In this document: in pieces, positions 1 to 64,000 of the stretch
Position numbering within the stretch: the first letter of the stretch is position 1
How the letters are laid out: every line of letters begins with the position of its first letter
NCBI GenBank assembly: GCA_021731045.1
Contig: JAKFYE010000015.1
Span: 79,058-143,057, forward strand
Direction: 5' to 3'
Length of the DNA stretch: 64,000 nucleotides
Source: Bdellovibrionales bacterium
GTDB taxonomy: Bacteria > Bdellovibrionota > Bdellovibrionia > Bdellovibrionales > JAKFYE01
Notes under the pieces: generated by a model
The model's input: the letters and a program-made list of their open reading frames with translations, nothing else
Told to the model about the DNA's origin: nothing
The model's database searches: none
Program-made: the position numbers and the translations under genes

Positions 1-151
1 CTTTTAAGGCGCGAAGATCATCACGAACATCTTCGCTTTCGGCTAAACATTCTTCTACAGCTTTGGTGCGCTCTTGATCCAAACGACCTTGAACATAATC
101 GTAAAGTAGCTCACGACATAAGAAATCACTTAGGACGCGTTTTTTAGGCAA
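1..151 (-). CDS. Partial CDS, probable anti-sigma-factor-like protein (N-terminus only, runs off the window)
   Basis: Reverse-strand reading from TTG at 151: MPKKRVLSDFLCRELLYDYVQGRLDQERTKAVEECLAESEDVRDDLRALK; overlaps the end of the upstream sigma-like ORF, as is usual for sigma/anti-sigma pairs. Confidence 0.5.
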   Translation of the reverse strand, partial: MPKKRVLSDFLCRELLYDYVQGRLDQERTKAVEECLAESEDVRDDLRALK

Positions 152-602
152 TGCGCTCTCCTAAAGTAATAAGATGTCCTAGTTGGCGAAGACCTCTCCC
201 AACTCGGTAGCGCACGGAGCCGATCGTAAGGCCTAATCCTCCAGCTATCGTAGCTTCATCAAACTCCAAGATCTGCGAAAGAACGACCGCAACGAGTTCT
301 TCGGAAGTCGACTCCTTATGAAATTGTCTCCACGCGCCTAAAGAAATTCCGTTGGTCAAAATATAATTAGATTTTGAATTTAAAGAGGCTTTATTTAAAA
401 TATGATCGGATTTCATTTTTTCAAAAATAGACGAAATTAAATGAATGACTATAGACGTGCTTTCGCTCTCAGAAAGAGTATTTTTTTTTAAACGTGAGCG
501 GCATTTTTGAATTGTGAGTTCACACGCTTTTTCAGCCAGCTCTTCGTCTAAAAGAGTAAGGTAAAAGAACAGCGCCACAGACTTGATCTGTGTTTCGGTC
601 AT
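144..602 (-). CDS. Sigma-70 region-4-like protein (short, possibly degenerate sigma factor)
   Basis: C-terminus VVLSQILEFDEATIAGGLGLTIGSVRYRVGRGLRQLG resembles an ECF region 4 HTH. Confidence 0.6.
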   Translation of the reverse strand: MTETQIKSVALFFYLTLLDEELAEKACELTIQKCRSRLKKNTLSESESTSIVIHLISSIFEKMKSDHILNKASLNSKSNYILTNGISLGAWRQFHKESTSEELVAVVLSQILEFDEATIAGGLGLTIGSVRYRVGRGLRQLGHLITLGERIA

Positions 603-606
603 TGCG

Positions 607-1674
<1,068 letters not shown>

Positions 1675-1704
1675 TTAGTGTACGGGACGAAACAAGAGTG
1701 TCAA

Positions 1705-2514
1705 CTACCATTCAAAGTGACGAACTTGATCCCCGCGTTCTTCAAGTTCACACATACTTTCCACCCCAATTTCGAGATGAAGATCTGTATAATCGCGAAA
1801 AACTTTTTTTGCTGACGCGCGCGTTTTAACTTCTTTAAAAGGCAAATCACTTACGAGCAATAATGCGCCGCATGGAACTTTGCACGCGAATGCGGTGATA
1901 AAAAGGGTCGCCGTCTCCATATCTATCGCCGCCGCTTTTTCTTGTGTCAAAACGGCTTTAAATTGATCGTCGAACTCCCAAAAACGATAATCTGTCGTGT
2001 GAATCACACCGGCAGAATATTTATATCCACGCTCTACAATAATTTGGCTGATAAACTTTTGAATTTTAAATGCGGGAAGAGCCGGCACTTCAGGCGGAAG
2101 AAAATGATCCGATGTTCCTTCTCCGCGAATAGCGGCCATCGGTAAAAACATATCGCCGACCTTAAGATCGCGGTGAAGTCCCCCGCACATTCCCAACATT
2201 AAAACCGCACTAGGATTGATTGAAGATAACATTTCAATCACAAGGGCCGACATAGGAGCGCCAATTTTAAAATCGATAATAGAAACATCGAGTGAAGGGA
2301 CATTGCAAATTCTCATGGCGGAACCCGCAAGAATTTTTGAATTATACATTTTGGAAAACCTTTCCATGTAATATTCAAAATTCGTCAAAATCACATGGCT
2401 GCAAATATCTTTAGCCCGTGAGCCGGTATATCGCTCAAGCATATCGAGCGCGATGGCCTTTTTTTCAGGGTGATTCCAAGGTCGTGCAGGTTCTGCCGGA
2501 AGTATTCTTGCCAT
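1705..2514 (-). CDS. amn: AMP nucleosidase
   Basis: Nucleoside phosphorylase-like fold: MLGMCGGLHRDLKVGDMFLPMAAIRGEGTSDHF, AAIDMETATLF, LLLVSDLPF; likely start MARILPAEPARPW at 2514. Confidence 0.85.
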   Translation of the reverse strand: MARILPAEPARPWNHPEKKAIALDMLERYTGSRAKDICSHVILTNFEYYMERFSKMYNSKILAGSAMRICNVPSLDVSIIDFKIGAPMSALVIEMLSSINPSAVLMLGMCGGLHRDLKVGDMFLPMAAIRGEGTSDHFLPPEVPALPAFKIQKFISQIIVERGYKYSAGVIHTTDYRFWEFDDQFKAVLTQEKAAAIDMETATLFITAFACKVPCGALLLVSDLPFKEVKTRASAKKVFRDYTDLHLEIGVESMCELEERGDQVRHFEW

Positions 2515-2584
2515 GTGCTCCTCTAGATGATTGAGTAAGGATAACGACTGTCGGGCGTAAGCGCAATAGTGGAGGAGTAATAAT

Positions 2585-3055
2585 ATGACCCATCGCGATT
2601 TAAATTCCATTGTTCAAAAACTTGGGTCTTTTATGACAACGAATAATGCGTGTGCGCAGGCAGCAAAAAGTTTAGGCCGCGGCGTCGAAATCGGAATTAC
2701 CGTTGAGGGTATTGACTGTACATTTTTTCGAAACGCGGAAGGCCCTGGCTTTGAAGTTCGAAAAGCAAAAAATCCTGACGTCACTTTTAAAATGAGTCCA
2801 CTTGCGACTGATACCTTATGCGACGTCCATGATCGTACACTTGGCGAGCTGGGCGTAGAGGTTTTAAAACAATATTTAGCGGGTGAAGTTCAGGTGCGAG
2901 TCAACGGAAGTCTTTTTGGAATTATGAAAAATGGATACCTCGGCATCATAAAAGATGCCGGACTGCCATTTGCGAAGTTTTTGGCCGAGCACGGAGTCGC
3001 TAACATTTCAAAAATTCCAGAAATTATAAAAAAGCTTAAAAAGAAAGCGTTATGA
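2585..3055 (+). CDS. SCP2 sterol-binding-domain-like protein
   Basis: DVTFKMSPLATDTLCDV...AGEVQVRVNGSLFGIMK resembles SCP2-type carriers; RBS ggaggag upstream. Confidence 0.5.
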   Translation: MTHRDLNSIVQKLGSFMTTNNACAQAAKSLGRGVEIGITVEGIDCTFFRNAEGPGFEVRKAKNPDVTFKMSPLATDTLCDVHDRTLGELGVEVLKQYLAGEVQVRVNGSLFGIMKNGYLGIIKDAGLPFAKFLAEHGVANISKIPEIIKKLKKKAL

Positions 3056-4681
3056 GCTCCAACCCATCTCAAATTTAAGGTGAGTTTCGATTCTCTGCTT
3101 TTGTTTTGAAATTTCGGCTACTGACCAACCGAGTTCGTGCGAAAACACTTCGCAGATTTCATCGATAAACGGAAGGCCGTGATCTTTTCTTGCAAGAAAT
3201 AGCGGCGCCCGACGAATATAAAAATCATCCAGATGGATGCACATTGTTTCGTGAATGGCATAATAAGCTTCCATTTGCCAAATAGATTTATGACCACGTG
3301 CTTTTGCAATCTCTAAAATATCTAAAGCTTCAAGTCCATGTCGCTCTACCAAAAAAGCAACCTCTTCGCTTGAACGCTGATACTTTTCCGCAAAGCTTGC
3401 GACTTGTATTCGTGATCTATTGAAATTTTCAACCGAGGCTTTAGGATTAAGGGGTATTTTCGTGTTTGATTTTGAAAAACGCGCACGATCTTCTATAGAA
3501 AATTGATTGAGTGCGAAGTCCACAATTTCTTGTGCCATATGACGATAGGTCGTGTACTTTCCGCCCGCAACGAAAGTAAAGTTGCGTGGATCTGTCCATA
3601 TTTTATGTTCGCGACTTGTTTTGCCTTCAGAAGAAGACCCATCAAAAACTAACGGGCGCACTCCCGAGTAAGAGGCTACAATATCTGCACGCGTGATGCG
3701 CGCGCCCGGAAAGTATTCTTCAATAATACTTAAAATATATTTTACATCGGCTTCTTCGGTGTGAACCTGTGCGGGATCACCGGGATAGTCTGTATCCGTA
3801 GTTCCAATAATAATCATTTCGTGTCGAGGAATTCCAAAAACAATTCTATTTTTAGCATCATCCACCATAACGACGGCCTCTTTTAATGGTAGTCGTTTAC
3901 GATCAAACGTAAGGTGAACACCCTTTGTTGGTCTTAGTGTTTTTTTCCAATCTCTGAGAATGTCCTCACCAAAAATATCGGTCCAAGGTCCTACTGAGCC
4001 TACGAAGTGTTTGGCCTTGAGTGAAAATTCTTTTCCGCTCAATTGATCGCGGCACACAAGAGCCGAAACTTTATTCTGCTGATATTCAACGTTTCCAACT
4101 TGAACATAGTTTGCCGCGACCGCCCCGTTGCCAAAAGCCGAACGATGCGTTTCGAGCGTGAGACGATCATCATCCATATAGGCATCGTAATACGCATACG
4201 CACCTTCGAGTTCCATCGGCCGTAACAAAGGTAAACGGCTGAGGGTTTCTTCTCGCTCTAATCTTTCGTGCATTTCGGGAGCATCAAACATCGAAAGGAC
4301 ATCGTATAAAAACATTCCGAGTCCCATTTTAAACATACCCACCTTTGATGATTCATAGAGTGGAAGTACAAATTTGAGTGGATGTACTAAGTGTGGCGCG
4401 ATTTCAAAGAGCGTTTTACGCTCAGAGAGGGCTTCAAAAACTAAACCGAATTCTAAGTTTTCTAAATAGCGTATCCCGCCATGAATGAGTTTACTAGAAC
4501 GTGAACTCGTACCAAAAGCAAAATCACGAGCTTCGACCAGCGCCACTTTCATACCGCGACTGGCGGCATCCCGAGCGACTCCGGCGCCGTTAATTCCGCC
4601 CCCGACGATGGCGAGGTCAAAAGTTTCACGACTCATACGCTCAATATTTTTTTGCCGCTGAAAAACAGAGAATGGCTTCAT
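3050..4681 (-). CDS. glpD: FAD-dependent glycerol-3-phosphate dehydrogenase
   Basis: DLAIVGGGINGAGVARDAASRGMKVALVEARDFAFGTSSRSSKLIHGGIRYLE. Confidence 0.93.
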   Translation of the reverse strand: MKPFSVFQRQKNIERMSRETFDLAIVGGGINGAGVARDAASRGMKVALVEARDFAFGTSSRSSKLIHGGIRYLENLEFGLVFEALSERKTLFEIAPHLVHPLKFVLPLYESSKVGMFKMGLGMFLYDVLSMFDAPEMHERLEREETLSRLPLLRPMELEGAYAYYDAYMDDDRLTLETHRSAFGNGAVAANYVQVGNVEYQQNKVSALVCRDQLSGKEFSLKAKHFVGSVGPWTDIFGEDILRDWKKTLRPTKGVHLTFDRKRLPLKEAVVMVDDAKNRIVFGIPRHEMIIIGTTDTDYPGDPAQVHTEEADVKYILSIIEEYFPGARITRADIVASYSGVRPLVFDGSSSEGKTSREHKIWTDPRNFTFVAGGKYTTYRHMAQEIVDFALNQFSIEDRARFSKSNTKIPLNPKASVENFNRSRIQVASFAEKYQRSSEEVAFLVERHGLEALDILEIAKARGHKSIWQMEAYYAIHETMCIHLDDFYIRRAPLFLARKDHGLPFIDEICEVFSHELGWSVAEISKQKQRIETHLKFEMGWSS

Positions 4682-4690
4682 ATGTAATGC

Positions 4691-5455
4691 CTAGTCTGCC
4701 ACGATGAGTTCAATTGGGCAATGATCTGAACCTTTTATTTGCGAATGAATGATTGAACCTTTAATACGATCACGGAACTCTTCATTAATACAATGATAGT
4801 CGATTCGCCATCCCACATTTTTTTCGCGAACTCCGGGGCGATAACTCCACCATGTATAATGTCCGCCCTCTTGTTCAAATTCACGAAAAGTATCAACAAA
4901 ACCTGAAGATAAAAACTGGTCCATCCATTTTCGCTCTTCTGGCAAAAACCCGGCGGTTTTAGTATTCGATTTGGGATTTTTAAGATCAATTTCTTTATGA
5001 GCAACATTATAGTCACCACATAAAATTATGTTCTTCCCTTTTTTTACGAGACTCTGACAATGCTTCTGGATTTTTTTATTAAATTCTAATTTGTATGGTA
5101 ATCGTGTGTGCTCTCGTTGCGAATTTGGAAAATATGTGTTCAATAATACAAAGTCTTTAAATTCGATTTGTAAAACACGGCCTTCCCTATCAAAGGAAGG
5201 ATCGCCAATTCCTTTTGTTACAGAGATTGGCTCTTGTTTAGAATAAATAGAAACTCCGCTATAACCGGGCTTCTCTGCAGGAAACCATATGGCGTGGTAT
5301 TTAAATGGATTTTTGTGGTGTTCTAAAAGCTGGTGCTCCTGAATTTTAATTTCTTGCAAGCATAGAATATCAGGCTTCTTTTTTTCAAAAAAACCGTAGA
5401 GCCCCTTGTCCCAAGAGGCTCTCAAACCATTGACATTCCAAGACACCAGCTTCAT
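4691..5455 (-). CDS. xth: Exodeoxyribonuclease III
   Basis: MKLVSWNVNGLRASWDKG, ILCLQEIKIQ, ILCGDYNVAHKEIDL, GSDHCPIEL. Confidence 0.95.
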   Translation of the reverse strand: MKLVSWNVNGLRASWDKGLYGFFEKKKPDILCLQEIKIQEHQLLEHHKNPFKYHAIWFPAEKPGYSGVSIYSKQEPISVTKGIGDPSFDREGRVLQIEFKDFVLLNTYFPNSQREHTRLPYKLEFNKKIQKHCQSLVKKGKNIILCGDYNVAHKEIDLKNPKSNTKTAGFLPEERKWMDQFLSSGFVDTFREFEQEGGHYTWWSYRPGVREKNVGWRIDYHCINEEFRDRIKGSIIHSQIKGSDHCPIELIVAD

Positions 5456-5467
5456 GCTTTTATCTTT

Positions 5468-6328
5468 ATGCTAAAAAATATGTGGGTTTCAATTTTATTC
5501 GTAAGTTTTATCGTAGCGGGATGCGCTTCGTTGAAGAGAACTTCAACCGTTCCTCCCGGCGTAAATCCTCTGCCGCCTGTTGAAGCCCCGACAGTCAATG
5601 ATCTCCCTTTGCCTGAAGGGCAATGGAAAGTCGAAAGCCAAGATTTTCGCCCCGAACTCACTCGTTGGGTTGAGAAAAACACAAAAGCTACTTACACAAA
5701 AGTAGCGCAAGAAGCCCAAAGACAAATTAATAAAAACGGCCTGATTTATATTGTAGATGTTAAAAATCTTGCTGAAAAATATTTTGGTTATAAATCTCTC
5801 ACTTTACCAAACGGACACGACATCCATTTTTCTACCGCCAATTCTTTTGAAGGTACGTGTGGAGAGAAATACGTAAAAGTTTCGGTGATGGGCTTTGAAA
5901 ATGGACTTCCGATTCTTTTGACAAACGATGGACCTAAAACCGTTAAAGGCCTCACTCTTGAAAAAACTTTGTTACGTCGATCCGAGGCCGATACGACCGG
6001 CGTAATTCTGTATCGCCCACAAGCCGAACCTCCATGGAATATTGCTCCCGACGGTAAAAGTTTGATCTGGCAATATGATTTAAAACAAAGTTTGCTTTTG
6101 CAATGGTGGCAAAAGCTCGCCCGTCGCTACCGGGAGTTACGCGAAGAACGACCGTATATTGCGGTACGAATTACCGAAGATAAGTTTGTTGTCGAGACCT
6201 ACGAAAAAACTTTGCTCCCAGCAGCCTACGAACAAGTGAATCCGAATCAAAAAGACGATCCTTATTTAATACGCCGAGTGTATAAACCAAAGGGAATCGT
6301 CGTCGACTTCGAAGCCAAATGTACATGA
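5468..6328 (+). CDS. Predicted lipoprotein of unknown function
   Basis: Signal with lipobox FIVAGCASLKRT. Confidence 0.6.
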   Translation: MLKNMWVSILFVSFIVAGCASLKRTSTVPPGVNPLPPVEAPTVNDLPLPEGQWKVESQDFRPELTRWVEKNTKATYTKVAQEAQRQINKNGLIYIVDVKNLAEKYFGYKSLTLPNGHDIHFSTANSFEGTCGEKYVKVSVMGFENGLPILLTNDGPKTVKGLTLEKTLLRRSEADTTGVILYRPQAEPPWNIAPDGKSLIWQYDLKQSLLLQWWQKLARRYRELREERPYIAVRITEDKFVVETYEKTLLPAAYEQVNPNQKDDPYLIRRVYKPKGIVVDFEAKCT

Positions 6329-6356
6329 TTCTTCACCAACACACGTCTTACCTGGG

Positions 6357-6518
6357 TTTCTTTCCAATTCTAAATTTCGAATATATCTCTGAATAAGGGC
6401 GTCCTCCATGAGCGCGTTCGCGCACTTTCGAGGCCATCCTTGGCCTCGAATTCGCTTTGCGAAACGTGCGCTCAATCCTTATTCAGAGATATATTCGAAA
6501 TTTAGAATTGGAAAGAAA
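6357..6518. repeat. Large cruciform/inverted-repeat element with perfect 42-bp arms
   Basis: tttctttccaattctaaatttcgaatatatctctgaataagg (6357-6398) is exactly complementary to 6477-6518; nested hairpins in the loop. Confidence 0.9.
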
Positions 6519-6667
6519 TCGTGAAAATGTGCGCTTGTTGAGGAACACTGGGATTGGGCGCAAGCTCGTGTAGGCTGAATTGGAGACTCGGTACGGACAC
6601 ACTTTTGGGACGCATTGAGTCCCAAAAGTAAGTCCTTACCTTTTTGCCTTTTTGATATCCGTGCCTT

Positions 6668-7075
6668 TTAGCGTTTGGTGGTTTTGATTTCTTTGGTTTC
6701 GGTGTTGAGGGTGTAGAAGACGCTTTGGAGGTGTTTGTCGCGGGCGTATTTGGTGGCGGTTTCGAGTAGGATTTTGGAGGCGACTGCGCTGACGGCCGAA
6801 ATGTGTTCAACCCATAGGACTTGGGTGAGGCCTTGATAGAATAATAAGGGTTGAGCAAGGAAGTAGCCTTGGAATTCTTTTTTTTCGGAGTTGGACCACA
6901 GACCGACGCTCCAGCCAGTGGTAAGATAATGATTTAAAGATTCTTCGCGCCAAGGAGCATTCCACGAGAACATTTCTCGTTCCATGGGGTCTTGAATTTT
7001 TTGTTCGAGTTTTATGAGTTCGAACTCTCGAATGAAGGTTTTGGCTGTGAGGTCGAGAATTTGAATGAGTTCCAT
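6668..7075 (-). CDS. Hypothetical protein, possibly acetyltransferase-like
   Basis: ORF with weak N-acetyltransferase-like features (WSVGLWSNSEKKEFQGYFLAQ); family not certain. Confidence 0.4.
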   Translation of the reverse strand: MELIQILDLTAKTFIREFELIKLEQKIQDPMEREMFSWNAPWREESLNHYLTTGWSVGLWSNSEKKEFQGYFLAQPLLFYQGLTQVLWVEHISAVSAVASKILLETATKYARDKHLQSVFYTLNTETKEIKTTKR

Positions 7076-7150
7076 CGTTATTTTTGTATACCGTGAAGAC
7101 CCTGTTATTAGTAGAATCTTATATGTCTATACGCAAAAATAGGTGGGACG

Positions 7151-7900
7151 ATGGCCGCTCTTTATGAAAAAGAATTAGCAGATTTAAAAACCAAGCTTAA
7201 AAAAGCAAAGGCCGAGACTCAAGGGCCGTGGATTGCGGCATTTGATGCTGATGGGACGCTTTGGGATATCGACCTCGGGGAGCTTTTTTTTGAACATCAG
7301 ATTCAAAATTGTAATTTAAAGTTGCCCACTGATCCTTGGAAATATTATGAAGACGCAAAAAAAGTAGACCCGCCTACGGCTTATCTTTGGCTCGCGCAAA
7401 TTAACAAAGGGCAACCTTTGAAACGCGTGCAGACTTGGGCCGAGAATACGTTCGTCGAAAACTCGCCGTTTCCGATTTTCAAATTTCAAAAAGATCTCAT
7501 CGCATTTTTGCACGAAGAGCGTTTTTTAGTTTACGTCGTCACCGCTTCGGTCAAATGGGCAGTTGAGCCCGGAGCCCAGCGATTGGGAATTCCCGCGTCT
7601 CGTGTTTTAGGTATCACCACCAAAGTTCGCGATGGCGTTATCTCTGATATTCAAGACGGCCCTATCACCTATCGTGCGGGCAAAGCCGAAGCTTTACTTA
7701 AAGCCACCAACGGCGTGCGCCCGATTTTTTGTGCCGGCAATACTCTCGGAGATTTACACTTACTCGAATCCGCAACTCATGTCGCCGCAGCCATCGTTTC
7801 CCAAAAGCCCGACGAACATTTATTTTCTACGGAGCAAGAGTTGCAAACCCAAGCTCGCCTTAATGACTGGATCTGTTTTGACTTTAGCTCTGAATATTAA
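7151..7900 (+). CDS. HAD-superfamily phosphatase (SerB-like)
   Basis: AFDADGTLWDIDLGE (DxDGT), YVVTASVKWAVEPGAQRLG, FCAGNTLGDLHLL. Confidence 0.8.
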   Translation: MAALYEKELADLKTKLKKAKAETQGPWIAAFDADGTLWDIDLGELFFEHQIQNCNLKLPTDPWKYYEDAKKVDPPTAYLWLAQINKGQPLKRVQTWAENTFVENSPFPIFKFQKDLIAFLHEERFLVYVVTASVKWAVEPGAQRLGIPASRVLGITTKVRDGVISDIQDGPITYRAGKAEALLKATNGVRPIFCAGNTLGDLHLLESATHVAAAIVSQKPDEHLFSTEQELQTQARLNDWICFDFSSEY

Positions 7901-7936
7901 GATCTCACCTTACCAAGTCACGCAGCCTCGTATTTT

Positions 7937-9253
7937 TTAATTTCTCATGACCGCTTCAATATCAGAAGTTTCTTTTGGAGCCTTTAGAGTCATGTTGAAA
8001 TGGCCGGTTTCGGTGACGACGATATTGTCTTCGATTCTGACGCCCATCCCACGAAATTCGGCGGGGGCCGATTCGTCATTTGATGGAACATAGAGGCCCG
8101 GCTCAACTGTAAAGATCATTCCTGGCTCAAGTGCGCGCGATTCACCGTTCAAAGTGTAAGGCCCGAGGTCGTGTACGTCCATGCCTAACCAGTGTGAGAC
8201 TCCGTGCGGATAGTATTTTTTAAACGCCATAGATTCAATGGCGTCTTCAACCGAGCCTTTGAGTAAGCCAAGCTCTAGCATGGCCTGAGTTAAAATTTTT
8301 ATGGTAGCCGTTTGAAGATTCTTGAAAACTAAGCCGGGTTTAATCATATTTAAAATTTCTTTTTGCGCGAACAAAACGCAATTATAAAACTTTTTTTGAC
8401 TCTCACTGAATTTGCCATTGACCGGAAACGTTCTCGTAATGTCGCCGGTAAAATAGTTCCACTCTGTGCCAGCATCGACTAATAAAAACTCACCATCGCG
8501 GCATTCTTGATCGTTGAAATTATAGTGAAGCGTTGTTGATCCATTCCCACTGGCCACAATCGCGTTGTAACCCATACGCGGAGATTGGTGCATCATAAAC
8601 GTGTGGCGAAGCACGGCTTCAACTTGTCGCTCGTTAACTCCCGGTTTAGTAAACTTCATCACGGCGATGTGCCCTTCGGCAGAAATTTCGCAGGCCTTCT
8701 TCTGCCATTCGATATCTTTTGGAGATTTCATAAGGCGCATCTCACCGAGAACTTCAAACGGATCGACCACCGGCTTTAAGCCGAGCCCGCTTCGACCCAG
8801 TTTTTCTCGCGCAACATCTAAAGCCTTCGCAAATGTTTTATCAAAGTCACTATTTTGATAGAGTCGATAGTACACGCGATCCACCGGCATCAAAAGATCT
8901 GGCAGAACAGAGTCCATTTCGTTAATGGAATATGTTTTATCAAAGCCAAACTCCGCCTTCGCACCTTCTGGTCCGTAGCGAAAGCCATCCCATGTTTCTC
9001 GAAGAGGATCCTTCGGCAACACAAACATAACGGTTTCTGGATTTTGTCCAGGACGATACACAAGCACGGAGCCTGGTTCTTCATATCCTGTGAGATAAAA
9101 TAAATTTGTGTCCTGGCGATATTCATAGTGAACATCGTGATTGCGTATTAACGCCGGATGCGCGGGTATAACCATCGCGCCACCTTTTATTTTTTCGGCG
9201 ATCTTGCGTCGACGATCGGCAAATATTTTTATATCTAAATCAGGCTTTCTCAT
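7937..9253 (-). CDS. pepP: Xaa-Pro aminopeptidase (M24 metallopeptidase)
   Basis: LLVDAGTEWNYFTGDITRTFPVNGKFS, YYPHGVSHWLGMDVHD, GMIFTVEPGLYV, GVRIEDNIVVTE. Confidence 0.93.
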   Translation of the reverse strand: MRKPDLDIKIFADRRRKIAEKIKGGAMVIPAHPALIRNHDVHYEYRQDTNLFYLTGYEEPGSVLVYRPGQNPETVMFVLPKDPLRETWDGFRYGPEGAKAEFGFDKTYSINEMDSVLPDLLMPVDRVYYRLYQNSDFDKTFAKALDVAREKLGRSGLGLKPVVDPFEVLGEMRLMKSPKDIEWQKKACEISAEGHIAVMKFTKPGVNERQVEAVLRHTFMMHQSPRMGYNAIVASGNGSTTLHYNFNDQECRDGEFLLVDAGTEWNYFTGDITRTFPVNGKFSESQKKFYNCVLFAQKEILNMIKPGLVFKNLQTATIKILTQAMLELGLLKGSVEDAIESMAFKKYYPHGVSHWLGMDVHDLGPYTLNGESRALEPGMIFTVEPGLYVPSNDESAPAEFRGMGVRIEDNIVVTETGHFNMTLKAPKETSDIEAVMRN

Positions 9254-9262
9254 AACTGGCTC

Positions 9263-10219
9263 CTAAAATCCGTATTTTTCTGAAAGTTTTTTGGCCGCGA
9301 TCATTCCTGACTGACTTCCAAATAAAATCATCGATCGGCGCGCATCGAAATTCATAATGTCATACTCCCGCGTGTGCACGCCAATAACAAAGTCAACCGC
9401 ATCTTGATCTTGAGCAACACGATTGCGAAGTTCATTCCATAGCAGTTGAGTCGCATAACTATCTTTTGTTTTTTTAGATTTAATCAACACGCCTTGGGCC
9501 AAAACATTAACTAAAACTACAACCTCCGCGCCACCGTCACGCAATTTTTTAGCAGCGTCTTTGATATTAAAAGCAGAAGCCGCGTTGTCGCGATAAGGTT
9601 TATACATTGGAGGAAAGGGCAAGCAGTTCATAATGCTATCTTTGAAAGACGTGCTCGACCATGCCGTTTGGTTTGTTTCAACGTTCGTCGTGGGGCAAGA
9701 AAATGAGATGTCGGAATCACTTACACTTTTATTTTCAAAAACATCTTGCAAGAATTTTTCAAGAGCGCCGACATTTTTGGGTTCAATATCTGAACGAAAT
9801 AATGTCGGGCTTGGAAGATCTTCTTTTTTGAGCTTCAGCATTTTCCATTCCACATCATTGCTCTTGCCTTTAAGCGAATAGAGTCCCCCGATTAAAGATC
9901 CCCACTCAAGGCCGACAACCGAATGAATAGGAATATGAGCTTTTTCAAGTTCATGTAACACTCCAATATGGGCGAAAGCTTTTAAACCGCCGGGGCCTAA
10001 AATTAAGCCAACTTTTGGTACGTTCGTCGCACGTGGAAGCGTAACTACTTTAGAATCGTTAGCGGTTGGGGCACTTTCACGCGCCGGTGGCTCGTTTCTT
10101 TTTTGATGAGACGAGCAAGAAATTAAAATAAGTACGAGGCTGGTCTTAAAAAGTTGTGCCGCAACATTAGAGATGTTTTGGATTCGGTTTGGCGTAAAGA
10201 AAAAACTCTTTGTTTCCAT
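9263..10219 (-). CDS. Patatin-like lipoprotein lacking the canonical catalytic serine
   Basis: LISCSS lipobox; VGLILGPGGLKAFAHIGVLHELEKAHIPIHSVVGLEWGSLIGGLYS aligns with the patatin oxyanion/nucleophile region; start trimmed to METKSFFF because the longer ORF overlaps tlyA. Confidence 0.65.
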   Translation of the reverse strand: METKSFFFTPNRIQNISNVAAQLFKTSLVLILISCSSHQKRNEPPARESAPTANDSKVVTLPRATNVPKVGLILGPGGLKAFAHIGVLHELEKAHIPIHSVVGLEWGSLIGGLYSLKGKSNDVEWKMLKLKKEDLPSPTLFRSDIEPKNVGALEKFLQDVFENKSVSDSDISFSCPTTNVETNQTAWSSTSFKDSIMNCLPFPPMYKPYRDNAASAFNIKDAAKKLRDGGAEVVVLVNVLAQGVLIKSKKTKDSYATQLLWNELRNRVAQDQDAVDFVIGVHTREYDIMNFDARRSMILFGSQSGMIAAKKLSEKYGF

Positions 10220-10937
10220 CAGCACCTTTGATTGAACTCTCAAAGTAATCTTGTATCGTGAGATACAAATTTTTACAAATAACACGTAGTTTTTCTTCAA
10301 CGACTCCGTATTGTTGAGAATCGCGAACGATGCCGCCCTTCCCCAGACCTTCAATACCCACTTCAAATTGCGGCTTAACAAGAGCTAAGATCGCACCCTC
10401 TTGTCCTAGAAGCTCGACACATCGAGGCAATATATGTTCAAGCGAAATAAACGAAACATCAATGACGATCAAATCAAAATTTGTATCGCAGCCATTCGCG
10501 AGTAAATCAGACGCAGATAAATTACGCGCATTGAAATTTTCGATAACTTTTAACCGCGATTCTTTTTTTAAACTTTCGGCCAACTGGTGGCTCCCAACGT
10601 CCACGCCCACAATATTTCGCGCGCCCATTTTTAATAAGTAATCAGAAAAACCCCCTGTTGAAATTCCGATATCTAAAATTATTTTGTTCGCGATCGGTAT
10701 GTCCAGCTGTTCTACAGCACCTTTTATTTTAAGTGCCGCTCTTGAGACATACTCACGCAACGGGTGATTTTGAACCTCGACATCTTCTGTTTCTGAAGGA
10801 AGTAAAAAACTGGGTTTAGTAATCACAACTTTTTGATAATAAACGAGTCCCAGAGAGATCAACTCCTGAGCCTGCTGTCGCGAACGCGCCAAACCTTTTT
10901 TCACTAAAAAATTGTCTGTGCGTTCTTGGGAGGCCAT
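10167..10937 (-). CDS. tlyA: TlyA-family rRNA methyltransferase / hemolysin
   Basis: S4-like N-terminus RTDNFLVKKGLARSRQQAQELISLGLV; ILDIGISTGGFSDYLLKMGARNIVGVDVG. Confidence 0.92.
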   Translation of the reverse strand: MASQERTDNFLVKKGLARSRQQAQELISLGLVYYQKVVITKPSFLLPSETEDVEVQNHPLREYVSRAALKIKGAVEQLDIPIANKIILDIGISTGGFSDYLLKMGARNIVGVDVGSHQLAESLKKESRLKVIENFNARNLSASDLLANGCDTNFDLIVIDVSFISLEHILPRCVELLGQEGAILALVKPQFEVGIEGLGKGGIVRDSQQYGVVEEKLRVICKNLYLTIQDYFESSIKGADGNKEFFLYAKPNPKHL

Positions 10938-10951
10938 AATCTCAATCCGTT

Positions 10952-11815
10952 TTAATTTTTTCGATTTTCGTTATAGCGGGCAAGTTGCTCCAGAGCCCAA
11001 GATTGTTCTCCAAAGATTCTCACCTCATGAATTGCCGTTTCTGTTAGCTCATGAAGGTAGGCTTTGGTTTTTTCTATTCCTATCGCCATTGGGTAATTTC
11101 CAAATTTTGTTTTTTGTGGCTCAAAATCTAAAATGTCATCTGCAACTTGAAACGCCAATCCCAAAGTTTCTGCATATTTTTTTATAGCACTTGAGTTTTT
11201 GACATCCGCTTTCGCAATTTTAGCAACGCCTTCGGCCGCGGCGCGAATCAAAGCCCCTGTTTTTAAACCATGAAGCGCATCTAATTCTTGTGCGGTCAGC
11301 ATGTCGGACTTCGACATATCAATCGCTTGACCACCAACCATACCCACAAAGCCACTGGCGTCGCACAAAATCTCTACGAGTTCGTTGGCCAACTCAGGCT
11401 CGTAATTCTTCGCAACCCAACCGAGAGCCTCGATCAGCAACGCGTTTCCGGCAAGTAGCGCCGTGGCCTCATCAAAAACTTTATGATTTGTTGGCTTACC
11501 TCTGCGAACGTCATCGTTGTCCATACACGGCAGATCATCGTGAATCAGTGAGTAGCTATGAATCATTTCAATTGCGGCAGCAAAAGGAAGTACACGTGCT
11601 GGGTCAAGACCCAAAACTTCGCCCACCCATAAACTTAAGACCGGACGAAAGCGTTTTCCCCCTGAGAAAACCGAATACTCCATAGAATCTGCAAGACGTG
11701 ACAATGCCGTCGAATGCAGTTTCGAAGTCCGTGCGCGTGTGAGTTTCGGCACAATCTGTTTTAGATAGTCTTCGACGACTTGGGCAGTGTCTGCCCATTT
11801 ACGTTCAAATTCCAT
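10952..11815 (-). CDS. ispA: Polyprenyl (farnesyl/geranylgeranyl) diphosphate synthase
   Basis: GGKRFRPVLSLWVGE, SLIHDDLPCMDNDDVRRGKPTNHKVF, FQVADDILDFE. Confidence 0.92.
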   Translation of the reverse strand: MEFERKWADTAQVVEDYLKQIVPKLTRARTSKLHSTALSRLADSMEYSVFSGGKRFRPVLSLWVGEVLGLDPARVLPFAAAIEMIHSYSLIHDDLPCMDNDDVRRGKPTNHKVFDEATALLAGNALLIEALGWVAKNYEPELANELVEILCDASGFVGMVGGQAIDMSKSDMLTAQELDALHGLKTGALIRAAAEGVAKIAKADVKNSSAIKKYAETLGLAFQVADDILDFEPQKTKFGNYPMAIGIEKTKAYLHELTETAIHEVRIFGEQSWALEQLARYNENRKN

Positions 11816-12039
11816 TACTCGTCATCAAGATCAAAATCTTTTAGCGTTGGGTTGCCATTCGCATCTACGCCTAAAAGCATTTTTACTTTTTGTTCGGCTT
11901 CGCTCAATTGCGAGTGACATTCTTTTGTGAGCTTCACGCCTTCTTCAAAAAGTTTTAGCGAATTATCGAGCGCAAGATCTCCGCCTTCCATTGACTGCAC
12001 AATGTCTTCGAGTCTTTTTATTTTCTTTTCAAAATCCAT
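11815..12039 (-). CDS. xseB: Exodeoxyribonuclease VII small subunit
   Basis: FEKKIKRLEDIVQSMEGGDLALDNSLKLFEEGVKLTKECHSQLSEAEQKV. Confidence 0.93.
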   Translation of the reverse strand: MDFEKKIKRLEDIVQSMEGGDLALDNSLKLFEEGVKLTKECHSQLSEAEQKVKMLLGVDANGNPTLKDFDLDDE

Positions 12040-12047
12040 TTATAACC

Positions 12048-13553
12048 TCATGGTTTCGTGTTTTGAATCAAGGCTTCAGCAGAACCATTCGCAAACTGTA
12101 TGTTTACGCTGGCTCCTTTTTTTAGCTGCGACGCTGATTTAATTAATTTTTTATTTTCAGTAACAATAGAATAGCCTCGCGAGACGACTTTGAGTGGGCT
12201 GAGAGAGTCCAAAAGATCCGAGGCCCGCGCCAATCGCTGTCGTTCATGTTCTACATTGTTATGCGTTTGGCTTGTGAGTTGCGAATATAAATATTGGAGC
12301 TGTTGCTTAATTGTATTTAGTTTTTGTTGCGGGTCGCCCAGTTTTTGTCGAAGCAAAACAATCAGCTGTTGTTTTTCGTCTAAAACATGCTTCATGGATA
12401 ACTCGAGTCTCTGCAAAAGCTCATCACAACGAATTGCTAAATCTTGTAAGCGTCTTTTAGGATCTACCAATCCCCTTTCGAGAGACGATAAATGTTTTTT
12501 TTCAAACTGAATTTTTTTAGCGGTGGCTTGGGTTAGCTGACTCAGCAGCATTTTCAATTTTTCTTGCAGGTCTGAGGTGTTGCGCACCACGAGTTCTGCG
12601 GCCGCCGAAGGCGTCGGCGCGCGAAGATCTGCAACAAAATCGGCGATTGTAAAATCGATCTCGTGCCCGACGGCCGATATTGTCGGAATCTGACAATGGG
12701 CGATCGCGCGTGCGACCGCCTCATCATTAAAACCCCATAAGTCCTCCATGGAGCCACCACCGCGACCGACGATAAGAACGTCGAATCCTCCCACTTTTTG
12801 CGCAAGTTCAATTCCGCGAACAATGTCTACCGGTGCTTGCGCGCCTTGAACGACCGCAGGAATAACGGTGATCTCAATACCGCGTGCTCGTCGAGATAAA
12901 ATATTCAGCATGTCGCGAATCGCCGCTCCTGTCGGAGACGTTACGATGGCAATTCGCTTCGGCATAAACGGCAGCGCTTTTTTGCGAGACACCTCAAACA
13001 AACCTTCGGCTTTTAACTTCGCCTTTAATTGTTCAAACGCCATTTGCAAGGCGCCTAATCCGACCGGCTCCATAATTTCGCAAAATATTTGGTAATTCCC
13101 TCGCGGTTCATAAACCGTGATTTTACCTTTAACGACAACTTCCATTCCGTTATCCGGCTTGAACTTTAGCTTTTGATTAAGTCCGCGAAACATCACCGCG
13201 CTGATTTGTGCTGTGCTATCTTTCAAACTAAAATAAAAATGTCCTGAGGTATGAGGTTTAAAATTTGAAATTTCTCCGCGTAACCAAACTGTCCCAAATT
13301 GCCCTTCGAGAGTTCCGCGAATCATACGATTTAAGTCGCCGACCGAAAGAATCTGCGGCTCAGATTTTGTCTCCGTAATTTTTTCTGTGATTTTCTCTTG
13401 TGATTCTTTGACTAGGTCTTTTGATGCATCTTTGGACATATCTTTGGTCACTGTTAATTCCGCCATAGGCGCGGTTTTGGGCACAGGAGTCTCTGGCTTT
13501 TTCTCTTCTACTGGAGCTGAATTTAAAAAATCTTCGAGTGAAAGCTGACTCAT
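12048..13553 (-). CDS. xseA: Exodeoxyribonuclease VII large subunit
   Basis: VWLRGEISNFKPHTSGHFYFSLKDSTAQISAVMFRG; TSPTGAAIRDMLNILSRR; GRGGGSMEDLWGFNDEAVARAI; start probably MSQLSLEDF at 13553. Confidence 0.94.
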   Translation of the reverse strand: MSQLSLEDFLNSAPVEEKKPETPVPKTAPMAELTVTKDMSKDASKDLVKESQEKITEKITETKSEPQILSVGDLNRMIRGTLEGQFGTVWLRGEISNFKPHTSGHFYFSLKDSTAQISAVMFRGLNQKLKFKPDNGMEVVVKGKITVYEPRGNYQIFCEIMEPVGLGALQMAFEQLKAKLKAEGLFEVSRKKALPFMPKRIAIVTSPTGAAIRDMLNILSRRARGIEITVIPAVVQGAQAPVDIVRGIELAQKVGGFDVLIVGRGGGSMEDLWGFNDEAVARAIAHCQIPTISAVGHEIDFTIADFVADLRAPTPSAAAELVVRNTSDLQEKLKMLLSQLTQATAKKIQFEKKHLSSLERGLVDPKRRLQDLAIRCDELLQRLELSMKHVLDEKQQLIVLLRQKLGDPQQKLNTIKQQLQYLYSQLTSQTHNNVEHERQRLARASDLLDSLSPLKVVSRGYSIVTENKKLIKSASQLKKGASVNIQFANGSAEALIQNTKP

Positions 13554-13616
13554 TTGAGTCGAGAGATTATGCGTCAGATAAGAGTGAGTCAATATCCGAT
13601 TTTCACGTGTTTTTGG

Positions 13617-13862
13617 TTAAAACGGAGGCTCAGATAGCAGTAGATTTTGTATCGACCAAAACGTTCCCACTAACAGACAGACAAATCCCAATGTTCGATG
13701 CGACAAAACTTGTGTCGACAGCGCCTGCGGCAATCTTGTTTGCGCTAAATTTGTAAACCATTTTGAATTTAAAAGAAGGGTCATTGTTACGCCATAAACA
13801 AAAACTACGAAGGGAAAATAGTAATCTAACTGAGCAAGATTCATGCTCACGTATCGGTACAC
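13617..13862 (-). CDS. Small predicted membrane protein
   Basis: 81-aa ORF with two hydrophobic segments, same direction as xseAB. Confidence 0.45.
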   Translation of the reverse strand: MYRYVSMNLAQLDYYFPFVVFVYGVTMTLLLNSKWFTNLAQTRLPQALSTQVLSHRTLGFVCLLVGTFWSIQNLLLSEPPF

Positions 13863-13887
13863 AGAGTAAAAAAATAATCTAGGCTAA

Positions 13888-14047
13888 AGGGCGTGTCCTC
13901 AATTTGAACTACCGTTAATTTATTTGATTTTGAGCTGGTGCTTCGTTACTTCTCCTCGAATTAGCTTTCGCTAGTCCTTCGTCGGCGCGCCTCGCTCCAA
14001 CTCAAACTTAAATAAATTAACGGTAGTTCAAAATGAGGACACGCCCT
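13888..14047. repeat. Large cruciform/inverted-repeat element, 38-bp arms with one mismatch
   Basis: agggcgtgtcctcaatttgaactaccgttaatttattt (13888-13925) pairs with 14010-14047 with one mismatch. Confidence 0.9.
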
Positions 14048-14114
14048 AAGTAGTGAGCACGGTGTTAAAAGTATGTTGTGCCGTCTCAAAATAAATCACT
14101 GGGCTCATGTTACA

Positions 14115-14142
14115 TTGACGATTTTTGTAGTTCTGTTAGAGT
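14115..14142 (+). promoter_or_regulatory. Putative housekeeping promoter of the 6S RNA
   Basis: TTGACG (14115-14120), 16-nt spacer, TAGAGT (14137-14142). Confidence 0.5.
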
Positions 14143-14149
14143 AAGAATC

Positions 14150-14336
14150 TGAGGTTTCTGCTCGGTTCGATCCGTTAGCGGAAATTAAAACCTGACAAGC
14201 ACATTATCGGGGACTGTCCCTGGCGATGGTGAGCAAGCTCAGCTTGTACTGAGAAGCCTAAAGTCGCTACCATGGTCGCCCACTTGACGCTATATGAGGT
14301 TTGAATTTCCAATAACCCCGGCCAGAGTGGAAGCCT
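14150..14336 (+). ncRNA. ssrS: 6S RNA
   Basis: GGTGAGCAAGCTCAGCTTGTACTGAGAAGCCTAAAGTCGC matches the 6S core (E. coli GGTGAGCATGCTCGGTCCGTCCGAGAAGCCTTAAAACTGCGAC), preceded by ggggactgtccctgg. Arms ggaaattaaaacct/aggtttgaatttcc and GGTTTCTGCTCGG/CCGGCCAGAGTGGAAGCC close the structure; TTGACG promoter upstream; T-run after. Confidence 0.88.
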
Positions 14337-14495
14337 TTTTTTTCTGCACAGATCTCGGATTCTTCTTTTTTAAAACGTCTTAAATTTACTCTCTGATGAA
14401 TCTCATTTTTGCAATTTCGGCTCTCGCCGAAGTCAGCCAGTGCTTTTGGGATTCAGGGAAAAAAGAACCCCCTTCAGAAGAAAGGGGGCCGCAAT

Positions 14496-14615
14496 ATGAA
14501 ATACAAGTTGTATTCATATCGGACCGTTTCGAAGAAACTTGAGTTTTTGCTTCGTTGTACGTTGATGGGTTTGCAAATTCTTGAGTGGATACTTCGAATC
14601 GCAACTTGGATATAG
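14496..14615 (+). CDS. 39-aa hydrophobic small ORF with a Shine-Dalgarno inside a hairpin
   Basis: MKYKLYSYRTVSKKLEFLLRCTLMGLQILEWILRIATWI; hairpin cccccttcagaagaaaggggg immediately upstream. Confidence 0.4.
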   Translation: MKYKLYSYRTVSKKLEFLLRCTLMGLQILEWILRIATWI

Positions 14616-14839
14616 AAGTTTAATCTGCTGCTTTTTGTGGGTGGCTTAAAAGGACATACAAGGATGGTGCTGGCTGGCTTCGGCGCCTTTCATCTGCACG
14701 GTTTAAAGCGCTATCTCATTTTGAGACACTTTGAGGCGTCTACTAAAAATGACCCCAGTCAAATCCTTTGACATTTGACTACTATTTGAAAAATCCTATT
14801 AGTATCAAGGTCTTATATTAGAGCTGAAACCGCCTCTCG

Positions 14840-14855
14840 TGGCATTTTGCTTGCT
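14840..14855 (+). promoter_or_regulatory. Putative sigma-54 (-24/-12) promoter
   Basis: TGGCAT-tttgc-TTGCT, consensus TGGCAC-N5-TTGCW with correct spacing, 27 nt before the ATG at 14882. Confidence 0.6.
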
Positions 14856-14881
14856 CTTCATGATGGTAGGGGGATTTTAAG

Positions 14882-16363
14882 ATGAAAACATTGATATTCA
14901 TTTCGACTTTGTTTTTGAGTGTTAATGGTTTTTCTCAGGTTACTCCAACAACTCCCAGTGTTGTCGTTGATTCTACAATGCGTGACTATAATTGTTCTCA
15001 AGCAGAAACTGGCGCAACACTATGTCGTACAAATAAACCTGAAACCAAAACAACGATTATTCTGAATGGTACAGATAAAATCTTAGTTTGTTCCGCAGCT
15101 ATCTCATATCACAACCGTTGTGAAAAAGAATATGAGACTGATTGTTCGCGAGCTAATAAAAGCCTTGAAGAAGCCTCGAAAGCAAAAATTGGCGCTTGTA
15201 AAAAAATGGGCAGCTGTGAGGCGGGGGGGCAGTTTCAAATCTGTGAGGATTATCTCGCCAGTGAAGGTGATTTAGATTTGGATCTCTCTACAAAGTCTAG
15301 CAAACTGGCTTTGATTCAAGCCTGCCCTTACTTTGCTAAAATAGAAAAAGAAGAGAAAAAAGAAGAAGTCACTCAACTCGAAGACGCTTTTGTTAAAACA
15401 GAAACCCAACTAAAAGACCTCACTGAAAAAATGAAAACAGAATCAGAGCAAGCGACGAAAGACCAAAAAACTATGGAAGATGACTCTGCAAAACTAGGCG
15501 TCGAAGCCAAGGCCGAACTCGAAGCTCTCAATGCGAAAATCGAAGAAGCTCATGGCGACAACACCAAAACCGTTGCGGCAATAAAAGACACCATCAATAC
15601 TCTTATTGCCAATGTTGAGCAAAAAAAGATTGTGGAGCTAGGAAAGGCCACGATTAAATATCAAGAGGTTCTCACGCAAGTTCACCAACAGTGCTATCAA
15701 ATGGGCCTAAACGCCGCGAAAAAAGAAAGTACGAATTTGAAAAGCCGTACCGGCGTTTCTGCCAATTACAGTTTAGATATTGCAAAAATAGGCATTCTTC
15801 AGCACTTGCGAAATAAAGCCAACGAAGCGTTTCGTCAGTGTCAACAAAGCCGTATGTACAAAGGACCTCTTGAGTCGGCTTTGCGTTTGTATAACGACCA
15901 AAAAGCACTCTTAGATCTCGAAATAAAAAATACAAACGACCGTATTCTCGATCTAAGAAAACAGTTTGCAAATCTTCCTGTAGACTCTGGCAACGAAATT
16001 TCAGCTATGGAAAAATCCGTTTACGAAAAGGCTCAAGCGGCTTTATTGGATACTCAAAAAAGAGCTGAACAAATTGCGGCCTTCGCCCAAACCAATATCA
16101 AGTCTCAAGAGAATCAACAAAAAGAACTTTTTACACTTCAAAACAAACAGAACGCTCAAAAGAAAACTTTAGATGCGGTCAAAGCCGACTTATCAAAAGT
16201 TAAGCAAGCCGCGACAGGTTCTGCAACCGAAGAGGACTTTCGAATTGCTCAGGCAGCAGTTGAAACTTGGAAAGATGCGAAAGCACATTCTGAAACTAAG
16301 TGTGCCGCATCCTCTACAAGCTCTTCCGGTGGAACGTCAGGTTCAGGAACCACTCACGAGTAA
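14882..16363 (+). CDS. Secreted coiled-coil protein with Cys-rich N-terminal domain, unknown function
   Basis: Signal peptide MKTLIFISTLFLSVNGFSQ; ~10 Cys in the N-terminal third; long charged helical region. Confidence 0.7.
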   Translation: MKTLIFISTLFLSVNGFSQVTPTTPSVVVDSTMRDYNCSQAETGATLCRTNKPETKTTIILNGTDKILVCSAAISYHNRCEKEYETDCSRANKSLEEASKAKIGACKKMGSCEAGGQFQICEDYLASEGDLDLDLSTKSSKLALIQACPYFAKIEKEEKKEEVTQLEDAFVKTETQLKDLTEKMKTESEQATKDQKTMEDDSAKLGVEAKAELEALNAKIEEAHGDNTKTVAAIKDTINTLIANVEQKKIVELGKATIKYQEVLTQVHQQCYQMGLNAAKKESTNLKSRTGVSANYSLDIAKIGILQHLRNKANEAFRQCQQSRMYKGPLESALRLYNDQKALLDLEIKNTNDRILDLRKQFANLPVDSGNEISAMEKSVYEKAQAALLDTQKRAEQIAAFAQTNIKSQENQQKELFTLQNKQNAQKKTLDAVKADLSKVKQAATGSATEEDFRIAQAAVETWKDAKAHSETKCAASSTSSSGGTSGSGTTHE

Positions 16364-16529
16364 CACTCGCAAGTAATACTGCTATATAATTAACAATACT
16401 CATAACCAGCCCGCGTTATTTTCTTATAAACGCGCAGGTTGAATTTACCCCACAATGTTTGATTTGCATGACGTCCCTGTATCAGAGATAATAATTCGTT
16501 ATTGTCAGACGAAAGAATAGGGATCTCTT

Positions 16530-19295
16530 ATGAAACGTATCGTGTTGGCCGTCGTGGGACTCATATTTGCCGGATTTGTTGGTGTCGCCGCTTTTCTTTT
16601 TTATCTTTCAGCAAATCTTCCGCAGTTGATGACAATAAAAGATTACAAACCGCTCGTGGTATCAGAAGTTTTTGATTCTCATGGAGAAAAAATTGGCGAG
16701 TTCTTTCGCGAAAAACGTATTGTTGTTCCAGTCGATAAAATTCCTGAAAAATTAATCAATGCGTTTGTGGCCGCCGAAGACGACACGTTCTTTCAGCACA
16801 GCGGAATTAACTATATTGCCATTGTACGCGCGTTTATTGCCAACGTGAGAGCCGGAAAAAAAGTTCAAGGAGGTTCGACGATCACTCAGCAGGTCGCGCG
16901 CTCGCTGTTGCTCACTCCCGAAAAAACATATACGCGAAAAATTAAAGAGGTTTTGCTTTCGTACAAAATGGAAACCAACCTTTCCAAAAAAGATATTATG
17001 TACCTCTACTTAAACCAAATTTATCTTGGAGAGGGTGCTTACGGAGTCACTGCAGCCGCACGCGTGTACTACCGAAAAGATCTTAAAGATTTAAAATTAT
17101 CCGAAATGGCAATTTTGGCGGGACTACCTCAAGCTCCGAGTCGTTACTCTCCGCTTGATGCCCCGAGCTCCGCGAAAGCGCGACAAAAATACGTGCTCGG
17201 TCGAATGGAAACCGTCGGATTTATCTCGCAAAAAGAACATGACGAAGCCGTTAACGAACCGATTACCGTTTATGCCCGCCAAAAATATCGGGAGATCGCG
17301 CCTTATTTTGTTGAGACCATTCGTCAACAGCTCGTAAAAACTCTGGGCGAATCCAAAGTTTTAGATGAAGGCATTCGTATTGAAACCGGTCTTAATAAAA
17401 AAATACAACTCGCTGCTCAAGAGCAAGTCGCACAAGGCTTACGTGAGTTAGACAAGCGTCAGGGTTATCGGGGCGCTCTAAAAAACGTAACGGATGTTAA
17501 AGACGTCGCCGACGTGCTTTTAAAAACCCGCAACAAATTAATGGACGAAGCCTCTCCTGAACTCGTTGTACAAGCCGACGGTACGGTGCCAGCCCGCGGT
17601 CCTTTAAATCTTAACCCTCAAGTATCTAAAGATCCGCAAGCTAAGAAAAAAAATCTTCCAGATTACGTAAAACTTCAGACTCTCACCGAAGGTGTTGTGA
17701 CACAGATTAACGATAAATGGGGAGTCGTCACGGTACGATTTGCTGAGAGTCAAGGCGCCATTGACCTCGAGACAATGAAGTGGGCGCGCAAACCAAATCC
17801 TGAGGTTCGTTCTGATTTTGACGAACTCACTTTACCCTCTAAGGCGCTTAAAGTTGGCGACGTCATCATGTTAAAAGTGGTGAGCGATAAATTTCAATCT
17901 CCTCGACTCACTGAAAAATTAGCGACGCTTCGTAAGAACTTTGCACGGGTAAATAAAAAAGGTGTGTTTGAACTTCCAAAAGATTTTCCGCAGCTAGATG
18001 ACTATGCTGGCATTGAATTGGAGCAAGAGCCGTTGGCAGAGGGCGCGCTTTTGTCTTTTGATTTAAAGTCGCAAGATATTTTAGCAATGGTGGGTGGTTA
18101 CGCTTTCGAGCGCAACGAATTCAATCGCGCACTTCAAGCTACGCGCCAAACAGGTTCTTCGTTTAAGCCGATTGCCTACACGGCCGCGCTTGATAACGGC
18201 TTTAGCCCAAATCGCGTTATTATTGATGCCCCGATTGTCTATGAGTTTGAAGCTCCCCCAGAAGAAGGCGGAACGGTCAGCGCAGATGGCGAAACAAAAA
18301 AGTGGAAACCCGGAAACTACGGAAAAACTTTTGGCGGCGATGTTCTTTTTAGAAATGCCCTGATTAGCTCGTTGAATATTCCGACCGTCAAGATTATGGA
18401 AGAGACATCTGTTCCCGTTGTTGCAGACTACGCAAAACGTCTCGGGATTTTTTCTCCTCTTAATATGGATTTAGGAATGGGCTTGGGATCCAGTTCGGTC
18501 ACGTTGTATGAGATGACCAAAGTCTTCGCGCATTTTGGTCGCTTAGGAAAGCGTATCTATCCTGTTCTCATTCGAAAAGTGAAAGATCAAGCAGGGGCCG
18601 TTTTACTTGAAAATATGAGCTTAGACTCAAGATTTGAAAACGAAACATCCGAGATGGACGCAGATATTGAAGAACGTCGTTTAAAATATCTTGAAGCCTT
18701 AGCACAACAAGCGACAGATCCAAATGCGCCCGCACCCAATCCCGAAGCTCCCGTGCCGACACCATCAAAAAAGAAAACAGCAAAAATATTTTTTGATGAT
18801 AAAGATCTTCTCATCAGTCCACAAACGGCGTATCTCATGACAAGTTTATTACGCGGAGTTATTTTTGATCCCGGCGGAACTGGCGGAGCAGCTAAAGAGA
18901 TTGGCCGACCTGCCGCTGGCAAAACAGGAACCACAAGCAGTTATTATGACACTTGGTTTTTGGGCTACACCCCGCAAATCGTAACTGGGGTTTGGGCGGG
19001 ATATGACAGCGAAAAGTCGCTTGGCGTTGGCGAGACCGGTGGAAAGACGGCGCTTCCTATTTGGCTACGCTACATGATGAAGGCTCATGAAGATTTGCCG
19101 CGACAAGAGTTTCCAACTCCCGATAAAATAGTGTTTGCAAATATTGACAATGTGACCGGCAAGCTTGCCTCCGCTTCTTCTAAAGTGGTAGTACGTCAAG
19201 CCTTCCTTGAAGGAACAGAGCCTACGACGACATCTTCAGAGTCGTCGTCCACGGGCGAAGACAAAGATTTTTTAAAAGACGATTTATCGCAGTAG
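16530..19295 (+). CDS. mrcA: Penicillin-binding protein 1A (transglycosylase/transpeptidase)
   Basis: AAEDDTFFQHSGINYIAIVRAFIANVRAGKKVQGGSTITQQVARSLLL; RQTGSSFKPIAYTAALDNG; AAGKTGTTSSYYDTWFLGYTP. Confidence 0.95.
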   Translation: MKRIVLAVVGLIFAGFVGVAAFLFYLSANLPQLMTIKDYKPLVVSEVFDSHGEKIGEFFREKRIVVPVDKIPEKLINAFVAAEDDTFFQHSGINYIAIVRAFIANVRAGKKVQGGSTITQQVARSLLLTPEKTYTRKIKEVLLSYKMETNLSKKDIMYLYLNQIYLGEGAYGVTAAARVYYRKDLKDLKLSEMAILAGLPQAPSRYSPLDAPSSAKARQKYVLGRMETVGFISQKEHDEAVNEPITVYARQKYREIAPYFVETIRQQLVKTLGESKVLDEGIRIETGLNKKIQLAAQEQVAQGLRELDKRQGYRGALKNVTDVKDVADVLLKTRNKLMDEASPELVVQADGTVPARGPLNLNPQVSKDPQAKKKNLPDYVKLQTLTEGVVTQINDKWGVVTVRFAESQGAIDLETMKWARKPNPEVRSDFDELTLPSKALKVGDVIMLKVVSDKFQSPRLTEKLATLRKNFARVNKKGVFELPKDFPQLDDYAGIELEQEPLAEGALLSFDLKSQDILAMVGGYAFERNEFNRALQATRQTGSSFKPIAYTAALDNGFSPNRVIIDAPIVYEFEAPPEEGGTVSADGETKKWKPGNYGKTFGGDVLFRNALISSLNIPTVKIMEETSVPVVADYAKRLGIFSPLNMDLGMGLGSSSVTLYEMTKVFAHFGRLGKRIYPVLIRKVKDQAGAVLLENMSLDSRFENETSEMDADIEERRLKYLEALAQQATDPNAPAPNPEAPVPTPSKKKTAKIFFDDKDLLISPQTAYLMTSLLRGVIFDPGGTGGAAKEIGRPAAGKTGTTSSYYDTWFLGYTPQIVTGVWAGYDSEKSLGVGETGGKTALPIWLRYMMKAHEDLPRQEFPTPDKIVFANIDNVTGKLASASSKVVVRQAFLEGTEPTTTSSESSSTGEDKDFLKDDLSQ

Positions 19296-19300
19296 GAACA

Positions 19301-22093
19301 ATGGAAGAAAAATTAGATCTGTCGCATATCAAATTATTAGGTGTGCGACAGAACAATTTAAAAAACATCAATGTGAATATTCCTTTGGGCGCCCTCACCG
19401 TCGTATGTGGTCCAAGTGGTTCCGGTAAATCTTCGCTTGCGTTTGAAACTTTATTTGCCGAAGGACAACGCCGCTTTATCGAAAGCATGTCTAATTACGC
19501 ACGCCAATTTTTAAATAAAGCTCCACAGCCCGATCTTGATTCTATTGAAAACATTCCGCCCGCCATCGCGGTCGAACAGAAAAACCACGTCAAAACAAGC
19601 CGCTCAACAGTGGGAACAACAACCGAAGTTGTCGATTACCTGCGGCTTCTTTACGAAAAAGTGGGCGTGCCCTATTGCCCGAACCATAAAACAAAGATTG
19701 AAAGCGAAAGCGTGACCCAAGCTACGCAAAAAGTTCTCGATAAATTTACCGGCAAGCGCGGCTACATTTTAACTCCTGTTCTGCACGAAGGACGAATCGC
19801 CAAAGGTAAAAAACTTTTGCCCTTACTTCTTAAAGAAGGATTCGTACGTGTACTTATTAACGGCGAATCGATCGATTTAACTCCAAAAACGGTTTTGCCA
19901 GCTGAAGATTTTTTTATCGTAATTGATCGCGTGGCATTTCGTGAAGACGACCGCGGCCGCTTGACTGATTCTTTGGCGCAAGCGTATGCCGCTAGTCAAA
20001 AACTCAATGCAAATCTCAATGGAGGGCGCGCCCGAATTTTAACGACTGAAAACGAAGATCTTTTGGTCAGTGAAGAAAACGCCTGCTCACTTTGCGGCTT
20101 TACCTTTCCCGAAATTTCTTCGCGCTTATTTAGTTTTTCAAGCCCTGTTGGCGCATGTCCTACGTGCAATGGATTTGGCAATACCCTTAGTCTTGATGAA
20201 AAAAAAGTGATTCCGAATCCTTCGCTTTCTATTGCGCAAGGAGCGATTCATCCCTTTACCATGCCAAGTGCTTCGACCGATCGTAAAGATCTGCTCGCGT
20301 ATTGTAAAAAAGCGAAAATAGATATTCACACTCCCTGGAAGGATCTTCCTAAAAAACAAACGCAGACGCTATGGAACGGAAATGATGGTTTTTACGGCGT
20401 CAAAGGGCTCTTTGATTATCTCGAGACAAAAAAATACAAAATGCACGTGCGAGTCTTTTTGTCTCGATATAAGTCAGGCGTAGAATGTCCTGAGTGTAGT
20501 GGCACACGTCTTCGCAAAGAGGTTCAGAATATTTTAATTCAAAATAAATCTATCATTGAGCTATCAAATTTACCGCTAAGTGATTTTTTAGACAGCTTAA
20601 ACAAACTGAAGCTCTCAAAAAAAGAAAAAGAAACTTCAGAGGAAATTTTAAAACAGCTGATCGCACGCGCGCAGTTTTTAGTTGATGTCGGCGTAGGGTA
20701 CTTAACACTTGATCGACAAACACGAACGCTCTCGGGCGGAGAGTACCAAAGATTAAATCTTGCGAACCAATTAGGAATGGGGCTTTCGCAAACACTCTAT
20801 GTATTAGATGAGCCAACGGTTGGATTGCATCCCAAAGACAATCATCGTTTAATCCAAATTTTAAAACGACTTAAAGATCTTGGAAACACCCTTGTCGTCG
20901 TCGAGCACGACAAAGATGTGATTCGCAGTGCCGAGCACGTTATAGAGCTAGGCCCAGGCTCGGGACATCTGGGTGGCGAAATTATTTTTGATGGCTCCGC
21001 AAAAGAATTTTTTAACTCTAAAGAGTCCCGGACCGCTCATCATCTTCGACTGGATAACCAATGGAAGCCTGCGCATGCCTCACGGCTTGTGAATATTGAA
21101 TCGTACAAATATTTAATGACGATTAAAGGTTGTAAGGGTCACAACTTAAAAAACATCGATGTCTCAATACCTTTAAATCGTCTTGTGGTGGTAACAGGTA
21201 TGAGTGGATCTGGAAAGTCCTCGCTCGTGAGTCACACACTGTACCCAGCTATTATGCAAAATCTCACCGGCGAAAATCAGCCGACTTTACCCTTTAGTAG
21301 TTTAAGCGGACTCGAACATATCAAGGATGTTATTTTTATCGACCAAAAACCAATTGGCAAAAGTGCCCGTAGCAATCCGGTTACGTACATGAAGGTGTAT
21401 GATGAAATTCGCGAAATTTTAGCTTCGACCGAGGATGCCAAAACTCGCGGTTATACCTCGCGGTTTTTCTCTTTAAATGTCGACGCCGGTCGATGCCCTC
21501 GCTGTCAGGGCAATGGTCACGAAACCATTGACATGATGTTTATGGATGACATTACCTTGGTGTGTGAAGAGTGTAACGGAAAGCGATTTAAAAAAGAAAT
21601 TTTGGATGTGCGTTTTCGCGGTAAAAATGCCGATGATATTTTAAATTTAACCGTAACGCAGGCGATGGATTTTTTTATTTCTCATCCTAAAATTCGACGT
21701 CCCCTTTCGGTTTTAAAAGAAGTCGGACTTGATTATTTACGTCTTGGGCAAAGTTCACGCAGTTTGAGTGGTGGAGAATCCCAAAGATTAAAAATTGCGA
21801 AAGAGTTCGATTCGATTAATCAAAAAGCGACGCTTTATATTTTAGATGAGCCCACGACAGGCCTTCATCCGCATGAAGTTCAACTCTTGCTCGCGGTTTT
21901 AAATAAACTCATAGATGCGGGCGGCAGCGTTTTACTTATTGAACACAATATGGATATCATTCGCTCTGCTGATTATCTCATTGAGTTGGGCCCTGAGGGC
22001 GGCGCTAAGGGTGGGCACTTATTATTTGTTGGAACCCCAGAAGAAATGGCGCGTGCAGGCAATTGTCCTACGGCCGAATTTTTAAAAATGTAA
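19301..22093 (+). CDS. uvrA: Excinuclease ABC subunit A
   Basis: VCGPSGSGKSSLAFETLFAEGQRRFIESMSNYARQFL; two zinc fingers; LSGGEYQRLNLANQLG; TGMSGSGKSSLVSHTLYP. Confidence 0.96.
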   Translation: MEEKLDLSHIKLLGVRQNNLKNINVNIPLGALTVVCGPSGSGKSSLAFETLFAEGQRRFIESMSNYARQFLNKAPQPDLDSIENIPPAIAVEQKNHVKTSRSTVGTTTEVVDYLRLLYEKVGVPYCPNHKTKIESESVTQATQKVLDKFTGKRGYILTPVLHEGRIAKGKKLLPLLLKEGFVRVLINGESIDLTPKTVLPAEDFFIVIDRVAFREDDRGRLTDSLAQAYAASQKLNANLNGGRARILTTENEDLLVSEENACSLCGFTFPEISSRLFSFSSPVGACPTCNGFGNTLSLDEKKVIPNPSLSIAQGAIHPFTMPSASTDRKDLLAYCKKAKIDIHTPWKDLPKKQTQTLWNGNDGFYGVKGLFDYLETKKYKMHVRVFLSRYKSGVECPECSGTRLRKEVQNILIQNKSIIELSNLPLSDFLDSLNKLKLSKKEKETSEEILKQLIARAQFLVDVGVGYLTLDRQTRTLSGGEYQRLNLANQLGMGLSQTLYVLDEPTVGLHPKDNHRLIQILKRLKDLGNTLVVVEHDKDVIRSAEHVIELGPGSGHLGGEIIFDGSAKEFFNSKESRTAHHLRLDNQWKPAHASRLVNIESYKYLMTIKGCKGHNLKNIDVSIPLNRLVVVTGMSGSGKSSLVSHTLYPAIMQNLTGENQPTLPFSSLSGLEHIKDVIFIDQKPIGKSARSNPVTYMKVYDEIREILASTEDAKTRGYTSRFFSLNVDAGRCPRCQGNGHETIDMMFMDDITLVCEECNGKRFKKEILDVRFRGKNADDILNLTVTQAMDFFISHPKIRRPLSVLKEVGLDYLRLGQSSRSLSGGESQRLKIAKEFDSINQKATLYILDEPTTGLHPHEVQLLLAVLNKLIDAGGSVLLIEHNMDIIRSADYLIELGPEGGAKGGHLLFVGTPEEMARAGNCPTAEFLKM

Positions 22094-22160
22094 ACCTGAG
22101 CCCAATTCACCATGAATAAATAGTGCCAATTTAGATTTGCCCAGAGTATATTTCAGCCAT

Positions 22161-23870
22161 ATGCCGACCTATAAAAAATTGTTGCCCTATTTGCTTTTAA
22201 ACAAGCGCTACTTCGCGGGCATGATTGTTTTTGGCATTATCATGAGCGTGGCCCAAGCCTATGTGGCTCGCATTACAGGGCAGCTTTTTGATGGGCTCAA
22301 TAACAAAGATATTCAAGCGGCGATCGTCGCGTCGCTTTATATCCCGGCGCTCTACTTTGTTCACGGTATCGCTCGATATTTACATTGGTTTTATTTGAAA
22401 ATGACGGCCGAGCTGCTATCGACCAAACTCCAGCGCGAGCTTCAAGAAAAATACATGCAGATGAATTTGGGTTACTACAGCTCTTCCGATACCGGCGGCA
22501 TGATCAGTAAAACCATCAACGATGTTAGCGCCATTCAGTTTGGCGTTACTATTTTTGCAGACCTCGCTCGCGAACCTATTACCGCTCTACTTTTGATGGG
22601 CTACATTTTATATTTAGATTGGAAGCTCACCGTTATTTTACTTTTGGTTTGTCCGCCCGTTATTTTTATTATCAGCTCTCTATCTCGCGGCGTTCGCAAG
22701 TACAGTCACCAGCAACAAGAGTCCATGGAAGACTTTACTTCCACTCTCAAAGAAACTGTAGACGGAGTACGTATTATTCAATCGTTTAATTTAATGAATG
22801 AAATGAGACGACGTCTTTCGTTAGTGATTGATCATTACATCGCCGTTAGAAAAAAAATTATTATTCGTCAAGAATCGGCAGGCCCTTTGACGGAGTTTTT
22901 GGTTTCGACCGTCGTGGCATTACTTTTTTATTATAAAGGCCATGATATTATTAATGGCACGTCGACGCTTGGTGAATTTATGGCGTACTTTACGGCGCTT
23001 GCGATTATGACTCCGTCGATTAAAAAAATTCAGGACGGAATTATTCGTATTCAACCAACGTTAGCTTCTACCGAACGGATCTTTACCGTCCTAGCAGCAA
23101 AAACAATTGTTCCAGAGACAGTGAATCCAGTTACGTTTCCGTTAGATTGGAAAGAAATTGAATTTAAAAACGTGTCATTTTCTTATGGTAACTCCGCCGT
23201 TTTAAAAAGTATTAGTTTAAAAATTAAACGTGGTGAGCGTCTGGCTCTTGTCGGCGAAAGCGGCAGCGGAAAATCCACTTTTGTAAATTTACTTGAGAGA
23301 TTTTATGACCCTCTAGAGGGAGAAATTTTAATCGGCGGCGTCTCAACTCGAAATATTAGTTTACATGAGCTACGCGAACACATCGCCTTAGTTACCCAAG
23401 ACGTATTTTTATTTAATGACTCTATCGAACGAAATATTCAATCGGGCAACTTTGGCAAACAACACTACACCGTTCAAGAGTCTGCACAAATGGCCAACGC
23501 GCACGATTTTATCGCCCGCATGCAGAATGGTTACGAAACTCGCGCCGGCGATCGAGGCGGGCGTCTTTCTGGTGGAGAGAAACAGCGTATTTCAATTGCG
23601 CGCGCTATTTACAAAAACGCGCCAATTCTTATTTTAGACGAGGCCACGAGCGCACTCGATTCTGCCAGCGAAGTCGAAGTACAAAAAGGCCTCGATAAAC
23701 TTATGGAAGGGCGAACGGCCTTTGTGATTGCCCATCGCTTTTCTACTATCGTCAATGCCGACCGAATTCTTGTTTTCAAACACGGCGAAATCATCGAACA
23801 AGGCACTCATCAACAACTCATGGAACACAAAGGAACTTACTACGAGTTCCAACAACTTCAGAAAATTTGA
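22161..23870 (+). CDS. MsbA-like ABC exporter (fused permease/ATPase)
   Basis: Six-TM N-terminus, GESGSGKSTFVNLLERFYDP, LSGGEKQRISIARAIYKNAPILILDEATSALD. Confidence 0.92.
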   Translation: MPTYKKLLPYLLLNKRYFAGMIVFGIIMSVAQAYVARITGQLFDGLNNKDIQAAIVASLYIPALYFVHGIARYLHWFYLKMTAELLSTKLQRELQEKYMQMNLGYYSSSDTGGMISKTINDVSAIQFGVTIFADLAREPITALLLMGYILYLDWKLTVILLLVCPPVIFIISSLSRGVRKYSHQQQESMEDFTSTLKETVDGVRIIQSFNLMNEMRRRLSLVIDHYIAVRKKIIIRQESAGPLTEFLVSTVVALLFYYKGHDIINGTSTLGEFMAYFTALAIMTPSIKKIQDGIIRIQPTLASTERIFTVLAAKTIVPETVNPVTFPLDWKEIEFKNVSFSYGNSAVLKSISLKIKRGERLALVGESGSGKSTFVNLLERFYDPLEGEILIGGVSTRNISLHELREHIALVTQDVFLFNDSIERNIQSGNFGKQHYTVQESAQMANAHDFIARMQNGYETRAGDRGGRLSGGEKQRISIARAIYKNAPILILDEATSALDSASEVEVQKGLDKLMEGRTAFVIAHRFSTIVNADRILVFKHGEIIEQGTHQQLMEHKGTYYEFQQLQKI

Positions 23871-24079
23871 GCTTTTCGTCTACATGTCTCACATTGAGAC
23901 TCCAAAAATGAAATGAAAATTCAAAGGCTTAGGCCAGTTTTGACAAACAAATAAGCACTCGCCTTAAGTTGTCCAAAGTTTTGACGATAAGTCTGCAAGA
24001 GGTTTTGCCTCAACGAGTGCACAGGACGTCGCGCTTTTTTAAATGTCAGGACGACTCATTTACAGAAGGAGCCGCCCAC

Positions 24080-25636
24080 ATGATTAATTGGGACGAGTTT
24101 GAGCACATACACGTAATTAAAAAATTGAAAGAAATTTTAAGCTCATGGTGGAACATCGATACTCTTTTTACAGATGATCGTGGTCATCTTAAAGGATTCG
24201 ATAAAGACAAAAAATTACTTGTGAATCCCGCCGTCAAATTTTTGATGGACAAACCTACAACGCACGAATCACTTGCCGAGCTCGTACAAAAAGCGACCGA
24301 AGACCTAAAAGGCTCAGGCCTAGGTTACTCGATTCGTCGATGGGACGCTGGCGGATTTGATGCTGCGATTTTTCCGATTGTAATCGAAAATGATTTTGTC
24401 GGTACCGTGGTGGCACTCGGATTTTTTAAAGACAATGCAAATCCGTCTCGTCTTAATGAAGTGCGCGACCGCCTCGCGGCTTTTGGCGCTTCGAGCGACT
24501 TAATTCAAGGCTGCTTAAATAAAATTCCGTTTATGAAAGATGAAGATCGTCAGCATTTTACTGAACTTTGTGAGCTTGTGGCTCAGGAAGTTGTAACGCT
24601 TCACCTTGAAATTACTAGCCGTGAAGACCGTATCAGCGAGTTAAATAAAGAATTGGGCACACGTTACAAATACGACAACATGATTGGTAAATCAAAACCA
24701 ATGCAAGATATGTATTCGCTCTTAGATAAAATTAAATCTGCCGAGAGCACCGTTTTGATTCAAGGTGAAAACGGAACAGGTAAGGAGTTGATCGCTAAAG
24801 CGATTCACTACAATTCTCCTCGTAAAGACAAAGCTTTTATTATTCAAAACTGTTCAGCCTTTAATGACAATCTTTTAGAGTCAGAACTTTTTGGTCACGT
24901 AAAAGGATCGTTCACCGGCGCGATTAAAGATAAAAAAGGTCTTTTTGAAATGGCCGACAAAGGAACTTTCTTTTTGGATGAGATTGGAGATACCTCTCCG
25001 ACAATGCAGGTAAAACTTCTTCGCGTCATTCAAGAGGGCACTTTCTTGCCTGTGGGCGGAACAGAATCTAAACGCGTCGATGTAAGAATCATCGCAGCAA
25101 CGAACCGTGATCTTAAAGAGATGGTTGAAAAAGGAACATTCCGAGAAGATTTGTATTATCGCTTGAATGTGATCAATCTTCGCGTGCCGCCACTTCGCGA
25201 GCGCAAAGAAGATATTCCACTATTGATCGAGTTCTTTTTAGACCGTGCAGCTCAAGGCGCCGTACATCCTAAAAAAATCATGACGAAGAGAGCTTTAGAA
25301 AAACTTTTTGATTACGCCTTTCCGGGTAATATTCGTGAACTTCAAAACGAAATTGAGCGCGTGGTCGTATTGGCCGGCGCCGAACAAAAAATTGCGGCCG
25401 ATATGCTTTCGGCACGAATTTTAGAAACGGGCGACAAAACGAAAGTTCAAGGCGCTCGTGTTCACGGAAAACTTAAAGATGCCTTGGAAGAACTCGAACG
25501 CGAGATGATCAAAGATGGTCTTCGTCGCACGGGTTGGAACAAATCCAAACTAGCAAAAGAACTCGGCATTTCCCGCGCCGGCCTTATCATGAAGGTCGAA
25601 AAGTACGGCCTCGATAAACGAAAACTTCTTCGCTAA
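24080..25636 (+). CDS. Sigma-54-dependent transcriptional activator (bEBP), N-terminal sensory domain, AAA+, Fis-type HTH
   Basis: GENGTGKELIAKAIHYNSPR, ESELFGHVKGSFTGA, GTFFLDEIGDTSPTMQVKLLRVIQEG, RELQNEIERVVVLA; C-terminal HTH SKLAKELGISRAGLIMKVEKYGL; start chosen at MINWDEF (RBS aagga). Confidence 0.93.
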   Translation: MINWDEFEHIHVIKKLKEILSSWWNIDTLFTDDRGHLKGFDKDKKLLVNPAVKFLMDKPTTHESLAELVQKATEDLKGSGLGYSIRRWDAGGFDAAIFPIVIENDFVGTVVALGFFKDNANPSRLNEVRDRLAAFGASSDLIQGCLNKIPFMKDEDRQHFTELCELVAQEVVTLHLEITSREDRISELNKELGTRYKYDNMIGKSKPMQDMYSLLDKIKSAESTVLIQGENGTGKELIAKAIHYNSPRKDKAFIIQNCSAFNDNLLESELFGHVKGSFTGAIKDKKGLFEMADKGTFFLDEIGDTSPTMQVKLLRVIQEGTFLPVGGTESKRVDVRIIAATNRDLKEMVEKGTFREDLYYRLNVINLRVPPLRERKEDIPLLIEFFLDRAAQGAVHPKKIMTKRALEKLFDYAFPGNIRELQNEIERVVVLAGAEQKIAADMLSARILETGDKTKVQGARVHGKLKDALEELEREMIKDGLRRTGWNKSKLAKELGISRAGLIMKVEKYGLDKRKLLR

Positions 25637-25666
25637 TCCTAAAAAACTCAAAACTCAGCACACCCA

Positions 25667-25688
25667 AAAGGACCGCAAGGTCCTTTTA
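25667..25688 (+). terminator. Rho-independent-like terminator
   Basis: aaaaggaccgcaaggtcctttt followed by an A/T-rich tract, after the bEBP gene. Confidence 0.65.
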
Positions 25689-25719
25689 CTATTTTCTGAT
25701 CCCCTCAAACCCTCAATTT

Positions 25720-25833
25720 GGGGACGGAGCTCTTCTAAGCTACTATAATTCTTAGGGTTTTTTGTCTGTTTGAAGCCTGCTTTTTTTCGGACACGTCGAT
25801 TGGCGCACCACTTTATTTGTGAGCTCCGTCCCC
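25720..25833. repeat. Inverted pair of GGGGACGGAGCTC motifs (REPIN-like)
   Basis: ggggacggagctc at 25720-25732 and gagctccgtcccc at 25821-25833; flanks cctcaattt / gaattggagg extend the inverted similarity. Confidence 0.7.
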
Positions 25834-25954
25834 GAATTGGAGGGAGGGCTTTTTTTGGCGGGTGTGTGGTAATTTTTTTAGTCTTAGTCTTCTACTAGAC
25901 ACTCTGCCCCTAATGAAAGGCTTGTGTTTTCAATAGCTTAAGTTCGTTTTTTTT

Positions 25955-25969
25955 GGGCACATCCCTTGC
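25955..25969 (+). promoter_or_regulatory. Putative sigma-54 (-24/-12) promoter
   Basis: (t)GGGCAC-atccc-TTGC with exact N5 spacing, upstream of the degenerate bEBP gene. Confidence 0.55.
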
Positions 25970-26021
25970 GATAGGCATCCAACATACTGAGAGAGAGTTC
26001 CCTATTATCTGGAGAGAAGTG

Positions 26022-26975
26022 ATGAGTCAGGCAACAAGCAAAAAAGACAGAATGTTTCAGCGTTTGGCAAACATGATGAAAGAGCGTTTTGATACGAACA
26101 TCACGTTTACGGATTTTACTTCACGCCTTCGCGTTGCGGACGTAAAGGCGGTTACGGCGGTTCAGCGCAATCCGATGGCTTCGTTTATTGCGACCGACAA
26201 AGACATGGTTTTGCCGATTCGTACCGAATCGCAACTCTACGGCTTTATCACTTTATTTGATGGAATTTATTTGAAAGAAGCCCAACTTGAACAAATTCGT
26301 CAGGTCACAGATCTCTTATTAACAGAAAGTTGCCTGCTCGAAGATAAAGCGCAACGCATGAAAGTTGTCGAACACCACATTAAAACTTTTAATTCGCTAG
26401 AAGACATTATCGATCTTCGAACAAAAATGAAGGATCAAGAAATTAATTTTATAAATCCCGAAATTTCTATTCCCCACGAAAATCTTGATTCGGTTTTTCC
26501 AATTTTGATTGAAAGCCACTCGATCGAGGACGCGCAAGAACTTGCGGTTGAGATTCACCGTACATCTAATCGCACTTCGTTTTTAACTTACGAAAGTTAT
26601 ATCGCGAGTGAACTCACATCAGTTGAAAAAATAAAATCGTTGGGTCCGATTACTTTATTTATTCCTAATCTCAGCGAAGTTCCGCTCGACATGCAAATGA
26701 CGCTTGAAAGTTATTTGCATTTTTCTTCGCGAACGACTCATCACCCCCGCATCATTTGCGCGGTTCAAGAAAATCCCGATGAACTTGTAAAAACGGGCGA
26801 GTTTCACGCCGGTCTTTATGAGAAAATTCGTATGGCTCGCGTAAAACTTCCTCCGAAAGGAACAAGTTCTATGACGATAGAAGAGATGATGGGATTTTTT
26901 ACGACCGAATATAAAATGGAAACTTCGAACGAGAGACACCTTTATCTTGTAAATCCGAAGGAACCTTCTCACTAA
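26022..26975 (+). CDS. Degenerate sigma-54 activator-like protein (pseudo-bEBP), no Walker A/B, no GAFTGA, no HTH
   Basis: PILIESHSIEDAQELAVEIHRTSNRTSF...GPITLFIPNLSEVPLDMQMTLESYLHF...PRIICAVQENPDELVKTGEFHAGLYEKIRMARVKLPP aligns by motif order with bEBP AAA+; start chosen at MSQATSKKD. Confidence 0.7.
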   Translation: MSQATSKKDRMFQRLANMMKERFDTNITFTDFTSRLRVADVKAVTAVQRNPMASFIATDKDMVLPIRTESQLYGFITLFDGIYLKEAQLEQIRQVTDLLLTESCLLEDKAQRMKVVEHHIKTFNSLEDIIDLRTKMKDQEINFINPEISIPHENLDSVFPILIESHSIEDAQELAVEIHRTSNRTSFLTYESYIASELTSVEKIKSLGPITLFIPNLSEVPLDMQMTLESYLHFSSRTTHHPRIICAVQENPDELVKTGEFHAGLYEKIRMARVKLPPKGTSSMTIEEMMGFFTTEYKMETSNERHLYLVNPKEPSH

Positions 26976-27041
26976 ACTTTGGTCGAGTTTCACGTAACAA
27001 AATGGCGTGACACAGGGTCGTCTTTTTGCGACCCTGAATAA

Positions 27042-28082
27042 ATGAACGCGCTTCCGAAGCAAGTCCTTGAAAAAGAGACTTATTTTTCATTTTTAGCATC
27101 TGCATTATCTTCAACGGAAGTCGAAGTTATTCCTCTTGCGGGAGACGCGTCAGCACGTCGCTACTTTCGTGTCGTAAAAGATCAAACCTCGTGGGTTCTA
27201 ATGGTTTGGGAGCCCTTCGTCGACGATGACAACTACCCTTTCTTAAGTGTGCTCAATCATTTCAAACGCAACGGCGTGTTGGTTCCTGAAATCGTGGCGA
27301 AATCGCCGGCTCAAGGCCTCGTTCTATTAGAGGATCTTGGAGATCTCACTCTTGAAAGAAAGTTTTGGGAAAATCAAAATCAAGAGTCTGCTTATCCTTT
27401 TTACGAACAGACCATCGATGAACTCATCAAAATGCATTATCAATCCACCCAAGATAAACGGACGTGCACGGCTTTCAACATTATGTTTGATACTGAAAAA
27501 TTCATGTGGGAGATGAACTACGCCAAAACACATCTCTTAGAAGGCGTATGTAAAATTAATTTTTCTGATAATGAACTTGCGACTCTCGATTCATGTTTTA
27601 GAAACATATGCGAAACTTTGCATAAAGAACCTAAGTTTATTTCTCACCGTGATTATCACTCCCGAAACGTGATGATTAAATTTGGCAAAACGCGCATCAT
27701 CGACTTTCAAGATGCTCGTCTGGGGCCAATTCAATATGATTTGGTCAGTCTACTCAGAGACTCGTATGTGAATTTAGGCGACGAGATGGCCGAAAAATTA
27801 ATTGAGTATTATCTATCGCGCAGAAGCGAGTTTAATCTTCCCAAAATTCCTCACGATCGTTTTTTTGATATTTATGAACTGCAAACAATTCAGCGTTGCT
27901 TTAAAGCGTGTGGAAGCTTTGCAAGTTTCTTTAATGCTCGAGAAGACCGACGTTATTTAAAATATATTTCTAAAACTTTACAAACGGTAAAGCAAAGTCT
28001 TGAACTCTTTCCGCAATACAAGCCGTTCTTACAAATTTTGAACGATCACGGCGTGTTGGATAAACAGTACGATTCCCTATGA
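27042..28082 (+). CDS. amgK: AmgK-like N-acetylmuramate/N-acetylglucosamine kinase (APH fold)
   Basis: GDASARRYFRV, FISHRDYHSRNVMIKFGKTRIIDFQDARLGPIQYDLVSLLRDSYV; adjacent murU. Confidence 0.82.
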   Translation: MNALPKQVLEKETYFSFLASALSSTEVEVIPLAGDASARRYFRVVKDQTSWVLMVWEPFVDDDNYPFLSVLNHFKRNGVLVPEIVAKSPAQGLVLLEDLGDLTLERKFWENQNQESAYPFYEQTIDELIKMHYQSTQDKRTCTAFNIMFDTEKFMWEMNYAKTHLLEGVCKINFSDNELATLDSCFRNICETLHKEPKFISHRDYHSRNVMIKFGKTRIIDFQDARLGPIQYDLVSLLRDSYVNLGDEMAEKLIEYYLSRRSEFNLPKIPHDRFFDIYELQTIQRCFKACGSFASFFNAREDRRYLKYISKTLQTVKQSLELFPQYKPFLQILNDHGVLDKQYDSL

Positions 28083-28912
28083 AGGCTATGATCCTCGCCG
28101 CAGGATTAGGAACGCGGCTACGTCCACTCACCAATACGGTACCTAAACCCGCTGTACCGCTATTAAACATCCCGATTGGCTATTGGCCGCTTTATCATTT
28201 GTTACGCGCTGGAGTTGATGAGCTCGTGGTGAACACCCATTACCTTCCCGAAAAAGTGGTCACCCTTTATAAATCCGTACAAGGCCGAGTTAAAACTTTG
28301 AACTTCACGCTCGAAGAAAAAAAAATTCTTGGGAGCGGTGGCGGAATTGGTTTTGCACGAGAGTATTTGCAAAGCTCTCGAAGCTTCGCGACTCTTTTTA
28401 AATCTTTGTACAAACCGAAAAATTCAAATAACAACAACGGCGCATTTTGGGTTGCGAATGCCGATGAGATTTTCTTACCTGAAGACCCCGCTTTGTTTTC
28501 TAAGGTTTGGACCCAACATCAAGTCCAAAACAATCTTGCAACTCTAGTTTTGGTTCAACACCCAGATGTCGGCACAAAATTTGGTGGCGTCTGGTGCGAC
28601 TCGCAAATGAATGTTCGTGGTTTCGGAAAAGCGTCTCCCGCTCCTGGGCTAAAGCCTTATCACTTTACCGGCTTTCAAATTTTGAGCTCGAATGTCTTTA
28701 AATATATTCCCCCAGGAGAATCAAATATTTTTTATGATGTTCTCGTTCAAGCCCTTTCCAAAGGAGAACGCGTGGGGTCTATCGTGGATAACGGTCTTTG
28801 GTTTGAAACAGGAAACATCGAAGACCTTAAGCTTGCCACGGAACATTTAAATCTGTTGAAAGAAAAAAACCCCACCCTCCAATCCTTAATTAAAGAATTC
28901 GCCCTTAAATAG
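28079..28912 (+). CDS. murU: MurU-like N-acetylmuramate-1-phosphate uridylyltransferase
   Basis: MKAMILAAGLGTRLRPLTNTVPKPAVPLLNIPIGYW; overlaps the amgK stop. Confidence 0.8.
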   Translation: MKAMILAAGLGTRLRPLTNTVPKPAVPLLNIPIGYWPLYHLLRAGVDELVVNTHYLPEKVVTLYKSVQGRVKTLNFTLEEKKILGSGGGIGFAREYLQSSRSFATLFKSLYKPKNSNNNNGAFWVANADEIFLPEDPALFSKVWTQHQVQNNLATLVLVQHPDVGTKFGGVWCDSQMNVRGFGKASPAPGLKPYHFTGFQILSSNVFKYIPPGESNIFYDVLVQALSKGERVGSIVDNGLWFETGNIEDLKLATEHLNLLKEKNPTLQSLIKEFALK

Positions 28913-28975
28913 CGTTCACGTTTCGTGTCGCATTCAAATAAATAAAGTGCACCTCATATATTGTTCGTTTAGACT

Positions 28976-30103
28976 TTGAATATGAATGTTCTTGGAATCA
29001 TGAGCGGTACAAGTATTGATGGTGTCGATTTAGTTTTGTGTCGCATTCAAAAATCTCCGCTCACATGTAAGTTGATCGGATCTGTCAGTTTTAAATTTCC
29101 GTCCTCGTTACAAGATGAACTTAAACTTGCCGCCAAGCACGAGTTGCGTGTGGATCGTTTGGCCCTCGTTCATCATGAGCTCGGCCGTTTTTATGCTGAA
29201 ATCTGCGCTAAAACAGTTCGTGCAAAAAAATGGAAAGTTGATGTTGTGGGGGTTCATGGACAAACGGTGTTTCATGCTCCGCCTAAAGCCACGTTGCAAA
29301 TTGGTGAAGCCTCGTACTTACGTGCGGTACTGGATGTTCCGGTTGTTTGTGATTTTCGAACTTTGGATTTAGCTTTGGGCGGCCAAGCTGCGCCACTTGC
29401 GACGCTCTTTCATCAAAAAATTTTGGCGCCGCTAGCTTTGAAACTTATCAAGAAAAAATCGGCTCCCGTTGCCATTCAAAACTTAGGTGGGATTGGCAAC
29501 GTTAGTTATTTTAACGGCAAAACGTCTTTTGCTTTTGATACCGGCCCCGCAAACATGTTGATTGACCTTGCGTGCTCACATCTGACAAACAAAGAATTCT
29601 CGTTTGATAAAAATGGTGCGTTTGCCACCAAAGGAATCCCGGCTCCGGGGTTAATCAGCAAGTGGATGAAACACGAGTATTTTTCTCGTCGGCCACCAAA
29701 AAGTTGCGGCCGAGAAGAATTCGGAGAATCTTTTTTAATTGGCGCCTTGGGCGATCTCGAGGCTTCTTCCAAAAGTGAGAATAAACTTTCAGATACGCTC
29801 GCCACCCTGACAGAATTTACAGCGGTCTCTCTGGCCGACAGCTACAAGCGCTATTTGCCGCAGCCTCCTGCCGTCGTTGTTCTCTGTGGTGGCGGAGCAA
29901 AAAATCCGTATCTAAAGTCTCGCATTCAATATCATCTTCCGAAATCGCAGGTGTTAACATCTCAAGATTTAGGTTGGCCGGCAGAAACTATTGAAGGCGC
30001 CGCCTTTGCTCTGCTCGCCGCATTTCGTATTTGGAATATCCCTTCAAACTTACCGCAAACAACTGGCGCAAAAAAGGCCGCTTCTCTCGGAAAAATTCTT
30101 TAA
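28976..30103 (+). CDS. anmK: Anhydro-N-acetylmuramic acid kinase
   Basis: LGIMSGTSIDGVDLVLC, VGVHGQTVFHAP, IQNLGGIGNVSYF, FDTGPANMLID. Confidence 0.93.
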   Translation: MNMNVLGIMSGTSIDGVDLVLCRIQKSPLTCKLIGSVSFKFPSSLQDELKLAAKHELRVDRLALVHHELGRFYAEICAKTVRAKKWKVDVVGVHGQTVFHAPPKATLQIGEASYLRAVLDVPVVCDFRTLDLALGGQAAPLATLFHQKILAPLALKLIKKKSAPVAIQNLGGIGNVSYFNGKTSFAFDTGPANMLIDLACSHLTNKEFSFDKNGAFATKGIPAPGLISKWMKHEYFSRRPPKSCGREEFGESFLIGALGDLEASSKSENKLSDTLATLTEFTAVSLADSYKRYLPQPPAVVVLCGGGAKNPYLKSRIQYHLPKSQVLTSQDLGWPAETIEGAAFALLAAFRIWNIPSNLPQTTGAKKAASLGKIL

Positions 30104-30117
30104 GCTCAGGAGACTTG

Positions 30118-30468
30118 ATGTACGCAACTTTGGGATTACTTTTTCTCTCAAATATTTTTATGACATTTGCGTGGTATGGACATCTGAAAACTTTGGGTTC
30201 CAAACCTTTGTGGCTCGCCATCCTTATCAGCTGGGGCATTGCGTTTTTTGAATACTGCTTTCAAGTTCCCGCCAATCGCATGGGTTACGGAGAATTTTCG
30301 CTCGCACAGCTTAAAATTATGCAAGAGGTGATGACGCTCGTTGTGTTTGTTGGTTTTTCAACTCTGTACATGGATAGTAAAATGACTCTGAATTATCTTT
30401 GGGCTGGAGTTTGTTTGCTCGGCGCCGTTTATTTTATTTTTCGCGACACCGTACCGCCAACTGTTTAG
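30118..30468 (+). CDS. DMT-superfamily small membrane protein (DUF486-like)
   Basis: FMTFAWYGHLKTLGSKPLWLAILISWGIAFFEYCFQVPANRMGYGEFSLAQLKIMQEVMTLVVF; RBS aggag, ATG at 30118. Confidence 0.8.
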   Translation: MYATLGLLFLSNIFMTFAWYGHLKTLGSKPLWLAILISWGIAFFEYCFQVPANRMGYGEFSLAQLKIMQEVMTLVVFVGFSTLYMDSKMTLNYLWAGVCLLGAVYFIFRDTVPPTV

Positions 30469-30482
30469 ACAACTACTTTTAA

Positions 30483-31451
30483 TTATGGCGCCGTCGGGGC
30501 TACGCCACTTGCGCTTTCATTGAATTGATTTTTTTTACGTTGGTCCTCGTAGCGACGACGAATCATTCCAAACATGTCGTCTCCCGCCACACCGATTTGC
30601 CCACCTTGACCATCAGATTTTGAAAGCCCTACAACCGTTGGTTTGACTTTGTTACCGCCCATAAAGTCCCTCATGTTAAAACCTGGTTCGGGTTTTGCGG
30701 CAACCGCGGAACCACCGCCTTCATCGGCGCCAAACTTTGCAAGAACTGCAGCCAATTGTTTATCCATTTGTTTTTTCATTTCGTCTTGACCTTCATTCAG
30801 CGCCGCGATTTCGGCATCGGTAAGTCCTGCCGCTTTCATTCCCGCCGCTGAACCTAACGAGCTCATTGAAAACGTACCTTTGGGAGTGGTTAGAGAATTG
30901 TTTTCTTTATTGTATTCGTAGCCTCTGGCTTTCATATCCTCAAGAGATCGACCAGCCATATTCATCGCATCGTCAAGATTGAGTCCGATGGCTTTAAGAA
31001 CATCTGCAGGAGTTAATTTTTCGAACGGAGCAAGAGTTGGTGGCGGCGCCATTTGTGGGTGATGTGATCCACCACCTCCTCCTTCCACTGTTTCTGCGGT
31101 TTTTTCTGGATCCTCCGTACTTGCGGGGCCATTGAAGCATTGAGGCGGCAGACATACAGAATCATCGTGGGCTTTAAGAAGTTTTCTTATTGTGTTGACA
31201 GTATAGATTATTTGTACAGCATCGAAAGTCGCGCGAATACAATAGGCGACGGCCGCAAGCCCACCTTTGGTGCAGTTTTTTCCGCTCATGACCAAATCTT
31301 TACCAGTAAATGTAACGGCAACTCCTGCGCTCGCGAGTCCAATGATAGTTTGTTGATTCATCTTACCTGCATGGGCCTGAGGAGAAAAAACAAGGGCGTG
31401 TATACACACGATAGTAAGAAGGATTTTTTTAAAACGACTTTGAACAAACAT
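30483..31451 (-). CDS. Secreted hypothetical protein
   Basis: Signal peptide ILLTIVCIHALVFSPQAHA; no family recognised. Confidence 0.6.
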   Translation of the reverse strand: MFVQSRFKKILLTIVCIHALVFSPQAHAGKMNQQTIIGLASAGVAVTFTGKDLVMSGKNCTKGGLAAVAYCIRATFDAVQIIYTVNTIRKLLKAHDDSVCLPPQCFNGPASTEDPEKTAETVEGGGGGSHHPQMAPPPTLAPFEKLTPADVLKAIGLNLDDAMNMAGRSLEDMKARGYEYNKENNSLTTPKGTFSMSSLGSAAGMKAAGLTDAEIAALNEGQDEMKKQMDKQLAAVLAKFGADEGGGSAVAAKPEPGFNMRDFMGGNKVKPTVVGLSKSDGQGGQIGVAGDDMFGMIRRRYEDQRKKNQFNESASGVAPTAP

Positions 31452-31486
31452 GTCTCCCCCATAAATACGAAAGGCAAATCACGTAA

Positions 31487-32899
31487 CTACTTGGTCTCGA
31501 TTGTTTGTTTAGTCTCACGAAGACGATTCACCTGACGAGAAACCTTTTCAAAATTCGATGGACCATTCATATCGCTCACACCGTTTTTCTCAAGATCCGA
31601 TTTACCAGCAAGACCGCGCTTTCCGCCTGGGAGGAAATCGCGAAGATTCATTCCGTTTTTATCACCCGATGATCCGGTACCAAACGGATAGGATCCGGTG
31701 CCTCCCGCCGAGTATCCGCCGCCACCCGCAGGGCCTTGAAGAATATCGGTGTTGAGCGAACCTTTGTTGGTTCCTTTACCTGCCGTCGGATTACCTGAAA
31801 ATCCGCCGCCTGGAGAGAACGCGCCACCCGGTTGCATTTGCCCCCCAGCACCACCGCCATTCGGATTTTTACTTCCAAACGCCTCCGCCGTATCACCCGG
31901 AATTTGATTCAAAAGATCTGCATCAGCAAATCCTCCATCCATACTTGAACCAGCTTCTCCCAACATTTGCTCTGCAGGAATTGCCGCTACTGCCGGCTCG
32001 GCCGTTGGACACATGGGATCTTGAGGGTTTCTATCACAAATACATTTTGGTTCAGTGTACATGTATTGACTAAGGCTACAGTCGACATCCGCAATGTACT
32101 GCGCACACTCAGAGAGACCTTTGTTTCGATATTTTCCAGAAATAGGATCACACATAATCGGCGGGCAGACGGGTTTGTTTCTTAAATCATCCATGGTCTC
32201 ACATGTCTCCGCCGCGACCGCAGTTTCACACGTTTTTGATTGTTGGTAACCCACATAGTTTTGCATAGCTTGCATAAACCCTTGGCCCGCAACGGTAGTT
32301 AATCCACTACAAGAAGATCCAAGCTGGCTCGCTTCTGCCGCATTTTCTCTGTGCTTAGCGCACGCTTGCATTTCAAAACTTGAGCAACTGGGATTGAGTG
32401 AGTTAAGACACTTGTTTCGCGCATTATTAATACAGTTGTTATAGTTTGTATTTTCATTTGAGGCGGCCGCTTTACAAGACGACTTACACGAATTTGAAGT
32501 TGTTAAACACGTCGTTGCAAAACCAATGTTCGCGCTCCCGGCAATGATATTTAATTTTTTTGAAGCTTCACAAATCTTTTTTATATCACCGGTGGCACCT
32601 GCTTGCGCAATGCTATTCACCGCGGCCGTTACTTGAGGAGTCATCTGAATCGATTTACAAGAAACCTCAGCCGCACTTGCCGAACCCTTACACGCAGAAA
32701 ATTTGGTGTCGGTGATGTATCCCGCCGTCATATCATCGTAGTTTTCAGGCGCTTGTTGTGCCGCTGCAGGCGTCGGTGTCGGAGTTGTCATACATCGATC
32801 GAAACCTTGTCCGTTAGGATCGCATTGTCCAAAAGCATTTATGGACACGCTAAAGATTAATACAACTGACAACAAGAAATTTTTCTTCCCAAAAATCAT
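31487..32899 (-). CDS. Secreted Cys-rich, Gly-rich hypothetical protein
   Basis: Signal peptide LLSVVLIFSVSINAFGQ; many Cys, Gly-rich C-terminal half. Confidence 0.65.
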   Translation of the reverse strand: MIFGKKNFLLSVVLIFSVSINAFGQCDPNGQGFDRCMTTPTPTPAAAQQAPENYDDMTAGYITDTKFSACKGSASAAEVSCKSIQMTPQVTAAVNSIAQAGATGDIKKICEASKKLNIIAGSANIGFATTCLTTSNSCKSSCKAAASNENTNYNNCINNARNKCLNSLNPSCSSFEMQACAKHRENAAEASQLGSSCSGLTTVAGQGFMQAMQNYVGYQQSKTCETAVAAETCETMDDLRNKPVCPPIMCDPISGKYRNKGLSECAQYIADVDCSLSQYMYTEPKCICDRNPQDPMCPTAEPAVAAIPAEQMLGEAGSSMDGGFADADLLNQIPGDTAEAFGSKNPNGGGAGGQMQPGGAFSPGGGFSGNPTAGKGTNKGSLNTDILQGPAGGGGYSAGGTGSYPFGTGSSGDKNGMNLRDFLPGGKRGLAGKSDLEKNGVSDMNGPSNFEKVSRQVNRLRETKQTIETK

Positions 32900-32923
32900 C
32901 GGAGTCCCCCATCCCTATATCGG

Positions 32924-32939
32924 AGCAAGAGAGGCGCCA
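32924..32939 (-). promoter_or_regulatory. Putative sigma-54 (-24/-12) promoter
   Basis: Reverse strand TGGCGC-ctctc-TTGCT, correct spacing, short leader to the ATG at 32899. Confidence 0.6.
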
Positions 32940-33089
32940 TATGAGGGTGATTCAGTCACAAAACACACTGTTTTTTCGTCCAAAATCCCCTCACCTGTCT
33001 AAGAGCGAGACATCCTATTTAAGCGTCTCAAATTGAAACAGCTCCCTCGAAAACTCGACCCTTTTTTAAAACAAATCCAGCCCTCTCCC

Positions 33090-33254
33090 GGGGACGGAGC
33101 TCCTTCTTCAGATCAAAAAAACAAATCAGTTTAAATTTCGGCTTTTCAACTTTGAAAAAACACGGACAAAAAACATCAATCAATTCCGCATCTTGTGTGA
33201 GCTCCGTCCCCCGCCAGGCAAATTAATTCAATATCTTTCGCGAGCTCCGTCCCC
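33090..33254. repeat. Three GGGGACGGAGCTC motifs (one forward, two reverse), REPIN-like
   Basis: 33090-33102 forward; 33199-33211 and 33242-33254 reverse complement. Confidence 0.7.
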
Positions 33255-33286
33255 ATTTATGCGGTCCCATTTATGCGCGCGAATGT

Positions 33287-35290
33287 CTACTGAAACTCGG
33301 GGGGTGGCGGATTCATAATCGGGCCCACATTTCCGCCGCCGCCCGTTCCGGCTTCTGGGTCATTCAAGTACTCTTCTGAAACTAATTTGACCGAATAGCC
33401 AACGCGACCGCCATACCCGCAACCACCAGGTATTCCGCGTGCCGGGTTTTTAAAATCTGACAGGCATTTAGCAAAAACCGCGTCGGGAAAATCATAATTG
33501 TATTCGCTCCCTGCAAGTTGTTGAGGGGCCCACCCGGTTAAAAGTTTACCTGGATCACGAATAATATATGTCGCGCTTTCCGCATATAACGGAGCATAGA
33601 CTTTCACCTGTTTCCACACATTCATCGGATCATAATCCGGCGAGCCCACGCGATATCCTAAATCGGGTCGAGCTTTAATCGAGTTGTTGGACGCTTTGAT
33701 GTACGTATCCGAAAACTGTGGGTCGATAGAGTAGTAAGTAATATCGAATAAATCTGGAGCGACGGCCGCAATTTCAAACTGACGAATCCAAGGACCTTCT
33801 GTTTTTCCTGGCTCCCAGGCCAAGACATCGGCATTCGAATCTTCAAACGTCGCATAGGGAAGCAATCCCCAAAAATCAGCTTCGAGGCGTGAACGCGCCT
33901 TAGCTAAAAAAGCACTTCTGAGTTGTGTGAGCGTAAGTTTGCTTCTTAGGCCAATAAGATCTCCTGGGTAGCGCGAATAATTTGGCGTCGAAATATTTTT
34001 ATTATTTCTACCATCTGCTGATTCTCCACCTTCAGGCATAACCGCGGCCGGCAAAAGTCGATCCACAAAATCTCCGCTCGTAGAAGACGCGCTTCCTCTT
34101 TGCCACTCAGTACGAAACCACGGGCCAATCCTGCCACCAAAAGGCTTAGCGAAAGCACGCGCACGCAACGTAACGGCAGCACCAAACGGTGCAAACGGAC
34201 GGCGTCCTTTTACGGTGGCTTCGACTCCCACGTAACCCATAATCCACGGATTTTTTTCGTATCCAACCGTAGAGTGATAAGGGTCGCGAAGATTGGGCGG
34301 CTCCCCACAAATACCCCTCGCCATGTCTTTCGCTCTTTGTGAGGAATCATACGTTGGAGATTGATAACACGGCTTGACCTCAACCTTACAATCACCTTCT
34401 TCGAGTACTATTGGATCTAAATAATAGATTTGTGGGAGGACACTAATTTTATTGATCCATCCTCCGTCACCAGCACTAGGATGGCCAAAGGAGTTATAAA
34501 GCCTCATTTCAAGATTTTCCTGGTTTGAGCGCGTGAGGTTTTTTTCTAAAGTTTTTTTTGCACCCTCTCTAACCGATTCATTTTCAAGATCTGAAAAATC
34601 TCCGACATTTGCTGAAAGGCTTTTTGCATAAAACTCGATTACCTTTGCACGGTTGGCAATATCGCCCTTGTAAGCGCCCATCCATTTTAAAGTTTGGTAA
34701 AAACTTCTTATACCAGACGCCTTGCAAGCATCATCAAATTGAGTACGCAAATCTTGCATGATTTCATAGGTGGCAAGATTTGTTTGTACCCAAAACGCAA
34801 TGACCTTAGGAGGGTCCGGAAAATGTACCGCAGCATCTTCAACTTTATTTTTACAAAAATTTTCTATGTTTTCTCCAGGCTTAATTGGGCTTAACTTCCA
34901 CCAAGAGTGTTGGGTACACACTATTGGATAGCGATCGTTAATAGGAACATCTCCGGCATTTGAATTTACGCTCACATTCATCGGCTCAAAAAACGGGTGA
35001 CCTTTTGAAGCCATGTCGCCTAATGCGCGAACTCTCCATGAGAGTAACTTCCAGCTTTGGCGAATTTGATAATTTGAATGAGCAATCGCATTTAATACTT
35101 CGGCTTGTTTTCCGGCTGCGTAATATGCGGCAAGATCCACCGAGTTTTGTAAATTAATTTTATCGTGAACCAATAAGCCAATATTAATAATCATTGCAAA
35201 GAAAACAAACAGCACCTGAAAGATCATAGCGATAAAAATAGCCATGTATCCGCGTTGATTTTTTAGAGCGCTGCATAGTTGTATATTCAT
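33287..35290 (-). CDS. TadE/TadG-like secreted protein
   Basis: N-terminus NQRGYMAIFIAMIFQVLFVFFAMIINIGLLVHDKINLQNSVDLAAYYAA is TadG-like (single TM, pseudopilin-like). Confidence 0.65.
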   Translation of the reverse strand: MNIQLCSALKNQRGYMAIFIAMIFQVLFVFFAMIINIGLLVHDKINLQNSVDLAAYYAAGKQAEVLNAIAHSNYQIRQSWKLLSWRVRALGDMASKGHPFFEPMNVSVNSNAGDVPINDRYPIVCTQHSWWKLSPIKPGENIENFCKNKVEDAAVHFPDPPKVIAFWVQTNLATYEIMQDLRTQFDDACKASGIRSFYQTLKWMGAYKGDIANRAKVIEFYAKSLSANVGDFSDLENESVREGAKKTLEKNLTRSNQENLEMRLYNSFGHPSAGDGGWINKISVLPQIYYLDPIVLEEGDCKVEVKPCYQSPTYDSSQRAKDMARGICGEPPNLRDPYHSTVGYEKNPWIMGYVGVEATVKGRRPFAPFGAAVTLRARAFAKPFGGRIGPWFRTEWQRGSASSTSGDFVDRLLPAAVMPEGGESADGRNNKNISTPNYSRYPGDLIGLRSKLTLTQLRSAFLAKARSRLEADFWGLLPYATFEDSNADVLAWEPGKTEGPWIRQFEIAAVAPDLFDITYYSIDPQFSDTYIKASNNSIKARPDLGYRVGSPDYDPMNVWKQVKVYAPLYAESATYIIRDPGKLLTGWAPQQLAGSEYNYDFPDAVFAKCLSDFKNPARGIPGGCGYGGRVGYSVKLVSEEYLNDPEAGTGGGGNVGPIMNPPPPEFQ

Positions 35291-35386
35291 AGCCGTGTTT
35301 TCAGTCTAACATTTTGACAACGACACCCAAAGACGAGATGCTAAGTCTCTACCTTAGCACCTCTCGAAAGTTTAGGAGCCTCGACC

Positions 35387-36310
35387 ATGGTCTGGAAAAA
35401 TCTGCTTATTACCTTAGCTTTTCTCTTAATTTCTACATTCTCTCAGGCCAGCGTTCTTCAAGAAGGCTGGTACAAAATTATAATGGGTGGTCAACATATC
35501 GGGTTTGTGGTCTTACGTTACGAATTTAACGAGAGCAAAAAACAATTTGTTGCAACGTCTTTTACGCAAACAAATCAGCTCGGCGGAAATCTTAAAGAAA
35601 GTTTGATTGCAACTTCCGCGCAAAATCTTGATCCGGTCTCGTACCAATTTACTTCGACCGTGGGACAACTGGTAAAAACGATTGATGCCTCTTTTTTAAA
35701 AGGCGTGTTGAGCGCAAAAGTTTCTGAGGGTGGAAAAGTTGAGTCCATTCAGAATAAATTGCAAAAAGGTACTTTTTTAAGTCAGTTTTTAATTTACGTC
35801 GTTTTACAAAACCCTAAAGGATTAAAAGTCGGAAATCGCTTTGCTTACAGTGCCGTCGCTGAAGAAGACGGCAAAGCCCAAGAGGGTGAGGCTTTTGTTT
35901 CGGGAATGGAAAAAGTGAACGGTGTCGATACGTATAAAATTCTCAATACATTTAAGGGTGCAAAATACGTGAGCTATGTAACTCCAAAAGGACTTATTTT
36001 ACTTACAAAATCGCCAACCCAAAGTCTTTCAACCGAGCTCACCGCCAGTATGGAAGATGCGACTAAAGGACTCGACGTTAATAAAAAAACTTTAACTCTG
36101 CTTTTCAAAAACCTACCTGTAGCGGCCGCTCCGCACGCGCCGACAACAGAAACCGCTGCTCCTAAAACCGAAGCCCCCACTTTACCCGTTGAGCCGAATC
36201 ACATTGATGAAGACAAAGCAAAAAAACTTCAAGAAGGTGCCGACACGACAACACCAAAAGGAATTTTGATTCCGCCGGGCAAAGGCGAGCAGCCGCCAAA
36301 GAGCAAGTAA
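35387..36310 (+). CDS. Secreted hypothetical protein (DUF3108-like)
   Basis: Signal peptide; GWYKIIMGGQHIGFVVLRYEF...; Pro/Thr-rich tail. Confidence 0.5.
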   Translation: MVWKNLLITLAFLLISTFSQASVLQEGWYKIIMGGQHIGFVVLRYEFNESKKQFVATSFTQTNQLGGNLKESLIATSAQNLDPVSYQFTSTVGQLVKTIDASFLKGVLSAKVSEGGKVESIQNKLQKGTFLSQFLIYVVLQNPKGLKVGNRFAYSAVAEEDGKAQEGEAFVSGMEKVNGVDTYKILNTFKGAKYVSYVTPKGLILLTKSPTQSLSTELTASMEDATKGLDVNKKTLTLLFKNLPVAAAPHAPTTETAAPKTEAPTLPVEPNHIDEDKAKKLQEGADTTTPKGILIPPGKGEQPPKSK

Positions 36311-36313
36311 ACT

Positions 36314-37426
36314 ATGACAACAACGAGGCAAAAAGTCGGTCAAGCGACAATGATCGGAATTTCTGGAAAGTCTCTGACCGAGGGCGAAAAGAAATTTATT
36401 GTTCAAAACAATATCGGCGGCATCACGCTTTTTTCTCGCAACATCGAAACGCCCCAACAATTACACAAACTCACGACCGAAATCCAAGCTCTTCGCAATC
36501 AACAGCCTGATAAAGCACCATTACTTATTGCAATCGACATGGAGGGCGGCCGAGTCGCACGCCTCAAGGCCCCCTTTACCCAATGGCCCCCACTAAAAAA
36601 AATCGGCGACCTCGACTCCGCCAGCATCGCCTTCAAATTCGCCGAAAGCATGGGGACGGAGCTCCAAGCCATCGGCGTAAATTTAGATTTTGCCCCGTGC
36701 GTAGACATTTTAACCAATCCCCAAAATATTTTGATCGGGGACCGCGCCCTCAGCACGGACGCCGAAGCAGTTGGAAAACTCGCGAGCGCTTTGGTGCGTG
36801 GGTATATTAAATCTGGCGTTATCGCGTGTGCCAAACACTTTCCGGGTCATGGCAACACGATCATCGATTCTCATTTTGATTTGCCCGTCGAAGATGTTTC
36901 ACTTGAAACCTTAATTGCGCGTGAGCTCTCTCCCTTTAAAAAAACATTTCGCGCACGACTCGATATGGTGATGACCGCACACATTCTGTACAAAAATATT
37001 GATGCCGAATGGCCCGCAACACTTTCTAAGAAGATTCTGAGTGAGATTTTGCGCAAAGAATGCGGATATCGCGGGCTCGTGATTTCGGACGATCTTGACA
37101 TGAAAGCTTTACGAAAGCTCTATGAACCAGGAGTCATTGCGGTTCGCGCGTTAGAAGCAGGAATAAATATTCTACTTTATTGCAACGAAGCCGAAACTCC
37201 AGAAATGGGGCTAGACGCTATCGACAAAGCTTTAGCTGACAAAAGAATATCGATGGATGCCGTAGAAAATAATTACCAGCTCATGTTAAAACTGAAGAAG
37301 TCTAAAGTAAAACAAATCGACCCACTCCCCTTGCCAGAAGCCGCTCGCATCATCGGCCACCCCGATCACCTCGCGCTCTCCAAAGCCATCGCCTCCGGCC
37401 AAATCCCCGAAGGCATGACCACCTAA
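36314..37426 (+). CDS. nagZ: Beta-N-acetylhexosaminidase, GH3 (NagZ)
   Basis: AIDMEGGRVARL, CAKHFPGHGNTIIDSHFDLP, GLVISDDLDMKAL. Confidence 0.92.
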   Translation: MTTTRQKVGQATMIGISGKSLTEGEKKFIVQNNIGGITLFSRNIETPQQLHKLTTEIQALRNQQPDKAPLLIAIDMEGGRVARLKAPFTQWPPLKKIGDLDSASIAFKFAESMGTELQAIGVNLDFAPCVDILTNPQNILIGDRALSTDAEAVGKLASALVRGYIKSGVIACAKHFPGHGNTIIDSHFDLPVEDVSLETLIARELSPFKKTFRARLDMVMTAHILYKNIDAEWPATLSKKILSEILRKECGYRGLVISDDLDMKALRKLYEPGVIAVRALEAGINILLYCNEAETPEMGLDAIDKALADKRISMDAVENNYQLMLKLKKSKVKQIDPLPLPEAARIIGHPDHLALSKAIASGQIPEGMTT

Positions 37427-37432
37427 CAAACC

Positions 37433-38473
37433 AGGGACGGAGCCTAATTTACGAAAACTCCTGGCGATTTATAACTTTCCAATATAGCCACTTTTCAATT
37501 TCATTTAAATTTATAAATTGATCGATATTACGCGTATGTAATTTTAAAAAATTGGATTATTTTATATCCGTTATTTAAAAATCAAGCACAAACACTAAGT
37601 TCGCTAGACTAAAAAACAAACTTATCTATTAATATCAATGTAGATACTGCTGCTTTTTTAAAATGTTACTTATTTTCTATCCAGGTTTTAAATCGTTTTT
37701 TGTGGCTAACGCATAAATTATTTTAGAAATACGTCGCATCTTCCAGAGTTGAGATCCTATAAACGGTTGAAAAAATTCTGTGCGGTCTTGCGTTTGCTCT
37801 AAATATTTTAAAAATAATGTTCTATACTTGTGTTGCCTTTCTCTCTCCGTTGTACCAAGTTCCATATACCATTCGGGAGTCGTCAGTAGTTTTGTGAACT
37901 CGTCTTTAATTCCATAAGCGTAAAATCTGTAACTTGAATACTTATTAAACTTCAGTTTTCTTTCAATATATTTACCAGCTCTTATGGGATTTGCCTCAAC
38001 ATAAAAGTGGACCCTCATTTGATGTTCTGAATTTTCAATAAGTGGTGTTTTTGGTCGACCTTCCGCTACCTTTCCTGATCTCTTATGGATTCTGTTATAT
38101 CTTGCGCCAAATAGTGCGTGGGCTTGGCGTAAAAAATCTGAAAACTTTCGGCTTCCTTGATCAAAACTACTTACGTTATGAAAGTGATTATCCATACATG
38201 CATACGCGTGAATTTTTACACAACCGTCTTTAGCATGAGAATTTAGAGCTTCTTTTACACAAGTTAAATAGAGAGATTTCATTAAGTCCGTTTGAAGATA
38301 ATTTTCGCGATTATGGCATCGCCAATATTGGTGCACCCAACCCTGGGATTCATAAAGCTGCAATGAACGAGGAATACGCATAATAAATGTGTAAGCTAAA
38401 CTGAAGCCAGATTGAGATCAAAAATAGCGCCTGTTGACGATTTATGAGCACCGGTATACCGAGCTCCGTCCCC
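37433..38473. repeat. REP-like motifs flanking the RAYT gene in inverted orientation
   Basis: agggacggagcc near 37433-37444 and gagctccgtcccc at 38461-38473. Confidence 0.65.
37677..38381 (-). mobile_element. REP-associated tyrosine transposase (RAYT, Y1/HUH superfamily)
   Basis: HUH motif in HAYACMDNHFHNV; VHFYVEANPIRAGKYIERKLKFNKYSSYRFYAYG typical of Y1_Tnp proteins. Confidence 0.88.
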
Positions 38474-38529
38474 GTTTTGGGTGGATGCGCAGCAGCTATG
38501 GGATTGGTTTGATGGCGAAATTTTTTAGA

Positions 38530-38706
38530 GTGTGGTTTAAGCAGGAAAATTAATAACAGGAAAGAAGGTTTGAATCCTTCGCGGTACCCGCCACTGTATG
38601 TAGTACGCCTTAAGGCAACCGCATCGACGTCACTGGAAACGCTTAATCGCCAAACTGGGAAGACCTCGATGACAAAAACGGTCTACAAGCCAGGATATCT
38701 GTCCAA
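38530..38706 (+). promoter_or_regulatory. Cobalamin (B12) riboswitch
   Basis: gaaggtttgaatccttcgcggtacccgccactgta ... cactgg ... ctgggaaga ... agccaggatatctgtcc (B12 box), directly upstream of btuB. Confidence 0.9.
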
Positions 38707-38721
38707 CATAAAGGAGTCTTC

Positions 38722-40569
38722 GTGGAACAAAGACAACGGTTTTTTACTATTTCAAGAAATCAATACCAGCTTATTTTCGCCTGCATCATAGTCACACTTT
38801 CAGCACACGCTCAAATCCATACACTACCATCAGAAAAAGTGGAATCAACACCAATAACAACGTTTTCTGAAGAAACGGCCGCTTGGCCAACGCAAAGATA
38901 CGATTCGGAACTATTGCAATCATCGAACCTTTCAACTTTTGAAACATTAAATCGTGTGCCCGGAATCGAAACTCGGGGGAGCTTAAGTAAAGGCTCACCC
39001 GCAATTACCTTTCGTGGTTCCACAAAGGCCAATCGTAGCTTGCTTTTATACGACGGCATTCCGCTCAACTTAGCAGACGGAATAGGCGCTCAAGAATTAT
39101 TAATTCCGCGCGAGGCCCTTGGTAGCATACAAATTTTAAAAGGTCCTTCGGGTGTATACTACGGCGCAGGCGCAATGAGCGGAGGAGTCAACTTTCAACC
39201 TGAATTTTATACCCGCTCTCGTCTTCGGGCAACGGCCGGTAGCTTCGGACAAAAAGGCGCATTCGCAGCAGCAAGCTTAATAAATGACGAACGTAATCAG
39301 GTTCAACTTACGGGTTTTACTGAATCTCTCGATGGCGATTACCCTTATTTTTCTCCGACATCTGGACAAAACGGAACGCGTACACGTACAGATACTCACA
39401 CTCAACGCGGAACTTTTTCGGGAAATCATATACTTTCTGGTTACAGGTTAGGTTATCGAATTTTACACGCGCAGGAGTTTGGCTCCGTCCCCGGCGCGAT
39501 AGGGTCGCCCGATCCGACTTCGGCTCAAAAAACGGGCGGTATTTATGCCTTTAAAGTCAGCAAGGCTTATGGACCTCGTTGGGACACTAAAGTTTACGCT
39601 TCGAATGTACAAACTCAAAGTCATTTTCTCACAGAGAAAACTCAAGTCTCTTATGACTCCCGCGCATCCGAAACCGTGACCGGCTTTGTTACTTCCTATA
39701 ATGAAGGTGCAGAATTACGTCTTCAACTTTTAGGCGACTACAAAGAGAGTTCGCTTTCAACTGTCGCGATTTCGAATAAACGCGAACAACAGGCCGAACC
39801 CGGACTTCTAGTGTCTTTTCCGTTCGCGGATGACGCCGTTATGCAGGCAGGTGTTCGTTATTTAGCTTCTTACGGAATTTTGACTAAGGCGTTGGGGGTG
39901 GTGCGAACATATGAGAACAAAAAATTTTGGGTTACTTATGCAGAGGGGTTTCGAGCTCCGTCCCTGTCTGACAAGTATGCGGAGTATACGACGTTTCATG
40001 GAAATCACGATTTGAAGCCTGAGGTTTCTACTCAGATTGAGGTTGGCGCCTCTCAACAAAGTCGCAAACATGATGATAGTTTTTTAAATCATTTTAATTC
40101 TGAGATTTCTGTTTTTTCAACCAGCTACGACAATCTCATTACAACGACTTCCGATTTTTCTACGCTTACGAACAAAGACTTTGTGCGTATTTTTGGAGGA
40201 GAAGCCGCCGCAAGTTATCCTTTTGATCTTTGGGATATCGGTCTTGCCTACTCTCACGTCAATGCGAAGTTTAATAACTTGCCGTTAGCCCTAACAACGG
40301 AGCACAAACTTCAAGCCTCCCTCGCACATTATTTTGGACCCATCGTTTTTGAATTACAAAGCACGAGTTGGATAAATTATTATCGCACAGCCTCGAATGA
40401 AGATAAATCAAACTGGAACACATACGACTTTAAAGTTCGCACCATCGGCCTCACAGATTGGATTTTTTCGGCCGGTGTTTACAATATGTTTGATGAACCG
40501 ATCGAGTATATGACGGGATATCCTGAACCTCGAAAGCGATTTACTGCATCTTTAGAAAGGTTGTTCTAA
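38722..40569 (+). CDS. btuB: TonB-dependent vitamin B12 receptor
   Basis: Plug domain NRVPGIETRGSLSKGSPAITFRGSTKANRSLLLYDGIPLN; GFRAPSLSDKY; GTG start with aaggag RBS; riboswitch upstream. Confidence 0.88.
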   Translation: MEQRQRFFTISRNQYQLIFACIIVTLSAHAQIHTLPSEKVESTPITTFSEETAAWPTQRYDSELLQSSNLSTFETLNRVPGIETRGSLSKGSPAITFRGSTKANRSLLLYDGIPLNLADGIGAQELLIPREALGSIQILKGPSGVYYGAGAMSGGVNFQPEFYTRSRLRATAGSFGQKGAFAAASLINDERNQVQLTGFTESLDGDYPYFSPTSGQNGTRTRTDTHTQRGTFSGNHILSGYRLGYRILHAQEFGSVPGAIGSPDPTSAQKTGGIYAFKVSKAYGPRWDTKVYASNVQTQSHFLTEKTQVSYDSRASETVTGFVTSYNEGAELRLQLLGDYKESSLSTVAISNKREQQAEPGLLVSFPFADDAVMQAGVRYLASYGILTKALGVVRTYENKKFWVTYAEGFRAPSLSDKYAEYTTFHGNHDLKPEVSTQIEVGASQQSRKHDDSFLNHFNSEISVFSTSYDNLITTTSDFSTLTNKDFVRIFGGEAAASYPFDLWDIGLAYSHVNAKFNNLPLALTTEHKLQASLAHYFGPIVFELQSTSWINYYRTASNEDKSNWNTYDFKVRTIGLTDWIFSAGVYNMFDEPIEYMTGYPEPRKRFTASLERLF

Positions 40570-41375
40570 TGAAATTTTTAAATATCGCTCTACTCTTTTT
40601 TGTTAGTCTTCCGCTCTTCGCAAAACCATTACCGCAAAAATTGGTTGTGTTAAGTCCCGCTTTATTTGAAATTATTTTTTCTCTCGGTGAAGGTAAGCGT
40701 ATTATCGGGGCCACGGAATATTCCGATTATCCCCGACAAGCGAAGCCGATTCCCCGCGTTGGGAGTTACGCGAGCCCTTCGATAGAAAAAATCGTGGAAC
40801 TTAAACCGGAAGCCGTCTTGCTTGCCGATGAGGGTGTTGACACCGTGACAGAATCCCTTGCACGTGCGGGTATAAAAACAAGAATTTATAAAATGAAAAC
40901 GCTCCGTGACTTTGAAACCGTCGTCACTCAGCTCGGAAAAGAGCTGAGCGTTGAAAAAAAGGCCGACGCCGTATTAACCAATTGGAAAAATGATTGGAAA
41001 AAACTCGAAAGCGAAAAGTCTCAACACCGCGTTCTCATTCAAGTCGATCATGACCCTATCTTCGTTGCAGGAGACAAAACGTTTCTTTCTGAAATTATCG
41101 ACCGGTGTGGGTCAAGTAACGACATGAGTTCTTTGAATGGCTACAAACAGCCCACCCTAGAACGACTCGCGCAAACAAAAGCCGATACCATTCTCGTAAC
41201 GGCCCAAATTAAAGCCAAAGACCTTAAAGAAAACATCTTGGCGTTTTGGGAGAAACAACCTCTCAATTCTAAACCGCGAATTTTGTTTGCTGATCCCGAT
41301 CAACTCAGTCGATTGGCGCCACGATTGCCGCTCGCCGCTCTTAAAATTTGCAAAGACTTAAAAGCGACGCCATGA
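40569..41375 (+). CDS. btuF: Periplasmic B12-binding protein
   Basis: KLVVLSPALFEIIFSLGEGKRIIGATEYSDYPRQAKPIPRVGSYASPSIEKIVELKPEAVL. Confidence 0.88.
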   Translation: MKFLNIALLFFVSLPLFAKPLPQKLVVLSPALFEIIFSLGEGKRIIGATEYSDYPRQAKPIPRVGSYASPSIEKIVELKPEAVLLADEGVDTVTESLARAGIKTRIYKMKTLRDFETVVTQLGKELSVEKKADAVLTNWKNDWKKLESEKSQHRVLIQVDHDPIFVAGDKTFLSEIIDRCGSSNDMSSLNGYKQPTLERLAQTKADTILVTAQIKAKDLKENILAFWEKQPLNSKPRILFADPDQLSRLAPRLPLAALKICKDLKATP

Positions 41376-42361
41376 ACACCCTTCGCTTTTTTTTCATTCT
41401 CATGCTTATAGCACTATTTTGTCTCTCAATGAGTGTGGGTACGAGTTCAATAGATTTCAGTATTTTTTTAAAATATCTTTTTCAAAAAGTGCCTTTGGAC
41501 AATTCTCAAATTTATATTTTAGAAAGCCTCCGCTTTCCGCGAACCATGACCGCACTGAGCGTCGGCGCAAGTCTTGGTTTGGCGGGCCTACTTTTGCAAA
41601 TGCTTCTCGATAACCCCCTTGCTGAGCCTTACACCTTGGGTCTTTCGGGCGGCGCCACTCTCGGCGCACTAATTAGTTTAATTATTCCGCTCCTTCCTTT
41701 GTCTTTGTGGCTCCCGCTCGGAGCCCTTATCGGATGCGCGCTGGTGACCGCGATTATTTTATTGCTCCTAAAAAACTCTTCGGCCTTTCGTGCCCGCGCG
41801 TTGATTCTCTTTGGAATTATGATTTCATTATTTTGCGGCTCGCTCGTAACGCTCTTGCTCAGTCTTTTTGATCCCACTAAACTTCACACCGCTATTCATT
41901 GGATGATGGGACATTGCGGAACTTCACGCGATCTCTGGTGGCCGCTCGTCGCCAGCACATGCGCTCTCAGCACCATCTGGGTTTATCATCGCAACTCTTC
42001 GCTCGACAGTCTTTTGCTCGGTGAAGACCTCGCCTTGTCTATCGGAACAAAGCTTTCACGAATTCGTAGAGAGACCGTCATCATCGTAGCCTTCTTAACC
42101 GCAACTAGTGTGGCGCTCATGGGGCTTGTCGGATTTGTAGGACTCTTAGCTCCGCATTTCTCACATCTTCTAACAAAAAGTCGGCGCACAAAACCCTCAT
42201 TGTTTTTAACGCTCATCACGGGTGCAATTCTTTTACTCGGCGCTGATATCATCGGACGAATTCTCGGTGGCGAAACCGAAATTCCTGCTGGCAGTCTCGT
42301 GGCCCTCATCGGCGCGCCATTTTTAATGATTTTACTTTTTAAGAGGTTTCGAGATGTTTGA
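41372..42361 (+). CDS. btuC: B12 ABC transporter permease (FecCD family)
   Basis: LRFPRTMTALSVGASLGLAGLLLQMLLDNPLAEPYTLGLSGGATLGA; GLVGFVGLLAPHFSHLL; ATGA overlap with btuF. Confidence 0.9.
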   Translation: MNTLRFFFILMLIALFCLSMSVGTSSIDFSIFLKYLFQKVPLDNSQIYILESLRFPRTMTALSVGASLGLAGLLLQMLLDNPLAEPYTLGLSGGATLGALISLIIPLLPLSLWLPLGALIGCALVTAIILLLLKNSSAFRARALILFGIMISLFCGSLVTLLLSLFDPTKLHTAIHWMMGHCGTSRDLWWPLVASTCALSTIWVYHRNSSLDSLLLGEDLALSIGTKLSRIRRETVIIVAFLTATSVALMGLVGFVGLLAPHFSHLLTKSRRTKPSLFLTLITGAILLLGADIIGRILGGETEIPAGSLVALIGAPFLMILLFKRFRDV

Positions 42362-43067
42362 ATATTCAAAACTCTCACTTGGATACCGCACATCACTTCT
42401 TGAACTAGAAGATGGCCAAATATCCTCTGGCATTACTTTTATTTTTGGCCCAAACGGCGCCGGAAAGTCGACGCTTCTTAAATCTTTTGCAGGATTATTA
42501 ACACCGCTGAGCGGAAACATACTCTCGCTTCAAAAACAAATCGCGTATCTACCCGCAAGAAATCAAATTCAATATGGCGTAACCGGATCAGATCTGCTCG
42601 AGCTTTTTCAAGCAAAGTCCTCTCCATTTTTTTCAAATTCACTTCTCGAACAACTGGGAGTTCAAAACTTTCTTCATAGACCACTTCATGAGTTATCCTC
42701 TGGAGAAGCGCAACGCATGATTCTGGCTGCCGTTCTTTCTCACCCCTCACGCTCTGTTGTTCTGGATGAGCCTCTCACAAATTTAGACTGGTCCCACGGA
42801 TTTAGTTTAGAAAGTCTTATTAAGAATATGCTTCAACAGGGACGCAACTTTTTGGTGAGCTCTCACGATTTCAATTGGGCTTTGCTTTTTTCAGAGGCCC
42901 GAGCCCTCGTCCTGTTCGATGGTCGAGTTCTTGTTGACGCACCTGTAGAATCTGCGTTGACCCATTCGAAAGTTCAGGAAGTCTTCAGTTTTAAAAGCCA
43001 GGTGATTCAAAACCCCCTGAGCCATGCTAAACTTTTAGCACTGGCAAACTATGACAGACAAAAATAA
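42354..43067 (+). CDS. btuD: B12 ABC transporter ATPase
   Basis: FGPNGAGKSTLLKSFAGLL, LSSGEAQRMILAAVLSHPSRSVVLDEPLTNLD. Confidence 0.88.
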   Translation: MFEYSKLSLGYRTSLLELEDGQISSGITFIFGPNGAGKSTLLKSFAGLLTPLSGNILSLQKQIAYLPARNQIQYGVTGSDLLELFQAKSSPFFSNSLLEQLGVQNFLHRPLHELSSGEAQRMILAAVLSHPSRSVVLDEPLTNLDWSHGFSLESLIKNMLQQGRNFLVSSHDFNWALLFSEARALVLFDGRVLVDAPVESALTHSKVQEVFSFKSQVIQNPLSHAKLLALANYDRQK

Positions 43068-43929
43068 TAAAACAAAATTTGGCGCATTCGGAGTTTCCAT
43101 TTTTATTCATGGCGCGATCTTGTTGGCTATTGCCACGATGACCATTCAATTGACCATGCCCGAAGGAAACGTTTCAGATGCCATCGAGTTTAATGCGATC
43201 GTTCCGGAAGGGACGCAGCTTTCTACTCCAAACGTAGCTCCTCAAGCGCAACCAGAGTCTCCCGAAAAAGTGAAACGACAAGATGCTCCTCCCCCGCCCC
43301 CTGCGCCTTCTGAAAAAGTTCCCGAAATTTCTGAAGAGTCTGTAAAGCCCGTAGTGCCGGTAGAAGACGGATCGCTCGATGTCGTACAAGACAAACCTGA
43401 ATACGCGCAACCCGAACCCGTCGCAGAGCCCGAGAAAGCTCCCGAGCCTGTTGCTGAGGAACTCCCGCAGGCAAAAGAACCCGATGAAGAAGCTCCCCGC
43501 CCCCCAGCGCCCGTCGTCGGAGCGCATGCAGAAGAAACAAAAACCGTCGGAAACGATGCTGCCGATCTTAAGGGTCAAGAAAAAGTAGAGGACCAAAACT
43601 TTGGAGCCGCCCAAGGTGTGCGAAACGCCGATCAATTTTTACGAGCCGTTCCGGGCAATAAGCAGCCCGAGTATCCGTGGATGGCGCGCCTTCGTCGCAT
43701 TGAAGGCCAAGTGCTTGTTCATTTTGATGTAAGTGAGCGTGGTGAAGTTTCAAATATTCAAATTATTCAAAGTACGAATGAAATGTTTAACGATAACGTT
43801 TTGAAAGCAATGAAAACTTGGAAGTTTATCCCGCCCGTAGAGCCGGGAGTGTACGCAAAACCATGGACCTTTCAACTCAAGGGCGACTCGAAAGAAAAGC
43901 CAACCCTACTTCGTCGTAAATCAAATTAG
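43051..43929 (+). CDS. tonB: TonB-family energy-transducing protein
   Basis: N-terminal TM, long Pro/Glu-rich linker, C-terminal PEYPWMARLRRIEGQVLVHFDVSERGEVSNIQIIQST. Confidence 0.88.
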   Translation: MTDKNNKTKFGAFGVSIFIHGAILLAIATMTIQLTMPEGNVSDAIEFNAIVPEGTQLSTPNVAPQAQPESPEKVKRQDAPPPPPAPSEKVPEISEESVKPVVPVEDGSLDVVQDKPEYAQPEPVAEPEKAPEPVAEELPQAKEPDEEAPRPPAPVVGAHAEETKTVGNDAADLKGQEKVEDQNFGAAQGVRNADQFLRAVPGNKQPEYPWMARLRRIEGQVLVHFDVSERGEVSNIQIIQSTNEMFNDNVLKAMKTWKFIPPVEPGVYAKPWTFQLKGDSKEKPTLLRRKSN

Positions 43930-43960
43930 ACTGTTAGTTAGATAGTCTCTGTCCAACAGA

Positions 43961-44098
43961 CTATTCTTCTTTATCACCAAAAAGTTTTGCTTTAGTTGGA
44001 GTTGTGCCGGCATTACGATTTTTAGCTTTGCGTTTTGCACCACCGCGAGCGTCGCGACGGAGTCTCTTAAGTTCAGTTGCTCGTGTTTTGGATGCCAT
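43961..44098 (-). CDS. 45-aa highly basic small protein (not in the supplied ORF track)
   Basis: MASKTRATELKRLRRDARGGAKRKAKNRNAGTTPTKAKLFGDKEE with TAG stop at 43961-43963; RBS aagaggt upstream. Confidence 0.7.
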   Translation of the reverse strand: MASKTRATELKRLRRDARGGAKRKAKNRNAGTTPTKAKLFGDKEE

Positions 44099-44143
44099 TT
44101 TTACCTCTTGTGAATTTGACGCTTATTAACGAGGTACTGGCTA

Positions 44144-45031
44144 TCAAAAGAACATATTCAAGTCAAACGATTGCCGGTGTTGATCCTTCGTGCGCACGTC
44201 CTTCTCAAAGGCGTAGTTTATGGCAAACTTTGGTCCTTCCCACCCAACCCCTGCGGTCAAGATTGTCTTCTTCGCCACATCATCAAACTTCGCGCCAAAT
44301 CGTGGCTTAAAACCGCTCAAAAAGAGGGTTTCGGTTCCGATCATGATAATACCTTTTTTATTTGGATTGTATTTTGTGGGATACGAAACATCCAATCTCG
44401 CACGAAAAATCGGTTCATATAAATAATGAAGTCCCAACGCGAGTTCTGGTCGCAATTGTGGTTCGTGTTCATCTAAAAAATTGTACGTCACTAATGCCAT
44501 TCCAAAATTTTCTAGCGGCGTGTACAAGAGCCCTGCGCTCCCCTGATAAATAATCTGCTCTGATAAACTCGGAGGGCGTCGACTCCACCTTTGGGCTTGT
44601 ACGCCTAGCGAAAGCCCTTCAATAACGAATCCTCCTACAGACAAAACATAGTCTTCAATATCCGTTATTTGCCCATTGAGTTTTTGTTCCGAATTAATGT
44701 AGGAAAAACCACCAAGAAACAGGGACTCCGAACTTCCATCTGCAATATTAACCGACCAGTCCCGTGTCCCTCCGAGATCCTCATGTGATTCGTATCGATA
44801 ACCACCATCAAGATTATAACCCTTTAAATGAGCCAATGAAGCCGGATTTAAAAGGTGCCCCTCAGATTCGCCTGCCGCCCGACCGGCGCCCCCCATTGCA
44901 TTAGATTTGGGGCCAGAAAAATATTGGGCAAATACAGGTTTCGGGTTGCCTAACAGGACCAATCCCAGAGATAATAAGGATATGTTTAAAGCAAGTTTTC
45001 GCACCGCATTGATGTGGTTGGTTTTCGTCAT
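44144..45031 (-). CDS. Predicted outer-membrane/surface protein
   Basis: Signal peptide LALNISLLSLGLVLLGNPKPVFA; YFSGPKSNAMGGAGRAAGESEGHLLNPASLAHL resembles FadL/PorV-like N-termini; start trimmed to MTKTNHINAV. Confidence 0.6.
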   Translation of the reverse strand: MTKTNHINAVRKLALNISLLSLGLVLLGNPKPVFAQYFSGPKSNAMGGAGRAAGESEGHLLNPASLAHLKGYNLDGGYRYESHEDLGGTRDWSVNIADGSSESLFLGGFSYINSEQKLNGQITDIEDYVLSVGGFVIEGLSLGVQAQRWSRRPPSLSEQIIYQGSAGLLYTPLENFGMALVTYNFLDEHEPQLRPELALGLHYLYEPIFRARLDVSYPTKYNPNKKGIIMIGTETLFLSGFKPRFGAKFDDVAKKTILTAGVGWEGPKFAINYAFEKDVRTKDQHRQSFDLNMFF

Positions 45032-46259
45032 GATTCCGGCCTCCGTTTTGGCCAACCTCGAAGACTCCAGCGAGGATGACAGCGCATTTACCGAGTCCGA
45101 AATCGAAACGGGTAACACTGATGAAACACCCGACGTCGAACTCAACCTAGACAAGACTAAAAAAGATAAAAAGACAATCATTCGTACAGTGCGGCGCTCA
45201 GATTCTCTTTTGGGAATTCTAACTTCAAATGGCTTCAAGAGCGATGAGGTTTACAGTTTTTTGGCCCTTCCGAGTTGGCCAAAGCATTACGTTCTGACTC
45301 CTGGCGCGCGCTACCTTGTTTCTTCGTTTAAGGATTCTAAAAATGTCGAACTGATTTTCTTTCTACAAAGAAGCCCGCAAGTACTAAAACTCTCAAAAGA
45401 TGAAGGCAAAACAGAGTTCAGTGTTTCAGATTTGAACTTTGAATTGCGAGTCAGACAAATTAGCGGCGAAGTTCAAGGCTCTCTTTTTAGCAGTATTCGA
45501 CGGGCCGTACCGGATGGCTGGGTGACCCTCCGCTTTTTAGATGCCTATGCTCTTGATTACAAACTCGACAAACAAGTTCGTCGCGGAGCTAAGTTTTCAA
45601 TTACGTACGAAGAAAAACTGATTAACGGCCAATACGTAGCTCCCGGAGAAGTTTTGTACACGTCTGTAGAAATCGATGGCGGCAAACAAGAGCGTTATTT
45701 TTTGAAATCAAGCGAGGGCGGAGCTTTTTTAGCCATGGACGCCGATCACGACACTCGTCCTTTTTATGCACCCATCGAATACCTACATATTTCTTCACCG
45801 TTTAACATGAAGCGCTTTCACCCTATTCGCAGACGTCGAATTCCCCATAAGGGAACAGACTTTGCCCTTAATCATGGGTCTACAATCTATGCCGCCCTTG
45901 AAGGAACGGTCGCACGTGTAGGTCGCAACAAAGCCGCCGGTATGTTCATCGTGGTCAAACATAAAAATGGATACCAAACAGATTACGTTCATATGAGCGA
46001 GGTCGATCCTAAAATTAATGTTGGTTACGATGTTAAGGCCGGACAAAAACTCGGCGAGGTCGGTTGCACAGGTTTTTGTACACGACCACATCTTCATTTC
46101 GGTATTTCAAAAAATGGTGTTAGCCTTGATCCCATTAAGTACATGAAGCCATACACTGTCCTTTATGAACCACATGTTAAAAGCTTTGCAGACTGCCTAC
46201 TAAAGAAATCTGCCTCCCGTAATGCGGCTGACCTCTGCACCCCGACAGCTAAAAATTAA
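44982..46259 (+). CDS. M23-family murein hydrolase/peptidase
   Basis: HPIRRRRIPHKGTDFALNHGSTIYAALEGTVARVGRNKAAGMFIVVKHKNGYQTDYVHMSE, TRPHLHFGISKNG; start MFKASFRTALMW with RBS aagga. Confidence 0.88.
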   Translation: MFKASFRTALMWLVFVMIPASVLANLEDSSEDDSAFTESEIETGNTDETPDVELNLDKTKKDKKTIIRTVRRSDSLLGILTSNGFKSDEVYSFLALPSWPKHYVLTPGARYLVSSFKDSKNVELIFFLQRSPQVLKLSKDEGKTEFSVSDLNFELRVRQISGEVQGSLFSSIRRAVPDGWVTLRFLDAYALDYKLDKQVRRGAKFSITYEEKLINGQYVAPGEVLYTSVEIDGGKQERYFLKSSEGGAFLAMDADHDTRPFYAPIEYLHISSPFNMKRFHPIRRRRIPHKGTDFALNHGSTIYAALEGTVARVGRNKAAGMFIVVKHKNGYQTDYVHMSEVDPKINVGYDVKAGQKLGEVGCTGFCTRPHLHFGISKNGVSLDPIKYMKPYTVLYEPHVKSFADCLLKKSASRNAADLCTPTAKN

Positions 46260-46308
46260 CAATTAAATTATTGCGAGTTTTTTTATACAAAACTCTAGAC
46301 GCGTATTC

Positions 46309-47502
46309 TTAGCGCCAGCAGATTGAGAGATACTCAGGACACTGATAATTATTTGAACCACCACAAACATCTAGTACCCCACGCCCCCACTCTATAGACT
46401 TATTTTGATTATAGCACTGTGCAGGTATCGACGAGCTCGCAAGCGTGTCAACGATACAACGATTTGTTTGACTAATCCTCCAACGAGTTGAGGAAACTGA
46501 ATCAATGAGCAAAGCTTTTGCCGCCGTATAGGCTTTTAAGTCGTCACCCTGCAGGCCAGTTGCATCCCATGGCCCTCCACAACCAGCAGAGTTCTCGTGG
46601 CCAGCCGGAACAATTCGATACTGCGCCTGCGCCTTGCAATTCCAACTTGCAATAGGAGCAAAGCTTCCGTCGACAACATTTTTCTCCGTGAGTGAGGCCA
46701 ATACTTTGCTATTGTGGGCGTTTAAAAGTCCGCCAGTATTTTTATCTGTAGGTGCACCCACTGTTGCAACGTATCCTCTGCCATAAACGGCATTTAAATT
46801 TCCACCGCTGAGATCAGAAGGTGCGATAATACGATAATCTTTTTGAGACGCATCCGAAAAAAATGCGCCTTGAAAACCAATAACTGAAATTCCCGAATTT
46901 GAAATCGCGTCGACAATAGCACCCTCTGAAATATTACTAATTAAAAATGAGCCGACCAAAGGCTTACCATTAATTATATTGAGTTTGTTTTCTGTCGTTG
47001 TCAGAGCGAGGTCGTTTACGACAGCTGTTGAGGTTAAAGAACCCCATGGAGAAACGCCCACACGCCCAGCGTAGGGACCTGTTCCGAGCGGATTGCCTTT
47101 TATATTTGAAGGCAAGCGTAGAGAGACTTGTAATTTCGCCTCTCTCGAGTAGCGATTGTCGATCAACATTTGTTTAACTTTAGATGCCTTTATGTTATTC
47201 GCAGCCAAGTAATCTTGAAAAGCTTGAGATAAAAATATTCCTGACCCAGAAAAAATCGCACCTAGTTTTACCGTAAAATACGAAGTCTTATCGAGCTCTG
47301 GTCGATCAGAGCAACTCATGTAAGCATACGTATCGGGCTCAACATCTAAAGGGAATGGTCCTTGCGAAGCAAATTCTTCTGATGATAGCAAACCTTTTTG
47401 TTCAGGAACTTGTGCGCAGTTTTGATAAAACAACACAGAAGTGCTCAATAACACCGCAAGACTCAAAATACTTTTTAAATTATTCTTAAATACGTGGAGC
47501 AT
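46309..47502 (-). CDS. Predicted lipoprotein of unknown function
   Basis: Signal with LFYQNCAQVPEQ lipobox-like motif. Confidence 0.6.
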   Translation of the reverse strand: MLHVFKNNLKSILSLAVLLSTSVLFYQNCAQVPEQKGLLSSEEFASQGPFPLDVEPDTYAYMSCSDRPELDKTSYFTVKLGAIFSGSGIFLSQAFQDYLAANNIKASKVKQMLIDNRYSREAKLQVSLRLPSNIKGNPLGTGPYAGRVGVSPWGSLTSTAVVNDLALTTTENKLNIINGKPLVGSFLISNISEGAIVDAISNSGISVIGFQGAFFSDASQKDYRIIAPSDLSGGNLNAVYGRGYVATVGAPTDKNTGGLLNAHNSKVLASLTEKNVVDGSFAPIASWNCKAQAQYRIVPAGHENSAGCGGPWDATGLQGDDLKAYTAAKALLIDSVSSTRWRISQTNRCIVDTLASSSIPAQCYNQNKSIEWGRGVLDVCGGSNNYQCPEYLSICWR

Positions 47503-47992
47503 CGTTCTCCTAAAGCCTTAAAAAGCACAACCCGTGCCGCTTAGAGCAGGCCTAGTGTTTTCAGTTACTTGCTGATTTGAGTCTAATTGAGAGTGTTGAA
47601 AGTCACGAGTCCAGACACACATATTCCACAGCTTTTTCCACATGTAACGTGGACTTAGTGTGGATTTGTCTGATTTTTATACAGTGTTTTATTCGTGATC
47701 ATTTGAGTTAACTCTATGAAAGCCCAGTGTTTTAAAGAAAACTTAGACATATGTCGTGTCCGTCAAGTCTCAAGTAAATGCTATTTGTGAGATTTTGTTG
47801 CAACTGAATGAGTCAAATTTTCGTCGCTAAATTCGTCAAATTTTTTTAGCACATTTTTCGGAATTGCTATTGCAAAGTCTCGCGGATGTGATTTGATTTT
47901 GTTCAAGCATTAGAGATTTTTTAAGGGATTTTTAGAATTTCTAACTGCCCTCACTAAAGTGAAACTACAAACGATGTCATGAGGACTCCGAA

Positions 47993-49018
47993 GTGCAAAA
48001 AAATGAAATTTTAGCAACAAAAAATAAGGCTGACGCAAACGAACAAAATAATATGAATGAAATTTTACTAGCTGAAAATAAAAGACGTTTCGTGCTGTTT
48101 CCTATTCAACACCAAGCCATTTGGGAGATGTATAAGAAGGCGGAAGCTTCTTTCTGGACTGCAGAAGAGATTGACCTTTCTCAAGATATGACAGATTGGG
48201 CAAAGCTGAATCTCAACGAAAAACATTTTATTTCACATATTTTAGCCTTCTTTGCCGCGAGTGATGGGATTGTAAACGAAAATCTGGCTATGCGTTTTTC
48301 AAACGAAGTCCAAATTCCTGAAGCGCGCTGTTTTTACGGATTTCAAATTGCAACCGAAAACATTCATTCTGAAACCTATGGCCTCTTAATAGACACCTAC
48401 ATTCGCAATCCCGCAGAAAAAGAACATCTTTTTAATGCTCTCGAAACTGTTCCCGCAGTTAAGAAAAAAGCTGAGTGGGCAATGAAATGGATTAGTTCTG
48501 ACAGAACGTTTGCCGAACGCCTTGTCGCATTTGCTGCAGTTGAAGGAATTTTCTTCTCTGGCAGTTTCTGCTCGATCTTCTGGTTAAAAAAGCGCGGGCT
48601 TATGCCGGGGCTTACGTTTTCAAACGAATTAATCTCGCGAGATGAAGGTCTTCACTGTGATTTTGCATGTCTGCTGTATTCGATGATGAACGGTCGTCCA
48701 TCAGAAGACACCATTCGCTCTATTATTATGGATGCGGTCACGATTGAAAAAGAATTTATTACCGAGGCTCTACCGGTTGATTTAATCGGCATGAATTCTA
48801 AAATGATGGCCCAATATATTGAATTTGTTGCCGATCGTTTGATTAAAGCCCTTGGTTACAAATCTATTTATGGAGCATCAAATCCATTTGATTGGATGGA
48901 GTTAATCTCTTTAGAAGGAAAAACAAATTTCTTTGAAAAACGAGTCGGCGATTATCAAAAGAGTGGGGTCATGACCGATCGCTCGCAACAGGTATTTACA
49001 CTAGACGCAGAATTTTAA
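47993..49018 (+). CDS. nrdB: Ribonucleotide reductase class I beta subunit
   Basis: [56 protein letters not shown] start. Confidence 0.95.
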
Positions 49019-49069
49019 CTCTGTCGATAAAGATGTATCGACAGTAAAAAGTCCAAGAGGGGAATTACA

Positions 49070-51559
49070 ATGTACGTCGTAAAAAGAGACGGCCGTAAAG
49101 AGGCTGTACAATTTGATAAAATCACTTCACGCATCAAAAAACTATGCTACGGCCTAGACTCTGATTTTCTTGATGCTACCGAAGTTGCAAAAAAAGTCGT
49201 CCAAGGGGTTTACGATGGTGTGACGACGGCCGAACTTGATAATCTCGCCGCAGAAACCGCTGCGTATTTAACCACAACCCATCCTGATTACGCGTTACTC
49301 GCAGCACGCATTGCGGTTTCAAATTTGCACAAAAATACAAAAAAATCATTTTCAGAAACCATGTCGGATTTGTATTCCTATATTGACCCGCGCTCTCAAA
49401 AACCAGCACCTCTTTTAGCTGATGACGTTTACGAAATCATTATGAAAAACGCCGAGATGCTCGACTCTTCAATTATTTATGATCGTGATTTTAGTTATGA
49501 TTATTTTGGATTTAAAACACTTGAGCGCAGTTATTTATTAAAACTCAACGGTCAAATTGTTGAACGCCCTCAACACATGCTTATGCGTGTGGCCGTTGGC
49601 ATTCACAAAGAAGACATTCCTGCCGCTATTGAAACTTATAATTTACTAAGTGAAAAATGGTTTACCCATGCGTCTCCAACGCTCTTTAACTCTGGGACTC
49701 CTAAACCTCAACTTTCTTCATGCTTTTTGCTCACCGTAAAAGATGATTCTATTTCAGGAATTTACGATACCCTTAAGCAATGCGCCGAAATTTCTCAATC
49801 TGCTGGCGGCATCGGACTTTCTATTCATAACATTCGTGCAACCGGTAGTTATATTCGCGGAACAAACGGAACTTCTAACGGCATCATCCCGATGCTAAAA
49901 GTTTTTAACGATACCGCTCGTTACGTCGATCAAGGAGGGGGCAAACGCAAAGGCGCTTTTGCCATTTATCTTGAGCCTTGGCATGCCGATATTTTTTCTT
50001 TCTTAGATTTGCGTAAAAACCACGGAAAAGAAGAAATGCGCGCTCGCGATTTATTTTATGCGATGTGGATTCCAGATCTCTTTATGAAGCGTGTTGAAGA
50101 CAATGGCGATTGGTCTTTGTTCTGCCCGAATGAAGCTCCTGGTCTTGCCGATTGTTGGGGCGAAGAGTTTGAACGCCTCTACTCTAAATACGAACAAGAA
50201 GGACGCGCACGTAAATCTGTAAAGGCTCAAGAACTTTGGTTTGCAATGCTTGAATCTCAAGTTGAAACCGGCACGCCTTATATTTTGTATAAAGACGCCG
50301 CCAACAGAAAGTCGAATCAGCAAAATCTCGGTACAATTAAATCTTCAAATCTTTGCACTGAAATCATTGAGTACACGTCGAAAGACGAAGTTGCCGTTTG
50401 TAATTTAGCTTCAATTGCTCTACCAAGATTTGTCGAGAACGGTCAGTTTGATCATCAGACACTCTTTAATGTAACTAAGGTTATCACGCGAAATTTAAAT
50501 AAAATTATCGACGTGAATTACTACCCAGTTCCTGAGGCCCGTAACTCCAACTTACGTCACCGTCCGATCGGACTCGGTATTCAAGGTTTAGCGGATGCCT
50601 TTATCAAAATGCGCTTTGCTTTTGACTCACAAGAGGCACAACTGCTTAATAAAGAAATTTTTGAAACAATTTATTTTGCGGCGCTAACGGCTTCTTGTGA
50701 GCTCGCCGAAAAATTGGGTCCTTATTCTTCTTATGAGGGCTCACCCGTTTCTAAGGGCATTCTCCAATATGACATGTGGAATGTAACACCTACTTCTCGC
50801 TGGGATTGGGCCGCACTTAAAAAACAAATTTCTGTTCACGGAATTCGTAACAGTCTTTTAATTGCTCCTATGCCTACGGCCTCGACGTCGCAAATTTTAG
50901 GTAATAACGAATGTTTTGAGCCATACACTTCAAATATTTACACCCGAAGAGTTTTGAGTGGGGAATTTACAATTGTAAATCAACACTTGCTCAAAGATCT
51001 TGTCGATCTTGGCATATGGTCTCCTGCTTTAAAAAATAAAATCGTTGCGGCCAATGGTTCAGTTCAGGCCATCGATGAAATTCCCGCAAAATTAAAAGAG
51101 ATTTACAAAACTGTTTGGGAAATCAAACAAAGAGTTATTTTAGATATGGCCGCCGATCGCGGGGCATTTATCGATCAAAGCCAAAGCTTGAATATTTTTA
51201 TCGATAAACCAAATTTTGCCAAACTAACTTCAATGCATTTTTATGCATGGAAGAAAGGGCTTAAAACCGGAATGTATTATTTGCGTACAAAGGCCGCCGC
51301 CGAAGCGATTAAATTTACGATCGAGAAAGAGCAAGTGGCCTTTATGCCGGGTTCAAAAGAAACTTTCTCTGCCCCTGGCATTTCTGCGACTACTGCAGTT
51401 AGTAATCTGCGCATGCCTACTTCTCCAGAAATAGACGGGATGGCTGATTTAGGCTTGCCCGAAACTCTCGCTGGAGTCACAAAGTCTTACGATGCCGGAA
51501 TGTCTGAAATCGCCTGCAGCCTAGATAACCCCGAAGATTGCGTTGCGTGCGGAAGTTAA
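49070..51559 (+). CDS. nrdA: Ribonucleotide reductase class I alpha subunit
   Basis: ATP-cone [85 protein letters not shown]-terminal ECVACGS-like tail. Confidence 0.96.
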
Positions 51560-51611
51560 TAGCTTCTATCTAGAGTCTATCTCATAAAGATTTTTATTAA
51601 TGAGACAGACT

Positions 51612-52013
51612 CTAGACAAGCTCTGGTTCGTATTGTCGGAAGGGCTCTTCTACATAAACCAGTTGCCGAATAACGGCTTGAAAATCTTCATTTGAATCAA
51701 CAAAATGTTTTTTAATAAATTCTGTGTTCTTTAAACCTTCGAGTGCTTGCGCCTCCTTAGGCGAACAAAAAATATATATAGGGATAGATTTAGATCTTAG
51801 GCCTACGCTGCGAATAAACATTTCTGCCCGCTCTCGGCTTCTGGGAAAACAAAAAACAGCCAAATCGGCATTTGCAAAATTTGAGAACGGCATATCAGTA
51901 ACTCTTTCTATTGTTTTGACTGCCGTAAAAAGCTGTCCCAACTCTCCGTGGATTTGTCTAAGTATTCTTACTGACAAACCTTCGATAGCGAAAACTATTC
52001 TTTTGTCTCTCAT
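51612..52013 (-). CDS. Hypothetical protein (family A)
   Basis: MRDKRIVFAIEGLSVRILRQIHGELGQLFTAVKTIERVTDMPFSNF...; degenerate paralogue at 52456-52644. Confidence 0.55.
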   Translation of the reverse strand: MRDKRIVFAIEGLSVRILRQIHGELGQLFTAVKTIERVTDMPFSNFANADLAVFCFPRSRERAEMFIRSVGLRSKSIPIYIFCSPKEAQALEGLKNTEFIKKHFVDSNEDFQAVIRQLVYVEEPFRQYEPELV

Positions 52014-52329
52014 TTTTTATACCCGCAAAATAGTAAATAAATTTTATGTATATAAACGTATCGGCGGGTTCGTGGCAAAACAAACACTTTGTGCTTTTGT
52101 TAAAACAAATCGGACCAACGACTTAGATTAAAAAATCTTAACAATCTTAACTTTCTTAGTAATCTTAGTAAACAACTTTTGTTTTTATGTGTTCTGACGA
52201 TTATTTTTGTTTACGCAAGATATTCTTAAAAACCAACTCTTACAAAGCTTGCGAATTTAATATTTGAGGCTTAACCAAATTAACCTTTTTGCTTTTGGAT
52301 GAAAAACTATCTGTAGCAATCAAATATTG

Positions 52330-52459
52330 ACATTTGTATTCGAGCCTTGCTTTTGTTCTTTTGCTTAATTAAGACTCACAAGCTTGTGATTTGTTTAAGA
52401 CTTAAAGTTTTCTTCTAACTTGCTGTCAGAAATATTAATTAAGTGTTTTTGGGTGTCAT
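52330..52459 (-). pseudogene. Decayed copy of the 56286-56696 gene family (family B)
   Basis: Reverse strand MTPKNT* then ISDSKLEENFKS*TNHKLVSLN*AKEQKQ versus intact MAPKQI... / ISGRKLEESFQAETHRKLERLKQMKTQKP. Confidence 0.6.
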
Positions 52460-52644
52460 GAGGTTCCTTTGTATTTCTCAGAAAAAAGCGAGAGTTTAAA
52501 ATTACTAAAATTTAAAAACGACGTATCCGTAACTCTTTCTATTATTTTAACGGCCGCGAAAACTTGTCCTAATTTCCGATGGGCTTGCCTTAGCCTTTTT
52601 ACCGAAAAACCTTCGGCCGCAAAAATTAATTTTTTGTCGCTCAT
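52456..52644 (-). pseudogene. Truncated paralogue of family A (51612-52013)
   Basis: MSDKKLIFAAEGFSVKRLRQAHRKLGQVFAAVKIIERVTDTSFLNFSNFKLSLF aligns with the N-terminal 54 aa of the intact protein, then stops. Confidence 0.7.
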
Positions 52645-52808
52645 TTCGTATCTCACAAAACTGTAAATACATTTTATTTATGCGCACCTTAGCGGCATGT
52701 TTATAAAAAGACAAATGCTTTGTCGCTTATGGATGGCCCGCGAGCTGCCTAACAAATGGACTCCCCCTTAAAGACTCTGTTAAATCCTAATAACCAAAGA
52801 GGTACATT

Positions 52809-53053
52809 ATGAAAGTTTTAGGGTTTGCCGGTTCGCTTCGAAAAGACTCGCTCAATCAGCTGCTTTTGCGATCTGCGGCGCGCACGCCCATGTTATTAGC
52901 TCGCCGAAGAATATCGGGGAGATTTCAGGCGTTACAAAAAATACATTAGATTGGATTTCTCGGGTGAAACCCTTCTTTTTACTAAAGGGCCTTAGGGGGA
53001 GTCAGAGGCCTTTGGCAGGCTATTGCCTTTTTTGCGAAAAACTTAAAGCTTAA
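52809..53053 (+). pseudogene. NADPH-dependent FMN reductase remnant (internal deletion and frameshift)
   Basis: MKVLGFAGSLRKDSLNQLLLRSAA in one frame, then HAHVISSPKNIGEISGVTKNTLDWISR in another. Confidence 0.75.
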
Positions 53054-53182
53054 CAAAGCCAATTCCACGATAAGTTCATTTTTATAAGCATTTGATTTAA
53101 TAGCTGTTTTTTTATCCTGATCCGCGTATAGGTATAAAAGCACAGAGCGTTAATTAACTAAACATAAACCAGAAAGATAAAC

Positions 53183-56100
53183 GTGGATCATGTTGAGCCT
53201 TTAAAAAAGCCTTCTACAGATCTTGGATCTGAAAGCCTACTCAATCAGCAAAAAAATACGTTTTTAAATAACGCTTTGGACGCGATTCTTTCTGTAGATA
53301 AAAACGATCGTATCACCGAATTCAATCCTTCTGCAGAGAAGGTTTTTGGCTACCTTCGCTCTGAAGTTCTTGGACAAGGTGTCACTGAACTTATTATTCC
53401 CGAGCGCTTTAGAGAGACTTATAAAAAAGGGATGGCCCACTATTTGGCGACAGGCGAGGGGCCTTTTATGGATCGCCGACTTGAGCTCGTCGCCCTTCGT
53501 AAAGACCGAACAGAATTTCCTATCGAGCTCACGATCGCGAGACTTCAAATTGAGCCGCTTTTATTGACTGGGTTTATCCGCGATATTTCAGATCGTAAAC
53601 AAGCCGAAAGTCTTTTAAAAAATTCAAAAAAAGCATTAGAGAAAACCGTGACTTCGCAAACGTCGGAACTTGGAAAAAGCGAAGAACGTTTTCGATTGAT
53701 GGTTTCGGCTATTAAAGATTATGCGATTTTTATGTTAGACGAAGCAGGCCACATTATCACGTGGAATACCGGCGCCGAAAACCTTAAAGGTTACAAAGCC
53801 TCTGAAATCGTAGGTCAGCATTTTTCTAAATTTTATCCCCAAAAAGATATTCTGAATCGCAAACCGGAGTTTGAACTTCAAGAAGCCACCAGAGTGGGGC
53901 GTTTTGAAGATGAAGGTTATCGACTTAAAAAAGATGGCTCTCTCTTCTGGGCAAACGTTATTATTACGGCTGTAAGAAACGATGAGGGTAAGCTCATTGG
54001 TTTTTCTAAAGTGACTCGCGATTTATCTGAACGAAAACGTTACGAAGACAATTTAAGCTACATGCGAGATCAGCTCGCTTTAGAGTTAAAAGAAAAAACA
54101 AACGAGCTGGTCCAATCACGCGATCAATTAAACGTTATTCTCAAAGGTATCCATGATGGCATCACTGTTTTAGATGAAAATGGCAATTTTGTTTATGCCA
54201 ACGAGAGCGGCGCAAAAATGTGCGGTTTCGCTTCGGCAAAAGAATTTCTTGCGGCCAAAACTGAAGATGTTATGTCTAAGTTTGAAATTATGGATGAGGA
54301 TGGTCGGCCGTTTCCTACCTCTAGGCTACCAGGGCGTTTGGCACTGCTGGGAGTTGAAGACCCGACAGAAATTATCGTGCGCTTTCGTTACAAAGATACG
54401 ACTGAAGAAAGATGGTCCATCGTTAAGGCCAATCCGATTTATGATGAAACCCGAAAGGTGCGTCTTGCGGTTACAATCTTTAAAGATTTTACGGATCGCA
54501 AACGTTCTGAGGACGCAATAAAGTATCTTGATGAAGCAAGCCGAATACTTATTTCGTCTTTAGATTACGAACAAACTCTAGCTCAAATTGCCAAACTGGC
54601 CGTACCCAAAATCGCCGATTGGTGTGCCATAAATCTTCGCGTTGAAGGCGAAGATTTACCAAGGTCGGTCGCGATTGAACATTTTGACCGAAAAAAATTG
54701 GATTTAGTTGCAAAGTTTCAAGCTCGTTATCCAAATAACTGGGATGCTAAAACCGGAGCTGCAAATGTTTTGCGCACAGGAATATCTGAGCTGTATACCG
54801 AAATTCCAGACGAATTATTGCGCGTCAGCTGTCAAGACGAAGACCATTATCAAATGGCATTAGCTCTCGGGTTAAAATCAGGAATGGTGGTCCCACTAAG
54901 TTCGCGTGGAAAAACCTTCGGCGTTATTACTTTTATTTCAGCCGAGTCTGGTCGTCGCTATACGCCCACCGACCTTACTTTTGCCGAAGAACTCGCGCGC
55001 CGAGCGGGCGTCGCTATTGATAATGCGATTTTATATTCTGAGGCAGAAGCCGAAAAAAATAAATCTAAAGATGCGCTAGAAAAAATGGCGAAACTCGCAG
55101 AAGTCGCAGCTTCGGCCAATCAAGCAAAAAGTCTCTTTTTAGCAAACATGTCTCATGAAATCCGCACTCCTTTAGGCGCAATTTTAGGTTTCACGGATTT
55201 TTTAAATGATCTGACTTTGTCTCCTGTTGATCGTACAAAATATACCGACATCATTAACCGAAACGGTCAGTTACTTACACAGCTTATCGACGATATCTTA
55301 GATCTTTCTAAAGTTGAAGCGGGACACTTAGAAGTTGAGTGTCTTGAAATTTCTTTGACGACTTTAATCTCTGATATTGCATCGTTAATGAGTTTGCGTG
55401 CGCAAGAAAAAGGCCTAAATTTCTATGTAGAGATTGATCCACGAACACCCGATTTTATTTATTCTGACCCCACTCGTTTACGACAAATTCTTATTAACAT
55501 TATTGGTAACGCCATCAAGTTTACCGAAAAAGGTGGCGTAAAAATTTTGGTGCAACCAGATTCTTCAAATCTTAAAAACATCTCTTTTATAATTGAAGAT
55601 TCAGGCCTAGGCATTCTTCCTCACAATCGCGAACGTTTATTTGAATGGTTTACTCAAGCTGATCCGTCTACGACGCGAAAATTTGGAGGCACCGGCTTGG
55701 GCTTGGCGCTTTCGCGAAAACTTGCACGTTCCCTGGGGGGCGACATTGCTTTCTTAGATTCTCAAATGCCAGGAACAAGATTTCACATATTTATTGCTAC
55801 GCATTTAGATAAAAATCAAGAGGCCAAACTCGTGCAAAAACCCGCATTCTTTATATCTTCAGAAAAAATAAAACTTCAAGATGCTCCACCAGCGCTCCAA
55901 CTCACAGGTATGCGTATTTTGTTAGTTGATGATTCTGCGGATAATCGTGTTCTAATTGAGAGCATTTTAAAACGAAAAGGTATCTTCGTTGACCTCGCGA
56001 CAAATGGTCGCGAGGGGGTTGAAAAGGCCATCAGTAATTCCTACGATCTTGTTCTTATGGATATTCAAATGCCGATTCTTGATGGGCTACAAGCTACAAT

Positions 56101-56275
56101 AGAGCTGAGAAATCAAGGTTATCATAAACCTATTGTGGCGCTGACAGCACATGCGATGAAAGAGGAGCGCGAGAAGACACGCGCCGCCGGTTGTGATGCA
56201 CATGTAACAAAGCCTATCGAAGTTTCTAAGTTACTGACTCTTCTCGCCAAATATAGAGGCTTACCCGCTTCTTAA
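53183..56275 (+). CDS. Hybrid sensor histidine kinase (multiple PAS, GAF, HisKA, HATPase, REC), no obvious TM
   Basis: ANMSHEIRTPLGAILGFTDFL; GTGLGLALSRKLARSLGG; ILLVDDSADNRVLIESILKRKG...DLVLMDIQMPILDG...ALTAHAM. Confidence 0.94.
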   Translation: MDHVEPLKKPSTDLGSESLLNQQKNTFLNNALDAILSVDKNDRITEFNPSAEKVFGYLRSEVLGQGVTELIIPERFRETYKKGMAHYLATGEGPFMDRRLELVALRKDRTEFPIELTIARLQIEPLLLTGFIRDISDRKQAESLLKNSKKALEKTVTSQTSELGKSEERFRLMVSAIKDYAIFMLDEAGHIITWNTGAENLKGYKASEIVGQHFSKFYPQKDILNRKPEFELQEATRVGRFEDEGYRLKKDGSLFWANVIITAVRNDEGKLIGFSKVTRDLSERKRYEDNLSYMRDQLALELKEKTNELVQSRDQLNVILKGIHDGITVLDENGNFVYANESGAKMCGFASAKEFLAAKTEDVMSKFEIMDEDGRPFPTSRLPGRLALLGVEDPTEIIVRFRYKDTTEERWSIVKANPIYDETRKVRLAVTIFKDFTDRKRSEDAIKYLDEASRILISSLDYEQTLAQIAKLAVPKIADWCAINLRVEGEDLPRSVAIEHFDRKKLDLVAKFQARYPNNWDAKTGAANVLRTGISELYTEIPDELLRVSCQDEDHYQMALALGLKSGMVVPLSSRGKTFGVITFISAESGRRYTPTDLTFAEELARRAGVAIDNAILYSEAEAEKNKSKDALEKMAKLAEVAASANQAKSLFLANMSHEIRTPLGAILGFTDFLNDLTLSPVDRTKYTDIINRNGQLLTQLIDDILDLSKVEAGHLEVECLEISLTTLISDIASLMSLRAQEKGLNFYVEIDPRTPDFIYSDPTRLRQILINIIGNAIKFTEKGGVKILVQPDSSNLKNISFIIEDSGLGILPHNRERLFEWFTQADPSTTRKFGGTGLGLALSRKLARSLGGDIAFLDSQMPGTRFHIFIATHLDKNQEAKLVQKPAFFISSEKIKLQDAPPALQLTGMRILLVDDSADNRVLIESILKRKGIFVDLATNGREGVEKAISNSYDLVLMDIQMPILDGLQATIELRNQGYHKPIVALTAHAMKEEREKTRAAGCDAHVTKPIEVSKLLTLLAKYRGLPAS

Positions 56276-56285
56276 TTACAATTAC

Positions 56286-56696
56286 TTAGTGAGATCTCAC
56301 GGTTGCATCGAGATGCGATTTGTTTCTGCGCCCACGATAATCAGATTTTCGTATAATCTCTTTTCGGCGAAGATTTTCAGGATAACTCGTTTCGCTAAAG
56401 TCAAACGTATGCGTGCGAAGGATTTCATGTTGTTGCAGAGACTCTTCGTCTTTCTCTGCGTCTGTTTCTGGCTTTTGTGTTTTCATTTGTTTTAATCTTT
56501 CAAGTTTACGATGTGTTTCGGCTTGAAAGCTTTCTTCTAATTTACGTCCAGAAATTATGATCTTTCCTAAAAGAGCCAGGCCCCTATCTAACGTTTTATA
56601 TATGCGATGTCTTAACGCTTGTTCACCTTCCTTCGCAATAATAACTCCGTTTTTTTGAATTCGCTTACCTGCATCTACTATTTGTTTGGGTGCCAT
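56286..56696 (-). CDS. Hypothetical charged protein (family B)
   Basis: MAPKQIVDAGKRIQKNGVIIAKEGEQALRHRIYKTL...; RBS aggagg; decayed relative at 52330-52459. Confidence 0.55.
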   Translation of the reverse strand: MAPKQIVDAGKRIQKNGVIIAKEGEQALRHRIYKTLDRGLALLGKIIISGRKLEESFQAETHRKLERLKQMKTQKPETDAEKDEESLQQHEILRTHTFDFSETSYPENLRRKEIIRKSDYRGRRNKSHLDATVRSH

Positions 56697-56920
56697 GAAT
56701 CCTCCTGATGTGTCCTTAAGCAAAAAACATTCCTTGTTAAAAATGAACTCCGCCAATTTCGACTTATTTTTAGAAGACTTTGGGACTAATTTCCCGACAC
56801 GAATGAAGAGACATGCCCCAAAAAAAAATTGGATCGAAATTTGTTCGCTTTAAACTAAAAAATATATGGCATTTAATTTGTACTAACAGTGGTCTCCAAC
56901 AACCCTTTAAGGAGGAGTCT

Positions 56921-57403
56921 ATGAAATATTTTATGTCCCTTGCTCTTGTTTTTTTATGTGCCGCCGCAAATGCGGATCTATCAAATAGAAAAACATATGT
57001 ACATTTTGATGGTGCACTGATTGTTCCAGGAGCACAGCTTGAGTCAGATCTAGGTTTTCTTGCCGAAGCTGGAGGCGATTATGTTTTTAAATTAGCCGAC
57101 ACGCCTGGACGAAACGTTGTTATGATTCTTAATGCAGATGAGACCGAAGTTTTAGCTATGATGAATGTCATTCAAACTCAACGAAGCCGTTTAACAGAAG
57201 ATACTGAAATCGTTTATTACACGCGAGCGGATGGAAAAATAGTACTTCAAAAATGGTTCTACCCAGGAGAATATGCTGGCTATGAATTTTTAGGCTGGCG
57301 CGATCACATGGATGAGCCTGCGCAAGTTACTCCGGACCAAGACCATTGTGAAGATCATGCAGATCAAGCCGACCAAGCTGATCAATCTGCACAAGCCAAT
57401 TAA
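56921..57403 (+). CDS. Small secreted hypothetical protein
   Basis: Signal peptide MKYFMSLALVFLCAAANA; RBS aaggagg; acidic DQ-repeat C-terminus. Confidence 0.65.
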   Translation: MKYFMSLALVFLCAAANADLSNRKTYVHFDGALIVPGAQLESDLGFLAEAGGDYVFKLADTPGRNVVMILNADETEVLAMMNVIQTQRSRLTEDTEIVYYTRADGKIVLQKWFYPGEYAGYEFLGWRDHMDEPAQVTPDQDHCEDHADQADQADQSAQAN

Positions 57404-57418
57404 TCTGTCGCCTATGAA

Positions 57419-57446
57419 TCAATGCGAGAATTTATTCTCGCATTGA
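57419..57446 (+). terminator. Terminator-like hairpin
   Basis: tcaatgcgagaa-ttta-ttctcgcattga followed by a T-rich tract. Confidence 0.6.
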
Positions 57447-57455
57447 TCTCTTGCT

Positions 57456-57790
57456 TTATTTTTGAATATTTTTTAAAAAATTTTCTTCTTTATCGCTACC
57501 TTGCGAGCGAACAGAATTCACACGTTCTGTTTTTTTATTCAAATTAAAAAAACCATAAACTTTTGCCGACGCTCCTCGCGGCAAAAACAAGTCGGCGCTT
57601 TCTATATTCAGCTTTATTCCATTATCTTCAATCTTAATTCTGTTTTTTTCTGCCCGTCCTATTTCTTTAGCGCCAGCAAAAGGTACGTAGCTGATATAAA
57701 ATGAACCTTTATGTGTTGTCGCTCCAAAATAAACATTCGTTCCGTCCGAATTGTCTATGCGGGCGGCCTGTATAGCCGCGGACCGAGATC
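57456..57790 (-). pseudogene. 5'-truncated ORF without a start, unknown family
   Basis: Open frame AAIQAARIDNSDGTNVYFGATTHKGSFYISYVPFAGAKEIGRAEKNRIKIEDNGIKLNIESADLFLPRGASAKVYGFFNLNKKTERVNSVRSQGSDKEENFLKNIQK* with no in-frame Met upstream. Confidence 0.55.
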
Positions 57791-58013
57791 CTCGACGATT
57801 TCATCCCAATTCAAGCGTTGACCCATACCTTACTTGACCCGAATTCTTTAAAAGGTTGCAGGCAATATTCATTAATATTGCAGATTTTAAGTGGGCGCTT
57901 GCGCGATGCGATGGGTGTTTTGTTTTTCTAGAGCTCCATTGATTTGGAAGAAGTTGTTGACCAGCTAAAGGCTTTCGATAGGCTTTTACAAGTATGTTTT
58001 TTAGGGAGAACTT

Positions 58014-58739
58014 ATGCTACTAAAATTGGTTGTCGTGCTTTTTGTTTTATTACCGTTTTGCGCTCATGCTGAGAAGGCACAGCCACAAACTCCTCCCGAA
58101 GAAAAAGTTGAAAAACCCGTGGTTATCCCGCCACCGCCGCCAGTTGAAACCAATCGGAATAGTGAACAAAATCGCGAAGGTAAAACCTACCAAGCAAACG
58201 CTCTTTTGACAGGTTCGGGTCCAAGTTCAGGTTCGACATCGGGGCTTCAATTTGGATATTTTCTGAAACCAAACGACATCTTGATGCTTGAATACACAAC
58301 TGCGACCTCTTCAACTAATTATACATCCTCGGTTTCAGGAGTCGTGGTTAGCCAATCAGATACAAAAATTACCTATAATTCTTTGGGCATCCATTACAAA
58401 TATTTTTCTTCAAATTCATTTTATGTGCGTGGCGGTTTGGATTTTATGAAAGGCCACCTCAACAATAATTACGTTTCAAATTACGGAAGCTCTAGCTACA
58501 GTTTTGATGCCCATGTCTTGAGCGTGATGTTTAATATCGGAAATCAATGGCAATGGGATAATTTTACATTAGGCTGTGACTGGGTTGGGGCGACGTCGCC
58601 AATCCTCACTCGTTTTTCGGATGAAAGAATAAACTCAAATTACTCGAGTGAGCGAGGTCTTATGGAAGGCGATCAATCCAATTACTTCTCTCACTTAAAA
58701 ATAAATCTCTTGCGTTTTTTCCTTGGCGCATCTTGGTAA
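58014..58739 (+). CDS. Predicted outer-membrane beta-barrel protein
   Basis: Signal peptide, alternating amphipathic strands, terminal aromatic (RFFLGASW). Confidence 0.6.
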   Translation: MLLKLVVVLFVLLPFCAHAEKAQPQTPPEEKVEKPVVIPPPPPVETNRNSEQNREGKTYQANALLTGSGPSSGSTSGLQFGYFLKPNDILMLEYTTATSSTNYTSSVSGVVVSQSDTKITYNSLGIHYKYFSSNSFYVRGGLDFMKGHLNNNYVSNYGSSSYSFDAHVLSVMFNIGNQWQWDNFTLGCDWVGATSPILTRFSDERINSNYSSERGLMEGDQSNYFSHLKINLLRFFLGASW

Positions 58740-58814
58740 AGAAGATAAATTTTTTATTTAGACGTATGATGACGTAGTGAGAAAACCATCTCGCTATTTT
58801 TAAAAGGAGACTAT

Positions 58815-59381
58815 ATGCAACGATTTTACACACAGGTCTGGACGCGCTCGATTTTTTTAAGTCTTTCGCTTCTTGCCTGCTCGATTATGGCAATGACATC
58901 TGGCTGCGCTTCGGGGGGATTTAAACTCACCCGTCAATATGCAAGTTGGGTAAATTCCCAAAATATTATTCTGCGAATTGTATTATATATTCTTACGAGC
59001 ATTGTGTTTGCCGTAACTATGCTGATCGACCTTGTAATCTTTAACACCATGGATTTCTGGGAAGGTCGGGTATCTGCTGGATCTTATAACTTTAAAGAAG
59101 GCGATAAAACCTATTTTGTGGAACACAAGTTCATGCCAGGTACCAAGCTTCGCCATTCAACCATTCAAGTTGAAGACAAAAACCATATTCGCCTTCAAGA
59201 AGTTGTGCTCAACGAAACGCCATCTGGTGAGATTGAACTTATCGTCGACGGTAAAATCCGTTCGCGAGTTCGCAATATTTCATCTTTGCCTATCGCCTCG
59301 GTTTTTAATGATCACGGCTTGTTGATTGAAGAAAAAGTTCTTTTGTTCACAACTCCTTCAACCGTTTTGGCGCATCGATAG
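58815..59381 (+). CDS. DUF3332-like lipoprotein/membrane protein
   Basis: SGCASGGFKLTRQYASWVNSQNIILRIVLYILTSIVFAVTMLIDLVIFNTMDFWEGR. Confidence 0.7.
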   Translation: MQRFYTQVWTRSIFLSLSLLACSIMAMTSGCASGGFKLTRQYASWVNSQNIILRIVLYILTSIVFAVTMLIDLVIFNTMDFWEGRVSAGSYNFKEGDKTYFVEHKFMPGTKLRHSTIQVEDKNHIRLQEVVLNETPSGEIELIVDGKIRSRVRNISSLPIASVFNDHGLLIEEKVLLFTTPSTVLAHR

Positions 59382-59408
59382 TTTTTATAGGTGTCGATAA
59401 CTCGAGAA

Positions 59409-59434
59409 AACTCCCGATCATCGGGAGTTTTTTT
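59409..59434 (+). terminator. Rho-independent terminator
   Basis: aactcccgatcatcgggagttttttt. Confidence 0.85.
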
Positions 59435-59634
59435 AAATATCTTCGATATGTTCAAATCTTTAAATGCCTTTATAGCATACAAGTTGTTCTTAATTCAAAA
59501 CGATGAGGATGCCTTTTAATCATTTTTAAGTTTCTTCTTCATAATTTTGACGAACGTCCAGACGGTCCTAGGAAAAATCTAAAAAAATGCGTGAAGGTGC
59601 TGTGTTTTTGCTCGAGATTTCCTTATGCTTAGGT

Positions 59635-60225
59635 ATGAGAAAAAATATACTTACAATACTTGTGGCGATTCTATTAAGTTCAAATGCGTGGGCCGCACTT
59701 TCGCCCCTTGCTTTGAGTATTGTTCCCCCACTCCAATATCCGGCTTCTGATTATTCGATTACTGGTGCGCGGGTGAGTGCTCTGTGGGGACGGCATCGAG
59801 ATATTTATGGGATCGACATTGGCTTGCTCGGCAACATCACCGAACAAGATTTTGTAGGGATTGGCGTATCGGGACTCTTCAACGCGACGTACGGAACAAC
59901 AACAGTTTGGTTTTTACAAGCAGCATTGGGTATGAACTATAACAAGCAGAAAACCAATGTTTATGGCGTGCAAGTCGCAGCCGTAAATATTAATGAGGCG
60001 GCGTCTGCGATAGGTGGACTTCAGCTAGCACTAACCAATATCGGTGACCACACAACAATTTATGGGGCCCAAGTTGGTATCTACAACCGAGCTTTAACGG
60101 TTAATGGTTTTCAAATAGGCATTATCAACGTGACCGAGACTCTTCGCGGTATTCAGATCGGTCTTTTAAATTTTCAAAGCAAAGGCCTGTTTAAAGTTTC
60201 ACCAATTATAAATATCGGATTTTAA
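59635..60225 (+). CDS. Surface repeat-containing protein (LA_2272-type repeats)
   Basis: Signal peptide MRKNILTILVAILLSSNAWA; repeats YGVQVAAVNI / GGLQLALTNI / YGAQVGIYNR / NGFQIGIINV / RGIQIGLLNF. Confidence 0.7.
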   Translation: MRKNILTILVAILLSSNAWAALSPLALSIVPPLQYPASDYSITGARVSALWGRHRDIYGIDIGLLGNITEQDFVGIGVSGLFNATYGTTTVWFLQAALGMNYNKQKTNVYGVQVAAVNINEAASAIGGLQLALTNIGDHTTIYGAQVGIYNRALTVNGFQIGIINVTETLRGIQIGLLNFQSKGLFKVSPIINIGF

Positions 60226-60231
60226 ACTCGC

Positions 60232-60327
60232 CTAATAAATACCAAATTTATCGAGTGCCGACGTGCTGTTGGCTCCCCCGATCGCGCCGATTAGAAGAAC
60301 AAAAATAAAATTGAATGATTTTATCAT
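60232..60327 (-). CDS. 31-aa signal-peptide-like micro-ORF downstream of the heparinase-like gene
   Basis: MIKSFNFIFVLLIGAIGGANSTSALDKFGIY, starting just after the stop of 60329-62911. Confidence 0.35.
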   Translation of the reverse strand: MIKSFNFIFVLLIGAIGGANSTSALDKFGIY

Positions 60328-60328
60328 T

Positions 60329-62911
60329 TTAAATTCCCGTCACAATAATATTTGCTGATTCTGAAATCGTATATGAAAAACTAATTGCGCCAGAGTCTGT
60401 GGCTTTTTTCACAAAGCTTGATGTGGTAACGCCGCCAACTTTGACCTCTACACGATAATCACGCAGAGGCTGAAGATCGCTAATCACATCTCGATGCGCT
60501 CCTAAATAGCTCGTCACATAACTAACCGGGCTTTGAAGTTGATCTGCTTGTATAGCAAAGAGAACAACCCACGACTTTCCATTGACCGAAAGTTCTGCTC
60601 CTTCTGCATTACCATCAAGGCTTTTTATATATTGATGGGTAGACATATTGGCTTGAGATAAAGCCGTCGCTTGAAACACGTGTAAAAAACTATCCGCAAC
60701 CGTTCCCGTACTTGAAACTTGATAGTTCGTAGCAGAAATTCCGTCATACGTTATGTTTGCCAATACCGGCATAGGATTCGCCGGTACAAGTGACGACATA
60801 AAGAGTCGGCTACTACCCTTATCTATAACAAATTTATTTCCGTTTTGTACTGGTGGGCCACCAAAATTAATATTAAAAATTTTCTTTACGTTTGCCGTCG
60901 CAGTGAGCGCTTGATCGTGAACAATTAAAATCTCGGGTCGTAAATACACCGTGCTCCGTCGTGCGCGCACCACAGAATTACCCATATTTGTATGGGCCGC
61001 TTTATATGTCGCTGTAAAATCGGCTTCGGCATACGTATAGTCAGATTCGTCATCAAACTTTTGAATTCCCACAGAACCTGCCGCGGCCCAATACCCTTGC
61101 CCCGGAGGATAAACGCTATTCACTCCACCATCGTCAAAGCCAAGAGTGTTATGGTATGGCAATGTCTCCGTAAGCCCGTAGCCGCCAGAATTTACAATTA
61201 AATAATCTGTTCCCCGATTGAGCGTAATGTGTCCTTGATCCCGGTGTTGATGGCTATCAAAAATAGTTGTCGCGGCTAAACTCCACCAAACGGCGTTGGC
61301 GTCCCAATCTGAGCGAGCAATCAGTGGCCCAGTTGTTTGCGCTAAGTAGGACACAGAGAAATCTCTTTTATAATCTTTGACCGGCCCAACAACAGACTCT
61401 CCTAAATTAACTAAAAATTGTCGCGCATAACTCGACATCACGTGATCTGGAAATAAATTTATAAACACTTGCGCAATACTTTTAGGGGTCGAGATACTCG
61501 CCGGTAATGTTGACCAATCTCCCCCATCATAAAACGTATTCTGATCTGGCTTTACCTGATGAATTGTTGTAGGAATAAGATTGTTAAACCATGCGAGTGA
61601 CGTGATCAAGTCTTCGCCACACAAATCTCGCCACAAGACAAATGTTCCGAGAATATCGGCCGCCGACCCGCCTGCATATTGACCGTCTTGTGTCGATCCA
61701 CCTTCAAGATTTTTAAGTGCGGCTTGTGTTGCTAGAATCAAAGTCTTAGCCAACGCTTTTAACTCTTGAGCTCGGGGATTTTCATCGGCGGTGGCTAACG
61801 CCGTGTAGAGTGCCGGCAACAAATAACCTCGCGTATAGTAGTTATTCGTTGGACAGTTTGCGCAGTAAGCATTGGCGGCATACCAATCGAGCTCTTGATT
61901 TAATAGTGTGTAGTAACTTTTCTTTAAATGTGCGGGAAAATTTGGATGATCCCACAAAAGATCGTAACCATAAGCCAAGCCCACCATGAAAACGCGTGCA
62001 GGGTAACCAGGTCCATCTGGCTGAATGGCATTGAGACCACCCATTTTGTTTCCGGACTGTTCGTAGTTCAGAGAAACGTAGCGGGCATAGATGGCTTCGG
62101 TGCTCGAAGGTGCAGAATTAAAATTGAGTGCCGAATTTGTAATTGTGTATGTTGTATTCGTTTGAACCGTCGTCTGAGAGTTCGTGTAGCTGACGTAATA
62201 AGTTGCGCCTTCTGCCGGGTGAGGCAACCCTGGCTTCCAAACTAAAACGTAATTACCCAAGGTGTTGTGTCGATATTGATAGTCGACATTCGAAACCGGA
62301 TAGTCTGCATTGCCATTTGGAGAATTACTAATTTTTACAATACGAAAAAACTCAGAGAGTTTGTTTGGTGTAGCGCTTGAATAAACAAACGAAACGGTTT
62401 GGACATCGGCTTTATAAATTTGAACTTGCGTCGGATTAAGGGGCGGCATTGAGAGGTTAAATTGTCTGGTATTTCCGTTACCGACACCTACAAGTTCGGC
62501 ACTCTCGGGACCGCCATACATATTATCTAAGTACAGAACCCTCATAAGTCCCAACGCTTTTTTAGAATAAAAATCGGCTCGCAAGGGATCTTTTGTTTTC
62601 GTAATACGGTATGCGCGTGCATAAAACTCTAGAGCATTACGATAGTCCCAACCGGCATAACCTGGGTAAATGACTTTACCTAAATCCAAGTCGGCTTGGG
62701 TGATCATATTGTTATAAGCGGTCGGATCTTTACCTGCGGCCAACGCTTGTTGATCTGTAAAAAGTTTCGGATGGCCAGTATTAATCAATTCGAAGTTGCT
62801 TGATGAACTCATAGCAAACGGAGATTTTTTGAGGGGTTTAAACCCACCGGTACATGCAGAAAGAATCATGGCTACAAAGGTACTTCCGACAACGGCAGAG
62901 ATGATTCTCAC
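60329..62911 (-). CDS. Heparinase II/III-like polysaccharide-lyase lipoprotein
   Basis: Lipobox ILSACTGG; DSHQHRDQGHITLNRGTDYLIVNSGGYG typical of the heparinase II/III central motif. Confidence 0.7.
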   Translation of the reverse strand: MRIISAVVGSTFVAMILSACTGGFKPLKKSPFAMSSSSNFELINTGHPKLFTDQQALAAGKDPTAYNNMITQADLDLGKVIYPGYAGWDYRNALEFYARAYRITKTKDPLRADFYSKKALGLMRVLYLDNMYGGPESAELVGVGNGNTRQFNLSMPPLNPTQVQIYKADVQTVSFVYSSATPNKLSEFFRIVKISNSPNGNADYPVSNVDYQYRHNTLGNYVLVWKPGLPHPAEGATYYVSYTNSQTTVQTNTTYTITNSALNFNSAPSSTEAIYARYVSLNYEQSGNKMGGLNAIQPDGPGYPARVFMVGLAYGYDLLWDHPNFPAHLKKSYYTLLNQELDWYAANAYCANCPTNNYYTRGYLLPALYTALATADENPRAQELKALAKTLILATQAALKNLEGGSTQDGQYAGGSAADILGTFVLWRDLCGEDLITSLAWFNNLIPTTIHQVKPDQNTFYDGGDWSTLPASISTPKSIAQVFINLFPDHVMSSYARQFLVNLGESVVGPVKDYKRDFSVSYLAQTTGPLIARSDWDANAVWWSLAATTIFDSHQHRDQGHITLNRGTDYLIVNSGGYGLTETLPYHNTLGFDDGGVNSVYPPGQGYWAAAGSVGIQKFDDESDYTYAEADFTATYKAAHTNMGNSVVRARRSTVYLRPEILIVHDQALTATANVKKIFNINFGGPPVQNGNKFVIDKGSSRLFMSSLVPANPMPVLANITYDGISATNYQVSSTGTVADSFLHVFQATALSQANMSTHQYIKSLDGNAEGAELSVNGKSWVVLFAIQADQLQSPVSYVTSYLGAHRDVISDLQPLRDYRVEVKVGGVTTSSFVKKATDSGAISFSYTISESANIIVTGI

Positions 62912-63124
62912 TTTGGGACTCCACTCAAAAGTAAATTTTTAAAATCTACCAAGCTCAGTTTGTCGCAAACTAAGACATAAATATGTATCGGACTTTTTAC
63001 TGGATTCTTAATTGAAAGTCCTGCATTTAAGCCTGAAAATGTGAATAATTGCAGGATCTTGCCGCGATCGTGCGTCAAAGATATGTACAATAATTTAAAG
63101 TTTCAAAATAATTTAAATGACCGT

Positions 63125-63562
63125 TTATTCAGAAAAAACTTTTTTGCGATTCGACTTTTTTTCTTTTAGCTTTTTTTTGAATGTTCGCTTTCTCAATTTT
63201 GATGAGGCTGTTGGTTTTGTTGGTCGTCGCGCCTTTCTTGGCGTAAAGGCTTTTATCAAAAACGCTTCGAGTTTTTCAAAAACATCTCGACGGTTTTGAA
63301 CTTGATCGCGATAACGAGAGCTTGTGAGCAGCAGCTCACCTTTGAGAGTGATATGACTCGCAAGTTCTCTGCGAATCACATGCAACAACTCCCAAGGCAA
63401 CGACGATGTGTTGAGATCCCACCGCAACAAAACCTTGCTTTCAACTTTGTTGACATTCTGCCCACCAGCTCCCGAACTTCGAGAAAACGAAACCGTACAT
63501 TCAGATTCGATATGAGAGAGGACTTTACGAGCAGCTTCGAAAGCAAATTCTTTTGGTTCCAC
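63125..63562 (-). CDS. arfB: Alternative ribosome-rescue peptidyl-tRNA hydrolase
   Basis: SFSRSSGAGGQNVNKVESKVLLRWDL (GGQ motif) and basic C-terminal tail. Confidence 0.9.
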   Translation of the reverse strand: MEPKEFAFEAARKVLSHIESECTVSFSRSSGAGGQNVNKVESKVLLRWDLNTSSLPWELLHVIRRELASHITLKGELLLTSSRYRDQVQNRRDVFEKLEAFLIKAFTPRKARRPTKPTASSKLRKRTFKKKLKEKKSNRKKVFSE

Positions 63563-63690
63563 CTACAAAACGTACAATACTCTTTTTAAAGAGGCTTTGG
63601 GCGAAGCGTCATCGCAGTTGTCGCAAAACTAAGAGCAAATTGTATTGCACTTTCGACAACTTAAAACTATTTTTTGCCCTTCAAGATCCC

Positions 63691-63780
63691 GGAGGGGTGG
63701 CAGAGTGGTTGAATGCAACGGTCTTGAAAACCGTCAGGCTCGCAAGGGTCTCGTGAGTTCGAATCTCACCCCCTCCGCCA
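63691..63780 (+). tRNA. tRNA-Ser (anticodon TGA), CCA encoded
   Basis: ggagggg...cggtcttgaaaaccg...long variable arm...gttcgaatc...ccctccgcca. Confidence 0.97.
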
Positions 63781-64000
63781 TTAAAATTCAGTATCCAGAA
63801 TACGGTTAACGGTATCCCGGATACAGTACAGAATTCAGAATCAGAAATCAGCAGGTTGTAAATTGGGTTCTACGGTTCTACTCACTCGATGGTGGAAGTG
63901 TATCCAAAAGTTCAAACATCTTAAATATTTAGCAGCCGAAGTCTGTAGTTAATAAAGCTTCGAACTCCAAAAGATGAGTATTGTTCACCTTTTGCGAGGC

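Follow-up and report, generated by a model that had tools for sequence, protein, structure and literature searches.

A degenerate sigma-54 activator paralog behind its own sigma-54 promoter, a candidate modulator of the adjacent intact activator in Bdellovibrionales

The gene at 26022-26975 of the window (the whole stretch of 64,000 nucleotides of Bdellovibrionales DNA that was analysed) may encode a non-catalytic tandem-paralog partner of the adjacent intact sigma-54 activator (bEBP). It would be a feedback modulator induced by sigma-54, probably an anti-activator, and we give this reading about an even chance. The protein is probably a brake or a sensor for the working bEBP because the motor parts are all lost, yet the gene is kept intact throughout the lineage under a promoter of the matching type.

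Results

The coordinates are collected in Table 1. The earlier note had described the upstream bEBP as complete, and its domains and motifs are indeed intact (Walker A GENGTGKE, GSFTGA, Walker B FFLDEIGD). A bEBP of this type is present as a single copy in 126 of 142 genomes of the order (E<=1e-150) and in 325 of 376 across the phylum (E<=1e-140), which points to an unstudied core regulator. RpoN is encoded in the genome that the window comes from.

Table 1. Features around the degenerate activator paralog in the window
Feature	Position	Strand	Basis or remark
Intact sigma-54 activator (bEBP)	24080..25636	+	N-terminal sensory region, AAA+, lid, Fis-type HTH
Candidate conserved upstream element GTTTTCAATAGCTTAAGTTC	25926..25945	+	Family motif TAATTTCAA-NN-ACTTA
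Sigma-54 -24/-12 promoter GGCACATCCCTTGC (GGCAC-ATCCC-TTGC)	25956..25969	+	Consensus match
Shine-Dalgarno-like GGAG ahead of ATG 26022	26011..26014	+	Read from sequence
Degenerate bEBP paralog (pseudo-activator), 317 aa	26022..26975	+	Open frame, Pfam, profile comparison, AlphaFold, Foldseek
GAF-like N-terminal domain and long helix (residues 1-124)	26022..26393	+	AlphaFold, Foldseek
Degenerate AAA+ core (residues 160-278)	26499..26855	+	No Walker A, Walker B DE replaced by PN, GAFTGA segment deleted, arginine fingers replaced by H and K
AmgK-like MurNAc/GlcNAc kinase	27042..28082	+	Pfam APH; NCBIfam AmgK 145.7 bits against strict cut-off 550
MurU-like nucleotidyltransferase	28079..28912	+	4-base overlap with amgK
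AnmK-like anhydro-MurNAc kinase	28976..30103	+	Homology match

The 26022 gene belongs to a family found directly 5' of amgK in the order, called slot genes here. As the earlier note had read it, the protein keeps the order of the AAA+ landmarks and has lost the functional residues, and both observations hold. RIICAVQENPDELVKTGEFHAGLYEKIRMARVKLPP pairs with RIIAATNRDL...LRVPP of the neighbouring bEBP (BLASTP, E 1e-4), and a profile-profile comparison of the slot family with the bEBP gives a probability of 95% (E 2e-8, 146 columns). Residues 160-278 match Pfam PF14532 (Sigma54_activ_2) with 30 bits against a gathering cut-off of 25 (E 6.9e-7), and the score for PF00158 (Sigma54_activat) is just under the gathering cut-off. 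PF14532 is common to the 26022 protein and 16 of its relatives among the 46 aligned members (E<=0.01, best E 1.4e-11), a likeness at the level of a domain family only.

The Walker A motif GxxxxGK is found in none of 57 slot proteins of the order and in all 18 neighbouring bEBPs, and the counts for GAFTGA are 0/57 and 17/18. The acidic pair of Walker B and the arginine-finger positions are replaced as listed in Table 1, and no conserved Arg occupies the finger positions across the 46 aligned slot proteins. The lid is absent from the 26022 protein and no C-terminal Fis-type HTH was detected in it with Pfam. Only one aligned member (L088/P0003, 414 aa) has HTH_8, and the same protein is the only one with both lid and HTH; Walker A and GAFTGA are already lost there. 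The sequence supports a non-catalytic 26022 protein.

The predicted structure has the AAA+ fold, the lack of which would have counted against the reading in the earlier note. The AlphaFold model (46 sequences) has a pLDDT of 82 and a pTM of 0.53, and its best PDB matches in Foldseek are the sigma-54 activators DmpR, NtrC1, PspF and FleQ, with E about 1e-5 and probability 1.00 for the sigma-54 AAA+ domains of NtrC1 and PspF. Residues 5-121 modelled alone reach a pLDDT of 91, and their best Foldseek matches are GAF domains (KdpD, Nlh1, NifA, CodY), all weak with E 0.03 or worse. The match between the N-terminal domains of the slot protein and the bEBP is weak (hhalign 19%; E 0.002-0.1). The GAF-like domain goes beyond the earlier note, as does the linked amgK-murU operon.

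The promoter-like element that had been assigned to the gene is a sigma-54 -24/-12 site, an identity absent from the earlier note, and 52 bases lie between its end and the ATG. The strict form GGCAC-N5-TTGC, which is the established consensus as it stands, occurs in 16 of 54 slot upstream regions compared with 0 of 1208 control windows of the same size from the same loci. A relaxed form, picked after looking, occurs in 43/54 and 15/1208 respectively. The C of the -12 element is missing from most relaxed sites, and because many of them read TTGT or TTGA their activity is less certain. No sigma-54 site was found upstream of amgK or of the bEBP in the same order loci. G005 and G131 are rearranged genomes, and in both a lower-scoring sigma-54-like site is still found 5' of the moved slot gene. 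The amgK locus of G005 (L109), which has no slot gene, keeps a strong sigma-54 site (TGGCATGCTCCTTGCT at 3383-3398 in amgK orientation) preceding a different upstream ORF.

The motif TAATTTCAA-NN-ACTTA was learned by EM on 39 order loci and beats shuffles in eight independent loci outside the class, where none of 200 shuffle sets scored as high. It resembles the IHF consensus. The element in the window may be an IHF site, but it could instead be an activator site. Exact palindromes gave no enriched enhancer dyads upstream of the slot promoters, and neither the dyad search nor the EM motif search identified an enhancer site for the bEBP. A REP-like element, GGGGACGGAGCTC, is repeated in nine copies (<=2 mismatches, 0.64 expected) at 25720-25732, 25821-25833, 33090-33254, 36652-36664, 38461-38473, 39480-39492 and 39953-39965, and one inverted pair of it sits between the bEBP and the slot gene.

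The amgK-murU pathway recycles cell-wall sugars. The names amgK, murU and anmK are given by homology and context because the matches are under the NCBIfam equivalog cut-offs, far below for AmgK and MurU and a little below for AnmK. A perfect hairpin (CAGGGTCG-N8-CGACCCTG, 27013-27036) without a trailing T run lies directly 5' of the amgK start and is a possible attenuator or processing site.

Sixty order loci were gathered around amgK, which is found in 124 of 142 order genomes; many of the genomes are fragmented assemblies. Nearly all of the loci have an ORF, mostly of 250-400 amino acids, directly 5' of amgK, typically preceded by an intact bEBP that is 65-79% identical to the 24080 bEBP. 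The exceptions are two contig ends (L071, L082), one unrelated ORF (L109) and one inversion (L114). The slot-family profile matches almost all order genomes, and a search with the 26022 protein alone as query returned no related loci. The mean column identity is about 16% in the 46-member alignment.

Such fast sequence change, together with lengths between 134 and 414 amino acids, is what might be put forward for a decaying pseudogene or a chance ORF. This reading is highly improbable, and conservation and purifying selection refute it: no broken frames were found among the order loci, the promoter is conserved, the fold is confident and dN/dS is well under 1. The least saturated pairs give 0.067 (L100/L101) and 0.128 (L115/L116) for the slot gene, where the bEBP of these pairs gives 0.00-0.04. 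On these rates the slot gene is under purifying selection, much weaker than that on the bEBP. Some slot genes seemed to contain internal stops; in the two that were checked by coordinates (L096, L102) these were match overhang beyond the true stop. The presence of orthologs in almost every genome of the order, the open frames, dN/dS of about 0.07-0.13 and the AAA+ fold support a non-catalytic protein that is retained under selection, in line with the earlier note. Its contrast with a decaying copy has to be modified, since the paralog apparently lost parts one after another and yet was kept.

The slot gene does not always travel with the same neighbour. Because it is missing together with amgK in two genomes that retain the bEBP (L235/G064, L236/G035), it could today have a role confined to the amgK operon. 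A local sensor or adaptor would bind a cell-wall sugar or intermediate with the GAF-like domain and regulate AmgK/MurU, or its own operon, without touching the bEBP. Loci where the slot gene stays with amgK while the bEBP lies elsewhere (L088, L092, L095, L113) point the same way, as do the slot forms f2 (134 amino acids) and f11, in which only the GAF-like domain is left. However, the dead AAA+ core is conserved as well, the slot gene stays beside the bEBP in G005 with amgK on another contig, it is inverted in G131 (L114/L239), and in other classes the partner adjoins the bEBP without amgK. Such a local role is rather unlikely, in our judgement. One genome (G032) has two amgK copies (contigs C75 = L096 and C76), each after a slot gene or its match.

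The amgK-murU linkage was seen only in the class of the window, among the loci seen. In other classes (f14, f15, f20 and f22) the gene after the bEBP is a paralog of 301-389 amino acids. GGCAY-N5-TTGC is present just upstream of all eight of these partners or at the 5' end of the called ORF, and almost never in bEBP loci without a partner (f13, f17, f27 and others). None of the eight has GAFTGA, five keep GxxxxGK, and all have an HTH that is identical to that of the adjacent bEBP in 15-21 of 26 positions, compared with 3-18 of 26, mostly 5-14, for unrelated bEBPs. This old tandem layout, and an HTH nearly matching that of the bEBP in other classes, lend indirect support to the proposal of the earlier note that the protein is a partner of the neighbouring bEBP.

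These partners lose GAFTGA and retain the HTH, like known GAFTGA-less bEBPs (PMC10274813), and might suggest a sigma-70-type DNA-binding regulator resembling the GAFTGA-less NtrC or TyrR. For the 26022 protein this is very unlikely and largely refuted by the missing HTH, which is undetectable there and in all but one of the 46 aligned members and is found only in L088 and in the f14, f15, f20 and f22 partners.

In a tree of the AAA+-lid-HTH region the partners group with L088 in a single clade (100/99) next to that of the bEBP; this sister grouping has moderate support (80/74) and L088 is a long branch. A topology with L088 (the G003 partner) among the f21/g14 small proteins is rejected (p-AU 0.003). 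Placing it with the bEBP is rejected weakly (p 0.038), and placing all partners among the f21/g14 small proteins narrowly escapes rejection (p 0.056). Taken alone, AAA+-core profiles do not separate the order slot from the other small GAFTGA-less bEBP-like family (24 versus 30 of 54; 37.8 versus 41.5 for the 26022 protein). A search with the bEBP alignment gave mostly unrelated bEBPs among the matches listed. A profile of the GAF-like domain from the order slot proteins matches the f15 partner (E 4e-8), an independent link between that partner and the slot protein of the order. Elsewhere in genomes of the phylum there is a second small (266-325 aa) GAFTGA-less bEBP-like family (L229, L230, L223-L227, L237), where a Walker A-like motif is kept and most members have an HTH.

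The 26022 gene looks like an ancient bEBP paralog that lost its parts stepwise, because the out-of-class partners are fuller and L088 keeps lid and HTH. The simplest history would be one bEBP duplication early in the phylum with loss of the sigma-54 loop. The sigma-54 promoter would then have been gained or kept, with more losses in the lineage of the window.

Discussion

With the 26022 protein as a feedback modulator, a bEBP, most simply the adjacent one, would fire at the promoter, and RNA polymerase would make the partner first and AmgK-MurU after. The partner, with a GAF-like sensory or dimerisation domain and a dead AAA+ core, would associate with the bEBP via GAF or AAA+ contacts. Because it has no nucleotide site, arginine fingers or sigma-54 loop, it would damp the bEBP and give negative feedback, perhaps under the control of a ligand, for instance a cell-wall sugar. 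A dead subunit produced upon sigma-54 activation would be well suited to such feedback. In the fuller relatives, which still carry a bEBP-like HTH, the same damping would come from competition for one and the same enhancer. We infer the action of the bEBP on this promoter, the physical contact, the negative sign and any ligand.

Mixed rings of bEBP and pseudo-subunits might instead tune the output upward, as HrpR and HrpS do together. Hetero-complexes and co-activation are known for paralogous bEBPs (PMC4145663, PMC9542535), and mixed rings would be consistent with the fold and the ancestry. However, the known positive contributions are removed with the nucleotide site, the arginine fingers and the sigma-54 loop, and we regard a co-activator subunit as unlikely, a little more so than the local sensor.

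A wider reading is a widespread module in which the tandem twin of an activator has turned into a dedicated sigma-54-induced inhibitor, with stepwise loss of parts and the promoter kept, and thus a dedicated pseudo-bEBP family. It is put forward tentatively, at somewhat less than an even chance. The losses could possibly, with similar reserve, have run from the GAFTGA loop to the nucleotide site and arginine fingers, then to lid and HTH, and last to the AAA+ core. Intermediates that survive across lineages form a natural parts-removal series, so that which bEBP part a regulatory partner needs is directly testable. The arrangement also suggests that sigma-54 controls MurNAc recycling in relatives of predatory Bdellovibrio.

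Among kinases and proteases, inactive copies that regulate their active relatives are a familiar phenomenon. In the open literature searched, no report was found of a dedicated dead-copy regulator of sigma-54 activators, no described system that pairs an intact bEBP in tandem with a pseudo-bEBP driven by sigma-54, and no paper on this gene pair in Bdellovibrio. HrpV, which restrains an activator, is not known to be an AAA+ paralog. The restraint by HrpV is described for the system of HrpR and HrpS in Pseudomonas syringae (PMC4145663). HrpR/HrpS and the VnfA paralogs (PMC9542535) are described as working activators, and HrpR/HrpS and VnfA1/VnfA3 share with the present pair that paralogous bEBPs bind each other (PMC4145663, PMC9542535). 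In none of HrpR/HrpS/HrpV and VnfA1/VnfA3 is a dead paralog combined with a sigma-54 promoter of its own. MphX, a repressor of about 290 amino acids of the DmpR-type activator MphR, is of similar size and restrains bEBP output, but it belongs to COG4313, AAA+ ancestry has not been described for it, and it is no paralog of a bEBP (PMC3063778). The NtrC proteins of Caulobacter and Rhodobacter are GAFTGA-less bEBPs that bind DNA and act at sigma-70 promoters (PMC10274813). They share with the 26022 protein the deletion of the loop that contacts sigma-54 (PMC10274813), but the latter has in addition lost Walker A, arginine fingers, lid and HTH, and a sigma-54 promoter precedes its gene.
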